Source of the DNA: Thermoclostridium caenicola
GTDB taxonomy: Bacteria > Bacillota > Clostridia > DSM-8532
Length of the DNA: 53,399 nt
Assembly: GCF_900142095.1 (NCBI RefSeq)
Contig: NZ_FQZP01000012.1
Span: 1-53,399 of the forward strand
Direction of reading: 5' to 3'
Part shown: piece by piece, positions 1 to 53,399 of the stretch
Layout of the letters: each line of letters begins with the position of its first letter
Position numbering within the stretch: position 1 is the first letter of the stretch
Notes under the pieces: generated by a model
The model's database searches: none
Seen by the model: the letters and a program-made list of their open reading frames with translations, nothing else
What the model was told of the DNA's origin: nothing
Made by a program: the position numbers and the translations under genes

Positions 1-133
1 ATGTCATCAATATTCGCGGAAACAGCTACCGCTTGAAAGATAAACTAAAAACCGGAATCTATTCGACACAAGGCACAAAGGTGGGTCAATTTTTTTCTGG
101 CTCTGGTGGGTCAAATTAATTCCGGCGTTGACA
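1..133 (+). mobile_element. Right end of an IS21-family insertion sequence (truncated by window edge)
   Basis: The istB tail is followed by two spaced copies of the motif GGTGGGTCAA (80-89 and 105-114), and the element appears to end at GTTGACA near 127-133. Multiple subterminal repeats and a terminal CA are typical of IS21-family ends. The rest of the element lies to the left of the window. The exact terminal base is inferred because the other end and the target duplication are not visible. Confidence 0.6.
3..119 (+). CDS. istB: IstB-like ATPase of an IS21 element, C-terminal fragment
   Basis: Reading from base 3, an open frame runs in from the left edge and stops at TAA 117-119, giving about 38 residues. 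It contains INIRGNSYRLKDKLKTG, which resembles the extreme C-terminus of IstB helper ATPases (consensus roughly G-[DE]-SYRL+-K). IstB is the AAA+ partner that assists the IstA transposase in IS21 transposition. The Walker motifs lie outside the window. The last residues read through the IS terminal repeats. The family call rests on this short motif plus the IS-end structure just downstream. Confidence 0.55.
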   Translation, partial: VINIRGNSYRLKDKLKTGIYSTQGTKVGQFFSGSGGSN

Positions 134-158
134 AAAACGATGTCTTTCCTTTGAAGCG

Positions 159-187
159 TGACCATGTGCTGATTGCTTTGGTATAAT
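159..187 (+). promoter_or_regulatory. Possible sigma-A promoter for the DNA glycosylase gene
   Basis: A perfect TATAAT lies at 182-187, with TGACCA at 159-164 separated by 17 bases. The -35 match is weak, but the -10 is consensus and lies about 75 bases before the gene. It is just outside the IS21 end. Confidence 0.4.
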
Positions 188-263
188 AGAGAACCGATAG
201 TGTATAGGAATGCATGAAACGAAAGATCTTATACAACAGCATATGGCTTCATAAGGAGGACTC

Positions 264-761
264 ATGCCGAAGGAAGAATTACTGGTTCATCCCTTTCCGC
301 CCATTTTCGATAAAAACTCAAGGATCCTCATACTGGGCACCATACCCTCTGTGGCATCACGGCAGAACCAATTCTATTACGGGCATCCGCAGAACCGGTT
401 CTGGAAGGTACTTTCAGCTGTTCTCGAAACCCGTCTGCCGGAGACCATCCAGGAGAAAAAGGAACTCCTTTTGAGCCATGGCATCGCCCTGTGGGATGTC
501 CTGGCAAGCTGCCGGATTGAACTCTCAAAAGACAGTTCCATCAGGGAACCTGTGGCCAATGATTTCAGCCCGATTCTGGAAAACGCCCGGATATGTGCCG
601 TCTACGCAAACGGCAAGACGGCGGGCAACCTCTACCGGAAGCTGGCGTATCCCCGAACCGGCATTCCCTGTACCATCCTTCCTTCCACCAGCCCGGCCAA
701 TGCCAGTTATCATCTGGATAAACTGACAGAGGCTTGGATGGTTATCAGAGAAAACCTGTAA
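264..761 (+). CDS. DNA-deoxyinosine glycosylase (UDG superfamily, hypoxanthine-DNA glycosylase type)
   Basis: This is a base-excision repair enzyme expected to remove deaminated bases (hypoxanthine, possibly uracil) from DNA. The N-terminal half carries the family signature: LGTIPSVASRQNQFYYGHPQ followed by NRFWKVL (about residues 26-52), that is G-[ST]-x-PS, then YY-x-[HN]P-x-N-x-FW. A second conserved block, CTILPSTSPAN, near residues 138-148 matches the LPSTSPA motif of the family. The length of 165 residues is normal. The ATG at 264 follows AAGGAGGA at a proper distance. It stands alone, between the IS21 remnant and the chemotaxis receptor. Whether it acts on inosine, uracil or both cannot be told from sequence. 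Confidence 0.88.
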   Translation: MPKEELLVHPFPPIFDKNSRILILGTIPSVASRQNQFYYGHPQNRFWKVLSAVLETRLPETIQEKKELLLSHGIALWDVLASCRIELSKDSSIREPVANDFSPILENARICAVYANGKTAGNLYRKLAYPRTGIPCTILPSTSPANASYHLDKLTEAWMVIRENL

Positions 762-859
762 CCGATTGAAAGAACCGGAGAAAAAATTGTTTAAGAGTGC
801 GAGAATATGGTAAATGGTGATTATAGTTAATTGATTTGGGTGTTGCAGGGGGAGTTGAA

Positions 860-2384
860 ATGAAGCAAAACGGGATGCTTGTCCGGAATGAAATCGAGGC
901 CAACCGGTTCGCTGCAAAGGTCATGCTTGCCTCGGTCATTTTTGTTATTCTGTTTCTCTTGTTAAATAAAGCTGTTCGGCATGTTTGTTATTTCCCTGGA
1001 GACCATGGTTCTGGCCCTTGGCCTTTCAACACTTTTTCTGCTGATACCTTGGTTCATTGTTCTCATTCTCAAAAGGCAGGACGGTTGGGTCAAGTATGCC
1101 ATTGTTACATCAGCCGTTATGGCGGTATTTATGGTTTTCAGCATACTGTCCCATAATGTAATCCTTTTATACAGCTATCCTGTGGCAATTGCCAGTCTGT
1201 ATTTCTCAAAGCGCCTTTGTTCCTATACCGTTGCATTGACTCTTATCCTCCTGTCAATCGGTCAGATATTGAGCTTTTACATTGGTGTTCCGGACGGCAA
1301 CTTTCCCACAATCAGCAGGCTGATCGTTTCGGGGATCATTCCGAGAACCATCGAATTTCTGATCATTTCTCTGATTTTTGTTTTCCTGGCCACACGGACC
1401 TTCAAAATGCTTGAAAATGTTATGGGTGCAGAAGAACAGGCTGAGCTTCTGAGGAAAACTCTCGACATGACCCAAAAAGCAAAGGACGTGTCCAACTCCC
1501 TGGTGGAGTCGGTCGAACAGTTGTCGGTTGTCATTGAGAATACCACACAGGCCAATGAGCAGATAGCCGGGAATACGCAGAGAATCTCCTCAGCCTCAAA
1601 AAGCACTGTCCAGTATATGAACGATGCTATCGAAATGGTTTCGCGGATATCCCGGAACATCAGCCGTATTGCCGACGAAGGGAATGAAATAGCCGCCATA
1701 TCCCAGGAAGTCAGGACCTACAATGAAAAAAGCGGCGCTGTGCTGCGTCAGGTGATGCAGGAAATGGATTCAATCGCAAAGGCGACAAAGGAGAGCCAGG
1801 AAACGATTGCCCGGCTGGTGGAGAAATCAGAAGAGATCAGCCGGTTTGTCCAGACCATTACCGGCATTTCACAGCAAACCAATTTGCTTGCGCTGAACGC
1901 TTCCATTGAATCGGCCCGTGCCGGAGAGCAAGGTAAGGGATTTGCGGTGGTTGCCGCCGAGATTCGAACACTGGCGGAGCAGTCCCAGAAAGCGGCCAAG
2001 GATATCGCGGTTCTGATTGATCAGATCACGGGAGATACGGAAAAGGCTTCAGGCGTTATGGAAGTCTGCTCGGAACTGGTACAGAACGGATTATCCCTGA
2101 TTCGTGATGCGGGGAGCACATTCGGTATGTTATCCGAGTCGGGCAAAAAAATGCATTTCAAGATTCAGGAAGTCGGACAGGCCACCAGGGATGCGGCCTC
2201 AGACAGCAGTAAGGTGGTAAGTATCGTGGAAGGCGTAAGGGATCTCAGCAATAAGAACCTTGACGAACTGCAGGAAATAGCGGCTGCTACCGAAGAGCAG
2301 CTGGCTTCCATGCAGCAGGTCGCTTCATCGGTGGGCTGCATCGAAAACATGTCCAGGGTTCTTATGGAGTCAGTGGCACAATAA
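860..2384 (+). CDS. Methyl-accepting chemotaxis protein, interrupted by a single-base frameshift near the N-terminus
   Basis: This is a transmembrane chemoreceptor-like protein that would signal to CheA/CheW. The reading frame opens at ATG 860 after AGGGGGAG. It encodes [20 protein letters not shown] and a first hydrophobic helix, then loses frame near 971. Ignoring the G at 971 joins it exactly to the long frame starting at ATG 981 and gives a 507-residue protein. After that come about five further membrane helices without a large extracellular domain, no obvious HAMP domain, and a coiled-coil signalling domain. The conserved hairpin tip reads [20 protein letters not shown], then [18 protein letters not shown] (about residues 336-375). 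Either the gene is a recent pseudogene, it restarts at 981 without its first helix, or the extra G is a sequence error. Ligand unknown. Confidence 0.85.
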
Positions 2385-2427
2385 CCTGAGCTTTGCCAAA
2401 GAACCCGGTATGACCGGCTCATAAAGA

Positions 2428-3339
2428 TTAGAGATTCCCCGTATAGACATATTTCAGATGTTCCCTGGCGATATCGACCAGGGAATATATTTTTTCAGGC
2501 GGTGTGGGCGGCCTGTCCAGCATTTTGAACCTTGGGAAAAAGCGTGACAGGTGGAGGGGGATATCGGGGCTCACCGAGGCCAGCCAGGAAGCAAGCTCTT
2601 CCATCTCATCCTCGCTGTCGTTGAGGCCCGGTATGATGAGCGTTGTCACCTCCACATGGCAGCATGAGGCCGCCATTTCAATCGTATGTTTTACATGCCC
2701 GGACAGACCTCCGCATAACTTTCTGTAAAACGCGTCGCGGAAGCTCTTCAGATCGATGTTGAAGGCATCGATGAAGGGAAGAAGTTCCTGCAGAGGCTCC
2801 CGGCAGATGTATCCGTTGGTCACCACGACGTTTTTCAGGCCTTTTTCATGGGCCAGCCTGCTGCAGTCATAAACATATTCATAGCCGATCAGGGGCTCGT
2901 TGTAGGTGTATGCAATACCGATATTGCCTTCAGGAACAAGCTCCAGGGCTTTGTCCACCAGAACTTCCGGCAAAACATGGATCGATTCTGGCCACCGGTC
3001 ATGGAAAGCTTCCCGGTCATCGTCCACCGCGCTTCCCATGGAAATGGTATGATTCTGGCAAAAACGGCACCGGAAATTGCAGCCGTAGCTTCCCGCCGAA
3101 AGAATATATGAGCCGGGATGGAACCTGGCCAGAGGTTTTTTCTCGATGGGATCGAGCGCCAGGGCCGTGATTTGGCCGTAGCTTGACGCGATAAGGGTTC
3201 CACCATCGTTTTGCCTGACGCCGCAGATCCCGGTATGCCCGGGCCGGATCTCGCAGCCATGTGGGCACAGGCGGCAGCGAACCATGGCATTATCAAGCTT
3301 TTCATAATATAGTGCGGGATGGCTTGTTCCGACTGCCAT
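2428..3339 (-). CDS. amrS: AmmeMemoRadiSam system radical SAM enzyme
   Basis: This is a 303-residue radical S-adenosylmethionine protein related to pyruvate formate-lyase activating enzymes. The SAM-cluster motif CNFRCRFC (Cys87, Cys91, Cys94) is intact. An N-terminal Cys-rich segment, CRLCPHGC, followed by GICGVRQN, is characteristic of the AmrS branch. The ATG at 3339 follows GGAGG at good spacing. It lies 26 bases downstream of the Memo/AMMECR1 fusion gene on the same strand, the standard partner, so the two form an operon. The family is widely conserved but its substrate and reaction are not established. Confidence 0.9.
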   Translation of the reverse strand: MAVGTSHPALYYEKLDNAMVRCRLCPHGCEIRPGHTGICGVRQNDGGTLIASSYGQITALALDPIEKKPLARFHPGSYILSAGSYGCNFRCRFCQNHTISMGSAVDDDREAFHDRWPESIHVLPEVLVDKALELVPEGNIGIAYTYNEPLIGYEYVYDCSRLAHEKGLKNVVVTNGYICREPLQELLPFIDAFNIDLKSFRDAFYRKLCGGLSGHVKHTIEMAASCCHVEVTTLIIPGLNDSEDEMEELASWLASVSPDIPLHLSRFFPRFKMLDRPPTPPEKIYSLVDIAREHLKYVYTGNL

Positions 3340-3365
3340 AGGGCCTCCGTGAGGTTGAGGGAAGT

Positions 3366-4754
3366 TTATTTATGCCGGACCACTTCAAAGCGTTCGAGGG
3401 TATAGGGTTCCCCTTTCCGGATACCGGCCTTTTGCATGGCGATCTCAACCTGCTGCTCAACGGTATCCACGCCTTCCAGGTTGGGAAGGAGCAATCCGCG
3501 CCTGAAGCCGGAAGTGACGATAACGCCGTAACGGATCACATCCAATTCGCTTGTATCCTTGATGGGTTCAGGTTTTCCGAGGACATCCACGCTGTAAACC
3601 ATATCGTCCAGTTCGCTTTCCCGGACCGGCATGAACCTGGGATCCTCGGTTCCGGCACTGATGGCGTTCTGGATGATTTCCTCTGCAACACAGGAACAGG
3701 TGGGCGCTATGGTTCCGATGCAGCCCCTGAGCTGCCCGTGTTTTTTCAGGGAAACGAAAACGCCTGCCCGTTCTTCCAGCATTTCGCGGGGCAGTCCGCC
3801 CGGCACAGAGATGCGTTTGCCTGTGCGGATGTAGGTTTCCAGGGTAAGCCTGGCCAGCGCCACATAGGGGTCTTCATTATCCCTGATTTCCTTCAGCTTC
3901 AGGGAACGGGCGTGCTCATAACTTCCGATAAGATCCCGTTCAGGGTTGGGCTGTCCGATGTTCACCTCGGCTACCATATATCCGACACCGAAGGGACCTT
4001 CATAGGAATGCACGGTTGTGGAAATGCCCAGGCCGTTGAGGGCTCCTGCCATCATGATGAAGGATCTGAGGCCGCATTCACCGGCCCGGCTGCAGAGCTT
4101 CTCATCCATGTTCAGGAGTTTCTCAAAGTCGGCTTGCCGGACGGTTTCCACCAGAAGCCTGTCGAATTCGGGGCCGTGGGGATCATAACCATACGGGCCG
4201 TCGTCCTTCAGTCTGTGGGACAGGTCACCGCTGGCGACGAAGACGACGCGCCGGTCCGACTCAGCAACAGCATCAGCAATGCATTGGCCGAATTTATACA
4301 GATCCAGGGCCGGTAAATCGGCAATGGAGATCCGGATGAGCTTAAACCGCTGATATTCGCTGGCAATGAAATAGAGGGGGACAAGGGCGCCATGATCCAG
4401 GAAGGATTCGGTCTGACCCAGGGTGCCCGCCTCGATCCCGGCTGCCTCTGCCTTCCGGATGATTTTCTCCAATAACTGGATATCATTTTGAAAGGATAGT
4501 TTAACGCCCGATGCGCCGAAGGCCCTGAAATCTCCCTTCAAGACCGAATCAGGCGAGATATGGATATAGTCCGCATAAACCGTGCCATGGGGAGTGGTCA
4601 TGATAATGAGGTCGGGAGCCAGATCCCGGATCTGCCTGGCGATGTTCCTGTAAGCGTTTATGGTGGCACTTGCGGGCGTTTCCTGCCCTTTTCCCACCTC
4701 AGGGACAATGATAGGCGGATGCGGTACCATATAGGCTTTGATGATTTCGCCCAT
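3366..4754 (-). CDS. AmmeMemoRadiSam system protein, fused Memo-like (AmrB) and AMMECR1 (AmrA) domains
   Basis: This two-domain protein has 462 residues from ATG 4754. The first 270 or so residues are Memo-like, related to class III extradiol dioxygenases, opening with [20 protein letters not shown] central [20 protein letters not shown] carries conserved metal-site-type His and Asp residues. The remainder is an AMMECR1 domain: [19 protein letters not shown] is its hallmark with LRGCIG. I chose the ATG at 4754 because CGGGGTG sits just ahead of it; a longer TTG start at 4775 is possible. With the downstream radical SAM gene it makes the complete three-part AmmeMemoRadiSam set in two genes. 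Biochemical role unknown. Confidence 0.88.
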
Positions 4755-4941
4755 AACAACACCCCGGCTTTCCAAAACTATACCTATTTATATAGGATGA
4801 ATCCATCCTTTATTATATCAGTTCGCTCCGGGATGATACAAATCATGCCGGTCTGCATCAAAAGCTTCTCATAAACCCCGGTTCCTTCGGAGAGAATACG
4901 TTTGGGCCGAATGAAGACTGTGCGGCCAATTCTCAACCTGT

Positions 4942-5952
4942 GTGACAGAAAAGGCAGGAATGGGTTTGAAAAAAGCAGGCGCCATCCTTTTTCTTGTGTT
5001 CATGATGATGCTGGGATCCGTGCTTCCCAACCCGTTGGCCGGAAGCGGAAAGGATCCGGAAGGAGAAACCGGCAGCCCGTATGGGCTTGCAACGCCGGAA
5101 GCTATTCCGACACCGCTCAGGGTTAAAGCTGCCAAGGACTCCCCCGTACCCAATGAACCAAGGGAGACAAGGACAACCCCCGTTGATGAGCATACAGTCG
5201 ACAGGGGGGAGGCTTTAAAAGACGACGGGTCCACTGACACCGGCAAGATCCTTGCCGCAGAGAAAGCCGATGACAAGGGGAAGACTGACAAGCCTTTGTC
5301 CGGTAAGGTCATCTGCGTCGATCCCGGTCACCAGTCAGTCATGATTATCAAAAAGGTGCCTGTCGCGCCGGGAGAATCCAGAACCGTCTGGGATTATTCC
5401 ATCGGTACAAGGGGCGTGGAAACCGGCGTTTATGAATACGCGGTGGCGCTCAGGGTTTCAAAAAAGCTGCGCACGGCCCTGGAGGAACTGGGAGCCCGTG
5501 TCATCCTGACCCGTGAAAGGGACGATGAGCCGGTAGGCAACATCGAGCGGGCTGAAATCGCCAATGCAGCCAAAGCGGATGCCTTTATCCGCATCCATTG
5601 CGATGGATCGGATATTCCGGAGGCCAGGGGGATATCGGTACTTTATCCCGGCAGCCGGTATATCGATGACAACGACATGCTTGAAAAAAGCCTGACTTTG
5701 TCTGAATTTCTGCTGGAAGAGGTGGTTAAGGCCACCGGGGCCAAAAACAGGGGACTATACGAGCGGAATGACCAGGCGTCCTTCAACTACTGCAAGGTTC
5801 CCTGTACCCTGATCGAAATGGGATTTATGACCAATCCGGAGGAGGACAGGCTTCTCAACTCCGAAAGCTACCAGGACAAACTGGTCCTGGGCATGGTTAA
5901 CGGGATATTGAGATATTTCAATGCGACGGGAACAGGAAATAATAGCGGTTAA
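4942..5952 (+). CDS. N-acetylmuramoyl-L-alanine amidase (Amidase_3), secreted
   Basis: This cell-wall hydrolase is expected to cut the bond between N-acetylmuramic acid and the stem peptide. A positively charged start followed by AGAILFLVFMMMLGSVLPNP forms a signal peptide. A low-complexity linker of about 90 residues rich in P, E, D and K follows. The catalytic domain starts at GKVICVDPGHQ, supplying the first zinc His. The metal-site Glu is in RGVETGVYEYAVALR, the second His in AFIRIHCDGSD, and the catalytic Glu in TLIEMGFMTNPEED. All four positions are present. The frame opens with GTG 4942, but the ATG at 4960, directly before the KK and hydrophobic core, is an equally likely start. It could act in sporulation, germination or vegetative wall turnover. 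Confidence 0.9.
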   Translation: MTEKAGMGLKKAGAILFLVFMMMLGSVLPNPLAGSGKDPEGETGSPYGLATPEAIPTPLRVKAAKDSPVPNEPRETRTTPVDEHTVDRGEALKDDGSTDTGKILAAEKADDKGKTDKPLSGKVICVDPGHQSVMIIKKVPVAPGESRTVWDYSIGTRGVETGVYEYAVALRVSKKLRTALEELGARVILTRERDDEPVGNIERAEIANAAKADAFIRIHCDGSDIPEARGISVLYPGSRYIDDNDMLEKSLTLSEFLLEEVVKATGAKNRGLYERNDQASFNYCKVPCTLIEMGFMTNPEEDRLLNSESYQDKLVLGMVNGILRYFNATGTGNNSG

Positions 5953-6048
5953 CAATAATGCGTGGAGGACATGGGGCATACAATGATAGGGGTGACAGCC
6001 TTTGGGCAATGACCTGCTCCACTGAAGCGTTTTATTGAGGTGGTCGGA

Positions 6049-6540
6049 ATGAATGATATGGCAGCAAAAACGGTTTCTGAACCGGGGACGCCTGAAGAAA
6101 AGGTGATATGCTGCGAGATGAGGATTCTTCCCAATGGTACATATGAAGTGTATAAGGCACCATCGGCTGTTTTGGCTAAAGAATTTCTCAGCAAAAAAAG
6201 TCTTTCCGGTTCAGATGCCCATATCATTGTTGAAACGCCTGAGGGCAACTGGTGCGTGGATTCCGAAGGGATTTACCTGGAAAGGCTTCTCCCTTTTCAA
6301 CGCTCCCTTGAGCTGGCACAATGCCGGGGACAGATCAAGACGCCTCCTTCTCCGCTGGGATTGAAAATGGCTGCAATGGGGTTTTCGGATAATTTTACAG
6401 CCCATGTGAAATGCGGCAAATGCGGGCACATCTGGCTGGATGGCTTGCGATACAGGAACAGGACCCTGGTCAAGTGCCCGCAATGCCAGGCATTGAACGT
6501 GGTGGACAGCAGGCGTTTCAGTTACACAGCCCGCATTTAG
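6049..6540 (+). CDS. Hypothetical protein with C-terminal zinc ribbon
   Basis: This 163-residue protein has no function I can name. The C-terminal 45 residues contain KCGKCGHIW and KCPQCQ, two CxxC knuckles about 20 residues apart, which make a likely structural zinc ribbon. The N-terminal 110 residues have no motif I recognise. The ATG at 6049 is preceded by GAGGTGG at good spacing; a GTG at 6040 is less likely. It follows the amidase by about 95 bases and precedes the ACT-domain gene by about 50 bases, so co-transcription is possible. Confidence 0.6.
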   Translation: MNDMAAKTVSEPGTPEEKVICCEMRILPNGTYEVYKAPSAVLAKEFLSKKSLSGSDAHIIVETPEGNWCVDSEGIYLERLLPFQRSLELAQCRGQIKTPPSPLGLKMAAMGFSDNFTAHVKCGKCGHIWLDGLRYRNRTLVKCPQCQALNVVDSRRFSYTARI

Positions 6541-6594
6541 AAGTCCTTAGGGCATCCCTCCGCCATCATAACGGGCTGCAGCGCTGCAAAGGGA

Positions 6595-6867
6595 TTGAAA
6601 CGGGCAGTTGGTTGCAGTATGATAGGAAAAGCATGGCCTTGCGAAAGCCATTTTCGTGCTATCGGTGTGGAAGGAACCCTGGATTTTTCCCTGATAGGGA
6701 TTCTGGCAGAAATCAGCTCTTTGCTGGCCCAAAACGGCATCAGTCTCTTTGCCATATCCACCTATGATACAGACTATATCCTGGTCAGAAGCCGGGATCT
6801 TAAGCAGGCAGTTCTCGCGCTCAGACAGGCGGGACATACCGTCTCGTGGGATGAAGGTTCGGAATGA
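6595..6867 (+). CDS. ACT domain-containing protein, apparently shortened at the N-terminus
   Basis: This 90-residue protein carries a CASTOR-type ACT domain: FRAIGVEGTLDFSLIGILAE followed by ISSLLAQNGISLFAISTYDTDYILV, a very characteristic run for clostridial ACT proteins. Relatives known to me are about 120-140 residues, with a first half before this segment. Here only about 20 unrelated-looking residues precede it, and only 54 bases separate the frame from the upstream stop. The start is a TTG at 6595 behind AAAGGGA or an ATG at 6619 with no clear ribosome binding site. It may be an N-terminally truncated remnant. ACT domains bind small molecules, often amino acids; the ligand here is unknown. 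Confidence 0.65.
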   Translation: MKRAVGCSMIGKAWPCESHFRAIGVEGTLDFSLIGILAEISSLLAQNGISLFAISTYDTDYILVRSRDLKQAVLALRQAGHTVSWDEGSE

Positions 6868-6988
6868 TACAGCCGGAGCCTGCCTGTATCAAGGCGTATG
6901 GCCATAGCCAAATGAGACAACCATGAACCCGACGCCTGTCCGAATCATATCATGAACTAAGATTCGACACCGAAAGGGAGGGAGGTTC

Positions 6989-7753
6989 ATGATACGGATA
7001 GGCGGCGTGCGGATTCCGGATACGTCCGATATCGGGCGGTACAGGCCTGGGGGTGTAAAACAACAGGTACTTGACACTTTGTTCAACAGCAGGCATACAT
7101 ACGATTACTCATCGGTTAAGGAACTGGAGTTCGAACTTGAGCTGAGGGAAAAGATTGTGCGGGCGGCAGAGCGGCTAAATGCCACCCGGTTTGGTTTCGA
7201 GGTATTCAAGGAATCAAGGTGCAACCCGGATTATTGGACAAGAACGAACGAAGGCGGCTTTTTGGTCCGATCGGATGTCAGTCCCTATGCGGCCATCAGG
7301 GACTTTTATACCAACAGCCATCTCTATGGTACCGAGTGCTCCACGGCCATCGTTATCGTATTCTACCTGGCATTAACCGAAGTACTGCCTGAAAGACTTT
7401 TCAACAGGCTCTTTTCTGATATCTATCTGATGAACTGGAAGTATCTTGACAAGGATCTGGGAATGCGTTCCTTCGAAAGCCTTCCCGACTATCTTCCCGG
7501 TGATTGCCGCTATGTCAAAAACCCTGATGTGAATCCCGAGACCATGGAATGGCAGGGGGAAAACACCATTCAACTTCTCAACGGCTATCATTGGGGACAT
7601 GGCATAGGCATACGGACCATTCCGGCGATCATCAGCATATTGAACAGGCACAGAAAACCCGGAGCGACCCGATCGGCCTACCTGATGGATCTGGCCATCA
7701 GGCCGGGTTATAAATCCCTGTATCGGGCACTCCAGCAGTTCCAGGGAAGATAA
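6989..7753 (+). CDS. tgl: Protein-glutamine gamma-glutamyltransferase (spore coat transglutaminase)
   Basis: The product forms isopeptide cross-links between Gln and Lys side chains of spore coat proteins. Its 254 residues align along their length with Bacillus Tgl. The active-site block YGTECSTAIVIVFYLAL places the nucleophile at Cys117 (Cys116 in B. subtilis). The block GDCRYVKNPD is followed by WQGENTIQL with Glu191, and HGIGI provides His204; the 13-residue Glu-His spacing matches the B. subtilis pair Glu187/His200. The ATG at 6989 follows GGGAGGGAGG. It stands as a single gene followed by a terminator. This is direct evidence for a spore-forming host. Confidence 0.92.
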   Translation: MIRIGGVRIPDTSDIGRYRPGGVKQQVLDTLFNSRHTYDYSSVKELEFELELREKIVRAAERLNATRFGFEVFKESRCNPDYWTRTNEGGFLVRSDVSPYAAIRDFYTNSHLYGTECSTAIVIVFYLALTEVLPERLFNRLFSDIYLMNWKYLDKDLGMRSFESLPDYLPGDCRYVKNPDVNPETMEWQGENTIQLLNGYHWGHGIGIRTIPAIISILNRHRKPGATRSAYLMDLAIRPGYKSLYRALQQFQGR

Positions 7754-7785
7754 GGCAGCCATCAGGCGGAAAAACGATCAAAAGG

Positions 7786-7813
7786 CTCCCGGCTATTTCA
7801 GAATAACCGGGAG
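7786..7813. terminator. Terminator-like hairpin after the transglutaminase gene
   Basis: CTCCCGGCTATT (7786-7797) pairs with AATAACCGGGAG (7802-7813), 12 bases per arm with one mismatch, followed by TTT on the plus strand. Confidence 0.65.
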
Positions 7814-7830
7814 TTTCATGTAAGGCCTGT

Positions 7831-7869
7831 AAAAAAAGACCTTCGCCGAAAGCGATGCTTCGGGAAGTC
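7831..7869 (-). terminator. Rho-independent terminator for the DUF2935 gene
   Basis: On the minus strand a GC-rich imperfect hairpin (7869 down to 7838) is followed by seven T (7837-7831). It lies 31 bases beyond the stop of the DUF2935 gene, tail to tail with the transglutaminase terminator. Confidence 0.75.
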
Positions 7870-7899
7870 TTCCAACTGAACCCAGGGAAAGGGACGGCT

Positions 7900-8802
7900 T
7901 TAAGACTGCTTCAGACTGTCCAGCAACTGCAGGTAATAGTTTGACTCACGCCAGACATGATCGGCCAACAGGGGAGGGATGACGGACCGAATCCTGCATT
8001 GCAGCAATCCTTCTGTGGCAGCTTTTTTAAATGCGCTGATTCCTTCGGTGGCTGTGATGCTGTTCTGGAGGATTTGCCTTGCCGTTGCAGCAGTGCATCC
8101 CTTACTCAGCCGGTCGAATGTGTTTGCAGTTGCCCGGGCGGTTTCCTTCAGTTTTTCTTCCGTGGGGTCCAGCATACCGTCAATGAACTGGGCATGCTCT
8201 TCCATGATGTGGTTCCAAAGGTTGAGCTCATCGCACAGGTTTTTCCCGGGAAGCTTTCGTTGCATCAGGGATTCAAGTATCTTCATGTAGTATTCGGCTT
8301 CATGATCCACGTGATGCAGCAGTGCCGAATACACGAACATGAAGCTCCTGCATTCCAGCCTCAGTTCAAAAAGCTTTTTCTGGAAAGCGATGACCTCTTT
8401 CAGCAGGTTATAGGATCTTCGGTTGATCTCATCCATGATATTTTCCGGCCATTCCGGTTGATAGGATCTGGCTGTATTGCCCAGGCTATACTCGGCCTTG
8501 GTAATTTCGGTGCTGAGGCTTGCGCCGGTCAGCATCACGCTCATCTCTTCTGCCCGCAGGGTGTAGGGGGTGACCAAGATGTTGGACTTGACGGCCTGTT
8601 CCGACACAATACCGGTGGCATAGTAGACCGAATGTCCCAGAAGCTGTTCAAAACCCCTTTTCAGCGCGTTGGCCTCCTGGATGAGAAGGCTTTCAACCGG
8701 TGGCAGGCTGATCTCGAAAAAGAAGAGATGTTCTTTCATGATCCTCTGGAAGAACAGGTTGGTTTCCAGGGAAACTCTGACAAACTCTTGACCTGACAGC
8801 AA
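7900..8802 (-). CDS. DUF2935 domain-containing protein
   Basis: This 300-residue, mostly helical protein is of the type annotated DUF2935 in Bacilli and Clostridia. The opening EFVRVSLETNLFFQRIMKEH, then LFFFEISLPP, matches the first repeat of the family, and a similar pattern with conserved His and Glu recurs in the second half (LWNHIMEEHAQFIDGMLDP). The layout suggests two ferritin-like four-helix bundles that could bind metal. The start is TTG 8802, supported by GAGGG about nine bases upstream. It is a single-gene unit with its own terminator. No function is established. Confidence 0.8.
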   Translation of the reverse strand: MLSGQEFVRVSLETNLFFQRIMKEHLFFFEISLPPVESLLIQEANALKRGFEQLLGHSVYYATGIVSEQAVKSNILVTPYTLRAEEMSVMLTGASLSTEITKAEYSLGNTARSYQPEWPENIMDEINRRSYNLLKEVIAFQKKLFELRLECRSFMFVYSALLHHVDHEAEYYMKILESLMQRKLPGKNLCDELNLWNHIMEEHAQFIDGMLDPTEEKLKETARATANTFDRLSKGCTAATARQILQNSITATEGISAFKKAATEGLLQCRIRSVIPPLLADHVWRESNYYLQLLDSLKQS

Positions 8803-8925
8803 AGCAATTCCCTCTTGTTCCTCATAATGCCTGATAACATCATATTTCGGCAGAGGGAAAAGGTGACGGATGCGGAAAAGCCCGGAGGGGAATTTGATAT
8901 GGACCTTCGGGCCCTCATGCTGCGC

Positions 8926-10005
8926 TCAGTCCGGAACCACGGGATCGATCATTTTGTATACCCTGAAGTAATCATTGAGCTCCGGATCCTTCCTCACCGC
9001 GGAGCGGTTAGAATGAAGAAGCTTCACGATATTGTAGACGTCAATCCAAATCTGGTTAACGCCGTCCTTCTGGCTTTCATCGAAGATAAGCTGCATGCCG
9101 AAATGGAGATGCGGCGTTTTGATATTGTTGACGTTTTCTTTCCTGCTGTATCCGGTCATACCCATGTAGCCGATCACATCGCCTGCGGTGACGATATCGC
9201 CCTCTGCCAGGCTGTTGTTGAAGGGGTGGTTTTTCCTCAGGTGAGCGTAATAATAATACCTTTTGCCGTCGAGGCTCCTGATCCCGATGCGCCAGCCGCC
9301 GTACTGATTCCAGCCCATCACCTCGATCCTGCCCGTTTCCACGGCGATAATGGGCGTGCCCACGGACCCCAGCAAATCGTTGCCAAGATGCTTTCTCTTG
9401 TAGCCGTAGGAGCGGCTGTCACCAAAATCATCATAATGACCGTAGCTATACCCCTTCGCAATTGGGGAAAAGGCTTTTAGGCCATACTTTTTAACGAATT
9501 TCTTCTGGCCGGGATTATCAGGATCATCCACCTCGATCTCGAACTCGCCGACAAAGCCGCCTAAGACGGCGGTATAGGCTTCCAGGTAGTAGTCGTAATA
9601 TTTCATGTTCCCCGCTATCTGTTCCATGGTCTGGCCTTCGTTCAGTTTCTTGACCACATTCTCCAAATCGGACTTCTTGTACCGCTTGAAATTGCCGCCA
9701 TATTTTGCGGCCAGGTAGGCCAGGAGTTCAATCCAGTTCAGTTTGACCTCTTTTCCATAGGACTTGATATCCAGGTTCAGGGTTTCCTTGAGCACAGAGT
9801 AGGGGACGGTGAAATCCACCCATTTGATATAGCGCTTCTCAGTCTCTTCGTTGAATGCATAGAGTGAAGCCGGGCCCGTTGTGAGGTTGATCACGATGAC
9901 GGTGACCAGGACGAGCGCAAGTACAGCGGCGGTATATCGAAGAAGTGTTCTTTTCCTGACAACGACCAGCAAAATATCACCTTCGTACAAACCCTTCCTT
10001 TTCAT
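8926..10005 (-). CDS. M23-family peptidoglycan endopeptidase (LytM domain), membrane-anchored
   Basis: This is a wall-associated zinc endopeptidase, likely cutting peptide cross-bridges. From ATG 10005 the protein has 359 residues: a short charged N-terminus, one membrane helix (TAAVLALVLVTVIVINL), a middle region of about 140 residues, then a C-terminal M23 domain. Zinc ligands are visible as H and D in KRKHLGNDLLG and HxH in TPHLHFGMQ. The typical segments GTPIIAVETGRIEVMG and GDIVTAGDVIGYMGMTG are present. A longer frame reaches a TTG at 10056, but the 17 extra residues look unlike a start. Such proteins in spore formers often act in engulfment or wall remodelling; which one cannot be told here. 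Confidence 0.88.
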   Translation of the reverse strand: MKRKGLYEGDILLVVVRKRTLLRYTAAVLALVLVTVIVINLTTGPASLYAFNEETEKRYIKWVDFTVPYSVLKETLNLDIKSYGKEVKLNWIELLAYLAAKYGGNFKRYKKSDLENVVKKLNEGQTMEQIAGNMKYYDYYLEAYTAVLGGFVGEFEIEVDDPDNPGQKKFVKKYGLKAFSPIAKGYSYGHYDDFGDSRSYGYKRKHLGNDLLGSVGTPIIAVETGRIEVMGWNQYGGWRIGIRSLDGKRYYYYAHLRKNHPFNNSLAEGDIVTAGDVIGYMGMTGYSRKENVNNIKTPHLHFGMQLIFDESQKDGVNQIWIDVYNIVKLLHSNRSAVRKDPELNDYFRVYKMIDPVVPD

Positions 10006-10166
10006 ATAAATGATATTTGCCCGAACGCCAATTATGTCACCGAATCGGACGATCAAGCCAAGGCTTATCCGACTGATGAAGGATGCCAGGATTAAAACGG
10101 TAGTTTATCTTTAAAAGTCTTTCAAGAATACCAAAAATATGGTACAAGAAAAGCAAGGGTGATTGC

Positions 10167-10766
10167 ATGATTCGTTTTGGGTGCCTTGCAAGGTATTTCA
10201 ATGACTATAAGCATGAAGTCCAGTTTGCCAAAGATAACGGCTTCAGCTTTATGCAGATATGGTACGACAACAGGGGGTTAAACCAAAAGCCGATAGAGGA
10301 ACTGCTCCCGGTGATTGTGGATGAAGGGTTTCCGGCGATAATCCATGCTTTGTTGGATATCAATGAAATACCGAATCACATCATGATATTGAAGGAACTT
10401 TTAAATAAACTTGGACATGATCAGCTGATTATCCACCCAATATGCAGAAGTGAACCTATCACCGATAAGAGCATCTATAAACTGGCGGATATCATGCAGA
10501 AAGTTGTGAGGGAGCTTAAACCTTGCGGCATAACAGTGTTTGTTGAAAATAACAGCAGGCTCGATCCGATATTCACTTCACCAGAGGAATTGAGAATCAT
10601 GTTTTCTTGTGTCCCTGAGCTCGAGCTTCTGCTTGATGTTGCTCATATGGACAACATAGAGCATCTGAAGGAACTTGCTTCGCGCGCAAAGGGATTGGCA
10701 GCAGGATTCTTGATGTCGTGGAAGATTTGGCCTCAAAGTTTAGCAAAACGATCACCCTTGCAGTAG
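10167..10766 (+). CDS. TIM-barrel protein of the xylose isomerase / AP endonuclease 2 type, C-terminally truncated
   Basis: The 199 residues begin MIRFGCLARYFNDYKHEVQF, with AIIHALLDINEIP, LGHDQLIIHPICR, GITVFVENN and ELELLLDVAHMDN. These are successive barrel strands with the metal-ligand-like His, Glu and Asp/His of sugar-phosphate isomerase/epimerase proteins. Relatives usually have 250-280 residues. Here the frame degenerates after the DVAHMDNIEHLKELA segment and stops at 10766. A different frame continues open from about 10697 to a stop near 10818, suggesting a small deletion or frameshift. AAGGGTG precedes the ATG. Substrate unknown; it may be a decaying gene. Confidence 0.6.
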   Translation: MIRFGCLARYFNDYKHEVQFAKDNGFSFMQIWYDNRGLNQKPIEELLPVIVDEGFPAIIHALLDINEIPNHIMILKELLNKLGHDQLIIHPICRSEPITDKSIYKLADIMQKVVRELKPCGITVFVENNSRLDPIFTSPEELRIMFSCVPELELLLDVAHMDNIEHLKELASRAKGLAAGFLMSWKIWPQSLAKRSPLQ

Positions 10767-10820
10767 GTCTGCATACAGGTTATGGTTCAAGAACGTTTGG
10801 AAAAAATAAATAAAATGGAC

Positions 10821-10857
10821 AAAAAAAGGGGCAAGGAGTGGAGACTTCCTGCCCCTT
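10821..10857 (-). terminator. Rho-independent terminator of the GH94-like gene
   Basis: On the minus strand, AAGGGGCAGGAAGT pairs with ACTCCTTGCCCCTT around a short loop and is followed by seven T at 10827-10821. It lies directly past the stop codon of the phosphorylase gene. Confidence 0.85.
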
Positions 10858-10865
10858 AGTTGTTG

Positions 10866-13829
10866 TTACAGGATAATGGAAACGGTATGATCCTTTCCGT
10901 CTGTCATGAGCGGAACCATGTTGGACGGAAGCTTCTGACCGTCAAACTCTATGACGGAAGAACCGGAAATCCGCTTGAACCCCGTGCCCTTCCTGATGGC
11001 CACATGGTAGCGTGCCCTTCCCGTGTTCAGGGTATAGCGCAGCTCTTCCTCCTCAGGCCTCAGAATGGGTTCAAACAGGATGCCCTGGCTGGTGTATTCA
11101 ATACCGAAGGCGCTCATCAGGGTCAGGATGAGCCAGGTTGAGGTACCGCTGAGCATGGGACCGATGTTCTCACCGGTCTCGCTGTTGTTGTACTGGGTGC
11201 AGAACCTGGGATTGCCGCAGATTTCAAAGGGACTCTTCATGGTCCTGAAGGGAACGGTGATGTCGATCATCCACCAGGCTTCCTCGGCAAGCCTTTGGGC
11301 CAGTGCGGGGTCCTTAACCCGCTTTGCGGCTTTGAACATGGCGCTGGTGGCCATCATGCAGGCATGCTTGAACACGCCGCCGTTCTCCCGGTCTCCGGGG
11401 AAGTAATGGTCGGTGGCGCTGATGTTGGTGATGGGACCCAGGTCGGAGGGGGAGACCAGCTTCAGACCATAGGGCGTTTTGAGGGTCTTGTCCACCACAT
11501 CCAGCATGAGGCCTATCTGTTCATCGGTGGCCGTATCGCTGAGTATGGACCAGCTGAAAGAGTTCAGGAAGTACACGCCGTCAATGTTGGGATCGATGGA
11601 GAAGCCATCACCCTTGGCTCCCAGATACGTGTATTTCCCGTCGGGGTAACGGTTGATCAATACGCGGGCGAAATAGTTCTCCTTCCAGGCATGGGTCTGG
11701 ATCTTGCCGGCGAGTTCCTGGCTGGAGTTCTCAAAATAGGACTTGGTCTCTGCATCGCCCTTAACCCCGGCAAGAATGGCTGCCTCGTCCAGGGCCAGCT
11801 TCAAAAGGAATGCGTTCATGACGCTTTCCGAGAAGTCGCTCTTGAAAGGTTCGTCGGGATTGCCGCTCTTTGCGATCTGCTCCTTATAGAGCTTTTCCTT
11901 GGTAATGCCGTCGATGGCGTCGGGATCCACCTGGAGTGTGTCGTTCCAGTCGGCCCGGTCAATGAGCGGAAGCCCGTGCTTACCGATGGATATACGCAGG
12001 GAATAATGGATGATGGCCTTGATGGTCTCGTAGATGGGCCGCACTTTACCATCGGTGCCCGCGATAGTGCAGGTCTCATCCAGGAAACCAATGTCACCCG
12101 TCAGATTGATATAGCGGTAGACCGCCTGGATGAACCAGAGGGCGTCATCGGACCATTTGCCCGGCTCCTTGCCCACCCAGAAGAAGTTATGGTAGGCATA
12201 GCCGAACTCGAAGACCATGCTGCACCATTCTTTCAGGAGCTGCTTCACAAAGTCCGAGAGGCCCATGGCTACAAAGTAGTACATGGAGGCGAAGATATCC
12301 TGGATCTCCCGGAACCCGATTTCCCTGTATCCCTTCTGGGTCTGGCAGAAGGAGCGGGAAACAAAGGTCTGGTACAGCACCTGGAAGGGAAGATTCTTGT
12401 TGAAATAGGTGTTCATCAACTCATTGGAGGATTGAAGCTGGATGAAGCTGCTGTATTCATCCAGGAACTTCATGTTCTTATCAAAGGCTTCTTCCAGGGC
12501 GCCGGGTGCTGAGAAGGTATCGCACAGCGCTTTGATCTCGCTGACATAGGTATCATGGTAATTGTATTCCGGATTGGTCTTGTCGGATACCATGCCGGTG
12601 AAGTTGTCGACCACCCGGGTTTCACCCTTGCCCAGGGATACGGTAGCTGCCACGGCAAAGAAACCGGGACCTTTGCGATGCAGCCTGTTGGAGAGGCGCA
12701 TCAGGCCCTGGGGATCATTCAGGCTTCCGACGCCTACAAACTCGTTGTAGTCGGTGCAGAACTCCGTGGGATAGGATATGGAGTTGCCGTTACGGACCAT
12801 CATCACATGGTAACGCTGATCCGAATGGGTATAGGGCGGGTAATAATCCGGGCCGATTGCTATGATGGAGCCGTCCTCGTTCCGGAGTACCCTTCCCTGC
12901 ATGATGACATTGGTGTAGAGCACGTCCTCCCATTGTCCCATGGGGTTGAAGTTGCCGAACATGCCCGTATACACCAGGCGGAGATTTCTGTCCCTGCCCG
13001 AATGGTTGACGATTTCTATCCTCTGGACCTCGGTTGCCAGGGGAAGCCCATTGTACTGGGGAAGGATGAAGATGAGACGGCGGATCTCAAGGCCGCATTT
13101 GGTTTTATAAATAATCCTGGTATGGTTTCGGGAATGGATGCACTTTGCCTCAAGGATATTGGGATGGGCTGGTTCGGCCGAATAGAAGATCTTCTGGTTG
13201 TTCTCCGCCAGGTAGAATTGCCTGTTGGCGGGGAAACCGTTTTCTTCCTGGCGCATATCCCAACGGGTGGCAAGAACCTGGGAAGCGGCATGGGACCTGA
13301 AGCTGCCGCCGCCAAACCGGTCTACCACGCTCTTGGGGGTTGTCTGAAGGGCACTGGGAAAGCCGACACGGTTGCCCATCAGGAGATTCACATAGAAATG
13401 CGGGCCCGGTGCGGGAGAGCGCAGATCGATCACATGCTCGCCCTCTTCATTCAGGTAACCGGCCCATTTGTCCGCATCTTTCAGGGTTTCATACAGCGTC
13501 TGCTGCAGGTTCTGGGGCAAAACGGCTTCCGAGATCTCATTCCCCATGGCCTGATAAAGGCTTATGCCATCGGGTTTCAATTGAATCAGCACCGAATATC
13601 CCTTCTCAACCAGTTGATTGAGATACTCAGCAGCATCCTGTTTTTTAAGAATTTCAATGACAGCAGGGGCCTTGAATTTTAAACCTGAAACCGCAATTAC
13701 CCCCTTATAGGAACTGTCACTGAATACGGCATCAATTACATCTTGCGACGAAACCTGATTTGGAAACAGGCTCTTCGTCAGATCCGCAGGAGTGATTGCT
13801 ACCTTTCTGGACACAATCTCCTTCACCAT
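10866..13829 (-). CDS. GH94-like glycoside phosphorylase (cellobiose/cyclic glucan phosphorylase superfamily)
   Basis: This is a large cytoplasmic protein of 987 residues. GH94 enzymes use phosphate to split beta-glucosides reversibly, giving a sugar 1-phosphate. The middle region has FGGGSFRSHAASQVLATRWDM and GMFGNFNPMGQWED. The alpha/alpha barrel contains GLPLIDRADWNDTLQ, where DWND holds the catalytic Asp, as in GLPLxxxxDWNDG of cellobiose phosphorylases. FQVLYQTFVSRSFCQTQKGY and EICGNPRFCTQYNN are other family-like blocks. The Gly that usually follows DWND is Thr here, and the protein is longer than cellobiose phosphorylase (about 800), so the substrate may differ. ATG 13829 has GGAGGT seven bases upstream. 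No sugar transporter or regulator is adjacent. Confidence 0.78.
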   Translation of the reverse strand: MVKEIVSRKVAITPADLTKSLFPNQVSSQDVIDAVFSDSSYKGVIAVSGLKFKAPAVIEILKKQDAAEYLNQLVEKGYSVLIQLKPDGISLYQAMGNEISEAVLPQNLQQTLYETLKDADKWAGYLNEEGEHVIDLRSPAPGPHFYVNLLMGNRVGFPSALQTTPKSVVDRFGGGSFRSHAASQVLATRWDMRQEENGFPANRQFYLAENNQKIFYSAEPAHPNILEAKCIHSRNHTRIIYKTKCGLEIRRLIFILPQYNGLPLATEVQRIEIVNHSGRDRNLRLVYTGMFGNFNPMGQWEDVLYTNVIMQGRVLRNEDGSIIAIGPDYYPPYTHSDQRYHVMMVRNGNSISYPTEFCTDYNEFVGVGSLNDPQGLMRLSNRLHRKGPGFFAVAATVSLGKGETRVVDNFTGMVSDKTNPEYNYHDTYVSEIKALCDTFSAPGALEEAFDKNMKFLDEYSSFIQLQSSNELMNTYFNKNLPFQVLYQTFVSRSFCQTQKGYREIGFREIQDIFASMYYFVAMGLSDFVKQLLKEWCSMVFEFGYAYHNFFWVGKEPGKWSDDALWFIQAVYRYINLTGDIGFLDETCTIAGTDGKVRPIYETIKAIIHYSLRISIGKHGLPLIDRADWNDTLQVDPDAIDGITKEKLYKEQIAKSGNPDEPFKSDFSESVMNAFLLKLALDEAAILAGVKGDAETKSYFENSSQELAGKIQTHAWKENYFARVLINRYPDGKYTYLGAKGDGFSIDPNIDGVYFLNSFSWSILSDTATDEQIGLMLDVVDKTLKTPYGLKLVSPSDLGPITNISATDHYFPGDRENGGVFKHACMMATSAMFKAAKRVKDPALAQRLAEEAWWMIDITVPFRTMKSPFEICGNPRFCTQYNNSETGENIGPMLSGTSTWLILTLMSAFGIEYTSQGILFEPILRPEEEELRYTLNTGRARYHVAIRKGTGFKRISGSSVIEFDGQKLPSNMVPLMTDGKDHTVSIIL

Positions 13830-14184
13830 GGGGAGCACCTCCGATTGTTATGTAAGTCTTAGATAGAGCGAGAGAAACCGCGTTTACAAAGCCATCATAC
13901 CATAGACAATTACCAGATTCAAGAAACAGGATAACCTGTATCAAAAAGTTGTCCGGCTGCATAAAGATAAAGTAGGGGCATGTCCCCGGCATCAAGGTAA
14001 TAAAATAAAAGCCTTGTCACTCCTGTTCATGATATGTTTGCATCTGACAAACGGCATTCGACAAGGAACATTGAGGAGAGACACAGGAATACCCGCCAGC
14101 GGAAAGTTATATGTGCGTGCCGCGGTCCTTCATAGCCTTCACATCAATACTCTCCCTGATGCTCCAGGCCCGGTCAGACCGATT

Positions 14185-14210
14185 GCCTCTGCGAAAGCAG
14201 AGGCCTTTTT
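14185..14210 (+). terminator. Strong rho-independent terminator on the plus strand with no obvious gene before it
   Basis: GCCTCTGC (14185-14192), tetraloop GAAA, then GCAGAGGC (14197-14204), followed by C and five T. The T tract is on the plus strand, where no protein gene ends; an upstream small RNA is one explanation. Confidence 0.7.
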
Positions 14211-14247
14211 CAATTGTCTATGTCGGACTGGCTCCACCATAAACATA

Positions 14248-14276
14248 AACCCCGGCGCATTTGTGACGCCGGGGTT
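14248..14276. terminator. Hairpin downstream of the DAHP synthase fusion gene
   Basis: AACCCCGGCG (14248-14257) pairs perfectly with CGCCGGGGTT (14267-14276). On the minus strand it is followed by TATGTTTATGG, a weak T-rich tail, about 70 bases past the stop of the fusion gene. Confidence 0.6.
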
Positions 14277-14343
14277 ACTCTATGGTTGCGTTATGATCGG
14301 GAAAGTCGTTCATGCCATGGGGGTCAGAACAATGATGCGGAGC

Positions 14344-15915
14344 TCATTTCCCGTTGTTCTTTGCCTTGACCACAACAAACTCAGTGTAGTTTTCGTCGCA
14401 GTCCTGGATATCGGCAACCAGGATCTCCAGCCTGTTGAGCCGTGCGGCGGTAGTGCTGGCAATGGCGGCCGAGCATTTGTCGTCCAGGGCCCGCACAGCC
14501 TGGGCGGCAGCCGACGTGGTGGAGCATTGGATGATGCGGCATTCCGGAAGGGTTTTCAGGAATTCCTTGCACTGCTCCAGCGCCTTGTCCTTGGAATAGA
14601 TCTTCCTGATGCTCTTCAGTTCGGTGCCTTTTGGTGCCACCAGGTTCTGCCGGACTTTCAGCTTCAGACGATCGGTAACTTCCAGATTGAACTGTTCAAT
14701 CAGTTCCAGAACCTCTGTGACCTTCCCGGCCAACGTGTTTTCAACAGGCAGGACGCCTGCGTCCGCTTTCCGGAGGGCTACGGCCTCACAGACATCCTCA
14801 AAGCGCTCGAGGCCCACCATGGCGGAGGTAGGGAAGAGCTTTTCGGCAGCTTCGAAGGAAAAGGAGCCAGGGGTACCGGCATAGGCCACCGTATGGCCCA
14901 GCGGGATGTCCCTGCCTTCAAGGCGGGCATACTCCCTGAGCTTGGGCATGATATAGGCGAATTCGTCGGGCGTGATGGACTGAGGACCGTCCGAAAGCGC
15001 CGCCATGGGATTGTTGTGCACTTCGATGACGAGTCCGTCGGCACCCACCGCCACGGCCGCCTTGGACAAGGGCTCAACCATCCAGGACAGGCCACAACCG
15101 TGGCTGGGATCCACCAGGACGGGCAGATGGCTCATCCGCTTGAGAGCGGGAACCGCGCTTAGGTCCAGCGTGTTCCTGGTATAGGTTTCAAAAGTCCGGA
15201 TGCCACGTTCACAGAGGATTACGTTCTGGTTACCCTCGCTCATGATATACTCGCAGGCCATGAGCATCTCTTCAAGAGTGTTTGAGAACCCACGCTTGAG
15301 CAGGATGGGCTTTTTCAGACGCCCCAGTTCCTTGAGCAGTTCGAAGTTCTGCATGTTCCTTGCACCAACCTGGATCAGGTCCACATACTGCTCAAAAAGC
15401 TCGATGTAGTTGGGATTGGTGATCTCCGAAACGATGGGAAGACCTGCCGCTTCGCCTGCCCGTTTCAGCAGCACGAGCCCTTCAGCCCGAAGACCCTGGA
15501 AGGAATAGGGGGAGGTTCTGGGCTTGAAAGCGCCGCCCCTGAGCATGGATGCGCCGGCCTTCTTGACCTGCAGGGCAACCTGAATGATCTGGTCCTCGCT
15601 TTCCACCGAGCAGGGACCTGCGATGACCACCAGGTCCTTACCGCCGACCAGGACATTGCCTACCTTGATGACGGTGTTTTCGGGGTGGAACTTGCGGTTG
15701 GCCTTCTTGAAAGGTTCCTGGACCTTCAGGACTTTCTCCACAACCTCATGCATGGACAGCTCATCAGCCGATAGACCCGAGGTGTCTCCGACAAGACCCA
15801 GTACGGTCTTTTCGCTGCCGTAGATGGGAGAGACCACGAGACCCTGATTCTCGATCCATTTTTTCAGCGCATCAACTTTTGCTTCATCTGCACCTTGTTT
15901 CAATACGATGATCAT
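14344..15915 (-). CDS. Bifunctional 3-deoxy-7-phosphoheptulonate synthase / prephenate dehydratase-like fusion
   Basis: Residues 1 to about 75 form the ferredoxin-like regulatory domain seen in T. maritima-type DAHP synthases (MIIVLKQGADEAKVDAL). Residues 85-340 are the type I-beta DAHP synthase: VVIAGPCSVES, GGAFKPRTSPYSFQG, ILLKRGFSNTLEEM, PVLVDPSHGCG. This joins PEP and erythrose 4-phosphate at the entry of the shikimate pathway. The C-terminal 175 residues resemble the catalytic domain of prephenate dehydratase: AYAGTPGSFSFEAAE, VLPVENTLAGKVTEVL, NYTEF. The usual C-terminal ACT domain is absent, and the conserved TRF motif reads TEF. ATG 15915 is preceded by GGAGGG. A Phe-type T-box leader lies just upstream, fitting a role in phenylalanine synthesis. 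Confidence 0.9.
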   Translation of the reverse strand: MIIVLKQGADEAKVDALKKWIENQGLVVSPIYGSEKTVLGLVGDTSGLSADELSMHEVVEKVLKVQEPFKKANRKFHPENTVIKVGNVLVGGKDLVVIAGPCSVESEDQIIQVALQVKKAGASMLRGGAFKPRTSPYSFQGLRAEGLVLLKRAGEAAGLPIVSEITNPNYIELFEQYVDLIQVGARNMQNFELLKELGRLKKPILLKRGFSNTLEEMLMACEYIMSEGNQNVILCERGIRTFETYTRNTLDLSAVPALKRMSHLPVLVDPSHGCGLSWMVEPLSKAAVAVGADGLVIEVHNNPMAALSDGPQSITPDEFAYIMPKLREYARLEGRDIPLGHTVAYAGTPGSFSFEAAEKLFPTSAMVGLERFEDVCEAVALRKADAGVLPVENTLAGKVTEVLELIEQFNLEVTDRLKLKVRQNLVAPKGTELKSIRKIYSKDKALEQCKEFLKTLPECRIIQCSTTSAAAQAVRALDDKCSAAIASTTAARLNRLEILVADIQDCDENYTEFVVVKAKNNGK

Positions 15916-15992
15916 AACAACCCTCCTGTTTTGGTCCTGCGCAAGTCCGGGCGGACAGGGCTTTTCCGTTTCCGGGCGGTTTTTGACGAAAT

Positions 15993-16296
15993 CAAAAAGC
16001 CTTCGCCCCAACGTATGGGACGAAGGCTATAGCTTTCGCGGTACCACCCAAATTCACCACGCTAAAACGTGATGCACTCATTGCCGGATACGGGATTGAT
16101 TCATCCGATATCCTGCCCTTGTAACGGTGAGCTTTCCGCACTTGCCTACTAATCCTGCCGGACATTCAGCGCGTGTGCTCAAGGGAGAACTTCAGCGGTT
16201 ATGATACTTGAAACCACTCTCAGTCCATGATGGTTTCTCCCTGTAAGTCATAAGTCGCCTACTTTTCCCTCTCATCGCATCCCGATATGATGAGTT
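15993..16296 (-). promoter_or_regulatory. T-box leader, specifier UUC (phenylalanine)
   Basis: The minus-strand leader has the full T-box layout. Stem I opens with GAGGGAAAAGTA and closes with GAAG-UUC-UCCCUUGAGC, which aligns base for base with GAAA-GGC-AUUCUUGAGC of the B. subtilis glyQS leader; this puts the specifier UUC (Phe) at 16189-16187. The T-box proper, TGGGTGGTACCGCG, is at 16050-16037. A terminator stem follows (AGCCTTCGTCCC with TGGGGCGAAGGCT, then T5, 16028-15995). Uncharged tRNA-Phe should stabilise the antiterminator and turn on the DAHP synthase/prephenate dehydratase gene. Confidence 0.92.
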
Positions 16297-16302
16297 TAAT
16301 GT

Positions 16303-16332
16303 ATAGTATGCAGAAAAAAATGACTTTGTCAA
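16303..16332 (-). promoter_or_regulatory. Promoter of the T-box leader
   Basis: On the minus strand TTGACA (16332-16327) and TACTAT (16308-16303) are 18 bases apart. The -35 overlaps the stop region of the YkvI-type gene. The start of transcription would be near 16296, just before T-box stem I. Confidence 0.65.
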
Positions 16333-17384
16333 TACCCTTTTGGATTCTTTCTGTTGAGAACAAGACTTGTCAGGATGATGATTCCCGCGTATCCCACAGC
16401 GGGATAGAAGTATTTGACCAGGTTTGAGAAGCCCAGGAGGCTGAACAGGAAAGCGCACAGGGCGCTGGTGATGATGACAAACCGTGAATCCGAGCATCCG
16501 GATTGGGCCAGGCGTGCTGAAAAGCTATAGAGATTGCCCACGGCGGTGGTGTATATCTCGGCCAGGAGCACGATGCCATAGAGGATTTGGGCAAACGGGG
16601 ACACCTTCCCGGCGATATGGAGCATGGGTACTTCCAGGAAGGCACTGGCGGCAAAATGGTGCCTGAGCGCCAAAAAAAGCGCGCAGGCGCCGAGCCCGAG
16701 ACCCAGCCCACCCAGGACAGCGCCGGTGACAATGGCCTTCCGATCCTTTGCCCGTGCTCCGAGCGGTCCGAGTATGCCATAGGAAGTGACGGTGTTATAG
16801 GATGTATAGAGGATGGCCGACCATAGCCAGTTTCTGAGAAAGCCAATATTGGGCGCCGCATTTTTTACTGGTGTTTTGTCCGGTGCCATGGACAGGGAGA
16901 CAATGCTGATGCCCAAAGCTGCCAGGAGGAGAAAGGGTACCACCAGGCTGATGGCGTTGACAATGCCGTTGAATCCCGAAAGGACCGTCAGAATGGTCAA
17001 TCCTGCCATCAGGAAACCTCCCAGAAGGGGATGGAGGCCGAACTGCTGTGACATGAGGGCACTGGAGCCGGCAAACATGGCCGATAGCGTGCCAAACAGG
17101 AAAAAGGAGATGAGCAGGTCTGAAAAGGTTCCAAGCAGCTTTCCCGATGAAGCCCGGACGATATCCAGATGGGATTGTGCCTGGATGTGCCTTCCCAGAT
17201 CCATGATCATATAGCCAATAAGGATGAAGAGGGCGGTCACCACGACGAGCCCGGACAAACCGGCATTCCCAAAAAAGACAAAGAATTGGAGAACCTCCTG
17301 GCCCGAGGCAAATCCTGCTCCCACAATCGTGCCGATATAGGTTCCTGCAATCCTCAGTGCGGAGACTTTGTGCTTCTGTGCCAT
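16329..17384 (-). CDS. YkvI-family membrane protein (APC-superfamily transporter)
   Basis: This is an integral membrane protein of 351 residues with about ten hydrophobic helices. The opening RIAGTYIGTIVGAGFASGQE is typical of the YkvI group, with the glycine-rich unwound helix of APC-fold transporters. These proteins are related to branched-chain amino acid and neurotransmitter-type symporters, but no substrate is established. ATG 17384 is preceded by GGAG at seven bases; an upstream start at 17423 has no ribosome binding site. The aromatic T-box promoter begins at its stop codon, so it is not part of the T-box operon. Confidence 0.8.
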   Translation of the reverse strand: MAQKHKVSALRIAGTYIGTIVGAGFASGQEVLQFFVFFGNAGLSGLVVVTALFILIGYMIMDLGRHIQAQSHLDIVRASSGKLLGTFSDLLISFFLFGTLSAMFAGSSALMSQQFGLHPLLGGFLMAGLTILTVLSGFNGIVNAISLVVPFLLLAALGISIVSLSMAPDKTPVKNAAPNIGFLRNWLWSAILYTSYNTVTSYGILGPLGARAKDRKAIVTGAVLGGLGLGLGACALFLALRHHFAASAFLEVPMLHIAGKVSPFAQILYGIVLLAEIYTTAVGNLYSFSARLAQSGCSDSRFVIITSALCAFLFSLLGFSNLVKYFYPAVGYAGIIILTSLVLNRKNPKGY

Positions 17385-17722
17385 TGCTTCTCCTGCCACA
17401 GGCATCCAATAAAGCATATCCACGGTCGGTGCGGATTAGCACAAAAGAAAAATCCATTTTCAGACATTTTCTACACGGATGTGTATGTTACAGATAGAAA
17501 AGTTTAAGCATTACCGGCATGCAATAAATCGCCGGAAAACATGTTATATTATATCAATGGCTGTCATAAGAAGCCTCCCGGACCACAGGTTGAAATATGC
17601 GACCCGTTGTAATAGAATATCAGTCATGTTTGCCATAAACTGACCCAAGCGCATGAAAAGGCGGAAGATGCTGCAGAATGTGACATCGGAGCAAATATTT
17701 TATTGGAACGCGAGGTTAAGAA
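17385..17722. other. Intergenic stretch between divergent transporter genes
   Basis: These 338 bases lie between the divergent YkvI-type and MFS genes. I see no protein gene with a good ribosome binding site. It should contain both promoters; an AT-rich TTATATTATATC near 17544-17555 is a possible -10 for the rightward gene, but no clear -35 accompanies it. Confidence 0.4.
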
Positions 17723-19003
17723 ATGACACAAAAGCCAAATGCAAGAAAACTCTGGAACCGGGATTTTACGCTGTTGTGGCAGGGACAGCTGGTTTCCGAT
17801 CTTGGACAGGCCGCATTCACCGTGATTCTCGGATTCTGGGTGCTGGATATAACCAATTCAACGGCCATCATGGGCATTATCCTGGCATGCTTTACGCTGC
17901 CCAGGGTATTGTTCGGACCCTTCGCAGGCGCTTTTGCCGACAGATCGAACAAGCGGCTGCTGATTGTTTTTTCGGATCTTCTGAGAGGAATCCTTTTTGT
18001 GGGTATGGGAGCCTTGATCCTGACGAAGAAATTCCCGTTCTGGCTCATCTATCCCTTTGCCCTGCTTATCAGCTTTTTCGGGGCCTTTTTCACCCCGGCC
18101 ATCAATGCATCCGTACCCGAGATCGTCCACAAGGACAATCTGTCGCGGGCCAATTCTGCAAGGGGTATATCCCAGACCGCCTCATCCCTGGTGGGAAATG
18201 CGTTCGGCGGCGTCCTCTACGCCATCGTTTCAGGTCCGGTATTCTTTGTCATTAACGGCATATGCTTTATCTATTCGGCCATATCGGAGGTTTTTATCCG
18301 AATACCTCATGTGAAGCGTGAGACGACAATCAGGAACATCCTGCACGATATGACTGACGGTTTTAAGTACGCATGGAGCATCCAGGGAATCAAGATTCTC
18401 CTGGGAACCGGCATGTTCATCAACTTTTTTGTGACCATGGGGGTCACGCTGCTCCAGCCCCTGTTCAAGTATACCGAAGGTTTTGGCGTGGAACGGTATG
18501 GTTACACCATGGCATCGCTGATGCTGGGCGCCATATTGGGGATGTTGATCCTGTCCTTTTACAGGATAAAGCCTGCAAAGCGCTTTTCATTCTATAAGCT
18601 TGCCACTTACGGGCTGATTGTGTGCATGCTCATCGCCGGCTTCACGAAAAGTTTTGGGGTTATCATGGTCCTGGGCTTCTTTGCCGGGATATGCAACAGT
18701 TTCATCAGCGTTATCACCCAGACCGTCATGCAAATCACTGTTTCCAAGGAAAACCGCGGTAAGGTATTCGGTATCCAGGCCACCATTTATGAAGGACTTT
18801 CTCCGCTGGCCATGGCACTCAGCGGAATCGTGGCCCATTTCGCCGGTGTCCGGCCTACCATTATCGGCTCCTTCATGCTGGCAGCCCTTGTGGTCCTGCC
18901 CACCCTGTTCAACAAAACCTTCGGCCGATTCATGAACAGCGACGGAAGCGCAAACCAGCCCAAACAGGTCATGGCGGGTTCGGCTCCTGTCAATGATGGC
19001 TGA
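17723..19003 (+). CDS. MFS transporter, probable exporter
   Basis: This 426-residue membrane protein with about 12 helices belongs to the MFS group that contains macrolide and enterobactin exporters. It starts with RDFTLLWQGQLVSDLGQAAF and has the loop 2-3 signature as GPFAGAFADRSNKRLLIVFSD (G-x-x-AD-R-x-x-[KR]-[KR]). FFTPAINASVPEIVHKDNLS and ARGISQTASSLVGNAFGGVL are common in this group. The start at ATG 17723 is preceded by GAGG. It is a single gene; the next gene starts 118 bases downstream. Substrate unknown. Confidence 0.85.
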   Translation: MTQKPNARKLWNRDFTLLWQGQLVSDLGQAAFTVILGFWVLDITNSTAIMGIILACFTLPRVLFGPFAGAFADRSNKRLLIVFSDLLRGILFVGMGALILTKKFPFWLIYPFALLISFFGAFFTPAINASVPEIVHKDNLSRANSARGISQTASSLVGNAFGGVLYAIVSGPVFFVINGICFIYSAISEVFIRIPHVKRETTIRNILHDMTDGFKYAWSIQGIKILLGTGMFINFFVTMGVTLLQPLFKYTEGFGVERYGYTMASLMLGAILGMLILSFYRIKPAKRFSFYKLATYGLIVCMLIAGFTKSFGVIMVLGFFAGICNSFISVITQTVMQITVSKENRGKVFGIQATIYEGLSPLAMALSGIVAHFAGVRPTIIGSFMLAALVVLPTLFNKTFGRFMNSDGSANQPKQVMAGSAPVNDG

Positions 19004-19121
19004 GCACCTTAAAGCCATATTCTTCTTGCCCCAAAATCCCGTAAGCCGTATAATGTTGTTGTTCCATATTGTGACATTAAGCCCTCTGGCTTACATCCAT
19101 GCGACTATAAAGGATTAGGGG

Positions 19122-22100
19122 ATGGGGAAGATGGCAGGTACAGCGGCATACGAGCCTTTTCTGAAATTCAGATATCCCTTCAGGACTCATCAGAAGATGA
19201 TTCTGGACAGGTTCGAACAGGAAATCCGGAAGAAGGAACCGGGGCAGCCCTTAAGGCTCCATGTGGTCGCTCCGCCCGGCTCAGGAAAGACCATCATCGG
19301 GATTGAGCTGGCCGTACGGCTTAAGAAACCTTCTCTGATCGTCTGTCCCAACACGGCCATACAGGGTCAGTGGGTAAAAAAGGTGGAGCTTTTCATCCCT
19401 GAGAACAGCGGAGTTCATCCGGGAGAGATCGTGACTTCCCAGTCGGACCAGCCCAGGTTTATCAATGTATTGACCTACCAGATCCTGAGTATTTCTGAAG
19501 ATGCGGCCGAGACCATCATCGATCTGGCGGAAGGATTCTGGGCCAACGATATCAGCCAGGCCCAGCACATAGAGCAGGAAGAGGCCAGGGCCAGGATTGC
19601 CGCCATGAAAACCTCCAACCCTGCCCAATATAAAAAAGAACTGTCCAAATATACCAAGGGAATCCGTAACGGTAAGCTCCTGGACAGCCAGGCTGCGCGT
19701 TCCGGTGACAAGGACAGCCTCATCAGCGTGCTACATCCCAGAACCAGGGAGCTTCTGACAAAGCTTCGGAATTACGGGGTCAAGACCGTTATCTTTGACG
19801 AGTGCCACCATCTTCAGACCTATTGGGCGGTGGTCATGAAAAACATCCTTGAATGGATGGGGATTGAAAACATCATCGGCCTTACGGCGACCCCGCCCGT
19901 GGACGAAAGGACTGAAATCCTCCAGAATTATACCAATCTGCTTGGTCCCATAGATTTTGAAATACCCACCCCGGCTGTTGTCAAGGACGGGATGCTGGCG
20001 CCTTACCAGGACATGACCTATTTCTGCATCCCCGGACAGCAGGAAATGGCGTACTTGAGCAACTGTCACCAGAAATTCCACAGCCTCGTCGAGCAGTTCA
20101 AATCTCCGGACAGCGATTTTTGCCAATGGATGAAGTCCCGGATTATCGAACGCAGACTGGCGGACGGAACGCAAAGGGAATGGCGCAAGCTGTTTGCAGC
20201 CCGTCCGGATTTTTCAACGGCCGGCGTCAAGTACCTGATAAAAGCCGGTGTCAGGATCCCTGCCGACATCACCCTGACCAGTGAGATGGCAGGGGATCTG
20301 ACCATTGAGGAGTGGGCCATGCTCATCGAGGACTATGCCCTCAACCGCCTGAAGATCAGCGGAGAGGAAGCACACCAGGCCCTGTACGATACCATCCGCG
20401 ATGCCCTGTATACCCTGGGTTTCATTCTCACCGAAAAAGGTATTCGTACATATATTTCGCCCATCGACCGTGTCTTGTCCTACAGCAGGAGCAAGCTTCA
20501 GGCCGTGAAGGACATCCTCCGGCACGAAATGCGGTTAATGGGGGACAGGCTCAGGGTAGCCGTGGTCACCGATTTCGAATACTCCAACGCCCTTTCCCTT
20601 GCAAAGCTGGATAACGTGCTGGATGAGGAATGCGGCGGTGCCATCAGCGTCATCAAGGAACTGGTAACCGACGAGGAACTGGATACGCTGAATCCTGTGA
20701 TGGTGACCGGCAAGAGCCTTCTGTGCGATGATGACATCGCTGAAACCTATCTGGCGCATTTTAAGGAATGGGCCAATGAACACGGCTATGACATCAACCT
20801 GACCATGAAACCGGTATACGGCGGAAGGCTCTATGAGATTGAGGGCAGCGGCAGGGACTGGAACACCAAGTCGGCCATACTGTTCACCACAAGCCTTCTG
20901 GAGAAGGGCATCACCAGGTGCATCGTGGGGACCAGAGGGCTTCTGGGAGAAGGCTGGGATGCGATCAGCCTCAACACCCTGATCGACCTGTGCTGCGCGT
21001 CAACCTATGCCTCGGTCAACCAGCTCCGCGGAAGAAGTATCCGCAAGGATGAGAACTATCCCAGAAAGCTTGCCAACAACTGGGATGTGGTGGCCTATGC
21101 ACCCGGGCTGGAGAAGGGTATCAACGATTTGAAAAGGCTCCATAAAAAGCATCGGCAGTTTTACAGCATCTGCGAGGACGGACGCATCCAGAAGGGGGTG
21201 GCCCATATCGATCCGTCCCTGGCCTTCATGACGGACATGAACCTTGATGCCATCAACCGGTTCAATGAAAAGATGATGGCCCGGGCCGCGGAGCGGGAAA
21301 GCCAGTATGACAAGTGGCGGATCGGTGAAAAGTTTGCCAATATCGAACAGGACAGCGTGGAGTTTTCCATGGAGCGATCCGCTGTGCCCTGTGATACCGG
21401 GGTGTTCACCCTCCATACGGCGAACCTCAGGGGAAAAGCCGCGGCCAACAAGTTCAAGGGAGGAGCCGGTGCGCTGGCCTTGCTGGCTGCCATAGCCGCG
21501 GCCGGAGTGAGCATACCGGTTGCCATTGGCCTGGGAGCGGCTTCCGCCCTGTTCATACGCTCGTCGATCAAGGGTATGAACAAAGCTGCGGAATACAGCC
21601 GAAAGCATGTCCTGTGCATGGACAGCCTGGAACTAGCCAGACGGTTCGGTCTCTGCCTGTTCCATGCCTTGAAGGATGCGGGTTTGATTAACAGGATGCT
21701 CCTGGAAAAGCACCTGAACATCTCCGGACGGGAAGACGGTTCCGTACGCGTTTTCCTGGATGCGTCTTCCGAGGAATCGGCCCTGTTTGCCAAATCCTTC
21801 GATGAACTGTTAAGCCCCATCATGAACCAGCGCTATGCGGTTCCCAGGTATGAAACGGCGGTACCCGACAGCCGCGGAGATCTGGCGGCCATCAACGCCG
21901 GCCTTAAGCCCGGGCAGGCCCTGGTTGCCGCATGGCATCCTGTGCCCGATGTTTTGGGCGTGAACAAGGAAAAGGCAGAAATCTTCAAAAAGCACTGGAA
22001 CCGCTGGGTCAGCAGGGGCGAGCTGGTGTACCTCAAGAGTGCGGAAGGGGAAAGGATCATCGAGCAGTACGGCATGAACAATGTTCTGGGAATCAAAAAG

Positions 22101-22124
22101 CAGGTAGCCAGCTTCTGGAGATGA
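19122..22124 (+). CDS. DEAD/DEAH-box (SF2) helicase-like protein with an internal hydrophobic segment
   Basis: This is a 1000-residue protein with an SF2 ATPase core. Walker A is PPGSGKT (residues 51-57), the DEAH-type box is IFDECHHLQ (about 223-231), and motif III is GLTATPP (about 250-256). The C-terminal RecA lobe shows IVGTRGLLGEGWDAISLNTL, then VNQLRGRSIRKDE, the motif VI arginines. About 100 residues separate Walker A from the DECH box. Near residues 780-812 there is an alanine-, glycine- and leucine-rich hydrophobic stretch (ALALLAAIAAAGVSIPVAIG), unusual for a helicase and possibly a membrane hairpin. The last 150 residues match nothing I know. Role in repair, RNA metabolism or defence cannot be told; no nuclease or methylase gene adjoins. 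Confidence 0.8.
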   Translation: MGKMAGTAAYEPFLKFRYPFRTHQKMILDRFEQEIRKKEPGQPLRLHVVAPPGSGKTIIGIELAVRLKKPSLIVCPNTAIQGQWVKKVELFIPENSGVHPGEIVTSQSDQPRFINVLTYQILSISEDAAETIIDLAEGFWANDISQAQHIEQEEARARIAAMKTSNPAQYKKELSKYTKGIRNGKLLDSQAARSGDKDSLISVLHPRTRELLTKLRNYGVKTVIFDECHHLQTYWAVVMKNILEWMGIENIIGLTATPPVDERTEILQNYTNLLGPIDFEIPTPAVVKDGMLAPYQDMTYFCIPGQQEMAYLSNCHQKFHSLVEQFKSPDSDFCQWMKSRIIERRLADGTQREWRKLFAARPDFSTAGVKYLIKAGVRIPADITLTSEMAGDLTIEEWAMLIEDYALNRLKISGEEAHQALYDTIRDALYTLGFILTEKGIRTYISPIDRVLSYSRSKLQAVKDILRHEMRLMGDRLRVAVVTDFEYSNALSLAKLDNVLDEECGGAISVIKELVTDEELDTLNPVMVTGKSLLCDDDIAETYLAHFKEWANEHGYDINLTMKPVYGGRLYEIEGSGRDWNTKSAILFTTSLLEKGITRCIVGTRGLLGEGWDAISLNTLIDLCCASTYASVNQLRGRSIRKDENYPRKLANNWDVVAYAPGLEKGINDLKRLHKKHRQFYSICEDGRIQKGVAHIDPSLAFMTDMNLDAINRFNEKMMARAAERESQYDKWRIGEKFANIEQDSVEFSMERSAVPCDTGVFTLHTANLRGKAAANKFKGGAGALALLAAIAAAGVSIPVAIGLGAASALFIRSSIKGMNKAAEYSRKHVLCMDSLELARRFGLCLFHALKDAGLINRMLLEKHLNISGREDGSVRVFLDASSEESALFAKSFDELLSPIMNQRYAVPRYETAVPDSRGDLAAINAGLKPGQALVAAWHPVPDVLGVNKEKAEIFKKHWNRWVSRGELVYLKSAEGERIIEQYGMNNVLGIKKQVASFWR

Positions 22125-22200
22125 TTTTCATGGCCCAAAACGGCCTTGATCAGCCAAGAGAAATATTGTGTTTTTTTTAACAATAATTTATGGATTTATA

Positions 22201-22230
22201 TTGAAAAATATTCACAGAATAAGGTAGAAT
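22201..22230 (+). promoter_or_regulatory. Probable sigma-A promoter of the pgk-tpiA unit
   Basis: TTGAAA (22201-22206) and TAGAAT (22225-22230) are separated by 18 bases in an AT-rich stretch about 60 bases ahead of the pgk start. Confidence 0.65.
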
Positions 22231-22288
22231 AATTAAGGCCGTATGCCAAAGTGTACACAGTATTCTAACTTCAAAAGGAGTTGTTTGT

Positions 22289-23485
22289 ATGAGTATGATG
22301 AATAAGATGACAGTAGCCGATATTGACCTGAAAGGCAAAAAAGTAATCGCTCGCGTAGACTTCAACGTTCCCCTGGATGCGGAAGGAAATATCACCGACG
22401 ATAAGCGCATCAGGGCTGCGCTTCCCACCATCCGCCACATCATCGATCAGGGTGCGAGCCTGATCCTGGTATCCCACCTGGGAAGACCCAAGGAAGGTCC
22501 CGAACCCAAGTACAGCATGAAGCCGGCTGCCAAGCGTTTGGGCGAGCTTCTGGGCAAGGAAGTTATTCTTGCAGCCGATGTCATCGGTGAAGATGCCAAG
22601 GCCAAGGCAGCTGCCCTGAAGCCGGGCGAAATCCTCATGCTGGAAAATGTCCGCTTCCACAAGGAAGAAACCAAGAACGATCCGGCCTTTGCGAAGGAAC
22701 TGGCTTCCATGGCCGATATCTATGTGAACGACGCGTTCGGTACCGCCCACAGGGCTCATGCGTCCACGGCTGGCCTGGCTGATTACCTGCCTGCCGTAAG
22801 CGGTTTCCTGATCAAGAAGGAACTTGAGATCATGGGCAAGGCCCTTGAGAATCCGGACAGGCCCTTTGTCGCCATCCTGGGCGGTGCGAAGGTTTCCGAC
22901 AAGATCGGTGTTATCGAGAGCCTCCTGGAAAAAGTGGATACCCTCATCATCGGCGGAAGCATGGCCTACACCTTCTTCAAGGCCAAGGGCTACTCTGTCG
23001 GCAACTCCAAGTATGAAGAGGATAAGGTGGAACTGGCTGCCAACCTTCTGGACAAGGCAGAAAAGAAGGGTGTCAAGCTGCTGCTGCCCATAGACAATGT
23101 TGTCGGTAAGGAATTCGATCCCAACACCGAAACCCAGATTGTCGAATCCGACAAGATACCCGATGGCTGGATGGGTCTGGATATCGGTCCCAAGTCCGTC
23201 GAACTGTTCTCCGAGGCCATCAAGAGCGCCAAGACCGTTGTATGGAACGGCCCCGTTGGCGTTTTCGAAATGGAGAAGTTTGCCGTTGGTACCAGGAAGA
23301 TCGCCGAAGCCCTGGCTGCATCCAGCGCTGTGACCATCGTTGGCGGCGGTGACTCTGCTGCAGCCGTTGAGCAGATGGGCTTTGCCGACAAGATCACCCA
23401 CATCTCCACCGGTGGCGGCGCTTCCCTCGAATTCCTTGAAGGCAAGGAGCTTCCCGGCATTGCCGTACTGAACGAGAAAAAGTAA
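22289..23485 (+). CDS. pgk: Phosphoglycerate kinase
   Basis: The enzyme makes ATP and 3-phosphoglycerate from 1,3-bisphosphoglycerate in glycolysis. The 398 residues are the normal length for a bacterial enzyme. Visible signatures are [50 protein letters not shown] and [13 protein letters not shown], covering both substrate lobes and the nucleotide site. The start at ATG 22289 follows AAAGGAG. It is the first gene of a pgk-tpiA pair, 24 bases ahead of tpiA; gpmI follows after a hairpin. No gap (glyceraldehyde 3-phosphate dehydrogenase) gene is present in the window. Codon use is strongly biased to GGC, AAG and CTG, as expected for high expression. Confidence 0.98.
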
Positions 23486-23509
23486 AACGCATGAAAGGAT
23501 GAAATACAG

Positions 23510-24265
23510 ATGGCAGAACGTAGAATTATGGCAGCAGGCAACTGGAAAATGAACAAGACCCCCTCCGAGGCCAAGGCTTTTGTTGAGGGTCTGAAGGGTC
23601 TGGTTGCCGATGCCAAGTCCGAGGTTGTTGTAGGTGTCCCCTTTGTTTGCATTCCCGCTGTGGTCGAGGCCGCAAAGGGCTCAAACATCAAGGTGGCCGC
23701 ACAGAATGTGCACTGGGAGGCAAACGGCGCCTATACCGGCGAAGTTTCCTGCGCCATGCTGAAGGAACTCAATGTGGACTATGTCATCATCGGCCATTCC
23801 GAGCGGCGCGAATATTTCGGTGAAACCGACGAGATGGTCAACAAGAAGGCAAGGGCCATCCTGGACGCTGGTATGATCCCCATCATATGCTGCGGCGAGT
23901 CCCTTACCCAGAGAGAGCAGGGCGTAACCGCCGAGCATGTCAGGTATCAGATCAAGATTGCCCTCCTTGGCCTGTCCGCCGAGGAAGTTTCCAGGCTGGT
24001 TATCGCCTATGAACCCATCTGGGCCATCGGAACCGGTAAGACAGCCACCAATGAGCAGGCCGAAGAGGTATGCGCCATCATCCGCCAGCTCATCGCAGAG
24101 CTTTACGGCAATGATGTGGCCGAGAAGACCCGCATCCTTTACGGCGGAAGCGTGAAGGCTTCCAATGCGGCTGAACTGTTTGCCATGCCCAATATCGACG
24201 GCGGCCTGGTTGGCGGCGCAAGCCTGAAGCTGGACGAGTTTGAGAAAATCGTTAAGGCAGGCTGA
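23510..24265 (+). CDS. tpiA: Triosephosphate isomerase
   Basis: It interconverts dihydroxyacetone phosphate and glyceraldehyde 3-phosphate. The 251-residue TIM barrel has the catalytic Lys in [14 protein letters not shown], the catalytic His in [16 protein letters not shown], the catalytic Glu in [17 protein letters not shown] (loop 6), and the phosphate-binding [13 protein letters not shown] 23510 is preceded by AAGGATG. It is co-transcribed with pgk and followed by a 15-bp hairpin. Confidence 0.98.
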
Positions 24266-24285
24266 TGGCTGAAAACAGAGCAGAC

Positions 24286-24320
24286 AACGGGGACGGTTCC
24301 CGCAAGGAACCGTCCTCGTT
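24286..24320 (+). terminator. Long hairpin after tpiA
   Basis: A 15-bp stem (24286-24300 with 24306-24320, one G-U pair) around loop CGCAA. No long T run follows (ATTAC), so it may be a transcript-end or attenuating hairpin and not a full terminator. Confidence 0.65.
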
Positions 24321-24543
24321 ATTACACCTGCAATCCATACGTCGTTGTTTAAAAAACAGCATTATGCCGGGCACAAAATTCCTGTTCGGGATTGTGCCGG
24401 ACATCATGATATGATATAAAAAGACCGATACTAGAGATATCCGGGGATGAACGGCCGGAATGAATCAGCCGGCATGTTCATCCGGGATCATCGATAGATG
24501 GAAAATAATTACCCAAACTAGAGGAAGGACAGGTAATGAAGAT

Positions 24544-26178
24544 ATGCTCAAAAAGAACGGTTATGAGAAAAGCAAGGGACCTTTGCTGATCGTTGTGATG
24601 GATGGAATCGGCATCACCAATGTGACCGAAGGCAACGCGGTTGCAGCCGGTTATACGCCCAACCTGGACAAACTGCTCAGGACATGCCCGCATACATTGC
24701 TCAAAGCTCACGGTACCGCAGTGGGACTTCCCAGCGATGCGGACATGGGTAATTCCGAGGTCGGCCATAACGCGATCGGTGCAGGCCAGGTCTTTTCCCA
24801 GGGCGCAAAACTGGTTACCGAGGCCATTGAAAGCGGGAACATGTTCCAGGGCAAGGGTTGGATCGAGATCCGCGACAACTGCCTGAAGAACAACTCCACG
24901 CTCCATTTCATCGGCCTGTTCAGCGACGGTAACGTCCATTCCCACATTGACCACCTGAAGGCCATGATCAAGCGGGCGGCCCAGGAAGGCGTCAGGAGGG
25001 TGCGCGTGCACATCCTTCTGGATGGCCGCGACGTGGGCGAAACCTCCGCGCTGGAATACGTGATTCCCTTCGAGGAATTCTTAAGCAGCCTGAGAAGCGA
25101 TTCCTTCGATGTGCGCATCGCCAGCGGCGGCGGTCGCATGTTCATCACCATGGATCGTTACGAAGCCAACTGGGACATGGTGGAGCGCGGTTGGAAGACC
25201 CATGTGCTGGGCGAAGGCAGGTACTTCTCCAGCGCCCAGGAAGCCATTGAAACCCTCCGCAAGGAGACGGGCGCTATCGACCAGGATCTGCCGGCCTTTG
25301 TCATTGCCGAGGACGGAAAACCGGTTGGCACCATTGAAGACGGGGACAGCGTGATCTTCTTCAACTTCCGCGGCGACAGGGCCATTGAGATCAGCCGCGC
25401 CTTTGAGGAAGAAAACTTCGACAAGTTTGACCGTGTGCGCTATCCCAGGGTGACCTATGCCGGCATGTTGGAATATGACGGAGACCTCCACATTCCCAGA
25501 CGATTCCTGGTCAATCCGCCTGCCATCAAGAACACCATGGGCGAATACCTGGCAAAAACGGGCGTGACCCAGCTGGCCATCTCCGAAACCCAGAAGTTCG
25601 GCCATGTGACCTATTTCTGGAACGGAAACAACAGCGGCAAGTTCAGCGAGGAACTGGAAACCTATATCGAGATTCCTTCCGATATCGTGCCCTTCGAGCA
25701 GAGGCCCTGGATGAAGGCGGCCGAGATTACCGACAGGCTGATCGAAGAGTTGGAAACAGGCAAATACACCTTTGCCAGATGCAATTTCGCCAATGGCGAT
25801 ATGGTTGGCCATACCGGAAGTTTCCATGCCGCAAAGATTGCCGTGGAAACGGTGGATCTCTGCCTGGGCAGGATCCTGCCGGTTATTGAGAAGCTTGAAG
25901 GCGTGGCCATCATCACGGCCGACCACGGCAATGCGGACGAGATGTATGAGCTGGATAAGTCCGGAAAGCCCAAGGTGGACAAGGACGGCAGGGTTAAGGC
26001 CAAGACCAGCCATACCCTGAACAAGGTACCCTTTATCATCTTCGATCCGAAGAACCAGGGGAAATACAGGCTGAAGGAAGGCGAGTTCGGACTGGCCAAT
26101 ATCGCCGCCACAGCCGTTAACCTCCTCGGTTATGAAGCGCCTGAGATGTGGGAAGACAGCATGATAGAATTTCTGTGA
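24544..26178 (+). CDS. gpmI: 2,3-bisphosphoglycerate-independent phosphoglycerate mutase
   Basis: This manganese-dependent enzyme converts 3-phosphoglycerate to 2-phosphoglycerate. From ATG 24544 the protein has 544 residues. The metal-site LLIVVMDGIGI is followed by the phosphoserine nucleophile in DADMGNSEVGHNAIGAG. Further substrate contacts are IHILLDGRDVGETSA-like (VHILLDGRDVGETS), FNFRGDRAIE, and the second metal cluster in FANGDMVGHTGSF and ITADHGNADEM. The frame is open to 24460, but those extra 28 residues are unlike the family. It continues the glycolytic group after pgk-tpiA. Confidence 0.95.
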   Translation: MLKKNGYEKSKGPLLIVVMDGIGITNVTEGNAVAAGYTPNLDKLLRTCPHTLLKAHGTAVGLPSDADMGNSEVGHNAIGAGQVFSQGAKLVTEAIESGNMFQGKGWIEIRDNCLKNNSTLHFIGLFSDGNVHSHIDHLKAMIKRAAQEGVRRVRVHILLDGRDVGETSALEYVIPFEEFLSSLRSDSFDVRIASGGGRMFITMDRYEANWDMVERGWKTHVLGEGRYFSSAQEAIETLRKETGAIDQDLPAFVIAEDGKPVGTIEDGDSVIFFNFRGDRAIEISRAFEEENFDKFDRVRYPRVTYAGMLEYDGDLHIPRRFLVNPPAIKNTMGEYLAKTGVTQLAISETQKFGHVTYFWNGNNSGKFSEELETYIEIPSDIVPFEQRPWMKAAEITDRLIEELETGKYTFARCNFANGDMVGHTGSFHAAKIAVETVDLCLGRILPVIEKLEGVAIITADHGNADEMYELDKSGKPKVDKDGRVKAKTSHTLNKVPFIIFDPKNQGKYRLKEGEFGLANIAATAVNLLGYEAPEMWEDSMIEFL

Positions 26179-26349
26179 TGCGAAAGTCATTGCATTTTGA
26201 CAGGCTATGGTTTATGATCGAGGAAAGTATCCCTTCCATTCTTTTCCGGGCTGATTTCCGAAAGGAGATCATGCCTGGAAAAGCGATGCGTTGAGTACCT
26301 GTTTCGGTTCGGCCCATGTTGCACATTAAAAACATAAATGGAGTCAATT

Positions 26350-26769
26350 ATGCGCATATTATGTATCGACTATGGTGATGCCAGAATCGGCGTCGCTGTG
26401 AGTGACCCAATGGGGTGGACCGCTCAGATGCTTGAAACCATTCAATGGCGGGGTGATGTACAAAAGCCGCTTGACAGGATCTGCGAACTGGCCGGGCAAT
26501 ATCAGTGCCCCCTGATTGTGGTTGGTTTGCCGAAAAACATGGATGGTTCTTCGGGATTTCGTGAGGAGAGAACAAGAGAATTTATGGAACGCCTCAGGGA
26601 ACGGTTACCCGAAGTGGAGATCAAGCCATGGGATGAGCGGCTCACAACCGTGATGGCCCAGCGTGCCATGCGCGACATGGGTATCAATACAAAAAAGCAG
26701 AAGGGGCGGATTGATCAGATGGCAGCTGCCTTCATTCTGCAAAGTTATCTGGATTCAATACAAAAATAA
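26350..26769 (+). CDS. ruvX: Putative pre-16S rRNA nuclease / Holliday junction resolvase-like RuvX (YqgF)
   Basis: This is a small RNase H-fold nuclease implicated in 16S rRNA 5' end maturation; it was earlier proposed as a resolvase. The 139 residues contain LCIDYGDARIGVAVSDP with the catalytic Asp, VVGLPKNMDGSSG, PWDERLTTVMAQRAM, and RIDQMAAAFILQSYLD with the C-terminal catalytic Asp. I chose ATG 26350 because TGGAGT lies six bases before it; ATG 26338 adds four residues. The downstream DUF1292 gene follows after 46 bases, the usual clostridial order. Confidence 0.92.
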   Translation: MRILCIDYGDARIGVAVSDPMGWTAQMLETIQWRGDVQKPLDRICELAGQYQCPLIVVGLPKNMDGSSGFREERTREFMERLRERLPEVEIKPWDERLTTVMAQRAMRDMGINTKKQKGRIDQMAAAFILQSYLDSIQK

Positions 26770-26815
26770 CGGAATACGCTGTATTCCAGACATTAAACCG
26801 AAGGGAGAATTTACT

Positions 26816-27133
26816 ATGGATTACGAAAACGAAATCATCGAACTGACAGGTGAAGACGGGGATACCATAAAGGCCGAATACCTGGATACAGTCCTGGTAG
26901 ACGACAATGAATATGTGGTTCTGCTTCCCGTTGACGAACACGAATGCGAGGAATGCGATGACTGCGAAGCCGAGGTCATCATCATGAAAATCGAAAAGGA
27001 CGGCGACGAGGAATACCTGGTTCCGGTAGAGGATGACGATGAGCTGGAACGGGCCTTCGAAGCCTTCCAGGAGCAGATTGAGGAATACGAAGACGACGAT
27101 TACGAGGATGAAGAGGACGAGGATAACGAGTAA
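26816..27133 (+). CDS. DUF1292 domain-containing protein
   Basis: This is a very acidic protein of 105 residues. The N-terminal two thirds match DUF1292: IIELTGEDGDTIKAEYLDTV, then EYVVLLPVDE and EVIIMKIEKDGDEEYLVPVE. A tail of almost only Asp, Glu and Tyr follows. Two CxxC-type pairs (CEECDDC) interrupt the domain and might bind metal. AGGGAGA precedes ATG 26816. The family sits next to ruvX across Firmicutes; its function is unknown. Confidence 0.88.
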   Translation: MDYENEIIELTGEDGDTIKAEYLDTVLVDDNEYVVLLPVDEHECEECDDCEAEVIIMKIEKDGDEEYLVPVEDDDELERAFEAFQEQIEEYEDDDYEDEEDEDNE

Positions 27134-27186
27134 TCCTCAGTGATTCCTGGATTTCTACAAAAGAAGAAAATGAGGTGTACCAGGTT

Positions 27187-28254
27187 ATGCTGGGAAAACG
27201 TGCGCTGCTGGCCGTAATGATGCTGGCGCTTCTTTTCCTGTATTCATGCGGAGACCGTCAGGCTCAAGTCGGCGCTGAAGAAACGCCGGCAGCCGAAACA
27301 CCGGATATCGTTGTGGTGGAGCCGTCTCCAACGCCTGAGCCGACGGAGACGCCTCCGCCGGACGATAATTCTGGCTTTGTGGTTCCGGATCCCAACGTGC
27401 GGCCGGTGGCGGTCATGATAGACAACCAGGGTGACAAGGTGCTTCCCCAGGGAGGTATTTCCCAGGCTCAGATTGTCTATGAAATCCTAACCGAAGGCGG
27501 GATCACCCGCTTTATGGCCATCTTCTGGGATACCATGCCCGACATGATCGGGCCGGTGAGGAGTTCGCGACACTACTTCCTGGATTTTGCCATGGAGTAT
27601 GATGCCATCTATACCCATTTTGGCGGAAGCGACTACGCCAAGGCCGATATCAAAAAGCTGGGCATCAACAACATCGATGGACTGGTCCATGGAAACGCCT
27701 TCTGGGACATCACCAACGACCCGAAGAACTGGCAGGACTCCTACACGTCCAGGGAACGGGTGCTGAAGGAAGCAGAACGGCTCAAGTATGCCACAACGCC
27801 CAAGAAGATATTCCCTTTCAAATACCATGATCAAATGACCATTCCGGAGGGCGGGCAGACTGCCGAAGAGATCAGCATCAAATTCGCATCTTCCGGCAGC
27901 AACTGCGGCTATAGCTATGATCCGGTGACAAAGCTGTACAAGCGGATTCGTATGGGCAAACCCCATATGGAGCGCAATACTGGTGAGCAGGTGAGCGTGC
28001 GCAACATCATCATTCTCAAGATGGCATCGCCGCCCATCCCCAATGACAAGTACGGCCGGATCAACCTGAATGATATCGGAACGGGGGAAGGATGGTACAT
28101 AACAGGCGGAAAAGCCGTGAAGCTCACCTGGTCCAAGAAAGCGCGGGATGCCCAGACGGTGCTGACCCTTGAATCCGGGGAGCCGCTGGTTCTTAACAAG
28201 GGACAGACCTGGATCGAGATCGTTCCCAATTTAAACAACGTTGAGATCAAATAA
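27187..28254 (+). CDS. DUF3048 domain-containing lipoprotein (YerB-like)
   Basis: This is a secreted lipoprotein of 355 residues. The signal peptide ends in a lipobox, LFLYSC, so the mature protein would begin at a lipidated Cys near residue 21. A proline- and glutamate-rich linker precedes the DUF3048 region, which starts at RPVAVMIDNQGDKVLPQGG. It includes YEILTEGGITRFMAIF, IGPVRSSRHYFLDFA and AIYTHFGGSDYA, all typical of the YerB group. The start is ATG 27187 with GAGGTG eight bases upstream; GTG 27175 is within that site. Function unknown; probably acts at the outer face of the membrane. Confidence 0.9.
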   Translation: MLGKRALLAVMMLALLFLYSCGDRQAQVGAEETPAAETPDIVVVEPSPTPEPTETPPPDDNSGFVVPDPNVRPVAVMIDNQGDKVLPQGGISQAQIVYEILTEGGITRFMAIFWDTMPDMIGPVRSSRHYFLDFAMEYDAIYTHFGGSDYAKADIKKLGINNIDGLVHGNAFWDITNDPKNWQDSYTSRERVLKEAERLKYATTPKKIFPFKYHDQMTIPEGGQTAEEISIKFASSGSNCGYSYDPVTKLYKRIRMGKPHMERNTGEQVSVRNIIILKMASPPIPNDKYGRINLNDIGTGEGWYITGGKAVKLTWSKKARDAQTVLTLESGEPLVLNKGQTWIEIVPNLNNVEIK

Positions 28255-28256
28255 AA

Positions 28257-28301
28257 AAAGGACGGTGCGGACCATCCTGGAGAGAGGTCGTACCGTCCTT
28301 T
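28257..28301. terminator. Bidirectional terminator between convergent genes
   Basis: AAAGGACGGT and ACCGTCCTTT form the base of an imperfect hairpin extended by GGACC with GGTCG. Seven A precede it on the plus strand, giving a T tract for leftward transcripts. It lies between the DUF3048 gene and the leftward small membrane protein gene. Confidence 0.7.
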
Positions 28302-28380
28302 GCATTATGTTGTTAAGCCGCCGGTGGGTGTCGGCCGATCGTGGGGTCCATTGAGACAGAACCGGGAGCAGAAGCGCAGT

Positions 28381-28674
28381 TTATGAATCCTGGCCACCTT
28401 TCAGATAGTCCAGGATCAAGGCGCCGCAGACTAACAGACCCCATACCCTGAAAATATAAATGATGACCCATTCCACCATCTGCAGCTGGTTCTCAAAAAG
28501 CTTTAACCCGGCCTGAGTAGAGACCAGAAGAAATGCGGCAAACAGGATTCCCGCCAGCAGCGCGATGGAAGCAATCCTCAGGAGGGTTTTGCTTCCCTTG
28601 TTCATGGAAGTGAGCCTATTATTGATGCTATTGATGTATGACTGAAACTTCTTTGATTTTCTTTGTTCGTTCAT
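28381..28674 (-). CDS. Small membrane protein, function unknown
   Basis: This 97-residue protein has a basic N-terminus and two hydrophobic helices: LLRIASIALLAGILFAAFLL and VEWVIIYIFRVWGLLVCGAL. A short segment of about 20 residues lies between them, and the C-terminus is polar, suggesting a hairpin in the membrane. ATG 28674 is preceded by GGGGTCC. I recognise no family. It is convergent with the DUF3048 gene and followed by the shared terminator. Confidence 0.6.
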   Translation of the reverse strand: MNEQRKSKKFQSYINSINNRLTSMNKGSKTLLRIASIALLAGILFAAFLLVSTQAGLKLFENQLQMVEWVIIYIFRVWGLLVCGALILDYLKGGQDS

Positions 28675-28812
28675 TTTGGACCCCACATTCTAAACCCATG
28701 ATATTATATTTATGGATATATTCATTGTACAGGGAAACTTCAGCCCTATCAATCGCAATACTTGCCAATCCCCGTAGGCCTTACGCCTTAAGCCTTTGCG
28801 GATACCCTATTT

Positions 28813-29050
28813 TGTCATTGCGGGCGCAGCGTTGAGGGTGCAGTTCGCAGTATCATCATACCCTCACCGCCACACCCCTGTCATTGCGAGCGGAACGGAG
28901 TGAAGCGCGGCAATCCCGACAACCCACAACGCCACAGCATAACTGTCATTGCGCGCACCTCGAAAGCGATGCGCGGCAATCAGCTTATGGTTCGCAAGCC
29001 GCCATGAAAGTGATTGGGATTGCTTCGTCGCTGTGCTCCTCGCAATGACA
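28813..29050. repeat. Cluster of four dispersed palindromic repeats
   Basis: Copies at about 28813-28850 (degenerate), 28879-28915 and 28944-28981 begin TGTCATTGCG and (for the latter two) end GCGGCAATC. A fourth at 29018-29050 is inverted (GATTGC ... CGCAATGACA). The ends TGTCATTGC and GGCAATC are nearly complementary, so each copy can fold. A fifth copy is at 37517-37553. No coding role; this fills the 28675-29133 gap. Confidence 0.75.
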
Positions 29051-29133
29051 CGATGGGCTGCCAACAAACTACGCTTGATCCAGGCCCGGTTATTGGTATA
29101 TGCTTATGAAAAATAAAAAGGAGGTTATGTGCC

Positions 29134-29376
29134 ATGCCCCATGTGGTGATCAAGATGTTCCCGGGAAGAACCCCGGAGCAGAAGGATAAGCTTTCCAGAA
29201 TGATTACACAGGCTGTCATGGAATCCATCGGTGTTGCGGAAACGTCCATCTCCATCGCAGTGGAAGAGGTACCGCGGGAAGAATGGGTCGAGCGCGTCTT
29301 CAAACCAGAGATCGAGGGAAAGGCCGATACCCTGCTGAAAAAGCCAGCATATGGCATAGAGGTGTTTGAGAAATAA
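29134..29376 (+). CDS. Tautomerase-family protein (4-oxalocrotonate tautomerase-like)
   Basis: This 80-residue protein begins Met-Pro (MPHVVIKMFPGRTPEQKDKL). Removal of Met would expose the catalytic Pro1 of the tautomerase superfamily. The fold pattern beta-strand, helix (KLSRMITQAVMESIG), strand (SISIAVEEVP) and EEW is that of PptA/4-OT-like proteins. GGAGG lies at good distance before ATG 29134. It is monocistronic; the pyrimidine promoter follows 18 bases after its stop. Substrate unknown. Confidence 0.85.
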   Translation: MPHVVIKMFPGRTPEQKDKLSRMITQAVMESIGVAETSISIAVEEVPREEWVERVFKPEIEGKADTLLKKPAYGIEVFEK

Positions 29377-29393
29377 AAAATTGGATTTTTTTG

Positions 29394-29422
29394 TAGACAA
29401 TCCGTAATATCTGTGTTATCAT
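29394..29422 (+). promoter_or_regulatory. Promoter of the pyrimidine operon
   Basis: TAGACA (29394-29399) and TATCAT (29417-29422) are 17 bases apart. Transcription would start near 29429, about 220 bases ahead of pyrB, leaving room for the leader ORF and terminator described separately. Confidence 0.65.
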
Positions 29423-29454
29423 ATTTGAGACATTTGGAGCGAAGGAGAAAAGGT

Positions 29455-29568
29455 ATGGTGTATATTGGGTGCAGTAAACTGATTGGACCATATATGCCCG
29501 CGCAGGAAAGCGGGGGAGGTATCTTTTCTCTTTCGGGATTGTTATTTAAAAAAATAAGGCTTTGTTAA
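29455..29568 (+). CDS. Putative leader peptide of the pyr operon (37 residues)
   Basis: A short ORF starts at ATG 29455 behind a strong GAAGGAGAAAAGG. It encodes MVYIGCSKLIGPYMPAQESG, then GGIFSLSGLLFKKIRLC, and stops at TAA 29566-29568, one base before the terminator stem. Within it the RNA has a GC hairpin (CCCGC 29497-29501 with GCGGG 29510-29514) followed by a U-rich stretch (29521-29548). The layout parallels the E. coli pyrBI leader, in which translation coupled to transcription at U-rich pause sites decides termination. The residues themselves match nothing I know. That it is translated is inferred from the ribosome binding site and position. Confidence 0.55.
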   Translation: MVYIGCSKLIGPYMPAQESGGGIFSLSGLLFKKIRLC

Positions 29569-29569
29569 C

Positions 29570-29601
29570 AATAGTAAGACCACGGTCTTACTATTTTTTT
29601 A
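29570..29601 (+). terminator. Attenuator terminator ahead of pyrB
   Basis: AATAGTAAGACC (29570-29581) is the exact complement of GGTCTTACTATT (29584-29595), followed by T to 29600. It is a strong intrinsic terminator inside the transcript, between the pyr promoter and pyrB, so it must be conditionally bypassed for operon expression. Confidence 0.85.
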
Positions 29602-29649
29602 CACATACGGCTATTAGCGTACAAACAGGAAGGAAAGGCGGAAAGAACT

Positions 29650-30576
29650 ATGAAGCTTCGCTCAAAGGATCTTCTGGGTCTTGAGCACCTGGAGCCGGAT
29701 GAGATTAACCTCATCCTGGATATGGCCAAAGACATGAAGAAAATCGTTCAAAGCAATATGAAACGCGTCAACTACCTTCAGGGTCGGAGCGTGATAACAC
29801 TTTTCTACGAAAACAGCACGCGGACCCGTGTTTCCTTTGAGTTGGCAGCCAAATACATGGGCGCCCATGCGGTAAATGTTTCGGTATCCACCAGCAGCGT
29901 AGCCAAGGGTGAAACCCTCATCGACACCGGTAAAACCCTGGACGTGATGGGGAGCGATATCGTGGTGATTCGCCATTCCCAGCCGGGAGCTCCGCATCTT
30001 CTGGCAAAGCATATAAACGCTTCGGTGATCAACGCCGGAGACGGGATGCACGAGCATCCCACGCAGGCCTTGCTGGACATGTTTACCATGCAGGAGGCAA
30101 AAGGCGGGCTCGAAGGGCTGACGGTGGCCATTATCGGGGACATCATGCACAGCCGGGTAGCCAGGAGCAATATCATCGGACTGGGCAAGATGGGAGCAAA
30201 GGTGCGCGTTTTCGCACCGGCAACGCTTCTGCCCATAGGAATAGAGAACATGGGATGCCAGATCTGCTCAAGCCTGGAGGAGGCCATTTCTGATGCGGAT
30301 GTGATCATGGGACTTCGCATACAGAAGGAGAGGCTGAAGAAAGCTCTGATACCTTCCACTGAAGAATATGCCCGTTTCTTTGGGCTGGATGTGCATCACC
30401 TCGCTGCCGCGAAAAAGGATGTCCTGGTGATGCACCCGGGGCCCGTCAACCGGGGTGTGGAGATGACCTCCCTCCTCATCGATTCGGACCAGTCCAAAAT
30501 CAATGAACAGGTCACCAACGGCGTGGCCGTGCGCATGGCGCTGCTGTATCTTTTGGCGGGGAGGGAAGAGCATTGA
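29650..30576 (+). CDS. pyrB: Aspartate carbamoyltransferase, catalytic chain
   Basis: This enzyme joins carbamoyl phosphate and aspartate, the committed step of pyrimidine synthesis. Of its 308 residues, FYENSTRTRVSFELAA carries the carbamoyl-phosphate site STRTR. The pair SVAKGETLIDTGKTLD and HPTQALLDMFTM, together with the aspartate-binding MHPGPVNRGVEM, complete the family set. The start at ATG 29650 follows AAAGGCGGAAAG. It is the first gene of the operon; its stop overlaps the start of pyrC. No pyrI regulatory-chain gene follows, so the enzyme is probably the unregulated trimer. Confidence 0.97.
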   Translation: MKLRSKDLLGLEHLEPDEINLILDMAKDMKKIVQSNMKRVNYLQGRSVITLFYENSTRTRVSFELAAKYMGAHAVNVSVSTSSVAKGETLIDTGKTLDVMGSDIVVIRHSQPGAPHLLAKHINASVINAGDGMHEHPTQALLDMFTMQEAKGGLEGLTVAIIGDIMHSRVARSNIIGLGKMGAKVRVFAPATLLPIGIENMGCQICSSLEEAISDADVIMGLRIQKERLKKALIPSTEEYARFFGLDVHHLAAAKKDVLVMHPGPVNRGVEMTSLLIDSDQSKINEQVTNGVAVRMALLYLLAGREEH

Positions 30577-31847
30577 AAATCTTGATAAAGCATGGAACCA
30601 TCATCACCAGGGATAAAACCGAAACCAACAGGGACATCCTGATAGAGAACGGAAGGATCAGCCGGATTGGGGAAGGCATTAACGAAGCGGCCGATCTGGT
30701 GATTGATGCAACCGGTCTTGCTGTGCTTCCAGGACTGGTGGATGCCCACTGCCATTTACGGGATCCGGGCTATGAATACAAGGAAGATATCCGGACCGGC
30801 TCCATGAGTGCCGCCAAGGGAGGTTTCACCTCCATTGCCTGCATGCCCAACACCAATCCGGTTATCGATAACGAAAGCATCGTAAGGACCATTATGGATA
30901 AAGCCAGCCGCGAGGGTGTGGTCAATATCTATCCCATCGGGGCCATCACCAAGGGCCTTGAAGGGAATGAGCTTTCCGAGATGGGCAGCATGAAGGAGGC
31001 CGGTATCGTTGCCGTGTCCGATGACGGAAGGCCCGTCATGCAGGCCTCGGTCATGAAAAAGGCCCTGATTTATGCCAACGGGTTTGGCCTTACCGTCATC
31101 TCCCACTGCGAGGATCTCAACCTTGCCGAAGGCGGGAGCATGAACGAGGGGGAAACCTGTACTAGGCTTGGTCTTCACGGAATACCATCGGCTGCCGAGG
31201 ATGTGATGGTTTCCAGGGAGATCATCCTGTCCGAGTACACGGGAATGCCCGTGCACATCGCCCATGTCTCCACCAGGGGATCCGTGGAGATGATCCGCCA
31301 GGCCAAAAAGAGGGGCGTCCGCGTGACCGCCGAAACATGTCCCCATTACTTCACGCTCACCGAAAAGGCCTGCGAGGGCTATAACACAAACGCCAAGATG
31401 AATCCGCCCTTAAGAACCCAGGAGGACGTTGACGCGGTGATCGAGGGGTTGAGGGATGGCACCATCGACATCATCGCCACCGATCATGCGCCCCACCATT
31501 TTGACGAGAAAAACGTGGAGTTTGAGCTTGCGCCAAATGGTATCGTCGGTTTTGAAACGGCGCTGCCCCTTGCGCTGACCTACCTGGTGAAACCGGGTAT
31601 CCTGACAATGAATCAACTGGTTGACAAGATGTCTGCAAAACCTGCAGAGATCCTGAAGATAAACAAGGGAGATATCCGGACAGGTGCCGATGCGGATTTG
31701 GTCTTGGTAAATCTTAACGAGGAATATATAATAGATCCTGATGAATTTTTATGCAAGAGCAAAAATACGCCATTCGGCGGCTTCAGGGTTTGTGGAAGAG
31801 TAAAATATACTTTCGTTGGCGGAAAGATAGTGTATAATGATAAATAG
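30573..31847 (+). CDS. pyrC: Dihydroorotase
   Basis: It closes carbamoyl aspartate to dihydroorotate. The 424-residue amidohydrolase (long, class I type) shows the metal His pair in VDAHCHLRDPGYEYKEDI, then ACMPNTNPV, AHVSTRGSVEMI, TAETCPHYFTLT and the catalytic Asp in IATDHAPHH. The start is a TTG at 30573 overlapping the pyrB stop (TTGA), with GAGGGAAGAG upstream, showing translational coupling. Confidence 0.96.
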   Translation: MKILIKHGTIITRDKTETNRDILIENGRISRIGEGINEAADLVIDATGLAVLPGLVDAHCHLRDPGYEYKEDIRTGSMSAAKGGFTSIACMPNTNPVIDNESIVRTIMDKASREGVVNIYPIGAITKGLEGNELSEMGSMKEAGIVAVSDDGRPVMQASVMKKALIYANGFGLTVISHCEDLNLAEGGSMNEGETCTRLGLHGIPSAAEDVMVSREIILSEYTGMPVHIAHVSTRGSVEMIRQAKKRGVRVTAETCPHYFTLTEKACEGYNTNAKMNPPLRTQEDVDAVIEGLRDGTIDIIATDHAPHHFDEKNVEFELAPNGIVGFETALPLALTYLVKPGILTMNQLVDKMSAKPAEILKINKGDIRTGADADLVLVNLNEEYIIDPDEFLCKSKNTPFGGFRVCGRVKYTFVGGKIVYNDK

Positions 31848-31939
31848 AAGTGTATAAAGATGAATAACTTTGAACATATCCGTTTGACTAAACGCAGGAA
31901 GGTCTGAAGAACAAACGCAGAAGGAGAGAGACGGGAGGC

Positions 31940-32872
31940 ATGAACTTTTCAGACAGGCTGGGAAAGGCCATTAAGGAGAAGAACAACCCATCAGTGCTGG
32001 GGCTTGACCCCAAGCTGGAATACATTCCGGAATCCATTAAGGAAAAATGCAGGCAGCAGGTGGATAACGCCTTCCAGGCTGCCGCAAGGAGCATTCTGGA
32101 GTTCAATAAAAGGCTCATCGACGCTACCTGCGATATCATTCCGGCTATCAAACCCCAGGTGGCCTATTATGAGATGTATGGCATAGAAGGCTTGTGGGCC
32201 CTTGAGGAGACCATTGCCTACGGCCGCCAGAAGGGGCTCATCGTGATCGCCGACGGCAAGCGCAACGATATCGGGCCTACGGCTGAGGCCTATTCCATGG
32301 CCTTCCTGGGCAAGACCGATATCTTCGGAAAAGCCTGCCGGGCGTTCAATGCCGATGCCCTCACGGTTAACGCTTACCTGGGTATAGACGGCATCAAACC
32401 CTTCATCGGGGATTGCATGAATGAAAACAAGGGCATCTTCGTCCTGGTAAAGACCTCCAATCCGTCCTCGGGCCAGCTCCAGGACATGAAGCTGGAGGAT
32501 GGGCGAAGGGTTTACGAAATGATGGCCGACCTGGTGCGGGAATGGGGTGAACCCCTCATCGGCGAGAATGGCTATTCGTCGATTGGCGCCGTGGTGGGAG
32601 CCACCTATCCCGAGCAACTGAAGGAACTGAGGAAGAGGATGCCGAACGCATGGATACTGGTTCCCGGTTACGGGGCCCAGGGCGGTACGGCGCAGGATGT
32701 GGCGCACGCCTTCGACAAGAACGGCCTTGGCGCCATCGTGAATGCTTCACGGAGCCTCATGTGCGCATACAAGCTGGAACGCTGGAAAGGCCAGTTTACC
32801 CATGAGGAATTTGCGGAAGCGGCACGCGCGGAGGCCATACGCATGCGGGATGACATCCTCTCGGCGCTGTAA
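31940..32872 (+). CDS. pyrF: Orotidine 5'-phosphate decarboxylase
   Basis: It makes UMP by decarboxylating OMP. This is the long (about 300-residue) form. The catalytic Lys-Asp array is in IVIADGKRNDIGPTAEAY, with SVLGLDPKLEYIP at the start and VPGYGAQGGTAQDVAHAF as the phosphate gripper region near the end. ATG 31940 follows GGAGGC. It lies 92 bases after pyrC. The genes for dihydroorotate dehydrogenase (pyrD/pyrK) and pyrE are not in this window. Confidence 0.95.
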   Translation: MNFSDRLGKAIKEKNNPSVLGLDPKLEYIPESIKEKCRQQVDNAFQAAARSILEFNKRLIDATCDIIPAIKPQVAYYEMYGIEGLWALEETIAYGRQKGLIVIADGKRNDIGPTAEAYSMAFLGKTDIFGKACRAFNADALTVNAYLGIDGIKPFIGDCMNENKGIFVLVKTSNPSSGQLQDMKLEDGRRVYEMMADLVREWGEPLIGENGYSSIGAVVGATYPEQLKELRKRMPNAWILVPGYGAQGGTAQDVAHAFDKNGLGAIVNASRSLMCAYKLERWKGQFTHEEFAEAARAEAIRMRDDILSAL

Positions 32873-33013
32873 GCATCCCCATATGCTCAAAAATAGTGAC
32901 GGTCGATTGACGAATAAGGATAAGGTTTATCCCGGCGCGGTGGAAGCGGGAAGGAATCCCTGTGTGCGTCGGATGACGATAAATCAATAAAATTTAAGGG
33001 AAAGAAGGTCAGT

Positions 33014-34093
33014 ATGAAAGCGTTTTTGCTGCTTGATGACGGAACACTGTTCGAGGGAAAGGCCATCGGAGCGACGGGCTCCAGCGTGGGCGAGATTGTA
33101 TTCAATACCGGTATGACCGGTTATCAGGAAATTCTGACCGATCCGTCCTATGCGGGGCAAATCGTGACCATGACCTACCCTCTCATCGGAAATTACGGAA
33201 TCAATGACGATGATAATGAGTCCAGGAAGCCCTGGGTCAAGGGCTTTATCGTCCGGGAGCTTTGTGACGAGCCCAGCAACTGGCGCTCAAAACGGACTCT
33301 CAATGATTTCCTGGTGGAGCATAACATCGTCGGGCTGCAGGGCATTGACACACGGGCCCTCACCAGGATCCTGCGTGAGAAAGGAACCATGAACAGTGTC
33401 ATATCCACCGATCCGAACTTTAACCCGGATGACTGGAAGGCCGCCATCCATGAGTATACCATCGTAAAACCCGTTGATGAGGTGACCATCAAGGAACCCA
33501 TACATATTGAGGGTACCGGGTTGAAGGTGGCCCTGATGGATTATGGCACCAAGGCCAACATCGTTCACTCCCTGATTGAACGGAACTGTGATGTGACCAT
33601 CTTCCCGGCAACGGCCACGGCCGAAGAGGTTCTGTCCGTCAATCCCGACGGCATCGTGCTGTCCAACGGACCGGGAGATCCCAAGGACTGCGAGTTCCAG
33701 ATCCAGGTGATCAAACAACTTCTGGGGAAGAAGCCCATATTCGGCGTTTGCCTGGGGCACCAGCTGACGGCGCTGGCCCATGGCGGCGAGACCACCAAGC
33801 TGAAGTACGGGCACAGGGGATGCAACCATCCGGTAAAAGATCTGAAGCAGGGCAGAACCTATATCACATCCCAGAACCATGGCTATGTGGTTGTGGCTGA
33901 GAGCCTGGATCCATCAATAGCCGAGATCAGCCATATCAACATGAACGACGGAACGGTTGAGGGCATCCGTTACCTGGACACGCCCACCTTCACGGTCCAG
34001 TTCCATCCGGAGGCATCGCCGGGTCCCGAAGATAACCGCTATCTGTTCGACAATTTCATAAAAACCATGGAAGCACACAAGGGAGGTTCATAA
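33014..34093 (+). CDS. carA: Carbamoyl phosphate synthase, small (glutaminase) subunit
   Basis: It supplies ammonia from glutamine to CarB. The 359 residues have the CarA-specific N-terminal domain (LLLDDGTLFEGKAIGATGSS, FNTGMTGYQEILTDPSYAGQ). A class I glutamine amidotransferase domain follows, with the nucleophile Cys in FGVCLGHQLTALAHGG and the His-Glu pair in FHPEASPGPEDN. ATG 33014 is preceded by AAGAAGG. Its stop codon TAA 34091-34093 directly abuts carB ATG. Confidence 0.97.
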   Translation: MKAFLLLDDGTLFEGKAIGATGSSVGEIVFNTGMTGYQEILTDPSYAGQIVTMTYPLIGNYGINDDDNESRKPWVKGFIVRELCDEPSNWRSKRTLNDFLVEHNIVGLQGIDTRALTRILREKGTMNSVISTDPNFNPDDWKAAIHEYTIVKPVDEVTIKEPIHIEGTGLKVALMDYGTKANIVHSLIERNCDVTIFPATATAEEVLSVNPDGIVLSNGPGDPKDCEFQIQVIKQLLGKKPIFGVCLGHQLTALAHGGETTKLKYGHRGCNHPVKDLKQGRTYITSQNHGYVVVAESLDPSIAEISHINMNDGTVEGIRYLDTPTFTVQFHPEASPGPEDNRYLFDNFIKTMEAHKGGS

Positions 34094-37000
34094 ATGCCTA
34101 GAAGACAAGATGTAAAACGCGTACTTGTTATCGGGTCGGGGCCCATTATCATCGGCCAGGCGGCGGAGTTCGACTATGCGGGAACCCAGGCCTGCCGGGC
34201 CCTTAAGGAGGAAGGGATAGAGACCATCCTGGTCAACAGCAACCCGGCCACCATCATGACCGATACGGAAATCGCCAGCAAGGTATATATAGAACCTCTC
34301 ACGGTGGATGTTGTTAAGAACATAATCCGCAAGGAGAGACCTGACAGCATCCTGCCCACGCTGGGCGGTCAGACGGGCCTGAACCTGGCCATGGAGCTGG
34401 CGGAGTCCGGATTCCTGGACGAAATGGGCGTCAAGCTCCTTGGCACAGCCGTTGAAGCCATCAAGATGGCCGAGGACAGGGAAGAGTTCAAGAACACCAT
34501 GCTGCGCATCGGCGAGCCCTGCATACCGAGTAAGATCGTCTACAACCTCGAGGATGCCCTGGCGTTTGCTGAAAGCATCGGCTATCCCGTTGTGGTACGC
34601 CCGGCCTATACCCTGGGCGGAACCGGCGGCGGCATAGCCCACGATCCGGAAGAACTGAAGGAGATCGGCGCCAACGGTCTGCGCCTTTCCAGGGTGCACC
34701 AGGTGCTCATCGAGAAGTGCGTTGCGGGCTGGAAGGAAATCGAGTATGAAGTGATCCGTGACGGCAAGGGCAATGTCATCACGGTTTGTAACATGGAGAA
34801 CATCGATCCGGTTGGCGTACATACGGGCGACAGCATCGTGGTGGCGCCTTCCCAGACCCTGTCCCAGAGGGAGTATCAGATGCTCCGCTCGGCATCCCTG
34901 AAGATCATATCTGCGCTGGGTATTGAGGGTGGCTGCAACATCCAGTTTGCGCTCCATCCGGACAGTTACGAGTATGCCGTCATCGAGGTCAACCCACGCG
35001 TCAGCCGCTCGTCTGCTTTGGCTTCCAAGGCAACAGGCTATCCGATAGCCAAGGTAGCTACCAAGATTGCCATCGGATACAGCCTGGACGAGATCAAGAA
35101 TGCGGTGACGGGCAAGACCTACGCCTGCTTTGAGCCCACGCTGGACTATGTGGTGGTGAAGATTCCCAAGTGGCCCTTCGACAAGTTCGTGAAGGCCAAG
35201 AGGACCCTGGGTACCCAGATGAAGGCCACCGGCGAGGTCATGGCCATCAGCAACTCCTTCGAGGCGGCGCTGATGAAGGCCATCCGCTCCCTGGAGCTGG
35301 GCATCCGCACGCTGGAGACACCCCTGTGCAAGGATATGGATGACGACGCTTTGCGCGAAAAGCTTAAGAATGTGGATGACAACCGCCTGCTGGTGGTTGC
35401 CGAATGCCTCAGGAGAGGGTTCAGCCTGGACGAGATCTTTGAAGTTACCAAGATCGACAGATGGTTCCTGAGCAAGTTCAGGAATATCGTGGCCATGGAA
35501 GAGAAGCTGAAGACGCTTACCATGGATACCCTGACCGACGAGGTGCTCCTGGATGCCAAGAAGATGGGCTTCCCCGATGACGTCATCGCCAAATACGTGA
35601 AGGCCACTAGCAAGGACATCCGGAAGAGAAGGCATAAGGCCGGCATCAGGCCTGCCTTCAAGATGGTGGATACCTGCGCGGCCGAGTTTGAAGCCCAGAC
35701 GCCTTACTACTATTCCACCTACGACAAGATCACCGAATCGATTCCTACCAGGAACAAGAAGGTCGTAGTGCTGGGCTCTGGTCCCATAAGAATCGGGCAG
35801 GGTATCGAATTTGACTACTGTTCGGTTCATTCGGTATGGGGCCTGAAGGAACTGGGCTATGAAACCATCATCATCAACAACAACCCGGAAACCGTCAGCA
35901 CCGACTTCGATACATCGGATAGGCTCTATTTCGAGCCTCTGACACCTGAAGACGTTATGGAGATCATCGACCATGAGCAGCCCGACGGCGTTATCGCCCA
36001 GTTTGGCGGGCAGACGGCCATCAAGCTCACCAATCCCCTTGCCAACGAAGGCGTCCATATCTTCGGCACCAAGGCGGAGGATGTGGATGCGGCCGAGGAC
36101 AGGGAGCGCTTTGATGAACTCCTTGAAAGACTTGGTATTCCAAGGCCGAAGGGCTTCACGGTCTTCACACTTGAAGAAGCGCTGGAGGCTGCCAACAAGC
36201 TGGGCTATCCCGTGCTGGTCCGTCCTTCCTACGTCCTTGGCGGAAAGGGCATGGAGATTGCCTACAACGACAATGACGTGACCGAGTTCATGGAGATCAT
36301 CTGCCGCGAGGAGCAGGAACATCCCATCCTGATCGACAAGTACATGATGGGCAAGGAAATCGAGGTGGATGCCATCTGCGACGGCAAGGATATCCTGATT
36401 CCGGGTATCATGGAACACCTGGAGCGGGCAGGCGTCCATTCCGGCGACTCCATATCCATGTATCCGCCCCAGAGCCTGTCCTTCAAGACCAGGAACACCA
36501 TCATCGAATACACCGAAAAGCTGGCCAGGGCGCTCAATGTGGTGGGCATGGTCAATATCCAGTTCGTGTTGTTCAACGACCAGGTCTATGTCATAGAGGT
36601 TAACCCCAGGTCCAGCCGTACCGTGCCTTACATCAGCAAGGTGACGGGTATCCCCATGGTCAGGATGGCCACACAGATCATGATGGGCAAGAAGCTGTCC
36701 GACTTCCCCTATGGCACCGGGCTCTACAAGGCATCGGAATATGTGGCCGTAAAGGTGCCGGTCTTCTCCTTCGAGAAGCTGCATGACGTGGACACCAGCC
36801 TTGGCCCTGAGATGAAATCCACCGGCGAGGTTTTGGGGATTGCCAAGAACGTCCACGAGGCCACCCTGAAGGGCCTGGTGGCGGCAGGCATGAAGTTCCC
36901 GGAACCCGGAAGCGGTATCCTGTTTACGGTGCGCGATACCGACAAGCCGGAACTGGTGGACCTGGCCGACGGCTTTGAGCGGCTGGGCTACAAGCTGTAT

Positions 37001-37321
37001 GCCACGGGCAAAACCGCCAACTACCTGAACAGGCACGCCATTGCCACCAACGCGGTGAGGAAGATCAACGAGGGTTCGCCCAACCTGATTGACCTGATGG
37101 AGTCCGGCGAAATCAAGATGGTGATCAACACGCCCACCAGGGGCAGAAACTCCGAAAGAGACGGCTTCCAGATCAGAAGAAAGGCCGTTGAGCGCTCCAT
37201 CCCGTGCCTCACCAGTATTGATACGGCCTACGCCGTCCTGCGCTGCCTCCAGATGGGCAAAAAGCCCGCAGAGCTGGATGTGATAAGCCTGGATGTGTTT
37301 GAGAATAATTCGCATGATTGA
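34094..37321 (+). CDS. carB: Carbamoyl phosphate synthase, large subunit
   Basis: This 1075-residue subunit makes carbamoyl phosphate from bicarbonate, ammonia and two ATP. It shows the internal duplication: [17 protein letters not shown] near residue 14 and [16 protein letters not shown] near 560 open the two synthase halves. Each half has an ATP-grasp domain ([28 protein letters not shown], with [15 protein letters not shown] and [15 protein letters not shown]). The C-terminal 140 residues are the MGS-like allosteric domain ([29 protein letters not shown]). GGAGG precedes the ATG. It ends the pyr operon and is followed by a terminator. The very long open frame on the opposite strand is a by-product of its codon bias. 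Confidence 0.98.
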
Positions 37322-37396
37322 GAACGGCTTTATTAATTGCTCAGCGTAAATATAGAAATAGTTTTTTGGATTAGTGGCAGTTATATGGTTATTTAT

Positions 37397-37417
37397 GGCG
37401 GGGAAGCTTTCCCCGCC
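37397..37417 (+). terminator. Terminator of the pyr operon
   Basis: GGCGGGGAA (37397-37405) pairs perfectly with TTCCCCGCC (37409-37417), followed by GTTTGCTTT. It lies 75 bases after the carB stop. Confidence 0.8.
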
Positions 37418-37516
37418 GTTTGCTTTATCATTCAATATTACTTTCTTTACATGCCGACATCTGAAGCGGAGTAATACTCTTACTTACATAATCATAAAGC
37501 GCGGGCTATATGTCCG

Positions 37517-37553
37517 TGTCATTGCGAGTGGGGTGAAACGGAGCGTGGCAATC
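37517..37553 (+). repeat. Fifth copy of the dispersed TGTCATTGCG palindromic repeat
   Basis: It begins TGTCATTGCGAG and ends GTGGCAATC, matching the copies near 28.9 kb. The ends are partly complementary. Confidence 0.65.
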
Positions 37554-37890
37554 TCATCAAATAGTGTGCGCAATGCAATGCCATACCTCCCGATTTAATG
37601 CCAATCGGTTCAAGGTATGTGTCTCAGTTTGAAAAATAGTTTTCCTATGTATAGTTTAGTTGGTTTCACTCTCGATAATTGAACGGACAGTGCAATACCT
37701 GTTGCCGCTCAGCCTACCGAGAGCGTCCAATTTGGACCAAAATTAATGGTTGACACCCAGGCAATCGGCCTCGGTATAACGATATTGATCCGGTAATAAA
37801 TAGAAAATCAAGTTATTTACTCCGCAAGAGTGGTAAATAGTATAAAAAGATAGTTCTACTGTATCAGTGAAGGATAGTTGGTGTTATTGT

Positions 37891-40299
37891 ATGCAATATA
37901 TAGCACACTTCAGAGAAACTGATAAGGCTATTCATGAATTGAGCGTTCATCTCTTAGATGTTGCTGCAAAATGTGATGAGTATGGTTCTAGAATAGGCAT
38001 TGGCAAAATTGCCAGGCTAGCAGGTGTCCTGCATGATATGGGGAAGTTTAGCGATGAATTTCAAGACTATATTCGATCAAAAATGAATACCCCCATGCAA
38101 GATAATCAGGAAGAACCTCTAAGTAAAATAGATCACGGTAAAATAGGAGCCCTTTATATCTTTAATAAATTTCATGATTCATGCAGTGTTTCAGAGAAAA
38201 TCTTATCTGAAATATTAGCTATGGTTATTAGCTATCATCATGGTGGGCTTAATGATTTTATAACTATGGATTGTCAAGTTCCTCTGCTTAATCGTCTCAA
38301 ACCAGAAAATCTTGATACACAATATTATACATGTATTAATCGTTTTTTTGATATTGTCTGCAGTGAAAAAGATATAGATAGCCTTTTCTCAGAAGCATGT
38401 AATGAGTTGAACAATATTATGAGAAAAGTAAAAACAGAGAGATTATCTGTTTCGTTTACGCTTCATTTATTGATAAAACATCTATATAGCATTGTAATAG
38501 ATTGTGACAGATTGGATACTTATTTATTCATGGAGGGAATAGAGGAATTACCGTGCTTGGATACAAGTGATCTCTGGAAAAATTATCTAATGCGACTTGA
38601 GGATAAAATTAATGAGTTAAAGGCAAAACCGACGAACACTATTTTAGAAGAAAGAATTAAAAAGTTAAGACTTAAAGTTTCTGACGAATGTGCGGATTTT
38701 GCACAAAGAGAAAGAGGTATTTATTTGCTCACTGTACCAACTGGAGGTGGTAAAACTTTTTCTAGCTTAAGGTTTGCTTTAAAACATGCAATAAAGCACG
38801 GCATGAAAAAGATAATTTATGTTCTTCCATTTACTACTATTATTGAGCAAAATGCAAGTGAGGTCAGGAATGTACTTAATTGTGCTGATAATCTCTTAGA
38901 GCATCATTGCAATGTAATACAAACAGAACATGAAAAATATAAGCTATTGGTTCAGCGTTGGGATTGTCCTATTATTTTCACAACCATGGTTCAGTTTTTA
39001 AATACTTTTTTTGAATCTGGAACTGTCTCAATACGAAGATTCCATCAATTAGATAATTCAATATTGATATTCGATGAGATTCAAGCATTACCAATTAAAT
39101 GTATTTCATTATTTAACGATACAATCAATTATCTTAATAAAATATGTCATTGCACTATTGTTTTGTCTTCTGCTACACAACCTAATTTATCGGAGGTTGT
39201 CAGACCAATTATGATTTCTGATAGTCCCAATATTATTTCGACCCCTTCAAAACTTTTTACTGAATTTAAAAGGATGAACGTTATCCCTCGACTTATTGAG
39301 GGGGGATACACAGTAGATACGGTAGTAGACTTTGTTTATAATCTGAAAGCTCGCTATAACAGTGTATTAGTAATATTAAATACTAAAAAAGCAGCAGAGA
39401 AAATATATAAAGTTGCAGAAGAACGTAATGAAGGTAATATCAATATCTATTATTTAAGTACAAATCTATGTCCTGCTCATAGAAAAAAGGTGATTAGTGA
39501 AATCAAGGATAAGCTGAAATCTAATGAACATATTATTTGTATTAGTACACAGCTAATAGAAGCTGGTGTAGATATTAGTTTTGAAACCGTAATTAGAAGT
39601 TTGGCCGGACTTGATTCTGTAGCGCAGGCATCAGGTAGAGGAAATAGGCATGGAGAGGGGGAAATAAAAGAGACCTACATAATAAATGTCAGGGATGAAG
39701 TGCTTAAGAATTTGAAAGAAATAGAACTTGGACAAAAGCATACCCGTACAATACTACACGAATATAGTAACAATCCCGAAAAGTTTGATAATGATTTATT
39801 ATCCCCGGCTGCAATCCTTCAATATTACAAATACTATTATTCAGATTCAGAAATAAGCACTCAAATGGATTATTATTGTAAAGAAATAAACGAAAAACTG
39901 TACAGCATATTATCAGGTCAAAAGCAAAAGGAAATGGCATACGAGGACTTGACGGGAAAGCAATATCCTTTTCAGCTTCTTCATATGTTCAGAACTGCTG
40001 CTGATAATTTTAGGGTAATTGATGATAACACAAGAACTGTTTTAGTACCATATGGTGAGGGAAGACGAATAATAACTGATTTATTGGGAAGTAAATCACT
40101 TTCTGAAAAGTTAGAATGTCTGAAAGAGTTGCAGCAGTACGCCGTAAACATTTTCGAAAGTCAATTCAGGCTATTGGAAGAAAAAAGAGCTTTTGTCAAT
40201 TCTCCAATTGATGGAGTATTAATCCTGAAAGATGGATTTTATCATAGCAAATTAGGTGTTATAGAAGAAAGCAATATGGAACTACTCTTATATGAATAG
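37891..40299 (+). CDS. cas3: CRISPR-associated helicase/nuclease Cas3 (type I-C, HD domain fused)
   Basis: The effector nuclease recruited by Cascade; it nicks and unwinds target DNA. From ATG 37891 it has 802 residues. The HD nuclease domain lies first, with LAGVLHDMGKFSDEFQDYI (His48-Asp49) and the later VISYHHGG. The SF2 helicase follows: Walker A TVPTGGGKTFSSLRFA, DEAH-type box IFDEIQALP, SAT motif VLSSATQP, and QASGRGNRHGEG as motif VI. A GTG 24 bases upstream (37867) is possible, but MQYIAHFRE is the usual beginning. It is separated from cas5c by 196 bases that hold a second promoter, so cas3 is transcribed apart from the Cascade genes. Confidence 0.97.
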   Translation: MQYIAHFRETDKAIHELSVHLLDVAAKCDEYGSRIGIGKIARLAGVLHDMGKFSDEFQDYIRSKMNTPMQDNQEEPLSKIDHGKIGALYIFNKFHDSCSVSEKILSEILAMVISYHHGGLNDFITMDCQVPLLNRLKPENLDTQYYTCINRFFDIVCSEKDIDSLFSEACNELNNIMRKVKTERLSVSFTLHLLIKHLYSIVIDCDRLDTYLFMEGIEELPCLDTSDLWKNYLMRLEDKINELKAKPTNTILEERIKKLRLKVSDECADFAQRERGIYLLTVPTGGGKTFSSLRFALKHAIKHGMKKIIYVLPFTTIIEQNASEVRNVLNCADNLLEHHCNVIQTEHEKYKLLVQRWDCPIIFTTMVQFLNTFFESGTVSIRRFHQLDNSILIFDEIQALPIKCISLFNDTINYLNKICHCTIVLSSATQPNLSEVVRPIMISDSPNIISTPSKLFTEFKRMNVIPRLIEGGYTVDTVVDFVYNLKARYNSVLVILNTKKAAEKIYKVAEERNEGNINIYYLSTNLCPAHRKKVISEIKDKLKSNEHIICISTQLIEAGVDISFETVIRSLAGLDSVAQASGRGNRHGEGEIKETYIINVRDEVLKNLKEIELGQKHTRTILHEYSNNPEKFDNDLLSPAAILQYYKYYYSDSEISTQMDYYCKEINEKLYSILSGQKQKEMAYEDLTGKQYPFQLLHMFRTAADNFRVIDDNTRTVLVPYGEGRRIITDLLGSKSLSEKLECLKELQQYAVNIFESQFRLLEEKRAFVNSPIDGVLILKDGFYHSKLGVIEESNMELLLYE

Positions 40300-40381
40300 C
40301 CGCCTGTATGTATCATAAGAAATATACAAGCGGCAATTCATAATCTCCATTTTAAAATTTCAATCCACATCCTAGGATGAC
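40299..40381 (-). ncRNA. Candidate mini-crRNA (CreR-like cas-regulating RNA), minus strand
   Basis: Reading leftward from 40381: GT, a 4-bp stem CATC/GATG with loop CTAG, then TGGATTGAAAT (40367-40357). The array repeat has the same GT, an 8-bp stem (CGCTCCCC/GGGGAGCG) with loop GTAT, and the identical 11-nt handle TGGATTGAAAT. Guide sequence follows from 40356 (TTTAAAATGGAGATTATG). A hairpin (40334-40324 with 40309-40299) could end the transcript. No second repeat is seen. An extended -10 promoter places the start at about 40381. Cas5c, which cuts I-C repeats at the base of the stem, could release a crRNA-like guide. Expression and processing are inferred. Confidence 0.75.
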
Positions 40382-40387
40382 GAAATA

Positions 40388-40416
40388 ATTATACCATACA
40401 ATAATCTCGTTTTCTA
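40388..40416 (-). promoter_or_regulatory. Extended -10 promoter of the mini-crRNA (minus strand)
   Basis: On the minus strand TGGTATAAT (TGn + consensus TATAAT, 40396-40388) lies 17 bases from TAGAAA (40416-40411). Six or seven bases downstream is the first G of the mini-repeat at 40381. It diverges from the cas5c promoter, the two -35 boxes being adjacent. Confidence 0.7.
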
Positions 40417-40417
40417 G

Positions 40418-40446
40418 TTGACATAATAAACCAGTTGTTCTATTAT
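40418..40446 (+). promoter_or_regulatory. Promoter of the cas5c-cas8c-cas7-cas4-cas1-cas2 operon
   Basis: Consensus TTGACA (40418-40423) and TATTAT (40441-40446) are 17 bases apart. Transcription would start near 40453, about 43 bases before the cas5c ATG. Confidence 0.75.
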
Positions 40447-40448
40447 TG

Positions 40449-40485
40449 TAAATAAAATGATGCATATAATTTCTATTTTAAAGAA
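40449..40485 (-). other. Candidate Cascade operator: TTC PAM plus protospacer matching the mini-crRNA
   Basis: On the minus strand TTC (40485-40483) is followed by TTTAAAATAGAAATTATATG (40482-40463). Compared with the mini-crRNA guide, positions 1-8, 10, 11 and 13-17 are identical; 9, 12 and 18 onward differ. TTC is the known type I-C PAM. The site covers the predicted transcription start and leader of the cas5c operon and abuts its ribosome binding site. Short seed-proximal matching permits binding without cleavage in known creR/creA cases. Confidence 0.7.
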
Positions 40486-40495
40486 AGGGATATAT

Positions 40496-41224
40496 ATGAG
40501 AAATCAGATAACATATAAGGTTTATGGTAAATATGCATTATTTACTGATCCGGTTACGAAAATCGGAGCTGAAAAGATGAGTCTTACTTTACCAACATAT
40601 CAGGCTCTTAAGGGCATAACGGAAAGTATATATTTCAAACCTACAATTATCTGGTACATAGATAGTGTACGCATTATGAAACCAATAAAAACTGAGTCGA
40701 AAGCGGTACGTACACTTAAACCTGGTGGAGGGAATGATCTATCCTATTATACTTATTTAAGTGATGTTGAATATCATGTCAAGGCACATTTTGAGTTCAA
40801 CATGAACAGACCTGATCTCGCTGAAGATCGAAATGAAAACAAGCATTATTGTATAGCCAAAAGATGCATTGAACGAGGTGGAAGGCGCGATATTTTCTTA
40901 GGAGCACGTGAATGTCAAGCGTATGTCGAACCATGTGAATTTGATGAGGGAGAAGGATATTATGATAACATGGGTGAAATGGATTTTGGTCTTCAATATC
41001 ACTCCATTGTATATCCCGATGAACAGTCCAGCCATGAAATGACCGTAAAGTTCTGGTACCCCAAAATGGTTAATGGTGTCATCAACTTTTGTAGACCGGA
41101 AGAGTGTCCAAAAGAAAGAGTTATTTCTAAGATGACACCTAAAAAATTCATTAATGGTAGGAACTTTACGATAATCGATGTCTCTGAGTTTCTAGATGAT
41201 GCTTGTGGGCAAAGGGGGGATTAA
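40496..41224 (+). CDS. cas5c: CRISPR-associated Cas5c (Cas5d), crRNA-processing endonuclease
   Basis: In type I-C this subunit replaces Cas6: it cuts pre-crRNA at the repeat stem and caps the 5' handle in Cascade. The 242 residues from ATG 40496 (behind AAAGGGA) place Tyr46 in TESIYFKP and Lys116-His117 in NENKHYC. These are exactly the positions of the catalytic residues known for the Bacillus halodurans enzyme, which supports this start over an in-frame ATG at 40457. YGKYALFTDPVTKIGAEKMS is the expected N-terminal fold. It is the first gene of the Cascade operon; cas8c begins three bases after its stop. Confidence 0.96.
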   Translation: MRNQITYKVYGKYALFTDPVTKIGAEKMSLTLPTYQALKGITESIYFKPTIIWYIDSVRIMKPIKTESKAVRTLKPGGGNDLSYYTYLSDVEYHVKAHFEFNMNRPDLAEDRNENKHYCIAKRCIERGGRRDIFLGARECQAYVEPCEFDEGEGYYDNMGEMDFGLQYHSIVYPDEQSSHEMTVKFWYPKMVNGVINFCRPEECPKERVISKMTPKKFINGRNFTIIDVSEFLDDACGQRGD

Positions 41225-41227
41225 TAA

Positions 41228-43123
41228 ATGAGTTGGCTTGTCATGTTGAATGAGACGTATAACAATGTGTTTGAAAAAGGAACGAATGGACCATTGCCAA
41301 TTGCGCATACAACACAGAATGCTGATATTGAAATTATTGTTGATTCAGATGGCAATTATGTAAGTAGTAGGGTGTTGTTTAATGACAAGGAGACACTTAT
41401 TCCATGCTCTGAGGCATCTGCTAGTCGCTCAGGGAAGAATCCTGTTTCTCATCCACTACATGATAAGCTTCAATATGTAGCCGGTGATTATTCGCATTTT
41501 GGGGGGAATAAAGGTTCCGAGTTTCATAAAAAGTATATGGAGCAATTAGAGGAATGGTGTAGTTCGGCTTATTCCAATAAAAAGGTATGTGCAGTTTATA
41601 ATTATTTGAAAAAAGGATGTCTAGTTCATGACCTGATTAGAGAAGGTATTCTGGTATGTGATAATAACAATAAGCTGATAGATAAATGGACTGGAAATAA
41701 AGACGAAAAACCTCCAATCTTCAAAACACTGGCTAGTAAGCAAAATCAAAGTGATGCATTTGTTAGATTTGGAGTTGCCGGGTTCGATAATATTGTCAAC
41801 CTTTGGGATGATCCAAAGGTATGTCAGGACTATATAGATTATTATCTCAGTAAGCAAAAAGAACGGCAATTGTGCTATATAACAGGAGAAATGGTGCCAT
41901 GCTCAAATAATCATCCTAAAAAAATAAGGCATCCTGCTGATCAGGCAAAAATTATATCTGCAAACGATGAATCCGGATTTACATACAGGGGTCGTTTCAG
42001 ATCGGCTGAAGAAGCTGTGCAAGTGGGCTATGAGGTATCACAAAAGGCGCACAATGCCCTTAAGTGGTTAATAGCGAAACAAGGCAAAAGCTTTGGCGAT
42101 AAGGTGTTTTTACTATGGGGAACAAAAGCTCAAAAAGTGCCATCCCTTACAGGAGACACATTTGATGAGGCTTTTCTATATGAAGATGAATTAAACTCTA
42201 ATGAACCGATGATATATACGAAGGAAGAAATAGCTCGAAGATTTAACAGAGCAATCTCTGGTTACAAGGCTAGCATTGATAGTCATACAGATTTGGCGTT
42301 AATCGGATTGGATTCTGCTACTCAAGGCAGATTATCCATAACATTTTATCGCGAGTTTCATGGTACGCAGGGAAATGAACTATTTGACAATATCAAAGCC
42401 TGGCATGAGGAGTGCTCTTGGATTCACACATACAAGAAACACAATAATAAGTTAATAGAATTTATCGGTGCACCTGCTCTTGACGACATTGCAAAGGTTG
42501 CATTTGGAACTGAACAGAATAGAGTGATAAGGGCTGAGAGCAAATTGATTGGTGCTACTGTGGAAAGATTATTACCCTGTATTGTAGATCATGCCCATAT
42601 TCCGGTTGATATTGTCCATGCTTTGGTCAGAAAAGCAATCTGTCCCCAAAACTATAAAGAGAATTATAACTGGCGCAAAGTTGTGACCATAACATGTTCT
42701 GTCTATAAAAGACACAGATTTGAAAAAACCAATTCTAAGGAGGTATGGAACGTGAATGTAGATAATGATAGCATGGATATTGTTTACAACTGTGGACGAC
42801 TATTGGCTGTTGCAGATGAAATTGAGAGGCATGCGTTATGGCTTCAGAACGAGGATAGAGAAACGAACGCCATAAGGTATTTCACGAAATTTGCTGTTGA
42901 ACCCTGCAAAACCTGGAGAATTATTAATGACAAGCTTGTTCCTTATATCAGACGTTTAGGAAGCAAAGCGGCAATGTACTGCAGGATAAAAGAAGAGATA
43001 TCAGCAAAAATACCACCGGATAAGTTTGCTGAGTTAAAAAATCTGGATGGAAGAATGATCTTAGGGTTTGATGCACAAAAAAATGAGTTTAGGAGAATAA
43101 AATCAGGAGGGGATAAAAAATGA
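41228..43123 (+). CDS. cas8c: CRISPR-associated Cas8c (Csd1), large subunit of type I-C Cascade
   Basis: The large Cascade subunit reads the PAM and helps open target DNA. The 631 residues match the family order: an N-terminal MSWLVMLNETYNNV, PIAHTTQNADIEI, LHDKLQYVAGDYS, then CYITGEMVPCSNNHPKKIRH and SANDESGFTYRGRF, which are typical of Cas8c. LALIGLDSATQGRLSITFYRE marks the later domain. In type I-C an internal start inside cas8c can make a separate Cas11c small subunit; AAGGAGG at about 42737-42743 is followed by an in-frame GTG near 42752 (NVDNDSMDIVY), a reasonable candidate. Its stop overlaps cas7 ATG. Confidence 0.95.
   Translation: MSWLVMLNETYNNVFEKGTNGPLPIAHTTQNADIEIIVDSDGNYVSSRVLFNDKETLIPCSEASASRSGKNPVSHPLHDKLQYVAGDYSHFGGNKGSEFHKKYMEQLEEWCSSAYSNKKVCAVYNYLKKGCLVHDLIREGILVCDNNNKLIDKWTGNKDEKPPIFKTLASKQNQSDAFVRFGVAGFDNIVNLWDDPKVCQDYIDYYLSKQKERQLCYITGEMVPCSNNHPKKIRHPADQAKIISANDESGFTYRGRFRSAEEAVQVGYEVSQKAHNALKWLIAKQGKSFGDKVFLLWGTKAQKVPSLTGDTFDEAFLYEDELNSNEPMIYTKEEIARRFNRAISGYKASIDSHTDLALIGLDSATQGRLSITFYREFHGTQGNELFDNIKAWHEECSWIHTYKKHNNKLIEFIGAPALDDIAKVAFGTEQNRVIRAESKLIGATVERLLPCIVDHAHIPVDIVHALVRKAICPQNYKENYNWRKVVTITCSVYKRHRFEKTNSKEVWNVNVDNDSMDIVYNCGRLLAVADEIERHALWLQNEDRETNAIRYFTKFAVEPCKTWRIINDKLVPYIRRLGSKAAMYCRIKEEISAKIPPDKFAELKNLDGRMILGFDAQKNEFRRIKSGGDKK
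42752..43123 (+). CDS. Possible internally translated Cas11c small subunit within cas8c
   Basis: Inside cas8c the sequence CTAAGGAGGTATGGAACGTG holds a strong ribosome binding site. In-frame GTG 42752 lies eight bases behind it. It would yield about 123 C-terminal residues (VNVDNDSMDIVYNCGRLLAV onward), mostly helical, the size of known Cas11c products in type I-C systems. It is not a separate gene but a second product of cas8c. An ATG of a different frame at 42745 does not encode Cas8c sequence. Translation is inferred from the site alone. Confidence 0.5.
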   Translation: MNVDNDSMDIVYNCGRLLAVADEIERHALWLQNEDRETNAIRYFTKFAVEPCKTWRIINDKLVPYIRRLGSKAAMYCRIKEEISAKIPPDKFAELKNLDGRMILGFDAQKNEFRRIKSGGDKK

Positions 43124-44004
43124 GTGTACTTCAAAACAAAATTGATTTTGTTGCTATTATTTCAGTTAAGAACGCTAACCCAAATGGGGATCCATTGAAC
43201 GGTAATTTACCCAGAACAACTTATACCGGTTTGGGTGAGATTTCGGATGTATGTATTAAGAGGAAGATAAGGAATCGGCTTTTGGATATGGGGGAGAAAA
43301 TATTCGTTCAATCAGATGACAAGAACGTGGACGGATATCAGTCATTACGTGAACGTGCTTTGGCTAATGAATTACTCGTAAAAGCAGAAAAAGCAAAAAA
43401 TAGGGATGAGTTTAAGCGAATTGCTTGTGAAAGCTGGTTGGATGTGCGTAGCTTTGGGCAAGTGTTTGCTTTTAAGAGTAAAAAAGAAGAAAAAGATGAA
43501 AGTGGAGATGGGGTATCTGTTGGTATCAGAGGGCCTGTCTCTATACATCCCGCCTTTAGTGTTGATCCCATTGATATTACCAGCATTCAGATTACAAAAA
43601 GCGTGAATAATGAATCGAACGACAATTCAAAAAAATCGTCTGATACAATGGGTATGAAACACCGTGTTGATTTTGGAGTATATGTTCTAAGAGGCAGCAT
43701 TAATGTTCAACTTGCAGAGTTGACCGGGTTTACAGAGGATGATGCAGAAAAAATAAAAGAGGCTATTCGTACACTGTTTGTCAATGATTCCAGTTCTGCG
43801 CGTCCAGAAGGAAGTATGGAGGTAGTAAAACTATTCTGGTTTAGGCATAATAATAAACTTGGTCAATATTCTTCAGCCAAAGTTCATAATTCTGTTGTAA
43901 TAACAAGAAAGCAAGGTGTAGAAACACCATCGTCAATTAATGATTATGAAATAAAATTAAATCCTTTGGCTAACCTAAGTGTTGAAGAATATGAAGGTGT
44001 ATAG
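43120..44004 (+). CDS. cas7: CRISPR-associated Cas7 (Csd2), Cascade backbone
   Basis: Several copies polymerise along the crRNA to form the Cascade backbone. The 294 residues begin with DFVAIISVKNANPNGDPLNG, the signature of the Csd2 group (NxNPNGDP). They include GIRGPVSIHPAFSVDPI and GMKHRVDFGVYVLRG, also typical. The ATG overlaps the cas8c stop (ATGA) with AGGAGGGG upstream. The 3' end overlaps the start of cas4. Confidence 0.97.
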   Translation: MSVLQNKIDFVAIISVKNANPNGDPLNGNLPRTTYTGLGEISDVCIKRKIRNRLLDMGEKIFVQSDDKNVDGYQSLRERALANELLVKAEKAKNRDEFKRIACESWLDVRSFGQVFAFKSKKEEKDESGDGVSVGIRGPVSIHPAFSVDPIDITSIQITKSVNNESNDNSKKSSDTMGMKHRVDFGVYVLRGSINVQLAELTGFTEDDAEKIKEAIRTLFVNDSSSARPEGSMEVVKLFWFRHNNKLGQYSSAKVHNSVVITRKQGVETPSSINDYEIKLNPLANLSVEEYEGV

Positions 44005-44653
44005 TGAAGAAGAATATCTAAATTTAGCAGGAATACAGCATTATGCCTTTTGTCCAAGGCAGTGGGCATTAATACATATTGAAAAGCAATGGCAAGATAA
44101 TCTGAGAACTGTAGAAGGCGAATTGCTCCATAAGAATGCTCACGAGGGACAAGCATTTGAAAAAAGAGGAGACATATTGATTACCAGGGGTATGCCTGTA
44201 TTTTCTGCATCTCTGGGAATAAATGGTGTCTGTGATGTTGTCGAATTCCACAAAGACATCGCAGGCGTTGAGTTGTTTGGAAGAGAGGGAAAATACATGC
44301 CATACCCCATAGAGTATAAGCGCGGAAAACCAAAGGAATCTGATATTGATATCCTACAATTAACAGCGCAAGCAATGTGCATTGAAGAAATGTTATGTTG
44401 TAAGGTTGAAATAGGATATCTCTTCTATGGCGAAATCAGGCATAGGCAGAAAATAGTAATAACTTCAGAGTATAGAAGCAAGGTAAGAGAAATAACTGAG
44501 CAGATGCATATGTGTTACAATCGGCAATACACACCAAAAGTAAAGCAAACGAAAAAATGCAATCTATGTTCCTTGAAAGATCTATGTGTTCCAGCACTCG
44601 GACGGTTCAGCACAGTTGAAAAGTATATAACTAAGATGATAGATGAGGATTGA
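43991..44653 (+). CDS. cas4: CRISPR-associated exonuclease Cas4
   Basis: This RecB-like nuclease trims prespacers and selects PAM-proximal ends with Cas1-Cas2. The 220 residues from ATG 43991 begin EEEYLNLAGIQHYAFCPRQW, giving the first iron-sulfur Cys. The nuclease core has PYPIEYKRGKPKESD and ILQLTAQAMCIEE, and the C-terminal KKCNLCSLKDLCVP supplies the last three cluster cysteines. A GTG at 43979 is an alternative start. It overlaps cas7 by 14 bases. Confidence 0.94.
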   Translation: MKVYSEEEYLNLAGIQHYAFCPRQWALIHIEKQWQDNLRTVEGELLHKNAHEGQAFEKRGDILITRGMPVFSASLGINGVCDVVEFHKDIAGVELFGREGKYMPYPIEYKRGKPKESDIDILQLTAQAMCIEEMLCCKVEIGYLFYGEIRHRQKIVITSEYRSKVREITEQMHMCYNRQYTPKVKQTKKCNLCSLKDLCVPALGRFSTVEKYITKMIDED

Positions 44654-44655
44654 AA

Positions 44656-45687
44656 GTGAAGAAATTATTAAATACTCTCTATGTTACATCCCCAAATAAA
44701 TACCTTGCCCTGGATGGAGAAAATGTTGTTGTTCTGGAAAGCAACGAAGAAGTGGGGAGAATACCTTTACACAATATTCAGGGGATTGTTACATTTGGGT
44801 ACATAGGAGCAAGCCCTGCACTTATGGGAGCCTGTGCTAGCAGGGATATTTCTTTATGTTTTTTGTCTTCTAGCGGTCGTTTTTTAGCTCGTATTGTCGG
44901 GTCAGAAACAGGAAATGTCGTGTTGCGTAAAACACAATATAGAATCTCAGATGACGAAAAAATGTGTACAGTAATTGCAAAAAACATGATTATCGGCAAG
45001 ATTTTTAATTCTCGATGGGTTATAGAAAGGGCTCTTCGTGATCATGCTTTACGGCTGGATGTAGAAAAACTCAAAAGAAAATCGGCCTTTCTTAAGGATG
45101 CTATCTTAAAAGTAAAATTGTGTACAGATACACAACAACTCAGAGGAATAGAGGGAGAAGCATCTAGTATATATTTTTCTGTTTTTGATGATTTAGTTCT
45201 TCAGCAGAAAGAAGATTTTTATTTTAAGAATCGTAATAAGCGACCTCCATTGGATAATTTGAATGCTCTACTCTCATTCTCATACACACTGCTTGCCAAT
45301 GAATGTGCGTCTGCATTGCAAACTGTTGGGCTAGATCCATATGTAGGTTTTTTGCATAAAGATAGACCAGGTAGAATGTCTCTAGCCTTGGATCTTATGG
45401 AGGAATTACGCTCTGTCTTTGCAGATAGATTTGTTCTATCACTTGTTAATAAAAAAATAGTTTCGCCAAATGGATTTTCAGTTAAAGAGAATGGAGCTGT
45501 AATCATGAATGATGAAACCAGGAAAATAGTTTTATCCAATTGGCAAGCAAAAAAGAAAGAGGTTATAACACATCCTTTTTTACAGGAAAAAGTTGAGTGG
45601 GGAATTGTACCACATGTACAGGCCTTGCTACTCGCCAGATATATCCGAGGAGATATTGACCAATATCCTCCATTCTTATGGAAATAG
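44656..45687 (+). CDS. cas1: CRISPR-associated integrase Cas1
   Basis: It inserts new spacers at the leader end of the array. The 343 residues from GTG 44656 (GAGG seven bases ahead) begin KKLLNTLYVTSPNKYLALDG, the usual Cas1c opening; TTG 44650 would add two residues. The active-site Glu is in RGIEGEASSIYFSVFD and the His and Asp are in FLHKDRPGRMSLALDLMEEL. Its end overlaps the in-frame extension of cas2. Confidence 0.97.
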   Translation: MKKLLNTLYVTSPNKYLALDGENVVVLESNEEVGRIPLHNIQGIVTFGYIGASPALMGACASRDISLCFLSSSGRFLARIVGSETGNVVLRKTQYRISDDEKMCTVIAKNMIIGKIFNSRWVIERALRDHALRLDVEKLKRKSAFLKDAILKVKLCTDTQQLRGIEGEASSIYFSVFDDLVLQQKEDFYFKNRNKRPPLDNLNALLSFSYTLLANECASALQTVGLDPYVGFLHKDRPGRMSLALDLMEELRSVFADRFVLSLVNKKIVSPNGFSVKENGAVIMNDETRKIVLSNWQAKKKEVITHPFLQEKVEWGIVPHVQALLLARYIRGDIDQYPPFLWK

Positions 45688-45695
45688 GTGATAGT

Positions 45696-45986
45696 ATGTT
45701 GGTATTAATAACTTATGATGTTAATACAGAAACAGAGAGTGGAAAAAAGCGTTTAAGAAAAGTAGCAAAGCAATGTGTAAATTATGGGCAGAGAGTCCAA
45801 AATTCTGTATTTGAATGCGTTATGGATGAGGCAAAATGCAGGCAAGTAAAAGAAATACTCCTAAAGATAATTGATGAGGAAAAGGATAGCTTGAGGTTCT
45901 ATTATCTCGGAAATAATTATAAAGGTAGAGTGGAACATTTCGGCGTTAAGAAAAGTTTTGACATTGAAGGTGATCTTATTCTTTAA
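45696..45986 (+). CDS. cas2: CRISPR-associated Cas2
   Basis: It forms the structural core of the Cas1-Cas2 integration complex. The 96 residues start MLVLITYDVNTETESGKKRL with the conserved Asp after the first strand. They continue CVNYGQRVQNSVFECVMDEA and GNNYKGRVEHFG. I chose ATG 45696, preceded by AGGTG; an upstream start at 45678 lies within cas1. It is the last cas gene; the CRISPR leader begins directly after its stop. Confidence 0.96.
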   Translation: MLVLITYDVNTETESGKKRLRKVAKQCVNYGQRVQNSVFECVMDEAKCRQVKEILLKIIDEEKDSLRFYYLGNNYKGRVEHFGVKKSFDIEGDLIL

Positions 45987-46159
45987 AGTGCGAATGGTAT
46001 GCTTACATAAAAATCCTGGATGATTCGCACCAGGGTTATAACAATTAAATGTTATAATATTACCATTAGTACCTTGAAAAAGGAATATTTTGGTGCCAGA
46101 TTTAAAGAAATTTTGTGCCGCCTATACAAATACATATTTATTTTTTGTCTATTTTTGCT
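45987..46159 (+). promoter_or_regulatory. CRISPR leader
   Basis: An AT-rich 173-bp region between cas2 and the first repeat. It has an 8-bp inverted repeat GTGCGAAT (45988-45995) / ATTCGCAC (46023-46030) and a second, TTATAAC (46036-46042) / GTTATAA (46051-46057), with TATAAT at 46053-46058 as a likely -10 for the array. T-rich sequence runs up to the first repeat. New spacers should enter at 46160-46192. Confidence 0.7.
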
Positions 46160-49100
46160 GTCGCTCCCCGTATGGGGAGCGTGGATTGAAATTATTTTGG
46201 GGCTGCTCTGCAAATTTTTTTTTAATGTCGCTCCCCGTATGGGGAGCGTGGATTGAAATATTTGTGCTGACAACCAACCTGCCACCGCCAAATATGTCGC
46301 TCCCCGTATGGGGAGCGTGGATTGAAATTCGGATTTGGGGCTACGTTTGAACACACCGGCCGTCGCTCCCCGTATGGGGAGCGTGGATTGAAATATAGGT
46401 CAAATATGTATCCTTATGCGTCATACTCGTCGCTCCCCGTATGGGGAGCGTGGATTGAAATATCAAGCGGACGCTCAGGGGGGCATAGCCCATGAACGTC
46501 GCTCCCCGTATGGGGAGCGTGGATTGAAATTGTTTGGTTACTGGTAAGGTGATTAATGTACGTGTCGCTCCCCGTATGGGGAGCGTGGATTGAAATCGAT
46601 GTTGATGGACGCAGTAACTCCTGCAAATCCGTCGCTCCCCGTATGGGGAGCGTGGATTGAAATATTTTTGAGCTGATTTGATAAAGCATCCAGCCCGGGT
46701 CGCTCCCCGTATGGGGAGCGTGGATTGAAATAACGAAATCCCAAACCTTTTTGCTTCCTCTCGCAGTCGCTCCCCGTATGGGGAGCGTGGATTGAAATAT
46801 CAATAGCAAATGCAAAACCAGCAAGCGGATTAACGTCGCTCCCCGTATGGGGAGCGTGGATTGAAATTTCTCTCCAGGTATGAAATATAAATGGTGCTGC
46901 AGAGTCGCTCCCCGTATGGGGAGCGTGGATTGAAATGCTATATATGTCCGGCATGATAAGTATGGCTAAAGTCGCTCCCCGTATGGGGAGCGTGGATTGA
47001 AATCATCAGGCAACCAAGCGGTGACTTTGTGTTGTCTGTCGCTCCCCGTATGGGGAGCGTGGATTGAAATGCTCTCGCAAGTGGAAAAGAACGGGACGAA
47101 CACTGTCGCTCCCCGTATGGGGAGCGTGGATTGAAATCATCTCGCCGAAGGAATATGCAATCTCAGGGGGAGTCGCTCCCCGTATGGGGAGCGTGGATTG
47201 AAATACCTACAAACTTAGCAACCAATGATACGTTGCCCTGTCGCTCCCCGTATGGGGAGCGTGGATTGAAATGGCACTTTACCTTTGAGCCTGTACCCCT
47301 TAGCCCGGTCGCTCCCCGTATGGGGAGCGTGGATTGAAATAGCTCTCGACTTAAAGTATTTTGCGTCCTGTTTAGTCGCTCCCCGTATGGGGAGCGTGGA
47401 TTGAAATATTTGGATATAGGATAACATATCTATGGCACTTGTCGCTCCCCGTATGGGGAGCGTGGATTGAAATATCAAACGCACGCTTAGGGGTGCGTAA
47501 AGTTTGGTCGCTCCCCGTATGGGGAGCGTGGATTGAAATCACTCACCATTGTAGTACCAAACTTTTATAAGCGTGTCGCTCCCCGTATGGGGAGCGTGGA
47601 TTGAAATATAAAACCACAAAACAATATGTAAATTGGTGTATTGTCGCTCCCCGTATGGGGAGCGTGGATTGAAATAATAAAGTTATCCGCTCTTACAGTA
47701 AACAAATATGTCGCTCCCCGTATGGGGAGCGTGGATTGAAATTTCTTTTGTCAAAAACACAGTTTTGCCGATGTCGTCGTCGCTCCCCGTATGGGGAGCG
47801 TGGATTGAAATTTAACTATCACCCATAAACTACCTAAAAATATGGTCGCTCCCCGTATGGGGAGCGTGGATTGAAATCGGGTTAAGGGTTACAAGTTAAA
47901 AGGCAAAGTGCCGTCGCTCCCCGTATGGGGAGCGTGGATTGAAATATCAAGTACAGCTGTAAGATCTACACCGGTCAAATGTCGCTCCCCGTATGGGGAG
48001 CGTGGATTGAAATAGGAGGGCCGCGACCTATTGAAAAATAGTATGCTGTCGCTCCCCGTATGGGGAGCGTGGATTGAAATTTTTGTTGAAGGTTCAATTC
48101 TGACATAGATTCTTTCGTCGCTCCCCGTATGGGGAGCGTGGATTGAAATACGAAACTATCAGACCCATCAACATTACCAACGGTCGCTCCCCGTATGGGG
48201 AGCGTGGATTGAAATGTAATTGTACGCACAATGACGCACAATATAACCGTCGCTCCCCGTATGGGGAGCGTGGATTGAAATTATGGAATCATACAAATAC
48301 TCCTTAAGGACGCAGGCGTCGCTCCCCGTATGGGGAGCGTGGATTGAAATGCCACCCTTGCCTACGAGAGCCGAAATGACAGCGTCGCTCCCCGTATGGG
48401 GAGCGTGGATTGAAATATTTGTCAACGAATATAGGCATTATATGGTAGCAGTCGCTCCCCGTATGGGGAGCGTGGATTGAAATAATGAATGCGCTGATAA
48501 ATCTTATATTGTATGAGTCGCTCCCCGTATGGGGAGCGTGGATTGAAATTAGCATAGGTCAATGGTTTTCCAATCTTATTTCGTCGCTCCCCGTATGGGG
48601 AGCGTGGATTGAAATCTCAAGGTATTCCTCGAACTCTGCCTTTAACGCAGGGTCGCTCCCCGTATGGGGAGCGTGGATTGAAATAATTGATGACATTGCT
48701 CTTTGTTGTTGCATATACGGTCGCTCCCCGTATGGGGAGCGTGGATTGAAATCAACGCTGTATCATCTCAACAAGCGCTATTGTCTTTGTCGCTCCCCGT
48801 ATGGGGAGCGTGGATTGAAATCATATTACATGGAAATTTGTCACAGCGAACCATAGTCGCTCCCCGTATGGGGAGCGTGGATTGAAATCCACTATGGCTT
48901 TTCTCTGCTTACGTTGCTGAGAGTCGCTCCCCGTATGGGGAGCGTGGATTGAAATAAGAGCATGGACTGCACCTTTTTTGCGGTGAGCGTCGCTCCCCGT
49001 ATGGGGAGCGTGGATTGAAATTTGTAGAAGGAAACCTCAGGAACAACGTTTATGAGTCGCTCCCCGTATGGGGAGCGTGGATTGAAATCCGGTTGATACC

Positions 49101-52100
49101 GGTACGCTCGGAGAGCTTGTCAGTCGCTCCCCGTATGGGGAGCGTGGATTGAAATATGATGTCCTTGATTGCCTTGCAATGGTCCTGGTGCTGTCGCTCC
49201 CCGTATGGGGAGCGTGGATTGAAATTTCTATGCTCCATCCACGAGAAAGACGAAGTTGCGTCGCTCCCCGTATGGGGAGCGTGGATTGAAATACCTACAT
49301 ACTTTACCACCAATGAAATATTGCCCGTCGCTCCCCGTATGGGGAGCGTGGATTGAAATCTGGGGTCGGCGGCCTTGGCCTGAATATCCCGGGTCGCTCC
49401 CCGTATGGGGAGCGTGGATTGAAATCACTTGTCTGTCATTAGCCTTATATCTAAACCTTGCGGTCGCTCCCCGTATGGGGAGCGTGGATTGAAATCACCC
49501 TGCCCCGTATTCGGGACGTTGGATTGTTGGTCGCTCCCCGTATGGGGAGCGTGGATTGAAATACTTTTTGGGCTGCGCTTGAATACGCCGGCGACAAGTC
49601 GCTCCCCGTATGGGGAGCGTGGATTGAAATTGCTCGTGAGCTGAACCCGCTTATAGAGGCAGGCGTCGCTCCCCGTATGGGGAGCGTGGATTGAAATCTA
49701 CCGCATGACGATACAGAACGGCGTCTACGGTGTCGCTCCCCGTATGGGGAGCGTGGATTGAAATTTGCCGGTATGGCAAAGATAAACGAATTCATGGTCG
49801 CTCCCCGTATGGGGAGCGTGGATTGAAATGACCAAGGTACAGTTTGCAGAGCCTAACGAAAGCGTCGCTCCCCGTATGGGGAGCGTGGATTGAAATATTC
49901 CAGGGAGAATACAAATCCACCATACATTGAGTCGCTCCCCGTATGGGGAGCGTGGATTGAAATGCTCTCGCAAACGGCGCAGTGGTGCAAAGCGATCCGG
50001 TCGCTCCCCGTATGGGGAGCGTGGATTGAAATAAGCAGACGGCACAATGACGCACTCGTGCAGGAAGTCGCTCCCCGTATGGGGAGCGTGGATTGAAATA
50101 CGGTCAGCACCGCTAAACCACAGAAACCGAGTTTCGTCGCTCCCCGTATGGGGAGCGTGGATTGAAATTCTCCGTCATAATCACCACCCTATCAGGTTTT
50201 TGTCGCTCCCCGTATGGGGAGCGTGGATTGAAATACTCCAACTATTATAGGGCTTACCACTGCAGGGGTCGCTCCCCGTATGGGGAGCGTGGATTGAAAT
50301 TTAAATAACCGCTTAAGTTTTAACATCTCTTTTTGTCGCTCCCCGTATGGGGAGCGTGGATTGAAATTGTGGTAAAATGTATAATGAGTAAACATGACCG
50401 CAGTCGCTCCCCGTATGGGGAGCGTGGATTGAAATCACCTGATTGAAGCCCCGCTGTGCGGAGCGGGGCGGGTCGCTCCCCGTATGGGGAGCGTGGATTG
50501 AAATTTCTTCTATCTGCTCCCATGTCAGCCCATTCACAGTCGCTCCCCGTATGGGGAGCGTGGATTGAAATTAAGAGAGGCAGCAAATCCGGACAAGCCG
50601 TTTTAGTCGCTCCCCGTATGGGGAGCGTGGATTGAAATCTATCAGCGAGCGGAATAACGCCTGCTTTTCCGCGTCGCTCCCCGTATGGGGAGCGTGGATT
50701 GAAATTACAATGCAAAAATGCTGGCGTGCCCATATTTGTTGTCGCTCCCCGTATGGGGAGCGTGGATTGAAATTACCATTGGGGGCCGCATGACTAAGAT
50801 TGAAGAGGAGTCGCTCCCCGTATGGGGAGCGTGGATTGAAATATCGACCTGGCCGCAGAAGTAACCGTCAGGGCCCGTCGCTCCCCGTATGGGGAGCGTG
50901 GATTGAAATGCATTCGGAGCCGTAGGTCGGGGGTTCAAGTCCCGTCGCTCCCCGTATGGGGAGCGTGGATTGAAATCATTCCTGACCGCGTCCGAGAGGC
51001 AGCGCGGCATTATGTCGCTCCCCGTATGGGGAGCGTGGATTGAAATCGCAACGCTCGCACAAACCATGTTTTGATATAAAGTCGCTCCCCGTATGGGGAG
51101 CGTGGATTGAAATCAGAATATAGTTTGGATGGCTCATTTTCTCGACGTCGCTCCCCGTATGGGGAGCGTGGATTGAAATTTACAAAAACGGCGTAGGTTA
51201 CGGAGCGTGGACGTCGCTCCCCGTATGGGGAGCGTGGATTGAAATTTACAAAAACGGCGTAGGTTACGGAGCGTGGACGCGTCGCTCCCCGTATGGGGAG
51301 CGTGGATTGAAATGCTGGCTGCCGCTTTTATACAGGATTGATGACGGTCGCTCCCCGTATGGGGAGCGTGGATTGAAATACCTTTGGACAAAGAACTATA
51401 TAAAGAACTGCTTCGTCGCTCCCCGTATGGGGAGCGTGGATTGAAATCCCGGCAGTACAACATCAATTAAAATATACTGGAAGTCGCTCCCCGTATGGGG
51501 AGCGTGGATTGAAATTGCGGTCCTCGGCGGTCTTGATCGCATGGTGTTTGTCGCTCCCCGTATGGGGAGCGTGGATTGAAATATCCTCGTCCAACCTGCT
51601 GACCGCCATTCTGGGATGTCGCTCCCCGTATGGGGAGCGTGGATTGAAATAATCCTCGGTCTCCGTTTGTCCACCCTGAACCTGGTCGCTCCCCGTATGG
51701 GGAGCGTGGATTGAAATTTCGGAGGAGTTTAAAAATTAAAATTTGAGAAGGGTCGCTCCCCGTATGGGGAGCGTGGATTGAAATTTAAGGTTGAAGGGCT
51801 AGAAGGATGCCCTATCACGTCGCTCCCCGTATGGGGAGCGTGGATTGAAATCTCCGAGCCAACGACATGCGCCGGGTCCAGGAGATGTCGCTCCCCGTAT
51901 GGGGAGCGTGGATTGAAATAATTATTATACGCAACTGGTGAAACCAAGCAGGGTCGCTCCCCGTATGGGGAGCGTGGATTGAAATCTTTTTTCGCGGGAA
52001 ATAAAAAGCATATGCTTACAAGTCGCTCCCCGTATGGGGAGCGTGGATTGAAATTATGTAAAGCCTAACATAATGCAGATGAACACCGTCGCTCCCCGTA

Positions 52101-52839
52101 TGGGGAGCGTGGATTGAAATCATTTCATTACACGATTTTTTACGCGCCAAAACGTCGCTCCCCGTATGGGGAGCGTGGATTGAAATCGCCAGAGATGATA
52201 ACTGAGATTTCGCAACAACGGTCGCTCCCCGTATGGGGAGCGTGGAGTGAAATCCCCCGGTAAATTAACTGTAAATGATGGTGGCTCGTCGCTCCCCGTA
52301 TGGGGAGCGTGGATTGAAATATCCTCGTCCAACCTGCTGACCGCCATTCTGGGATGTCGCTCCCCGTATGGGGAGCGTGGATTGAAATCCTTTCCCCAGC
52401 AAGCTCTACGCGTGCACCTATGGTCGCTCCCCGTATGGGGAGCGTGGATTGAAATATCAAGGGCCTCATTGTATACCTCAAGCTCCTGCGTCGCTCCCCG
52501 TATGGGGAGCGTGGATTGAAATTTGCTGGATATTGTCCATTGAAGCCTTGAATTCCGTCGCTCCCCGTATGGGGAGCGTGGATTGAAATGTGCCCTTGTT
52601 GAAGCTGAGATTGCCCGTGAGCGTCGCTCCCCGTATGGGGAGCGTGGATTGAAATAAAACGCAGGTCAAACAGGCAGACATGACGTGGGAGTCGCTCCCC
52701 GTATGGGGAGCGTGGATTGAAATATCCTGGATGGGCTGGTCCAGGTCGGGGTAATCCCGCCGCTCCCTTGCGGGGAGCACGGATTGAAATAGGTTCATCA
52801 TAGGTGTAAAAGAAAAAGGTGAGTGTCGCTCCCCATATG
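46160..52839 (+). CRISPR. Type I-C CRISPR array, about 98 regular repeats plus two degenerate distal ones
   Basis: The repeat is 33 bases: GT, stem CGCTCCCC, loop GTAT, stem GGGGAGCG, handle TGGATTGAAAT. Spacers are mostly 33-36 bases. By eye I count 98 regular repeats from 46160 to 52723, then a degenerate one ending at 52790 (GGATTGAAAT kept, stem altered) and a 5' half-repeat at 52825-52839 (GTCGCTCCCCATATG). One internal repeat (52221-52253) has GTGGAGTGAAAT. Decay at the far end and the cas2-proximal leader agree that the array is transcribed on the plus strand. Open frames on either strand here are repeat artefacts. Confidence 0.98.
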
Positions 52840-52901
52840 CTTATCTGTGAGGTGATAAATTCAATCGATTCCAGGAAGGAGGAAATGGTTGATGCATTAA
52901 G

Positions 52902-52930
52902 TTGACAAAACCTCATATTGACCTTATCAT
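52902..52930 (+). promoter_or_regulatory. Promoter of the tRNA-Leu gene
   Basis: Consensus TTGACA (52902-52907) and TATCAT (52925-52930), 17 bases apart and 20 bases before the tRNA. Confidence 0.75.
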
Positions 52931-52949
52931 ATTATTTGCATCAAATCAT

Positions 52950-53032
52950 GCGGACATGGCGGAATTGGCAGACGCACCAGATTTAGGATCTGGCGGGAAA
53001 CCGTGGGGGTTCAAGTCCCTTTGTCCGCACCA
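52950..53032 (+). tRNA. tRNA-Leu (anticodon UAG)
   Basis: The acceptor stem GCGGACA pairs with TGTCCGC and is followed by A and an encoded CCA (53030-53032). The anticodon stem CCAGA/TCTGG encloses loop TTTAGGA, with anticodon TAG at 52984-52986. A long variable arm (class II) and the T arm GGGGGTTCAAGTCCCTT are present. A terminator follows immediately. Confidence 0.97.
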
Positions 53033-53059
53033 AGTGAAGGGAAAACCCTTCACTTTTTT
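53033..53059 (+). terminator. Terminator of the tRNA-Leu gene
   Basis: AGTGAAGGG, loop AAAA-type, CCCTTCACT, then T6. It begins at the base after the tRNA CCA. Confidence 0.9.
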
Positions 53060-53246
53060 GTATGGACAAAGGGGCTTGAACTTTCGGCGTCGCAGGAGAC
53101 CGGAGCGTAAGCGAGGGTCGAATCAGAACCGCCGGCTCAGCCGGCGGTTTGTTCTGCCCCTATAAGGGGCTGTTACCAGCAACATCTCAAGATGTACTGA
53201 ATGAGTTTGCCAATCGCACGTTTTTTACTCACTAACACTAAAGGGT
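53060..53246. other. Non-coding end region of an IS200/IS605-type element
   Basis: It holds an inverted, near-identical copy (53064-53081) of the tRNA-Leu 3' part (53009-53026), then two hairpins: AACCGCCGGC/GCCGGCGGTT (53127-53149) and GCCCC/GGGGC (53156-53170). Such subterminal hairpins are usual at IS200/IS605 ends. No protein gene is seen. Confidence 0.5.
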
Positions 53247-53399
53247 TTATCTTTTGTGTTTGTTTACTGGCTCACCCGTAAACGGGTCTATATATTCCTT
53301 AAGTGATATTTGGTCGGCTGCTATATCCTCTTGCAACTGATTCCTGATGTATTCTTGTATTTTCTTTGCATTTTTCCCCGCTGTATCTACATAATATCC
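53247..53399 (-). CDS. tnpA: IS200/IS605-family transposase TnpA, C-terminal fragment
   Basis: Minus-strand frame entering from the right edge and stopping at TAA 53249-53247. The 50 residues read GYYVDTAGKNAKKIQEYIRN, then QLQEDIAADQISLKEYIDPF. The EYIRNQ segment matches the Tyr-x-x-x-Gln helix of HUH-type TnpA, where Tyr makes the DNA link, and the preceding GYYVDTAG strand is common in clostridial copies. The HUH motif lies outside the window. TnpA moves single-stranded DNA by peel-and-paste. Confidence 0.75.
   Translation of the reverse strand, partial: GYYVDTAGKNAKKIQEYIRNQLQEDIAADQISLKEYIDPFTGEPVNKHKR

Follow-up and report, generated by a model that had tools for sequence, protein, structure and literature searches.

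Standalone CRISPR repeats with a spacer-like part that matches cas promoters were reportedly described as CRISPR-derived regulatory elements by Shmakov et al. in 2023 (NAR). CreR RNAs (Liu et al. 2023, Cell Host Microbe, doi 10.1016/j.chom.2023.08.005) are described in reviews as autorepressing the cas genes of type I-B, I-E and V-A systems through partial complementarity to their promoters (PMC13131331), and as responding to crRNA abundance and to anti-CRISPRs (PMC12737573, PMC12948488). A type I-C case of CreR was not found in the literature searched, which excluded Liu 2023 and Shmakov 2023 themselves. The cas locus of Thermoclostridium caenicola contains an element whose sequence features match those of CreR, and it was therefore classed as a type I-C CreR, i.e., a cas-regulating RNA that, judged from sequence, most probably autorepresses the genes from cas5c to cas2 through Cascade.

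The type I-C locus of T. caenicola and its solo repeat

The window, i.e., the whole stretch of DNA that was analysed, comprises 53,399 nt of T. caenicola (GCF_900142095.1, contig NZ_FQZP01000012.1, positions 1 to 53,399, forward strand) and contains a complete type I-C locus. All cas genes are on the plus strand. The helicase-nuclease gene cas3 (37867–40299; NCBIfam TIGR01587 and TIGR01596, above cut-off) is the upstream neighbour of cas5c (40496–41224; TIGR01876, 251.7 bits), the first gene of the operon proposed to be regulated, which further includes cas8c (csd1; 41228–43123; TIGR01863), cas7 (csd2; 43120–44004; TIGR02589), cas4 (43979–44653; TIGR00372), cas1 (44650–45687; TIGR03640) and cas2 (45678–45986; TIGR01573). 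The main CRISPR array (46160–52723, plus strand) has 98 repeats of GTCGCTCCCCGTATGGGGAGCGTGGATTGAAAT and spacers mostly of 33–36 nt. All repeats are identical (97/98) except a single-base variant, TGGAGTGAAAT, at 52221 near the distal array end, and the spacer ATCCTCGTCCAACCTGCTGACCGCCATTCTGGGAT is present twice (51550–51650 and 52288–52388) with identical flanking repeats. Just past the distal array end there is a tRNA-Leu gene (52950–53032); an ORF overlapping it (52902–53165) is unlikely to be a gene.

The gap between cas3 and cas5c is 196 bp long and contains, on the minus strand, a solo degenerate I-C repeat, GTCATCCTAGGATGTGGATTGAAAT (40357–40381). No other gene, including a toxin gene, was found in this gap. 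The solo repeat consists of a short stem (CATC/GATG) and the handle GTGGATTGAAAT, which is the same as the 3' end of the array repeat. The last 12 bases of the solo repeat agree with that end, while the stem is shortened. This is the arrangement known from CreR, a degenerate repeat-like unit inside the cas locus which retains the handle. The repeat is followed on the same strand by a 17-nt spacer-like part, the guide TTTAAAATGGAGATTAT (40340–40356). Since an extended -10 element (TGGTATAAT; 40388–40393, minus strand) ends 6 nt upstream of the repeat, the start of the RNA, the putative mini-crRNA, was predicted at the first base of the solo repeat (40381). Just past the guide there is a strong hairpin, GCCGC...GCGGC, without a U-run (40302–40336; fold of 40290–40400, minus strand, z = -3.85). 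It is likely to form the 3' terminus of the mini-crRNA and also, read on the opposite strand, that of the cas3 mRNA.

Guide and target in the window and in relatives

The guide matches the leader of the cas5c operon. The target on the protospacer strand, TTTAAAATAGAAATTAT (40466–40482, minus strand), adjoins the PAM TTC (40483–40485, minus strand), which reads GAA on the plus strand and is part of the Shine-Dalgarno region of cas5c. Guide and target are identical at 15 of 17 positions, including all of positions 1–8; they differ at 9 and 12, and the pairing stops after position 17. Both mismatches could wobble (rG:dT), because a guide G faces a T of the target strand at each of them. The PAM-flanked match, with its identity at 1–8, its 15/17 matches and its end after 17, had been claimed in the preliminary description and was confirmed; guide and target are also on the same strand as claimed there, but their spacing had been given as about 115 bp, and the starts of the two 17-mers are 126 bp apart. 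A promoter of the cas5c operon was predicted at 40418–40446 (plus strand; TTGACA-17-TATTAT, 11/12 consensus) with a start at about 40453. Since this promoter puts the target at about +14 to +30, the earlier placement of the site over the predicted start and leader of cas5c-cas2 was right, and the -10 is uncovered in this genome.

The match is specific. In the 53-kb window the leader target is the best non-self site for the guide, and the runner-up has four mismatches and lacks TTC. Genome-wide, zero-mismatch fits to TTTAAAATNGANATTAT comprised the guide itself and the leader target only. For the 115-bp leader, a site with at most two mismatches occurred in 12 of 20000 dinucleotide shuffles, and with an adjoining TTC in none (0/20000); for 800 bp the corresponding counts were 9/5000 and 0/5000. 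By the same matching test, no array spacer of the window matched the cas locus. A partial, PAM-adjacent complementarity of a guide to the leader of its own cas operon (here 15/17 with TTC), which is a trait of CreR, is thus established for this locus.

Relatives of cas5c were taken from related genomes and from public species genomes, and a pattern search for solo elements was added in two families, that of the window and that of G350. Together these gave solo elements with matching leaders from the window's family, where there are three such genomes (the window, G022 and G031), from a second Clostridia family (G145, G424, G426, G350, G505, G508, G514, G520 and G506), from a third Clostridia family (G368 and L135), and from three Bacilli, namely Paenibacillus (L110), Brevibacillus panacihumi (L056) and Pontibacillus litoralis (L105). 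Because the guide of G426 is the same as that of G145, G426 was omitted from the counts, leaving 15 distinct guides; the 15 distinct solo elements span at least four bacterial families, and the locus counts are not fully independent since several loci share ancestry. A phylum-wide pattern search (398 genomes; TATAAT...TGGATTGAAA) gave, among the matches inspected, nothing besides the window but arrays or chance matches, and a search of 150 genomes in the family of G368 gave no element beyond G368 itself. Among the cas5c loci examined, the element is limited to long cas3-cas5c gaps (about 160 bp or more in members), and most loci have a gap of <60 bp without the element. Its absence from most I-C loci sampled indicates that the element is not essential. 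In Eubacterium sp. S35_Bin1 (L044), four degenerate I-C repeats about 60 bp apart were seen on the cas5c strand, about 60–240 bp upstream of cas5c; they form a mini-array in which three of the four are followed by nearly the same spacer, TCCAGACACGGCGGAAAAACAGAAC. No target for these duplicated spacers was found in the region searched.

In all loci with mapped neighbours (13/13) the solo repeat lies antisense between cas3 and cas5c, and most of these loci adjoin a full I-C operon and an array. The handle is near-invariant while the stem varies, being kept through paired changes (CATC/GATG, CAGC/GCTG, CAGAG/CTCTG, CTAG/CTAG, CGCT/AGCG; pairs judged by eye). In most members the -10 sits 6–7 nt upstream of the repeat. 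That TATAAT and the handle do not vary is partly an effect of the search pattern in the second family, but not in loci found via cas5c. A hairpin follows the guide in 16/16 loci folded and begins 8–26 nt past the handle.

Co-variation of guide and target in homologous loci had been proposed in the preliminary description as a check, and the two do co-vary. Each of the 15 distinct guides pairs with its own cas5c leader with 1–4 mismatches in 17, despite the differences between guides. The summed mismatch score was 22, whereas 100000 random re-pairings averaged 78 and never fell below 50, so that none was as good (0/100000); the site choice in this test gave TTC a one-mismatch bonus, which slightly favours TTC. 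A same-strand test without the PAM bonus (13 loci; Pontibacillus is unmatched there) also gave 0/100000 re-pairings as good. The PAM was TTC for 12 of the 15 guides, TTT for two and TAC for one. G508 (TAC), G514 (TTT) and G506 (TTT), with leaders L250, L251 and L253, are natural PAM variants that keep the guide match.

The mismatches are not spread evenly. Their counts at positions 1–17 over the 15 guides were 0,0,0,0,0,12,0,1,1,0,0,9,1,0,1,4,5, so that positions 1–5, 7, 10, 11 and 14 were never mismatched and 21 of the 25 mismatches within positions 1–15 fall at 6 or 12. The nominal binomial probability of this clustering is 3e-15, a value to be read with the shared ancestry of many loci in mind. 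Counted by lineage, a mismatch at 6 or 12 is present in 8 of 9, the exception being G424; the nine lineages are three in the window's family, the main clade of the second family taken as one, G424, G368, Paenibacillus, Brevibacillus and Pontibacillus. In the guides of class 1 effectors every sixth base is flipped out (PMC11127173), which would leave positions 6 and 12 free to drift. The earlier suggestion that mismatch 12 of the window falls on such an unread position is in agreement with the relatives. It is extremely improbable that the element is a functionless remnant of a former array, or of a self-targeting spacer that has decayed. The solo repeat is short and degenerate, as a relic could be, but promoter, handle, stem pairing, hairpin and guide-target match all persist through sequence drift, and the target site is nothing like a full-length protospacer.

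The position of the target, as read from predicted promoters, differs among lineages. In the window's family it lies in the leader beside the Shine-Dalgarno sequence, to which the GAA complementary to TTC belongs. In the second Clostridia family it is mostly over the -10 or between the -35 and the -10, in G368 it begins at the -10, and in the three Bacilli (Paenibacillus, Brevibacillus and Pontibacillus) it is just upstream of the -35, on the opposite strand in Pontibacillus and Brevibacillus. For the window, G022 and G031, whose targets are in the transcribed leader and whose guides are complementary to the mRNA, a plain antisense RNA could be considered, which would cover the ribosome-binding site by pairing with the leader of the cas5c mRNA, blocking translation without Cascade. 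However, the RNAs of Pontibacillus and Brevibacillus are not complementary to that mRNA, and since these two Bacilli have the site on the other strand, antisense pairing is not the shared mechanism. In other members, where the -10 is the site or the site precedes the -35, it is partly outside the mRNA. Nor would an antisense RNA have cause to keep TTC and the CRISPR handle, or to differ from its target at 6 and 12. This explanation was thus considered very unlikely. A moving site with a constant relation of guide, target and PAM instead favours DNA recognition by Cascade.

A second question is which promoter Cascade would act on. The sites of Pontibacillus, Brevibacillus and Paenibacillus lie between the two divergent promoters, and for cas3, which the preliminary description had credited with a separate promoter, a promoter scan of its strand gave no clear consensus promoter. 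Cascade might therefore bind the site but act mainly on the divergent promoter of the mini-crRNA itself or on cas3 rather than on cas5c. In the Clostridia, however, it is the promoter or leader of cas5c that the site overlaps, at a distance from the promoter of the mini-crRNA, and this possibility appears very unlikely. Separate transcripts for cas3 and cas5c would fit the hairpin behind cas3 and the cas5c promoter. It is likely that a stand-alone regulator with a single repeat is present in the type I-C systems of several Bacillota families, that its target has moved across the promoter (leader, -10, spacer region, upstream of the -35, either strand) while the match was kept, and that the mismatch pattern, free at 6 and 12 and fixed elsewhere to about position 15, is an evolutionary footprint of reading by I-C Cascade.

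Proposed autorepression by Cascade

The autorepression of the cas5c operon by Cascade that was predicted in the preliminary description is supported by the co-variation, the PAMs and the mismatches at 6 and 12. We infer the transcription and processing of the mini-crRNA, its loading into Cascade, and the binding, repression and sensing that would follow. A short RNA would begin at the first base of the solo repeat, keep the Cas5c hairpin and the handle, carry a guide of about 17 nt and end in the hairpin. Cas5c, the Cas5 protein being the pre-crRNA nuclease of type I-C (PMC11127173), would process or bind this RNA, and the I-C Cascade would assemble on it. Having recognised TTC and, in the promoter or leader of cas5c, the site of partial complementarity, the complex would block transcription from cas5c to cas2.

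Several of these steps have precedents. Repression by I-C Cascade in E. coli needs just one repeat and one spacer, opaD was repressed using a TTC-flanked site over a -10, and TTC and TTT are PAMs used with the I-C system of Neisseria lactamica (PMC10865793). In the I-B system of H. hispanica, spacers of 20–24 nt repress without interference or primed adaptation, and spacers of 16 to 20 nt repress weakly, leaving 44–67% of expression (PMC10989794). Because the pairing of the mini-crRNA is only about 17 nt long and includes unread mismatches, destruction by Cas3 is not expected, and because spacers of 16 to 20 nt act weakly in H. hispanica, the repression could be modest. In the window the predicted start precedes the target, and a Cascade that is held weakly there may be a poor roadblock.

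The mini-crRNA is very probably a built-in volume control of the immune system. The loop would sense free Cascade: when free Cascade is plentiful, it would shut down its own operon, and when array crRNA is abundant or an anti-CRISPR blocks Cascade, repression would be relieved. If true, RNA-guided autorepression of CRISPR systems extends to type I-C, which is among the commonest subtypes and is used as a tool, and in these bacteria the expression of cas genes would be subject to feedback from I-C arrays, anti-CRISPRs and engineered I-C systems. The co-variation set is a ready test bed, as it offers pairs of guide and target that can be exchanged together and a clear prediction for the free positions 6 and 12.

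Comparison with described CRISPR-derived RNAs

Solo I-C repeats are known to act as RNA anti-CRISPRs (RacrIC1, PMC10651486), and the element shares with Racrs a solo I-C repeat with its own transcription, predicted in the case of T. caenicola. Look-alikes of the same build were also seen in viral contigs (L179, 1029–1075; L185; L214; L223, 1888–1926; L242, 13406–13446; L202), in which solo I-C-like repeats lie 6–7 nt behind TATAAT; a terminator-like hairpin comes after those of L223 and L242. These viral repeats are candidate Racrs; no convincing match was found between their guides and the sampled cas5c leaders, and the handle-plus-guide pattern of the window was not found in the viral contigs. 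The host element could thus be thought of as a Racr or decoy whose solo repeat ties up Cas proteins and whose guide is incidental. However, Racrs are borne by phages or mobile elements and need no target, whereas in every locus mapped the element lies within the host cas operon. Its guide is conserved together with a PAM-flanked host site, with which it co-varies and which a decoy does not need. A role as Racr or decoy was therefore judged highly improbable.

The CreA antitoxin RNA of CreTA is similar to the element described here in that a degenerate solo repeat guides Cascade by a partial match to repress a promoter. The differences are that no toxin gene is present here and that the target is the cas operon, preceding cas5c. 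The natural single-guide RNA of Cas9 (Workman et al. 2021, cited in PMC10651486) is similar in that an effector reportedly represses its own promoter via a shortened guide match, but it is a type II RNA of tracrRNA form and unrelated.

The closest correspondence is with CreR as described in reviews. Common to both are a crRNA-like RNA encoded by a mini-CRISPR within the cas locus, a partial match to the cas promoter, the lack of a toxin gene and autorepression by the cognate effector, the last being a proposal here. In contrast to the CreRs reported in I-B, I-E and V-A systems, the T. caenicola element belongs to type I-C, in which Cas5c replaces Cas6, and it has a single repeat and a guide of about 17 nt closed by a hairpin.
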